From Nitrosomonas eutropha (GTDB lineage: Bacteria; Pseudomonadota; Gammaproteobacteria; Burkholderiales; Nitrosomonadaceae), in NCBI GenBank assembly GCA_014584635.1, contig JACTML010000032.1, forward strand, positions 1 through 16,715: a stretch of DNA of 16,715 nucleotides, given 5' to 3'. A program made the translations under genes and the position numbers. The notes under the pieces are model-generated. The model had not been told where the DNA came from. It saw only the letters and a list, made by a program, of their open reading frames with translations, and ran no database searches. Shown piece after piece: positions 1-16,715 of the stretch (within the stretch, counting starts at the first letter, position 1; each line of letters opens with the position of its first letter).

Positions 1-245
1 TCCGGGCTCCACAGAGCAGGATGCCGGTTAATGGCCGGCCGCCGTGAGGCGAGGAACAGGGCCACAGAGACGAGCGTATTAAGTTACGGTGAAACGCGGC
101 AACCTCCATCCGGAGCAAGATCAAATAGGCAGATGATGACGCTGCTCGTCGAGTCTGCGGGTAGATCGCTTGAGCCTGCGGGTAACCACAGGCCTAGAGG
201 AATGACTGTTCACGACAGAACCCGGCTTATCGACCGACTTCCCCC
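1..245 (+). ncRNA. rnpB: RNase P RNA, class A, 5' end cut off by the window
   Basis: This is the catalytic RNA of ribonuclease P, which trims the 5' leader from tRNA precursors. The window opens inside conserved region I (TCCGGGCTCCACAGAGCAGG). Other hallmarks follow in order: the CATCCGGAGCAAGATCAAATAGG region, then GGCCTAGAGGAATGACTG, then the universal ACAGAACCCGGCTTATCG near the 3' end. The final bases (about 228-242) should be the 3' strand of helix P1, whose 5' partner lies before the window, so the 3' end is estimated at about 245. A short ORF across this stretch is incidental. A weak hairpin followed by TTTT (AACCA/TGGTT, about 262-278) could be its terminator. Confidence 0.95.
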
Positions 246-485
246 TCTTCGAGAGCATAAGAACCATTGACTGGTTTTACCTCCTGCGAAACCTGACCTT
301 GCATATCCCCCCTATAGTGATCAGAAACTGAGTGTTGCGGAGATCCCCTGAACAGGGTCCTGTAACATGGATTTTCTGCAGCAAGATCCTGTCAAAAAAC
401 GAGCTGAACAGCAATAGTTTTATGCCTGAAAAGCACTGTCGGCAAGCCTTGGCTGGCTTTGATTGCATCGCTTCATTTTTTCTGG
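246..485. other. Intergenic region between rnpB and the nrd promoter
   Basis: I see no convincing gene here. The stretch contains a weak hairpin with a short T run directly after rnpB and a small perfect inverted repeat CCCTG-AA-CAGGG at 346-357 without a following T tract. A leftward ORF of 87 codons (277-540) covers it, but it has no recognisable motif and runs through the nrd regulatory sites, so I treat it as chance. Confidence 0.5.
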
Positions 486-515
486 TTGACAATGGCATTC
501 CACTATAGATACCAT
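486..515 (+). promoter_or_regulatory. Putative sigma-70 promoter of nrdAB
   Basis: A perfect -35 hexamer TTGACA lies at 486-491. The best-placed -10 is TACCAT at 510-515 after an 18-bp spacer (4 of 6 consensus bases). The upstream NrdR-like box covers the spacer and -10 and the stronger box lies just downstream, which is the layout expected for repression of this promoter. The -10 is only moderate, so the exact start point is uncertain. Confidence 0.5.
500..515 (+). promoter_or_regulatory. NrdR box 1 (weaker, upstream)
   Basis: The 16-mer CCACTATAGATACCAT matches about 11 of 16 positions of the NrdR consensus acaCWAtATaTWGtgt, best in its left half. Alone it would be unconvincing. It starts exactly 32 bp before the strong box at 532, and paired NrdR boxes are normally about three helical turns apart. 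Confidence 0.55.
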
Positions 516-531
516 TACTCATCTTCATAAA

Positions 532-547
532 CCACAACATATTGTGG
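532..547 (+). promoter_or_regulatory. NrdR box 2 (strong, downstream)
   Basis: CCACAACATATTGTGG lies within a 22-bp inverted repeat (529-550) with perfect 9-bp arms AAACCACAA/TTGTGGTTT. It matches the NrdR consensus at all the strongly conserved positions (CAA...ATATTGTG). NrdR is the ATP-cone repressor that senses ATP/dATP and represses ribonucleotide reductase operons in most bacteria. The site is about 100 bp before the nrdA start codon, fitting repression of nrdAB. Confidence 0.8.
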
Positions 548-647
548 TTTAACCAACCTGATGGTTAATGCAGTTTTCGTCGTAATCACTTGTTTTTAGT
601 TGTTTTTCAATCAGTCATTCAATTCGCTTGAGCAGGAGAAATTCATC

Positions 648-3527
648 ATGCAGCTTGCCACAGACAGCGCTTTATCTCCCCCCGTTCCGCAGCAGGATTT
701 TCTGGAAACAATGACCGATTTGCCGGTGGCGCGACAGGATTTTTCGCAATACAAGGTTATTCGTCGTAATGGCGCAGTGGTCGCGTTTGAACCGGTCAAG
801 ATTTCTATCGCAATGACCAAGGCGTTTATCGCAGTACGGGGCGGGCAAAGTGCGGTTTCGTCCAGTATGCGCGAAATTGTGGCGCGGCTGACTGATGAAG
901 TCATCCATGCGCTGACCCGTCGTCGTCCGGAGGGTGGCACGTTCCACATTGAGGATATTCAGGATCAGGTGGAATTGGGATTGATGCGTTCGGGTGACCA
1001 TGATGTGGCGCGTGCTTATGTGCTGTACCGTGAAGAACGGGCACGTGAGCGGGCAAAACAGCAGAAAGAACAATCGGTTTCCACGCAAACGGTAGTTTTG
1101 CATGTGGTGGAAAACGGGCGCAGCATTCCGCTGGATCTGGCCCGGCTGACAGCGCGTATTCAGTCTGCCTGCCAGCAGTTGGGAGATGTTGTTCATGCCG
1201 AGCTGATCGTTAAGGCAATGCTGCGGGATTTGTATGATGGTGTGCCTGCAGAAGAAATCAGAAAATCCGCTATTTTGTCGGCACGCGCACTTATTGAGAA
1301 AGAACCGGCTTACAGTTTTGTGACTGCCCGGTTGCTGCTGGACAATATTCGTCATGAAGTGCTGGGCGAGGAAGTCGCACATGAAGCGATGCAATCACGC
1401 TATGCGGATTATTTTCCGGGATTTGTCCAGCAGGGGATTGAAGCCGGGTTACTGGATGAGCGACTGGGTCAGTTTGATCTGGCGCGACTGGCGGAAACAC
1501 TGGTGGCAGATCGTGATCTGCAGTTCGGCTATCTTGGTTTGCAAACCTTGTACGACCGCTACTTTTTGCATATTTCCGAGCGGCGTATTGAATTGCCGCA
1601 GGCGTTTTTCATGCGGGTAGCCATGGGGCTGGCTCTGAACGAGATTGATCGTGAAGCACGTGCGATCGAGTTTTATCATCTCCTCTCGAAGTTTGACTTT
1701 ATGAGCTCAACGCCAACGCTGTTTAATTCCGGCACACGCCGTTCACAGCTTTCCTCCTGTTACCTGAGTACCGTGCCGGACAGTCTGGATGGTATTTACG
1801 AAGCGATCAAGGAAAATGCACTGCTTTCCAAATTCGCAGGTGGGCTGGGTAATGACTGGACGCCGGTGCGGGCGATGGGCGCGCGTATCAAGGGGACCAA
1901 CGGCAAATCGCAGGGGGTGGTGCCTTTTCTCAAAGTGGTATCCGATACAGCAGTGGCGGTCAATCTGGGAGGGAAACGCAAGGGAGCGGTATGCGCGTAT
2001 CTGGAAACCTGGCATCTGGATATCGAGGAATTTCTGGAGTTGCGCAAGAACACCGGGGATGACCGCCGCCGTACCCATGACATGAATACGGCTGTCTGGG
2101 TGCCGGATCTGTTTGTCAAACGTATGCTGGATGATCAGGAGTGGACATTGTTTTCACCTTCTGACACACCGGATCTGCACGAAAAATATGGTCAGGCGTT
2201 TGAAGCAGCCTATGTTGCCTATGAAGAACAGGCAGCACGCGGCGAATTGACGCTGTATAAACGTATTCCGGCCAAGCAGCTGTGGCGCAAGATGCTGACC
2301 ATGCTGTTTGAAACCGGCCATCCGTGGATTACCTTCAAGGATCCATGCAATATTCGCTCACCGCAAAATCATGTGGGCGTGGTGCATAGCTCCAATTTAT
2401 GCACGGAAATTACGCTGAATACCAGCGACAAGGAAATCGCTGTGTGCAACTTGGGCTCAGTTAACCTGCCGGCACATGTGGTTGATGGCCAGCTGGATCT
2501 GGCTAAACTCAAGCAGACGGTTACAACTGCCATGCGTATGCTCGACAATGTAATCGACATCAATTTCTACGCAGTGGCAAAAGCGCGCAATGCCAATTTG
2601 CGCCATCGTCCGGTTGGACTGGGGATCATGGGGTTCCAGGATTGTCTGCATAAACTGGGAATTTCCTATGCTTCCCAGGAAGCGGTGGAATTTGCTGATC
2701 GTTCCATGGAAGCGGTGGCCTATCATGCTTACTGGGCATCCACTGAACTGGCAGAAGAGCGCGGTACCTATGCCACTTATCGCGGCAGTTTGTGGGATCG
2801 CGGTATCCTGCCGCAGGATTCATTAGCGCTTCTGGCAGAAGAACGCGGTGGTTATCTGGAAGCAGATATGACATCCACACTGGATTGGACGCCTTTACGC
2901 GAGCGCATCAGGCAACATGGCATGCGTAATTCCAACTGTCTGGCCATTGCACCGACAGCCACCATTGCTAACATTATTGGGGTTTCGGCCAGTATTGAAC
3001 CGACTTATCAGAATTTGTATGTCAAATCCAATCTTTCCGGTGAATTTACGATTGTCAATCAGTGGCTGGTCAATGCTCTGAAAAAACAGGATCTGTGGGA
3101 TGAAGTCATGATTGCAGATCTTAAACATTACGATGGGGCTGCCAGCAAGATTGATCGCATTCCCGGAAACCTGCGTGCGTTATATGTAACCGCATTCGAG
3201 ATTGATCCGCGCTGGCTGGTGGAAGCAGCTGCCAGAAGACAGAAATGGATTGATCAGGCGCAGTCGCTCAATCTGTATATGGCGGGTGCTTCCGGTAAGA
3301 AAATGGATGCGCTGTACCAGCTGGCCTGGTTGCGCGGCCTGAAAACAACCTATTACTTGCGCGCGCTGGGTGCGACGACCGCAGAAAAATCAACGGTGCA
3401 TACCGGCACATTGAATGCCGTTCCTTCACAACAACAAGATGGTTATACGGGCAGCAGCTCAGGACAGAGCCATTCAGTCGTCAAGCAATGTGCGATTGAC
3501 GATCCGGAATGTGAGGCTTGCCAGTAA
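648..3527 (+). CDS. nrdA: Class Ia ribonucleoside-diphosphate reductase, alpha subunit
   Basis: This is the large catalytic subunit, which reduces ribonucleoside diphosphates to deoxyribonucleotides for DNA synthesis. I start it at ATG 648 (959 aa) because AGGAGA at 634-639 is well spaced; an in-frame TTG at 600 lacks a ribosome site. Two ATP-cone regulatory domains come first (about residues 35-125 from YKVIRRNG, and 149-240 from VVLHVVENG), as in Pseudomonas-type NrdA. The ten-stranded barrel follows. Active-site residues are visible: Cys371 (SSCYLS) and Cys600 (AVCNLG) as the redox pair, Asn583-Leu-Cys585-Thr-Glu587 with the thiyl cysteine, the PTATI phosphate-binding motif, and Tyr902-Tyr903 for radical transfer. 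The C-terminal tail ends CEAC-Q (Cys955, Cys958), the shuttle cysteines. nrdB follows 39 bp later in the same operon. Regulation is probably by NrdR and by allosteric nucleotides at the cones. Confidence 0.97.
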   Translation: MQLATDSALSPPVPQQDFLETMTDLPVARQDFSQYKVIRRNGAVVAFEPVKISIAMTKAFIAVRGGQSAVSSSMREIVARLTDEVIHALTRRRPEGGTFHIEDIQDQVELGLMRSGDHDVARAYVLYREERARERAKQQKEQSVSTQTVVLHVVENGRSIPLDLARLTARIQSACQQLGDVVHAELIVKAMLRDLYDGVPAEEIRKSAILSARALIEKEPAYSFVTARLLLDNIRHEVLGEEVAHEAMQSRYADYFPGFVQQGIEAGLLDERLGQFDLARLAETLVADRDLQFGYLGLQTLYDRYFLHISERRIELPQAFFMRVAMGLALNEIDREARAIEFYHLLSKFDFMSSTPTLFNSGTRRSQLSSCYLSTVPDSLDGIYEAIKENALLSKFAGGLGNDWTPVRAMGARIKGTNGKSQGVVPFLKVVSDTAVAVNLGGKRKGAVCAYLETWHLDIEEFLELRKNTGDDRRRTHDMNTAVWVPDLFVKRMLDDQEWTLFSPSDTPDLHEKYGQAFEAAYVAYEEQAARGELTLYKRIPAKQLWRKMLTMLFETGHPWITFKDPCNIRSPQNHVGVVHSSNLCTEITLNTSDKEIAVCNLGSVNLPAHVVDGQLDLAKLKQTVTTAMRMLDNVIDINFYAVAKARNANLRHRPVGLGIMGFQDCLHKLGISYASQEAVEFADRSMEAVAYHAYWASTELAEERGTYATYRGSLWDRGILPQDSLALLAEERGGYLEADMTSTLDWTPLRERIRQHGMRNSNCLAIAPTATIANIIGVSASIEPTYQNLYVKSNLSGEFTIVNQWLVNALKKQDLWDEVMIADLKHYDGAASKIDRIPGNLRALYVTAFEIDPRWLVEAAARRQKWIDQAQSLNLYMAGASGKKMDALYQLAWLRGLKTTYYLRALGATTAEKSTVHTGTLNAVPSQQQDGYTGSSSGQSHSVVKQCAIDDPECEACQ

Positions 3528-3566
3528 ATACCAGGAGTTTTTCCAGATAATGCAAGGAGCAGAATA

Positions 3567-4703
3567 ATGTTGAATTTTGAAGACAAAGTGTTACAACCCG
3601 GAAATATTCCGACAGGTATTCCAGTGCACAAACTGGCTGCTGAACAGCAGGCGTTCGCGGAGGATACTCCGGCAGAAAATAACCATCGCCGGGTTTCAGT
3701 AGAAGATAAGCGGATCATCAACTGCCAGGCGGATGTTAATCAGCTGGTGCCATTTAAGTATAAATGGGCGTGGGAAAAATATCTGGCAGCTTGTGCCAAT
3801 CACTGGATGCCGCAGGAAATCAACATGACGCGGGATATCGCTCTGTGGAAGGATCCCCACGGCCTGACTGAAGATGAGCGTCGTATCGTCAAGCGAAATC
3901 TCGGCTTTTTTGTTACGGCGGATTCACTGGCTGCCAATAATATTGTGCTGGGAACCTATCGCCATATCACTAACCCGGAATGCCGCCAATATCTGTTGCG
4001 TCAGGCATTCGAGGAAGCGATTCATACGCATGCCTATCAGTACATTGTGGAATCCATTGGGCTGGATGAAAGTGAAATTTTTAATGCCTATCACGAGATT
4101 AAATCCATTCGTGACAAGGATGAGTTCCTGATTCCCTTCATTGATACGCTGACCAATCCCGCCTTTCAAACCGGCACGATGGAAACCGATCAGCAGCTGC
4201 TGAAAAGCCTGATCGTATTCGCCTGCATTATGGAAGGGCTGTTCTTCTATGTCGGGTTTGTGCAGATTCTGGCGCTGGGCCGGCAAAACAAGATGACCGG
4301 AGCGGCCGAGCAGTATCAGTATATTTTGCGGGATGAATCCATGCATTGTAATTTTGGCATTGATGTCATTAACCAGATCAAGCTGGAAAATCCGCATTTG
4401 TGGACTCGTGAATTCCGTGAAGAAATCAATGCATTAATGCATCGGGCAGTGGAGCTGGAGTATCGCTATGCTGAAGACACCATGCCGCGTGGTGTACTGG
4501 GGCTGAATGCGCCCATGTTCAAGGAATATCTGCGTTTTATTATCAGCCGTCGCAGCCACCAGATCGGACTGGATCCGCTTTTTCCTGAAGCAACCAATCC
4601 CTTCCCGTGGATGTCGGAAATGATGGATTTGAAAAAAGAAAAGAATTTTTTTGAAACCCGTGTAATTGAGTATCAGACGGGAGGCGTATTGAGTTGGGAT
4701 TAA
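3567..4703 (+). CDS. nrdB: Class Ia ribonucleoside-diphosphate reductase, beta subunit
   Basis: This is the 378-aa radical-generating partner of NrdA. A good ribosome site (AAGGAGC) precedes ATG 3567. The di-iron ligands can be read off: Asp119 (TADSLAANN), Glu150 and His153 (EEAIHTHAY), Glu223 (CIMEGLFFY), Glu257 and His260 (RDESMH). Tyr157, seven residues after Glu150, is in the position of the stable tyrosyl radical, so this is not a Chlamydia-like Phe variant. The C-terminal tail [14 protein letters not shown] carries the Tyr used to pass the radical to NrdA. It is co-transcribed with nrdA and followed by a terminator at 4759-4811. Confidence 0.97.
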
Positions 4704-4758
4704 AATGCTGATCAATCGATTGCCGATTGAAAAAATGATGTAAAATGTTAAACGGGCC

Positions 4759-4811
4759 GGCTGGTTCACTTTAAAAATTCAAAAATAGAGGTGACCAGCC
4801 CTTTTTATTTT
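4759..4811 (+). terminator. Intrinsic terminator after nrdB
   Basis: GGCTGGTTCAC (4759-4769) pairs with GTGACCAGCC (4791-4800) with one bulged base and a 21-nt AT-rich loop. CTTTTTATTTT follows at once. It sits about 55 bp after the nrdB stop. The loop is longer than ideal but stem plus T tract is convincing. Confidence 0.75.
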
Positions 4812-4852
4812 CAGATAAAAATTATGCGAGCGCACCGTTCATTTTATTCAGG

Positions 4853-6244
4853 ATGAAGACAAAATCGAATTCCATGGTGGCATTAATTGTCGCAGTAGTA
4901 TTGATTTCTCTCTCTGTTACGGTACAAGCAGATAAGCCTTTAGAAAAAAATAACAATAACAGCATTACCGTCCTGCAAACAAAACCGTATCAGGCACAAT
5001 CTCGTAATCAGCAGGATGATCTGTGGGCACGTGTGCGAACCGGATTTTCCCTGACGAGCACTCAGAGCCGCGAAATCCAGCATCACGAAAATAACTTCAG
5101 TAAAAGCCAGCAGTTTATCGATCGCATCGTTGAGCGCAGTCAGCGTTATCTGTTTTACATCATGGAAGAAGTAGAGCGGCGTCACATGCCGGCCGAAATT
5201 GCACTGCTGCCGATTGTCGAAAGCGCTTTTGATCCGGAAGCCTACTCACACAGGCATGCAGCAGGGTTATGGCAATTTGTGCCTTCAACTGCAAAAGCAT
5301 TTGGACTGGAACAAAACTGGTGGCATGACGAACGGCGTGACATCATTGCGGCTACGCAGGCTGCGCTGGATTATCTGCAGATGCTCCACAAAATGTTTGG
5401 TAACTGGAAACTGGCACTGGCCGCATACAACTGGGGCCAGGGATCGCTGAAAAAGGCAATTGACGAAAACCACGGTGGAAATAAATCAATCAGTTATCGA
5501 CATATCAATCTTCCCGCCGAGACCAGAAATTACGTTTCCAAGCTGATTGCCATCAGGAATATTATTGCCCATCCCCGCCGTTACGGTATCCGGCTGAAAC
5601 CCATCCCGAACCGGCCTTATTTCGAACAGATTACCATTACCCAGCAGATCGATGTTCAGCTGGCTGCCAGGCTGGCTGGAATTTCGGAAAATGAATTCAA
5701 CGCACTGAACCCGGCGTATCACCGGCCGGTTATCAGAGGGGAAGAATCTCCACGTACCTTGCTGCTGCCTGCTGCCAAAATCAAGACGTTTGTAGATAAT
5801 CTGGAGAGTTACGACAAGGTACTGGTTTCATGGCGTGTCTATCAGATACAGTCAGCCGATACTTTGCAGAGTTTATCCAGCCGGTACCGTATTTCTGTTG
5901 CCAAACTGGCTGAGATCAATGGTATTTCCGCGCGGGCAGCCCTGAAAAAAGGACAGACATTGCTTGTGCCGCGTGATGGTAACGGCATCAGGGAGAGAAC
6001 CTATCTGGCATACAACAACCTGCTCAAGACATCAGCGGGTCTTCCGGCATCGGCCAGATCGCCCAGAACCGAGCACCTTGTCTATATCGTCAGGAAAGGG
6101 GATACGCTGCAGGCGATTGCCAGACGTTACGGGATTGATATTAATAGCGTCCGCTCATCCAACAAAGGAAGTGATCGACTTTCCATCGGGCAGAAACTGA
6201 CGCTCAAGCTGGCTGTCCCCTTCAACAGGCCTTATTCCTCCTGA
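4853..6244 (+). CDS. mltD: Membrane-bound lytic murein transglycosylase D-like protein with two LysM domains
   Basis: This 463-aa periplasmic enzyme should cleave the MurNAc-GlcNAc bond of peptidoglycan with 1,6-anhydro ring formation. Residues 1-26 form a signal sequence (hydrophobic MVALIVAVVLISLSV, cut after VQA). The SLT/GH23 domain spans about 105-215, with catalytic Glu123 in LPIVESAFDP, then the hallmark AAGLWQFVPSTAKAFGL and LALAAYNWGQG. Two peptidoglycan-binding LysM repeats lie near 328-372 and 411-454 (VRKGDTLQAIARRYG). E. coli MltD is a lipoprotein; here the signal sequence has no lipobox cysteine, so the protein is probably soluble or held by its signal anchor. The ribosome site is poor (AGGATG abuts the start), and Met8 is a possible alternative start. 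The last 13 bp overlap the end of the convergent carboxylase gene. Confidence 0.92.
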   Translation: MKTKSNSMVALIVAVVLISLSVTVQADKPLEKNNNNSITVLQTKPYQAQSRNQQDDLWARVRTGFSLTSTQSREIQHHENNFSKSQQFIDRIVERSQRYLFYIMEEVERRHMPAEIALLPIVESAFDPEAYSHRHAAGLWQFVPSTAKAFGLEQNWWHDERRDIIAATQAALDYLQMLHKMFGNWKLALAAYNWGQGSLKKAIDENHGGNKSISYRHINLPAETRNYVSKLIAIRNIIAHPRRYGIRLKPIPNRPYFEQITITQQIDVQLAARLAGISENEFNALNPAYHRPVIRGEESPRTLLLPAAKIKTFVDNLESYDKVLVSWRVYQIQSADTLQSLSSRYRISVAKLAEINGISARAALKKGQTLLVPRDGNGIRERTYLAYNNLLKTSAGLPASARSPRTEHLVYIVRKGDTLQAIARRYGIDINSVRSSNKGSDRLSIGQKLTLKLAVPFNRPYSS

Positions 6245-9200
6245 ACAATCAGCAGTAGCTGGCCGGAACATACGTAATCTCCCTGTTTGCAGCTGATTTG
6301 CTGCACAACCCCGCTGACAGGCGCGCTCAGGGTGATTTCCATTTTCATGGATTCAATGATAATAACCGGATCCCCGGTACTAACTGTCTGTCTGGTTTCA
6401 ATCAATAGTCGCCATACAGTACCGGTTACATCCGAACTGACGGCATGCGCGCCATCTGGCAGGCTGATTTCATTTTTGGCGCAAGCATAATCAAGCATAT
6501 CTTCGTCATTACTCTGCTGTACACCTTCTCTCTGCCAGCGTTCGCGTTCGGCTTCAAATGCTTGTTGCTGCCGGGATTTGAATGCCCTGATACTGTCTGC
6601 GTGCTGCTGCAAAAATGCCTGATAGGTGCGCAGACTGAAGATGGTCTCTTCCGTGCGCAGTGTGAAACGCCCTGTAATAAAATCCTGGCGTAATTCCAGC
6701 AGTTCGCGCTCTGAAACGGGATAAAAGCGGATCTGGTCGAAAAAACGCAACAGCCATGGCTTGCCGGCAACAAAGTCGCGTGTCTGACGATAACGGTTCC
6801 ACATTTGTACCGTTCGTCCGACAAATTGATAGCCGCCCGGGCCTTCCATGCCGTAAATACAAAGATACGCTCCGCCAATTCCCACGGCATTTTCCGGTGT
6901 CCAGGTGCGTGCAGGATTGTATTTGGTGGTAACGAGGCGATGGCGAGGATCAACCGGTGTGGCAACGGGTGCACCCAGATAAACATCTCCCAGTCCCATC
7001 ACCAGGTAGCTGGCATCAAAAACAATACGTTTGACGGCTTCAATATTTTCCAGCCCGTTCATGCGGCGAATAAATTCAATGTTGCTTGGACACCAAGGCG
7101 CATCCGACCGGACCGATTGCATGTACTTTTCGATTGCCAGCCGTGTGGCAGCGTCATCCCAGGAGAGAGGGAGGTGGACAATACGCGAAGGAATTTCCAT
7201 ATCATCGATAGCCGGCAAATCCTGTTCGGCGGCGATGAGCCGGTTCAATAACCGGTCGCGTGCCAGCAGTCGTGAATCGTAATGGATCTGCAAAGAACGA
7301 ATACCGGGGGTAATATCAAGAATTCCAGGCAAATCTTTCTGGTCGATACGCTGCTGTAACCAGGTCATCAGGGCGTGCGCGCGAAAATGCAGTGCAATAT
7401 CGAGTATCGGTTCGCCGTATTCAATCAGCAGATATTTGTCTCCTGACTGTCGATATACCACCTGCACCTGCCCGTTATCGGCCGGGATCCGGTGTAATAC
7501 CGGGTTTCCTCGCCCGGTCGGAAGTGCTGGAATATCCGCTGCTGCACGTGTGAAGATATCCGGCTCGCGGATCATTTTATCCTGCTGCTGTTCCAGCAGG
7601 AGCGCGTGTTCGGTGGTGAGCGGATAAAAACGTACGCTGTCGCCCGGTTTGAGCTGACCTGTCTTCCATAGTTCTGCCTGGGCGATTACGGCCGGGCAGA
7701 CGAAGCCACCCAGACTGGGGCCATCCGGACCCAGGATGATAGGCATATCACCAGTAAAATCTATTGTGCCGACTGCATAAGCATTGTCATGAATATTGGA
7801 GGGATGCAGTCCGGCTTCTCCGCCATCCTTGCGTGCCCATTGCGGTTTGGGACCAATCAAGCGCACGCCGGTGCGGCTGGAGTTATGGTGCACCTTCCAG
7901 TCAGTTGCGAAAAATGTATCAATATCGTCTTCAGTAAAGAAATCCGGTGCACCGTGCGGGCCATATAACACGCCTATTTCCCACTGATGGGTGTAATGCG
8001 GGATACATTCGGCTGGCAGTGTTCCGGTTGCCGTTTCCCTGGCAGGCAAAATACGCAACACATCGCCGGCACGCAGTGCGCGTCCGGCATGTCCACCGAA
8101 TTGTCCCAATGTAAAGGTGGATTTACTGCCTAGATAATCCGGCACCTGAATCCCGCCCTGAACCGCGAAGTAGGCGCGACTGCCAGACTGCTGAATTTTG
8201 CCGAATCGCAGTAGCGCGCCTGCCGGAATAAAATGAGATCGCCATTGCTCCAGCGACTTATCATCCAGCCAAATGTCAATTGGTGCGCCACATACAGCAA
8301 TGAGAGCGTTACAGTTGAATCGTAGCGTGGGTCCGGACAAGGTAATCTCCAGTCCAGCTGCTTCATCCGGATTACCAGCCAGTCGATTGGCCAGACGAAA
8401 CGCCAGGCTGTCCATCGGTCCGGAAGGCGGCACACCCACATTCCAGTAACCTGTTCTGCCCGGATAATCCTGTACGGTTGTCTGCACACCGGCGTTGAGC
8501 ACATCCAGAGAAGAGGGTTGATAATAGAATCCGGCAAGGTATTTCGTATTAACCTGTCCGCTACGGAATACCATGCCGGACAATACCTGTTTGAGATAAT
8601 CCAGATTGGTTTCAATGCCGTAGAGCGTGGTTTGATTCAGCGCGGCAATCAGATGGTCGATTGCCTGATCGCGATCGGCCGCATGCACGATAATTTTGGC
8701 CAGCATCGGGTCGTAAAAAGCGGAGACTTCGCATCCTGCATCCACCCAGGTTTCAATCCGTGCAGTTGCCGGAAAATCAACTGCACTCAGCAAGCCACTG
8801 GAGGGCTGAAAATTTTTTGCAGGATTTTCCGCGTACACACGCGCCTGAATGGCAGCACCTTGTGGCTGAATAGTGAATGATGCCAGCGATGGCAATGCAT
8901 CAGCGCCCAGCAGAACCATCCACTCGACCAGATCAATACCGGTCGCCATTTCAGTTACCCCATGCTCCACTTGCAGCCGGGTGTTGACTTCCAGAAAATA
9001 AAACCGGTCAGCTTCCGCGTCATACACATATTCCACTGTGCCGGCGGACCGGTACTGCACTGATTTCATCAGACGTACCGCCGTTTCCTGCAGTGCTGTA
9101 CGAGTTGATGAAGACAAACCGGGGGCCGGTGTTTCTTCAATAACCTTCTGATTACGCCGCTGCATGGAGCAATCACGTTCCCCCAGCGCAATTACATTTC

Positions 9201-9852
9201 CCCGGCCGTCACCGAATATCTGCACTTCAATGTGGCGCGCCTGATCGATGTATTTTTCCAGGAACAGACCAGCATTGCTGAAATTGCTTTGTGCCAGATT
9301 CCTGACAGATTCGTAGGCATCCAGCAGTTCCTGCTGGTCACGGCATAAACGCATGCCGATTCCACCTCCTCCTGCTGTACTTTTCAGCATAACCGGATAG
9401 CCGATCCGGTGAGCTTCCTGACAGGCTGTTTCGATATTGTCGAGTAATCCGGTACCTGGCAGCATGGGAACATCAAGCTGTCGGGCAAGCGTCCGGGCAG
9501 TGTGCTTCAGGCCAAAAGTGCGTATCTGCTCAGGTGAGGGGCCCAGAAAACAAATTCCCTGTGCCGTGCATTGCTCGGCAAACCAGGCGTTTTCACTTAA
9601 AAATCCGTATCCTGGATGGATTGCCTGGGCACCTGTCTGCCGTGCAGCTTCCAGTATTTTGTCAGGACACAGATAGCTTTCGCTGGCGAGCCCATCACCG
9701 ATACAGATACTTGCATCGGCGTCCAGCACATGACGTGATAACGCATCGGCCTTCGTAAAAACAGCCACACTTTCGATTTTCATTCGACGTAACGTGCGCA
9801 TAATGCGGCAAGCGATAGCGCCACGATTGGCAATCAGAATTTTTGTAAACAT
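6232..9852 (-). CDS. Full-length biotin-dependent urea/guanidine carboxylase, probably guanidine carboxylase
   Basis: This 1206-aa enzyme carboxylates its substrate using ATP and bicarbonate. I start it at Met (9850-9852), 12 codons inside the longest frame, because AGGAGAA lies just upstream. Domains in order: biotin carboxylase (about 1-450: KILIANRGAIACRI, ATP-grasp loop GGGG at 161-164, EVNTRLQVEH from Glu288); KipA/AHS2-like carboxyltransferase half (from GVQTTVQDYPGR at 455); KipI/AHS1-like half (from about 785); and biotin carrier with ESMKME, the biotinyl Lys being 1170. Length and order match urea carboxylases. Carboxylases in guanidine-I riboswitch operons with DUF1989 partners are known to prefer guanidine, giving carboxyguanidine. 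Its leader carries such a riboswitch, so I favour guanidine; substrate cannot be proved from sequence alone. No allophanate hydrolase is fused. Confidence 0.93.
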   Translation of the reverse strand: MFTKILIANRGAIACRIMRTLRRMKIESVAVFTKADALSRHVLDADASICIGDGLASESYLCPDKILEAARQTGAQAIHPGYGFLSENAWFAEQCTAQGICFLGPSPEQIRTFGLKHTARTLARQLDVPMLPGTGLLDNIETACQEAHRIGYPVMLKSTAGGGGIGMRLCRDQQELLDAYESVRNLAQSNFSNAGLFLEKYIDQARHIEVQIFGDGRGNVIALGERDCSMQRRNQKVIEETPAPGLSSSTRTALQETAVRLMKSVQYRSAGTVEYVYDAEADRFYFLEVNTRLQVEHGVTEMATGIDLVEWMVLLGADALPSLASFTIQPQGAAIQARVYAENPAKNFQPSSGLLSAVDFPATARIETWVDAGCEVSAFYDPMLAKIIVHAADRDQAIDHLIAALNQTTLYGIETNLDYLKQVLSGMVFRSGQVNTKYLAGFYYQPSSLDVLNAGVQTTVQDYPGRTGYWNVGVPPSGPMDSLAFRLANRLAGNPDEAAGLEITLSGPTLRFNCNALIAVCGAPIDIWLDDKSLEQWRSHFIPAGALLRFGKIQQSGSRAYFAVQGGIQVPDYLGSKSTFTLGQFGGHAGRALRAGDVLRILPARETATGTLPAECIPHYTHQWEIGVLYGPHGAPDFFTEDDIDTFFATDWKVHHNSSRTGVRLIGPKPQWARKDGGEAGLHPSNIHDNAYAVGTIDFTGDMPIILGPDGPSLGGFVCPAVIAQAELWKTGQLKPGDSVRFYPLTTEHALLLEQQQDKMIREPDIFTRAAADIPALPTGRGNPVLHRIPADNGQVQVVYRQSGDKYLLIEYGEPILDIALHFRAHALMTWLQQRIDQKDLPGILDITPGIRSLQIHYDSRLLARDRLLNRLIAAEQDLPAIDDMEIPSRIVHLPLSWDDAATRLAIEKYMQSVRSDAPWCPSNIEFIRRMNGLENIEAVKRIVFDASYLVMGLGDVYLGAPVATPVDPRHRLVTTKYNPARTWTPENAVGIGGAYLCIYGMEGPGGYQFVGRTVQMWNRYRQTRDFVAGKPWLLRFFDQIRFYPVSERELLELRQDFITGRFTLRTEETIFSLRTYQAFLQQHADSIRAFKSRQQQAFEAERERWQREGVQQSNDEDMLDYACAKNEISLPDGAHAVSSDVTGTVWRLLIETRQTVSTGDPVIIIESMKMEITLSAPVSGVVQQISCKQGDYVCSGQLLLIVQEE

Positions 9853-10086
9853 GAGTTCTCCTACTGCCGGTTCCGTATAGTTAAACAAAAACAGTTTTGA
9901 GATCAGTTCTCAGGAAAATGCATAATGGCCGGTTAAAAACCTTTGGCTGTCTGACGAACAGGTATGAAAAGAAGCAAGAGATGTGGAGCGGGACTGGAGG
10001 AAAAGGTAAAAAAGCAGGAAACACGCATAATCAATCTCCGGGAAATCAGGGAATCTGTTGCAATAATACATATGACATTACGCACG
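9853..10086 (-). other. Leader between the leftward riboswitch and the carboxylase start
   Basis: About 235 nt separate the aptamer from the carboxylase ATG on the minus strand. It ends with a good ribosome site. It contains T-rich runs (GCTTTTTTACC on the minus strand) that could belong to a terminator, but I could not find a strong stem before them. I also found no segment complementary to the aptamer like the one in the rightward arm. The expression platform is therefore unresolved. Short plus-strand ORFs here look spurious. Confidence 0.4.
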
Positions 10087-10328
10087 CTAATCTCCCGGGC
10101 TTTTGTCCCTCCGTGGAGCTTCAATGATGCTGAAGCCTCAGGCTCTCGGACCAGTCATTTTCTGTTAGGGAACCCCTGTAAAACTATCTGCGTTGCTATT
10201 TCTGCGTTAAAAATCGGCTCAAAATGCTCATTTATTACGTATAAATTCCGCTCTCTCGCCGATTTTTGCCTTGAACTGACTGCCTCGCTAACGTTTTGCA
10301 GAGGTTCCGCAGAAAACCGGAACCCTAG
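10087..10328 (-). ncRNA. Guanidine-I (ykkC) riboswitch, aptamer interrupted by a MITE-like insertion
   Basis: Read on the minus strand, the aptamer starts with CTAGGGTTCCGG (10328-10317). It resumes with CTGGTCCGAGAG (10153-10142), followed by a P2 hairpin GCTTCA/TGAAGC, and ends with CCACGGAGGGACAAAAG and CCCGGGAGA. These are the conserved blocks of guanidine-I riboswitches; the block GGGAYAAAAGCCCGGGAGA has C at the Y position. The first block and the rest are about 150 nt further apart than normal. Removing the 140-bp element at 10169-10308 leaves TTTTCTG (10316-10310) and CAGAAAA (10164-10158) as the two strands of an ordinary hairpin. It probably controls the carboxylase to its left. Confidence 0.9.
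10169..10308. mobile_element. 140-bp MITE-like element inside the leftward riboswitch
   Basis: Terminal inverted repeats are GGAACCCCTGTAAAAC (10169-10184) and GTTTTGCAGAGGTTCC (10293-10308): 16 bp with two mismatches, one of which becomes a G-U pair in RNA. A second perfect 10-bp inverted repeat AAAAATCGGC/GCCGATTTTT lies inside (10209-10218 and 10258-10267). It has no coding capacity, so any transposition would need a transposase in trans. I see no clear target-site duplication. The sequence resembles dispersed repeats I remember from Nitrosomonas-like genomes, but this was not checked. Confidence 0.75.
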
Positions 10329-10335
10329 CCTGAAG

Positions 10336-10394
10336 TAATTGCAACCAGCCGGCGGCGCAATGAATGGTAATACCTGCCTTGCTCGTTGCAATTA
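10336..10394. repeat. 10-bp inverted repeat upstream of the leftward riboswitch
   Basis: TAATTGCAAC (10336-10345) and GTTGCAATTA (10385-10394) are perfect inverted copies with a 39-bp gap. They lie just upstream of the leftward aptamer, where its promoter is expected. They could be an operator or simply a hairpin. I found no convincing -35/-10 pair on the minus strand; TATATT at 10401-10396 is the best -10 candidate. Confidence 0.4.
10379..10389 (-). repeat. Shared 11-mer GCAACGAGCAA, leftward copy
   Basis: GCAACGAGCAA on the minus strand, about 50 nt before the leftward aptamer. The identical word occurs on the plus strand at 10601-10611, about 30 nt before the rightward aptamer. Same orientation relative to both riboswitches suggests duplicated leaders or a shared site. 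Confidence 0.45.
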
Positions 10395-10527
10395 AAATAT
10401 AACTCAAGGGTAACGAATCTTTACCGGAATCACAATATTTCTTTTAATTTCCTGTAAAAATAGATAAATAGAGGGTATTTGTATCGAACCATCTAATCGT
10501 TTTTTACTGAAGCGCGTAATATTTTCC
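10395..10527. other. AT-rich spacer between the two leaders
   Basis: This AT-rich stretch separates the divergent transcription units and presumably contains upstream promoter elements for both. A leftward ORF of 71 codons (10404-10619, TTG start) crosses it but has no ribosome site or recognisable motif, so I do not call it. Confidence 0.4.
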
Positions 10528-10557
10528 TTGTGTTTCAAAAAAATCAATGTATATAAT
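10528..10557 (+). promoter_or_regulatory. Putative promoter of the rightward guanidine operon
   Basis: A perfect -10 TATAAT (10552-10557) follows TTGTGT (10528-10533) after an 18-bp spacer. Predicted start near 10564 leaves about 75 nt of leader before the riboswitch aptamer. The -35 is weak (TTG conserved only). Confidence 0.55.
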
Positions 10558-10600
10558 AAAACCATACTTTGGTTGTAGTAATTGCGTTCAGTAAGATCTC

Positions 10601-10611
10601 GCAACGAGCAA
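10601..10611 (+). repeat. Shared 11-mer GCAACGAGCAA, rightward copy
   Basis: Second copy of the word described at 10379-10389, here within the predicted transcribed leader ahead of the rightward aptamer. Confidence 0.45.
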
Positions 10612-10640
10612 ACTATCAAAAGTATCGCTGTTTTACGAAA

Positions 10641-10733
10641 CTAGGGTTCCGGCTATTCTAATGCAATAGCGCCTGGTCCGAGAGTTTCGGGCTCTGCTGC
10701 AAGAGCTCCACGGAGGGATAAAAGCCCGGGAGG
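10641..10733 (+). ncRNA. Guanidine-I (ykkC) riboswitch of the rightward operon
   Basis: Contains all conserved blocks in order: CTAGGGTTCCGG (10641-10652), a hairpin CTATT/AATAG, CTGGTCCGAGAG (10673-10684), a P2 hairpin GGGCTC/GAGCTC (10689-10694 and 10703-10708), and CACGGAGGGATAAAAG followed by CCCGGGAGG. The terminal GGGATAAAAGCCCGGG block is diagnostic of the guanidine-sensing class, which turns genes on when guanidine binds. Genes downstream (permease, deiminase pair, carboxylase-like protein) fit this class. Confidence 0.95.
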
Positions 10734-10769
10734 TTATGTTAAATACATGAACTTCCGGAGCCCGAAATG
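10685..10769 (+). promoter_or_regulatory. Probable riboswitch expression platform sequestering a ribosome site
   Basis: TTTCGGGCTC (10685-10694), part of aptamer helix P2, is perfectly complementary over 10 nt to GAGCCCGAAA (10758-10767). The latter overlaps a ribosome site (GGAG, 10757-10760) and the A of the ATG at 10767-10769. The two pairings exclude each other. Ligand-stabilised P2 would free the ribosome site, giving guanidine-on translation. This is inferred from complementarity only. Confidence 0.6.
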
Positions 10770-10964
10770 GAAAGTACAGCTCATCCGCATACCGCCATCT
10801 CAAACCTGTTCCTGTCAGCTGCTGATCGTTATCCGGCAGGCAATGTTGTTCTGTGTTGTATCAGTTATTCCGGTTTAACCATCTTCAGATTATGGGTTAT
10901 CGCACCCATTCATGCTTTCCCGGTAGTCAATCGTGCAGTTTTTGTTGACACATACCATCCCTGA
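10767..10964 (+). CDS. Possible small protein or leader ORF (65 aa) under riboswitch control
   Basis: ATG 10767 has a well-spaced GGAG (10757-10760) that falls within the predicted riboswitch switch helix. The ORF encodes 65 residues and stops 19 bp before the permease ATG. I do not recognise the protein. Its middle (VVLCCISYSGLTIF then RLWVIAP) is fairly hydrophobic and could be one membrane segment. It may be a true small protein, a translated leader coupling the riboswitch to permease translation, or a chance frame. The well-placed ribosome site supports translation; lack of recognisable family argues for caution. Confidence 0.3.
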   Translation: MESTAHPHTAISNLFLSAADRYPAGNVVLCCISYSGLTIFRLWVIAPIHAFPVVNRAVFVDTYHP

Positions 10965-10983
10965 TTTCCAAGAGAGAAACGAT

Positions 10984-12468
10984 ATGCCAACAATAAAAGA
11001 AAGCGACTTGTTCCCGGCAGTAAATAATGAACGAATTGATGAGGCTGAATCAGAACGTAAAAGTACCAATGAGGCAGGGCAGCTTTGTCGCAGCATGAGT
11101 GTCTGGAATTGCTGCACACTGGGATTCTCGGTGGTATCGCCGGTTGTGGGGTTGTATGCCATTTTTGGCGTTGAAAACCAGGTGACAGGGGGAGGATGGA
11201 TTGCTGCACTGATTTTATGTCTGTTCATGCAGCTGATGGTGGCCACTGTCTATGCTGAGCTTTCATCACAATTTCCCATTGCCGGTGGCGCTTACAAATG
11301 GTCTCGTCATTTAATCGGACCCAGAACCGGCCAGTATGCCGGAATCATTTATGTCAGCTCGGTCATTGCCATGCTGACTACCACCGCTTATACGGGAGGA
11401 ATGTGGCTTTCTGCAGTCATTGTGGGAGGAGATACGCAAGGTGCTTCAGCTGTTATCTGGGGAGGGGTATTTCTGCTGATTTGCACGCTGGTGAATATCG
11501 TCAGTCAGAGGGCTTACAAAATCATCAACCTGCTCGGTGTCAGTGCGGAAGTGCTGGGTTCGATATGTGTTGCACTGATTCTGTTTTTCTTCTTTCGCAT
11601 TTATCCGGTTTCCGAGCTGTTTGAGCATCTGGGAACCGGGCTTGCGCCCACCAATGTGACGGCTTTTCTGGCAGCACTGGCTATTGCAGGCTGGGCATTT
11701 ATCGGATTTGATTCCTGTTCTACTATTGCTGAAGAAGCACACAACCCTGAACGGGTTATCCCGCGTGCGATTTTTTTGTCACTGCTGGCAGTAGGCAGTG
11801 TCGTACTGTTCAATTCTTCCGCGCTGATGTTGTCAGTCAGCCATACTACACTGATCGAAGCCAGCGCCACTTCTGATCCCATTTCCCCGATTATTGCCGG
11901 AACAATCGGGACATGGGCCGCCAAGCCGTTTCTGGTGATTGTCATGACAGCCTTTCTTTCCTGCGGATCATCCGTGGTGAACTATGCCTCGCGTATTGTT
12001 TTTTCAATGGCGCGCGAGGGCAATCTTCCGTCCTTTTTTGCGCGTGTTACCAGAAAAACGCAGCTGCCGCGCAATGCAATTATTGGAACCGTGCTGATGG
12101 CTGGCCTTGGCCTGCTGTTCGGGCTGAATGATGGTGCCGTGGCAACAATTATCGCTTTTGGAACCGGAGGGCTGTACGCCATGTTTTCCATGACAACAGG
12201 TGTGGGTTTGTATGCGCGGCTTACGGGCCGGTGGAATCCGGCTCTGGGCGCACTGCGACTGGGAAGATGGGGATTGGTAATCAATATCGTGGCTTTCGTC
12301 TGGGCATTGTTTGAGCTGATCAATATCGGCTGGCCACGCGACTATATCGCTGCTCCGGGAGCAAGCTGGTGGCAGCTTTGGGCTGTGCCGCTCGTGCTTG
12401 GTGTCATACTGGTTCTGACAACGCTGCACGTGCAGATGGGGCATAGACGCGCAATAAAAAAGTTTTAA
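10984..12468 (+). CDS. APC-superfamily permease, probably imports guanidine or a related compound
   Basis: This 494-aa inner-membrane transporter belongs to the amino acid-polyamine-organocation superfamily. ATG 10984 is chosen over an upstream GTG (10933) because of the purine-rich AGAGAGAAA just before it. A hydrophilic N-terminus of about 35 residues is followed by about 12 membrane segments, starting with GFSVVSPVVGLYAIFGV and WIAALILCLFMQLMVATVYAEL and ending with LWAVPLVLGVILVLTTL. The early segment GFSVVSPVVG and the region after the second helix, SSQFPIAGGAYKWS, are typical of the family. It is the first large gene behind the guanidine-I riboswitch and precedes the deiminase pair by 67 bp, so guanidine uptake is the likely role. 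The family also carries amino acids, choline and GABA, so the substrate is inferred from context only. Confidence 0.85.
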   Translation: MPTIKESDLFPAVNNERIDEAESERKSTNEAGQLCRSMSVWNCCTLGFSVVSPVVGLYAIFGVENQVTGGGWIAALILCLFMQLMVATVYAELSSQFPIAGGAYKWSRHLIGPRTGQYAGIIYVSSVIAMLTTTAYTGGMWLSAVIVGGDTQGASAVIWGGVFLLICTLVNIVSQRAYKIINLLGVSAEVLGSICVALILFFFFRIYPVSELFEHLGTGLAPTNVTAFLAALAIAGWAFIGFDSCSTIAEEAHNPERVIPRAIFLSLLAVGSVVLFNSSALMLSVSHTTLIEASATSDPISPIIAGTIGTWAAKPFLVIVMTAFLSCGSSVVNYASRIVFSMAREGNLPSFFARVTRKTQLPRNAIIGTVLMAGLGLLFGLNDGAVATIIAFGTGGLYAMFSMTTGVGLYARLTGRWNPALGALRLGRWGLVINIVAFVWALFELINIGWPRDYIAAPGASWWQLWAVPLVLGVILVLTTLHVQMGHRRAIKKF

Positions 12469-12535
12469 ACATTACTGCTGCGGGCAATTTTCGCAAGCAG
12501 GCTCACAGTAACCCGCTGTAATAAGGAGGTAAGGT

Positions 12536-13264
12536 ATGAATCAGATTACTCAGTATCTTTGGGAAACACATATTCCCGGTGGCTGCCACTGGTCGGGTGT
12601 GGTACGCCGGGGAACAACGTTACGCTTGACTGATACGACAGGAGGCGCCAACGCCGCTGTGCTGTTTTACAACCTGGAAGAAAAGCTGGAGCGCTACAAC
12701 ATGGCCGATACGCTCAAGACGCAGCATACGTTCCATTTGACCAAAGGCCACGCCTGTCACTCTGATATGGGGCGGATTTTCTGCTGCATTACCGAAGATA
12801 CTGCCGGCTGGAACGATACCGTCTGCGGTCTGAGTGATGCTGGTCTGATACGCCAGAAATACGGTATGGGGCGCTATCAGGAGCTGCGTAACGATATGTA
12901 CCGCAGCGGGCTTGACGGCATGCTGATTGAGCTGGGGAAATGGGGGCTGGGCAGGCGTGATGTCGTCTCCAATATCAACTTTTTCAGCAAGGTAACCGCC
13001 GATTCCGCCGGGGAGCTGCAATTTCATGCGAGTCACAGCAAGGCAGGTGATCATGTGGATCTGGCTTTTGAAATGGATACACTGGTTGTCCTGTCTGCTG
13101 CCTCACATCCGCTTGATCCGGCAAAAACCTATCATCCTGGCGCAATCAGCCTGGCGGTGTTTCCGTCTCCCGCTACTGCAAAAGGTAGCTGCACCCACAT
13201 CGCGGAGAATGCGCGCGCGCTGGAGAATACCCGACGTCTTTATGCTTATGGAGGTGAAAAATGA
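12536..13264 (+). CDS. DUF1989 protein, larger subunit of the carboxyguanidine deiminase pair (urea-carboxylase-associated protein 2 type)
   Basis: This 242-aa protein has a near-perfect ribosome site (AAGGAGGT, 12523-12530). It is one half of the DUF1989 pair found beside guanidine carboxylases, now known as carboxyguanidine deiminase CgdAB, which turns carboxyguanidine into allophanate and ammonia. Family features include [15 protein letters not shown] near the N-terminus, [14 protein letters not shown], and SNINFFSKV. At Asp88 the motif reads [11 protein letters not shown], lacking the Cys and His that the neighbouring subunit has at the same place (DTCGRHD), so this subunit may be structural or supply other residues. 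It overlaps the next gene by 4 bp (ATGA), typical of translational coupling between subunits. I cannot say which subunit name (A or B) applies. Confidence 0.88.
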
Positions 13265-13926
13265 GCACACACAATCTGGTTGAAAGTACACTGAATCCTG
13301 ATCTTGCAGTTGTCAACGAAGTCTGTGCCGCTGGAGAACCGTGGGTTAAAGAAATAAAAAAGGGACAGGTATTCCGTATCGTTGATCTTGAAGGGAATCA
13401 GGCAGTCGATACGCTTTTTTACAGTGCGCACGATGCAACAGAGCGTTACAGTGCGTCCGACACCATTTCCCGACAGCACAGCCTGTATCTGACGGCGGGC
13501 AGTAAGCTCTATTCCAATTTTGGCAATGTCATGCTGACTATCACTGCAGATACCTGCGGACGGCATGATACGGTAGGCGGAGCGTGTGCTGCTGAAAGCA
13601 ATACTACCCGCTACGCACTGGAGAAATATCCGATGCACAGTTGCCGGGATAACTTCCTGCATGCCTTGGCGCATGATCCGGTATGCGAACGGTTTGGTAT
13701 GAGCAAGCGCGATATTCCTGCCAATATCAATTTCTTCATGAATGTCCCGGTGACCGAAGCAGGTAACCTGGAGTTTGCTGATGGTGTTTCTGCACCTGGC
13801 AAATATGTGGAAATGCAGGCTGAAATGGATGTAGTGGTGCTGATTTCAAATTGTCCGCAACTGAATAATCCGTGTAATGCCTACAACCCTACCCCAATTC
13901 GTCTGCTTGTCTGGCCGCGTATGTAA
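13261..13926 (+). CDS. DUF1989 protein, smaller subunit of the carboxyguanidine deiminase pair (urea-carboxylase-associated protein 1 type)
   Basis: This 221-aa protein is the partner of the preceding gene, whose stop codon overlaps its ATG; GGAGGT (13250-13255) is the ribosome site. DUF1989 features are clear: [18 protein letters not shown], the [11 protein letters not shown] block, [16 protein letters not shown] with Asp97, Cys99, His102 and Asp103, [11 protein letters not shown], and [12 protein letters not shown]. The Cys/His-bearing motif suggests this subunit carries the key metal or catalytic residues, but that is inference. Together with the larger subunit it should deiminate carboxyguanidine to allophanate. 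The next gene follows after 56 bp. Confidence 0.88.
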
Positions 13927-13982
13927 CAGCGGCCAGATCCAACCCCATTCTGAACCAGACACCACCGAGTATGGAGAACAAA

Positions 13983-16286
13983 ATGTCCGATAAAGCATTA
14001 ATTGAAGTTGTCACGCCGGGAGTACAAACCACTGTTCAGGATTACCCCGGGAGGCAGGGTTACTGGAATGTGGGTGTGCCGCCTTCCGGACCGATGGATA
14101 GTCTGGCATTCAGACTGGCTAATCGTCTGGCAGGAAATGAAGAAGGACTGGCTGCCATTGAAATCACGTTTGCGGGACCGACGCTGTATTTTCACTGCGA
14201 TGCTGTTATCGCGGTAACCGGCGCACCTGTCGAGGTAATCTTAAATGGGAAACCGCTGGCACAGTGGACATCCCACAAAATCAAGGCAGGCGCTTATCTT
14301 GTTTTTGGTGATGTGCTGGATCAGGGAAGCCGGGTTTATCTGGCAGTGCAGGGAGGGATTGATGTTCCAGACTATCTGGGGAGCAAATCCACTTTTATGC
14401 TGGGCCAGTTTGGCGGGCATGAGGGCCGTACCCTCCAGGCAGGCGATAAGTTAAACATTGCGACGAGCGCTCTCGCGGAATATGTTCCGCGTGAGTTGTC
14501 GTCAGCAGTCGTACCGCAATATACGCATCACTGGAAAATTGCAGTGCTGTATGGCCCGCATGGTGCGCCGGATTTTTTTACAGAAAAAAGTGTTACAGAC
14601 TTTTTTGCGGCTGAGTGGACAGTGCACCATAACTCGGATCGTACTGGCGTGCGTTTGCTTGGTCCCAAACCGCAGTGGGCGCGCACGGACGGTGGGGAAG
14701 CCGGGCTGCATCCTTCCAATGTGCACGATGTGCCTTATTCCATTGGCGCAGTGGATTTTACCGGTGATTTACCGGTTATCCTGGGGCCAGATGGCCCTAG
14801 CCTGGGCGGATTTGTCTGTCTGGTAACGTTGGCTTACGCCGAGCAGTGGAAAATGGGACAGCTTCGTCCGGGTGATCGCATTACCTTTCATCGTATTTCT
14901 GCAGACGAAGCGGCAACGCTGGAAGCTGCTCAGGATAATCTCATTCGGACATTGCAGCCTGTCGCAGTAGCGCCGGCAGCGGCACATACGCCTGTGGCAA
15001 TAGATACTCCGGTTTTGCATACCATTCCTGAAAAGGGTGAGCAGGTGCAAGTTGTTTACCGGCAGGCAGGAGACAAAAATCTGCTGGTGGAATATGGCCC
15101 GATGACGCTTGATTTCAATCTGCGTTTTCGTATTCACGCGCTGATGGAATGGTTGCAGCAGGCTGTAAACGAGAAGGATCTACCTGGAATCGTAGATTTA
15201 ACTCCTGGTATCCGCTCGCTGCATATCCGTTTTGATTCCAGAATGTTATCGCGCGATAAACTGGTAGATACGCTGCTGCTGGCAGAAAAAGAACTGCCTT
15301 CTGTGGAAAACATGGAAGTAGCCTCACGTATTGTGCATTTACCCCTCTCCTGGAATGATCCATCCGTTCAGTTGGCGATGAAGAAATATATGCAGTCTGT
15401 ACGCAAGGATGCGCCATGGAATCCGGATAATATCGAATTTATTCGCCGTATCAACGGGTTGGATAGTATCGATGAGGTCAGGCATATTGTTTTCAATGCG
15501 AGCTATATGGTGATGGGACTGGGAGATGTTTACCTGGGCGCACCGCTGGGCACTCCTGTTGATCCCAGGCATCGTCTGGTCACTACCAAATATAATCCGG
15601 CACGCACTTGGACACCGGAAAATGCCGTGGGAATTGGTGGTGCCTATATGTGTGTATACGGGATGGAAAGCCCGGGCGGCTATCAGCTCGTGGGGCGTAC
15701 CATACAAATGTGGAACAGCCATATACAAACACATGATTTCAAGGAAGGTAAACCGTGGTTGCTGCGTTTTTTCGATCAGGTGCGCTTCTATCCTGTGACG
15801 GAGGCGGAGCTGACCAGGCTGCGCAAAGATTTTCCAAATGGAAATTTCACTCTGCGTATTGAAGAAGAACGCTTTAACCTCAAGCAATACAACAATTTTT
15901 TAAAAGAGCATGCTGCATCGATTGCAGCTTTTAAAACAAAGCAAAAAGCTGCTTTTATTGCAGAACGTGAACGCTGGAAAGCAGAAGGACAGGAAAATTA
16001 TACAACCGCTGAAATCCTGGAAAATGATGCAACACCCGGTAACATCACCATTTCTGCAGGCATGCGTGCGATAAGCACACACCTGACCGGTGTCATCTGG
16101 AAATTGCTGGCGAGTGAAGGGCAGCATGTAAATGCGGGAGACAACCTGGCTGTGTTGGAGTCCATGAAAATGGAGTTTGTGATCCGGGCACCTGTCAATG
16201 GTGTGATCCAGCAAGTACTTTGTAAAGCGGGAAGCAAAGTTTCAGCGAAACAGATACTGTTCCTGATCAGGGAAGAAGGCGAGTAA
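13983..16286 (+). CDS. Carboxylase paralogue with carboxyltransferase and biotin carrier but no biotin carboxylase domain
   Basis: This 767-aa protein is a close paralogue of the C-terminal two-thirds of the carboxylase encoded leftward. ATG 13983 is chosen because GGAG (13973-13976) is correctly spaced from it; ATG 13971 has none. Domains: KipA/AHS2 half (from about residue 13, GVQTTVQDYPGR), KipI/AHS1 half (from about 344), and biotin carrier ending with ESMKMEF, biotinyl Lys729. It aligns with the full-length enzyme almost without gaps: Gly13 matches Gly455 and Lys729 matches Lys1170. The roughly 440-residue biotin carboxylase part is absent, with only 45 bp between the preceding stop and the first candidate ATG, so no remnant exists. 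It has a sound ribosome site and an intact frame, so it is probably functional. It could take carboxybiotin from a biotin carboxylase acting in trans, perhaps the divergent enzyme. Confidence 0.9.
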   Translation: MSDKALIEVVTPGVQTTVQDYPGRQGYWNVGVPPSGPMDSLAFRLANRLAGNEEGLAAIEITFAGPTLYFHCDAVIAVTGAPVEVILNGKPLAQWTSHKIKAGAYLVFGDVLDQGSRVYLAVQGGIDVPDYLGSKSTFMLGQFGGHEGRTLQAGDKLNIATSALAEYVPRELSSAVVPQYTHHWKIAVLYGPHGAPDFFTEKSVTDFFAAEWTVHHNSDRTGVRLLGPKPQWARTDGGEAGLHPSNVHDVPYSIGAVDFTGDLPVILGPDGPSLGGFVCLVTLAYAEQWKMGQLRPGDRITFHRISADEAATLEAAQDNLIRTLQPVAVAPAAAHTPVAIDTPVLHTIPEKGEQVQVVYRQAGDKNLLVEYGPMTLDFNLRFRIHALMEWLQQAVNEKDLPGIVDLTPGIRSLHIRFDSRMLSRDKLVDTLLLAEKELPSVENMEVASRIVHLPLSWNDPSVQLAMKKYMQSVRKDAPWNPDNIEFIRRINGLDSIDEVRHIVFNASYMVMGLGDVYLGAPLGTPVDPRHRLVTTKYNPARTWTPENAVGIGGAYMCVYGMESPGGYQLVGRTIQMWNSHIQTHDFKEGKPWLLRFFDQVRFYPVTEAELTRLRKDFPNGNFTLRIEEERFNLKQYNNFLKEHAASIAAFKTKQKAAFIAERERWKAEGQENYTTAEILENDATPGNITISAGMRAISTHLTGVIWKLLASEGQHVNAGDNLAVLESMKMEFVIRAPVNGVIQQVLCKAGSKVSAKQILFLIREEGE

Positions 16287-16345
16287 AACCGTTTATTCTT
16301 TGATAATCCTTATTTTTCAGTAATTTAACTATCAATTTCGGGATC

Positions 16346-16378
16346 TTCCGGAAGGGTGATCATGCGCCACTTCCGGAA
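16346..16378. repeat. Strong hairpin downstream of the guanidine operon
   Basis: TTCCGGAAG (16346-16354) and CTTCCGGAA (16370-16378) are perfect inverted copies. Inner bases GGTG/CGCC extend the stem by four pairs with one bulge, leaving a 6-nt loop. No T tract follows, so it is not a classic terminator; it may protect the mRNA 3' end or bind a protein. Confidence 0.55.
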
Positions 16379-16404
16379 ATTCTGCTAAATCAAGCTCACA
16401 CCTT

Positions 16405-16437
16405 ATACCGTTTAACAGCTGCGGTATTTCGATTTTT
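16405..16437 (+). terminator. Weak terminator-like hairpin
   Basis: ATACCG (16405-16410) pairs with CGGTAT (16422-16427) around an 11-nt loop, and a run of five T lies at 16433-16437. The stem is short and the T run starts five bases late, so this is only a candidate end for the operon transcript. Confidence 0.35.
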
Positions 16438-16625
16438 ACCCCATCCCGTTTGTATTCTGCAGTCTGGTGACATGCGAACCGGATTCACTTGACCAGAACA
16501 GCGTTCGATTTTGCTCCCTTGATTAAAGCCTTGAACAGATTTTTGCAGCTGTGAATCAGGGTTGCCCGGAGTCTGTCGGATTTCCTTACATAATGTATGG
16601 AGTAGCCAATACTACCTCATTATTA

Positions 16626-16639
16626 TTGATACAAATCAA
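16626..16639. promoter_or_regulatory. Perfect FNR/ANR-type box
   Basis: TTGATACAAATCAA matches the FNR consensus TTGAT-N4-ATCAA at every conserved base. FNR-family regulators respond to low oxygen or nitric oxide. It is centred at 16632.5, about 46 bp before the start point predicted from the sigma-54 element. Confidence 0.6.
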
Positions 16640-16652
16640 CAAGATATATTTG

Positions 16653-16668
16653 TGGCACGAAGATTGCA
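16653..16668 (+). promoter_or_regulatory. Sigma-54 (RpoN) -24/-12 promoter element
   Basis: TGGCACG-AAGA-TTGCA is a complete match to the sigma-54 consensus TGGCACG-N4-TTGCW, with the GG and GC doublets at the required 12-bp spacing. Predicted start is near 16678. It reads rightward out of the window. No NtrC-like enhancer site was recognised upstream. Confidence 0.7.
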
Positions 16669-16677
16669 TTATTAATG

Positions 16678-16715
16678 ATGAGGTACTCATTCCTTACTAT
16701 TGCTGCAATGGCAGC
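16678..16715 (+). CDS. Possible start of an exported protein, cut by the window end
   Basis: An open frame begins ATG AGG TAC and reads MRYSFLTIAAMAA, which resembles the start of a signal peptide; another ATG lies directly before it at 16675. No ribosome site precedes it, and the start would coincide with the predicted sigma-54 transcription start, making the mRNA leaderless. Either the promoter or this start may therefore be wrong. Confidence 0.2.
   Translation, partial: MRYSFLTIAAMA

Follow-up and report, generated by a model that had tools for sequence, protein, structure and literature searches.

A guanidine-I riboswitch whose conserved blocks stand apart on either side of a mobile element raises the question of whether an aptamer can take a transposon into one of its hairpin loops and still work. 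We examined such a case in the ammonia oxidiser Nitrosomonas eutropha, in a window (the whole stretch of DNA analysed, 16,715 nucleotides) that is one contig of a 1.68-Mb MAG, 80% complete and in 230 contigs. The window holds two divergent operons, each with a guanidine-I riboswitch upstream. The minus-strand operon encodes a carboxylase that scores above the urea-carboxylase family cut-off and is 82-86% identical to those of three same-genus Nitrosomonas relatives, with a dN/dS of 0.06-0.07 and a synonymous divergence of 1.1-1.5 against three relatives. The plus-strand operon comprises a permease-like gene, whose best family match falls below the family cut-off, UAAP1, UAAP2 and the C-terminal half of a carboxylase (13971-16286, 771 aa), which is without a biotin-carboxylase domain and has the guanidine-type Asp. 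Both window carboxylases have Asp at the position of K. lactis Asn1330 and keep Asp1584 (from an alignment, with positions counted by eye), the pair given as the guanidine carboxylase signature in the available portion of PMC11410670. The riboswitch is thus associated with guanidine genes, through the signature residues of its carboxylase and through the permease-like and UAAP1/UAAP2 family genes of the divergent operon. The two riboswitches (10630-10734, plus strand; 10340-10090, minus strand) lie ~290 bp apart, and a divergent guanidine-I pair on one contig also occurs in genomes G001, G017, G036 and G038.

Judged by its sequence, the minus strand from 10340 to 10090 is one guanidine-I aptamer with a 140-bp MITE (10308-10169) in the loop of its P1b hairpin (Table 1). 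That the aptamer is split by an element had been proposed in the initial annotation and is borne out by R2, our own covariance model, which matches the uncut RNA over the full interval at 93.2 bits. The 24 aptamers behind R2 comprise 21 members of the genus and three outsiders (L044, L058 and L078); naturally long-armed members were included and both window aptamers were left out. With default filters, the match covers all 116 positions, skips 144 nt in the P1b loop, contains no non-standard pairs and places helices P1, P1a, P1b, P2 and P3 and the conserved blocks in order. Nine other R2 matches in the same search scored 95.6-112.6 bits; because six of them had trained the model, the fair comparison is with the three that had not (95.6, 101.2 and 106.2 bits). 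The coordinates first assigned were also right, with the element at 10308-10169 on the minus strand (140 nt), block 1 starting from 10328 and the remaining aptamer running from 10154 to 10090. The aptamer blocks, described earlier as intact, indeed are: all 42 positions invariant among the 24 aptamers are kept, as are 12 of the 13 nearly invariant ones, the single departure being half of a compensated P2 pair.

Table 1 Features of the split riboswitch and its surroundings in the window
Feature	Position	Strand	Basis
Guanidine carboxylase, intact	6232..9852	-	Family search, alignment; D at the K. lactis 1330 position and at 1584
Short leader ORF, 31 aa, GGAG upstream	9933..10028	-	Similarly placed short ORF in six orthologues
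ATTTCCCG, complementary to aptamer 3' end CGGGAGAT, candidate expression-platform partner	10039..10046	-	Complementarity by eye
P3 and aptamer 3' end, CCACGGAGGGACAAAAGCCCGGGAGAT	10090..10116	-	R2
P2 hairpin, with compensatory pair specific to the window (G-C to A-U)	10117..10137	-	Covariation
Conserved block CTGGTCCGAGAG	10143..10154	-	Orthologues, R2
P1b 3' strand CAGAAAATGA	10155..10164	-	Folding, orthologues, R2
Likely right target-duplication copy CTAA	10165..10168	-	Family alignment
140-bp MITE, terminal repeats GGAACCTCTGCAAAAC / GTTTTACAGGGGTTCC	10169..10308	-	39 own-genome matches, best other copy 94%
Element left end CGGAACC, complementary to core GGTTCCG, predicted transient decoy	10303..10309	-	Prefix folding
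P1b 5' strand GTTTTCTGC, holding likely left target-duplication copy CTGC (10312-10309)	10309..10317	-	Alignment
Core block 1, CTAGGGTTCCG	10318..10328	-	Same sequence in six orthologues
P1 outer stem, 5' strand (partner 10143-10138)	10328..10333	-	Folding, alignment, R2
Second guanidine-I riboswitch, uninterrupted, before the divergent permease operon	10630..10734	+	Rfam 90.5 bits; internal control

The Rfam model RF00442 scores the split aptamer at 56.6 bits (10189-10090, minus strand), below its gathering cut-off of 63, and places it in a false register in which the right end of the element, CAGGGGTTCCC, is taken as block 1 and the outer-stem pairs are broken. With filters off, R2 returned this false register at 62.9 bits and not the full match, and the multi-genome R2 scans likewise gave the false register for the window aptamer. 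We considered whether the right terminal repeat could be a genuine alternative to block 1 and rejected this, as the outer-stem pairs break and R2 scores that register at 62.9 versus 93.2 bits. Because the element end (10189-10169) mimics a guanidine-I block (GGGGTTCCC), covariance scans report a plausible false aptamer start. Under a model of the 3' half, the split copy scores 76.9 bits and the intact copy 76.6, both being in the training set of that model.

The split aptamer shares with the RF00442 class (guanidine-I, ykkC subtype 1) the conserved blocks, the P1/P1a/P1b/P2/P3 architecture and a guanidine carboxylase downstream. It differs in its P1b interval, which spans 163 nt after CTAGGGTTCCG, compared with 16-59 nt in 48 other aptamers measured, because a mobile element has inserted there. 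The 48 are those that matched our search motifs; among the unmatched L037, L045, L055, L079, L080 and L066, no insert of comparable size is seen. Long P1b or P2 arms, up to ~60 nt, occur in other Nitrosomonas aptamers (L062 501-669, L066 501-667, L064 and L065). The 59-nt P1b arm of L062 was considered as another insertion and set aside, its sequence occurring once in the L062 genome.

The insert itself, called MITE-like in the initial annotation, has terminal inverted repeats, many copies and no coding capacity. Some of its 39 own-genome matches are parts of one copy, in a genome that is incomplete, and 59 of the 101 genomes searched, its own counted, contain matches. Sites resembling the terminal repeat with at most two mismatches number 65 in the own genome versus 5 for a reversed control; by eye, their spacing in that genome suggests that the family's terminal-repeat pairs bound other lengths too (~50-200 bp). 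One ORF of at least 80 aa lies over the element (9964-10338, plus strand); it spans the flanks as well, and we take it as chance. Terminal inverted repeats, a target duplication, many copies and a lack of coding capacity are features in common with bacterial MITEs as portrayed in the part of PMC10969869 at hand. Matches to IS5-type transposases were found in all five genomes searched (over the cut-off in three), and none of the 30 loci examined had paired ends matching the element; the attempt to trace a parent IS through such transposases was dropped. A search of a plasmid collection gave two distant matches, without an annotated feature, and was set aside.

Family members duplicate a 4-bp target. 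Among 19 aligned copies, 15 from the own genome and 4 from relatives, all four flanking bases agree in 7, versus 0 at an offset control, and the exact sites read TTAA, TTAG, CTAA or TAAA. The copy in P1b is flanked by CTGC (10312-10309) and CTAA (10168-10165), with two of four bases in agreement. Because the flanks read this way, we infer the duplication at this copy from the family, and CTGC and CTAA are likely best read as its two copies. The original loop was most likely GGTTTTCTAACAGAAAATGA, an empty P1b of 20 nt if CTAA is the target, as long as in N. europaea and G021. In the TTTTCTG/CAGAAAA stem that the initial annotation saw restored by excision, the last pairs would come partly from the duplicated target. 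Reading the two target-copy differences as adaptation leads to no conclusion, since one favours P1b and the other a decoy hairpin described below.

The same carboxylase leader is found without the element in six relatives, and block 1 is identical in all of them. The sequence and these element-free relatives together establish the insertion: the aptamer is a genuine guanidine-I one, and the element has entered it at a permissive site. In an alignment of seven related sequences, with the window row joined without the element, standard pairs fill 95.4% of the pair cells, a figure inflated by kinship (mean of 500 shuffles, 93.7; 0/500 as high). Three pairs are changed on both sides (as many in 6/500 shuffles), two of them in the window only, C-G to U-A in P1b and G-C to A-U in P2; these compensatory changes carry no date relative to the insertion. 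Further pair types, one of five covariation measures, do not rise above the shuffles (430/500).

Could the interrupted RNA still adopt the aptamer fold? Folding the full leader had been suggested as a check, and the uncut RNA is predicted to form the aptamer plus a long arm into which P1b extends. Equilibrium folding gives -90.8 kcal/mol, with probabilities of 0.99-1.00 for P1 and 1.00 for the CC-GG core pairs, and places 49 pairs inside the element. The mean P1 probability is 0.998 in the natural RNA versus 0.997 in the element-free form, and that of the two CC-GG core pairs is 0.997 versus 0.996; P1b is firmer with the element (0.83 versus 0.56 without), its distal pairs gaining. When the folded stretch is extended by 40 nt on its upstream side and by the leader as far as the ATG, P1 stays at 0.86-0.99. 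Read off the sequence, 15 of the 16 terminal-repeat positions pair, one of them as G-U, in agreement with the initial annotation, and the leader fold predicts the first ten of these pairs at 0.95-1.0. The folding z-score is -5.3 for a 261-nt stretch. When the insert was shuffled (n = 200), 81% of the sequences held P1 at 0.9 or above, 56% held the CC-GG pairs and 12 equalled the natural RNA on all three measures. A random insert would thus often spare P1 too, and the inverted repeats therefore help but are not essential. The GG-CC core pairs (0.14) and G22-C (0.00) are unpredicted in the natural and joined forms alike, so that the folding program is no judge of these pairs and does not confirm the core as a whole.

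The position of the insert within the aptamer is consistent with tolerance. In the PRPP aptamer, a relative introduced with the words 'Like its parent aptamer', P1, P1a, P1b and P2 are stacked coaxially as a single unit and the loop of P3 docks into P1a, according to the sections of PMC6031431 available to us. P1b would accordingly sit at the outward tip of this unit, remote from where P3 docks into P1a. Given this location and a naturally variable length, the insertion appears to lengthen an expendable arm.

One point is missing from the initial annotation, a decoy between the left end of the element and the core. The core GGUUCCG is followed 8 nt later by CGGAACC, the first C of which falls inside the target-duplication copy, and the two form 7 pairs at -11.2 kcal/mol. 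In prefixes taken every 10 nt, the mean probability of the decoy is 0.98-1.00 at 40-90 and 130-160 nt and 0.49-0.90 at 100-120 nt; it is 0.88 at 170 nt and, while the terminal repeats pair up, drops to 0.17 (180 nt) and then 0 (190 nt). The probability of P1 rises to 0.49 in the 200-nt prefix and 1.00 at 210. The profile describes equilibrium folding of growing prefixes, not kinetics. Favoured in most prefixes of 40-170 nt, the predicted decoy could trap the RNA: if strand exchange is slow, the core would stay trapped, and if it is fast, the aptamer would have formed before the expression platform is made. It is also conceivable, though we think it quite unlikely, that the element acts as a functional kinetic component of the switch, with a left end that masks the ligand-binding core from the moment it is transcribed and a right end that unmasks the core ~140 nt later; if so, the riboswitch would have gained a built-in delay from a mobile element. 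Given the near-palindromic sequence of the element, a family insertion into the P1b loop should mask and release in a similar way in either orientation.

Downstream of the aptamer, the motif ATTTYCCG, whose complement is found in the 3' end of the aptamer, precedes a short ORF in six of seven leaders (by eye), with N. europaea reading ATTTCCTG; a role for it in the expression platform is a guess. The window and six orthologues each have a GGAG and a short ORF that begins 60-63 nt past the aptamer (in G012 the script called a GTG, with an ATG two bases before), and this ORF, at a nearly fixed distance, is possibly part of the expression platform. Between 9800 and 11000, one sigma-70-like site was found, on the plus strand, where 2.2 are expected by chance; the same interval gave no minus-strand promoter-like site (simple consensus, one promoter type) and no terminator-like site (simple consensus). 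A stem of A-tract and U-tract in the element might, judging from the sequence, give partial termination or RNase III cleavage.

Taken together, we favour the explanation that the MITE lengthened an expendable P1b arm, that the decoy forms and then clears, and that guanidine control persists, which we regard as likely. The element would have entered the terminal loop of P1b, in the leader of the guanidine carboxylase gene, by transposition at a 4-nt target that was probably CTAA. During transcription, its left end is predicted to pair first with the core as the decoy hairpin; once the right end emerges, the terminal repeats would pair and free the core, and P1b and then P1 would close, leaving an ordinary aptamer that bears a long arm in which ~49 pairs lie within the element. 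The expression platform being retained, guanidine would most likely still activate the gene, perhaps less efficiently or with its response shifted. The arm-bearing switch probably still folds, and we consider retention of aptamer function likely rather than proven.

Age bears directly on the chief rival, a freshly broken riboswitch in which decoy trapping or termination within the element has abolished control and which looks intact only through youth. The element differs from the consensus of its family in 7 columns out of 141, a total that counts the target columns on either flank, and set against the carboxylase synonymous divergence of 1.1-1.5, the insertion looks much younger than the species split. 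At a divergence roughly estimated as 3.6-5%, 2-3 neutral changes are predicted among 55 conserved positions, and one, compensated, is seen. Because the insertion looks recent, an aptamer free of decay argues weakly for function; the earlier argument that intact blocks speak against decay was correct about the blocks and weak as an argument. A broken switch also accords with a decoy that is favoured until the right end is made, and with a split form confined to one genome of those scanned, a single MAG. Against it, P1 and the CC-GG core pairs persist in the fold predicted at equilibrium, no pairs are broken under R2, and the target copies differ at two of four bases, few as four are, while all 42 invariant aptamer positions are kept. 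We therefore hold a broken switch to be possible but unlikely. Outward-facing promoters can occur in mobile elements, and RNase III can act on long MITE hairpins; with this general precedent, the element might instead bring its own promoter or alter RNA processing, making carboxylase expression independent of the riboswitch. The sole sigma-70-like site in 9800-11000 lies on the plus strand, a result that concerns one promoter type and is silent on processing, and we judge this account improbable. An assembly artefact joining unrelated sequences through the repeated element, for which a 230-contig MAG with 39 element matches offers some opening, is very hard to credit, because the flanks are halves of one aptamer that pair in P1 and P1b and match one orthologous leader in order, and random joining would not restore them.

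Rfam gave 100 guanidine-I matches in 149 genomes and 31 in 274 genomes of the class, with only the window copy below the cut-off, and R2 gave 58 in 398 genomes of the phylum and 83 in 399 of the order; the genome sets overlap, and under the strict filters other split switches could be missed. Within the genus, the 3'-half model found 85 matches versus 83 by Rfam, the extra two at contig ends. No second split riboswitch was recognised in the genomes searched by these scans, which could miss some. Among the outliers inspected, three matches abut a contig end, those of G845 and G070 with their last position and that of G002 with its first, and neither G852 nor G611 has a large insert as judged by eye; all were rejected as split switches.

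Two known systems come close. In the trp leader of S. pneumoniae, a BOX element is likewise a short mobile repeat transcribed within a riboswitch leader that is thought still to work; as far as the accessible text of PMC3049150 goes, the repeat there lies between two T-box aptamers thought largely independent in folding, whereas here it lies inside the hairpin of one aptamer. Palindromic elements of 105-146 bp have inserted, possibly neutrally, into the structured tmRNA and RNase P RNA genes of Rickettsia, as outlined in the available part of PMC2229807; the host RNA in that case is not a ligand-sensing switch, and the likeness is one of description. In the open-licence literature, covered mostly as titles and abstract beginnings, we recognised no description of a mobile element inside a riboswitch aptamer.

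A practical consequence is that a standard Rfam scan can misread an aptamer split by a MITE. If the switch still works, it would be a transposon inside a ligand-binding RNA and would show, as a natural experiment, how much stretching a riboswitch aptamer can bear, with built-in controls in the element-free leaders of close relatives and in the second, intact switch ~290 bp away. Inverted-repeat elements of this kind could supply new RNA arms.
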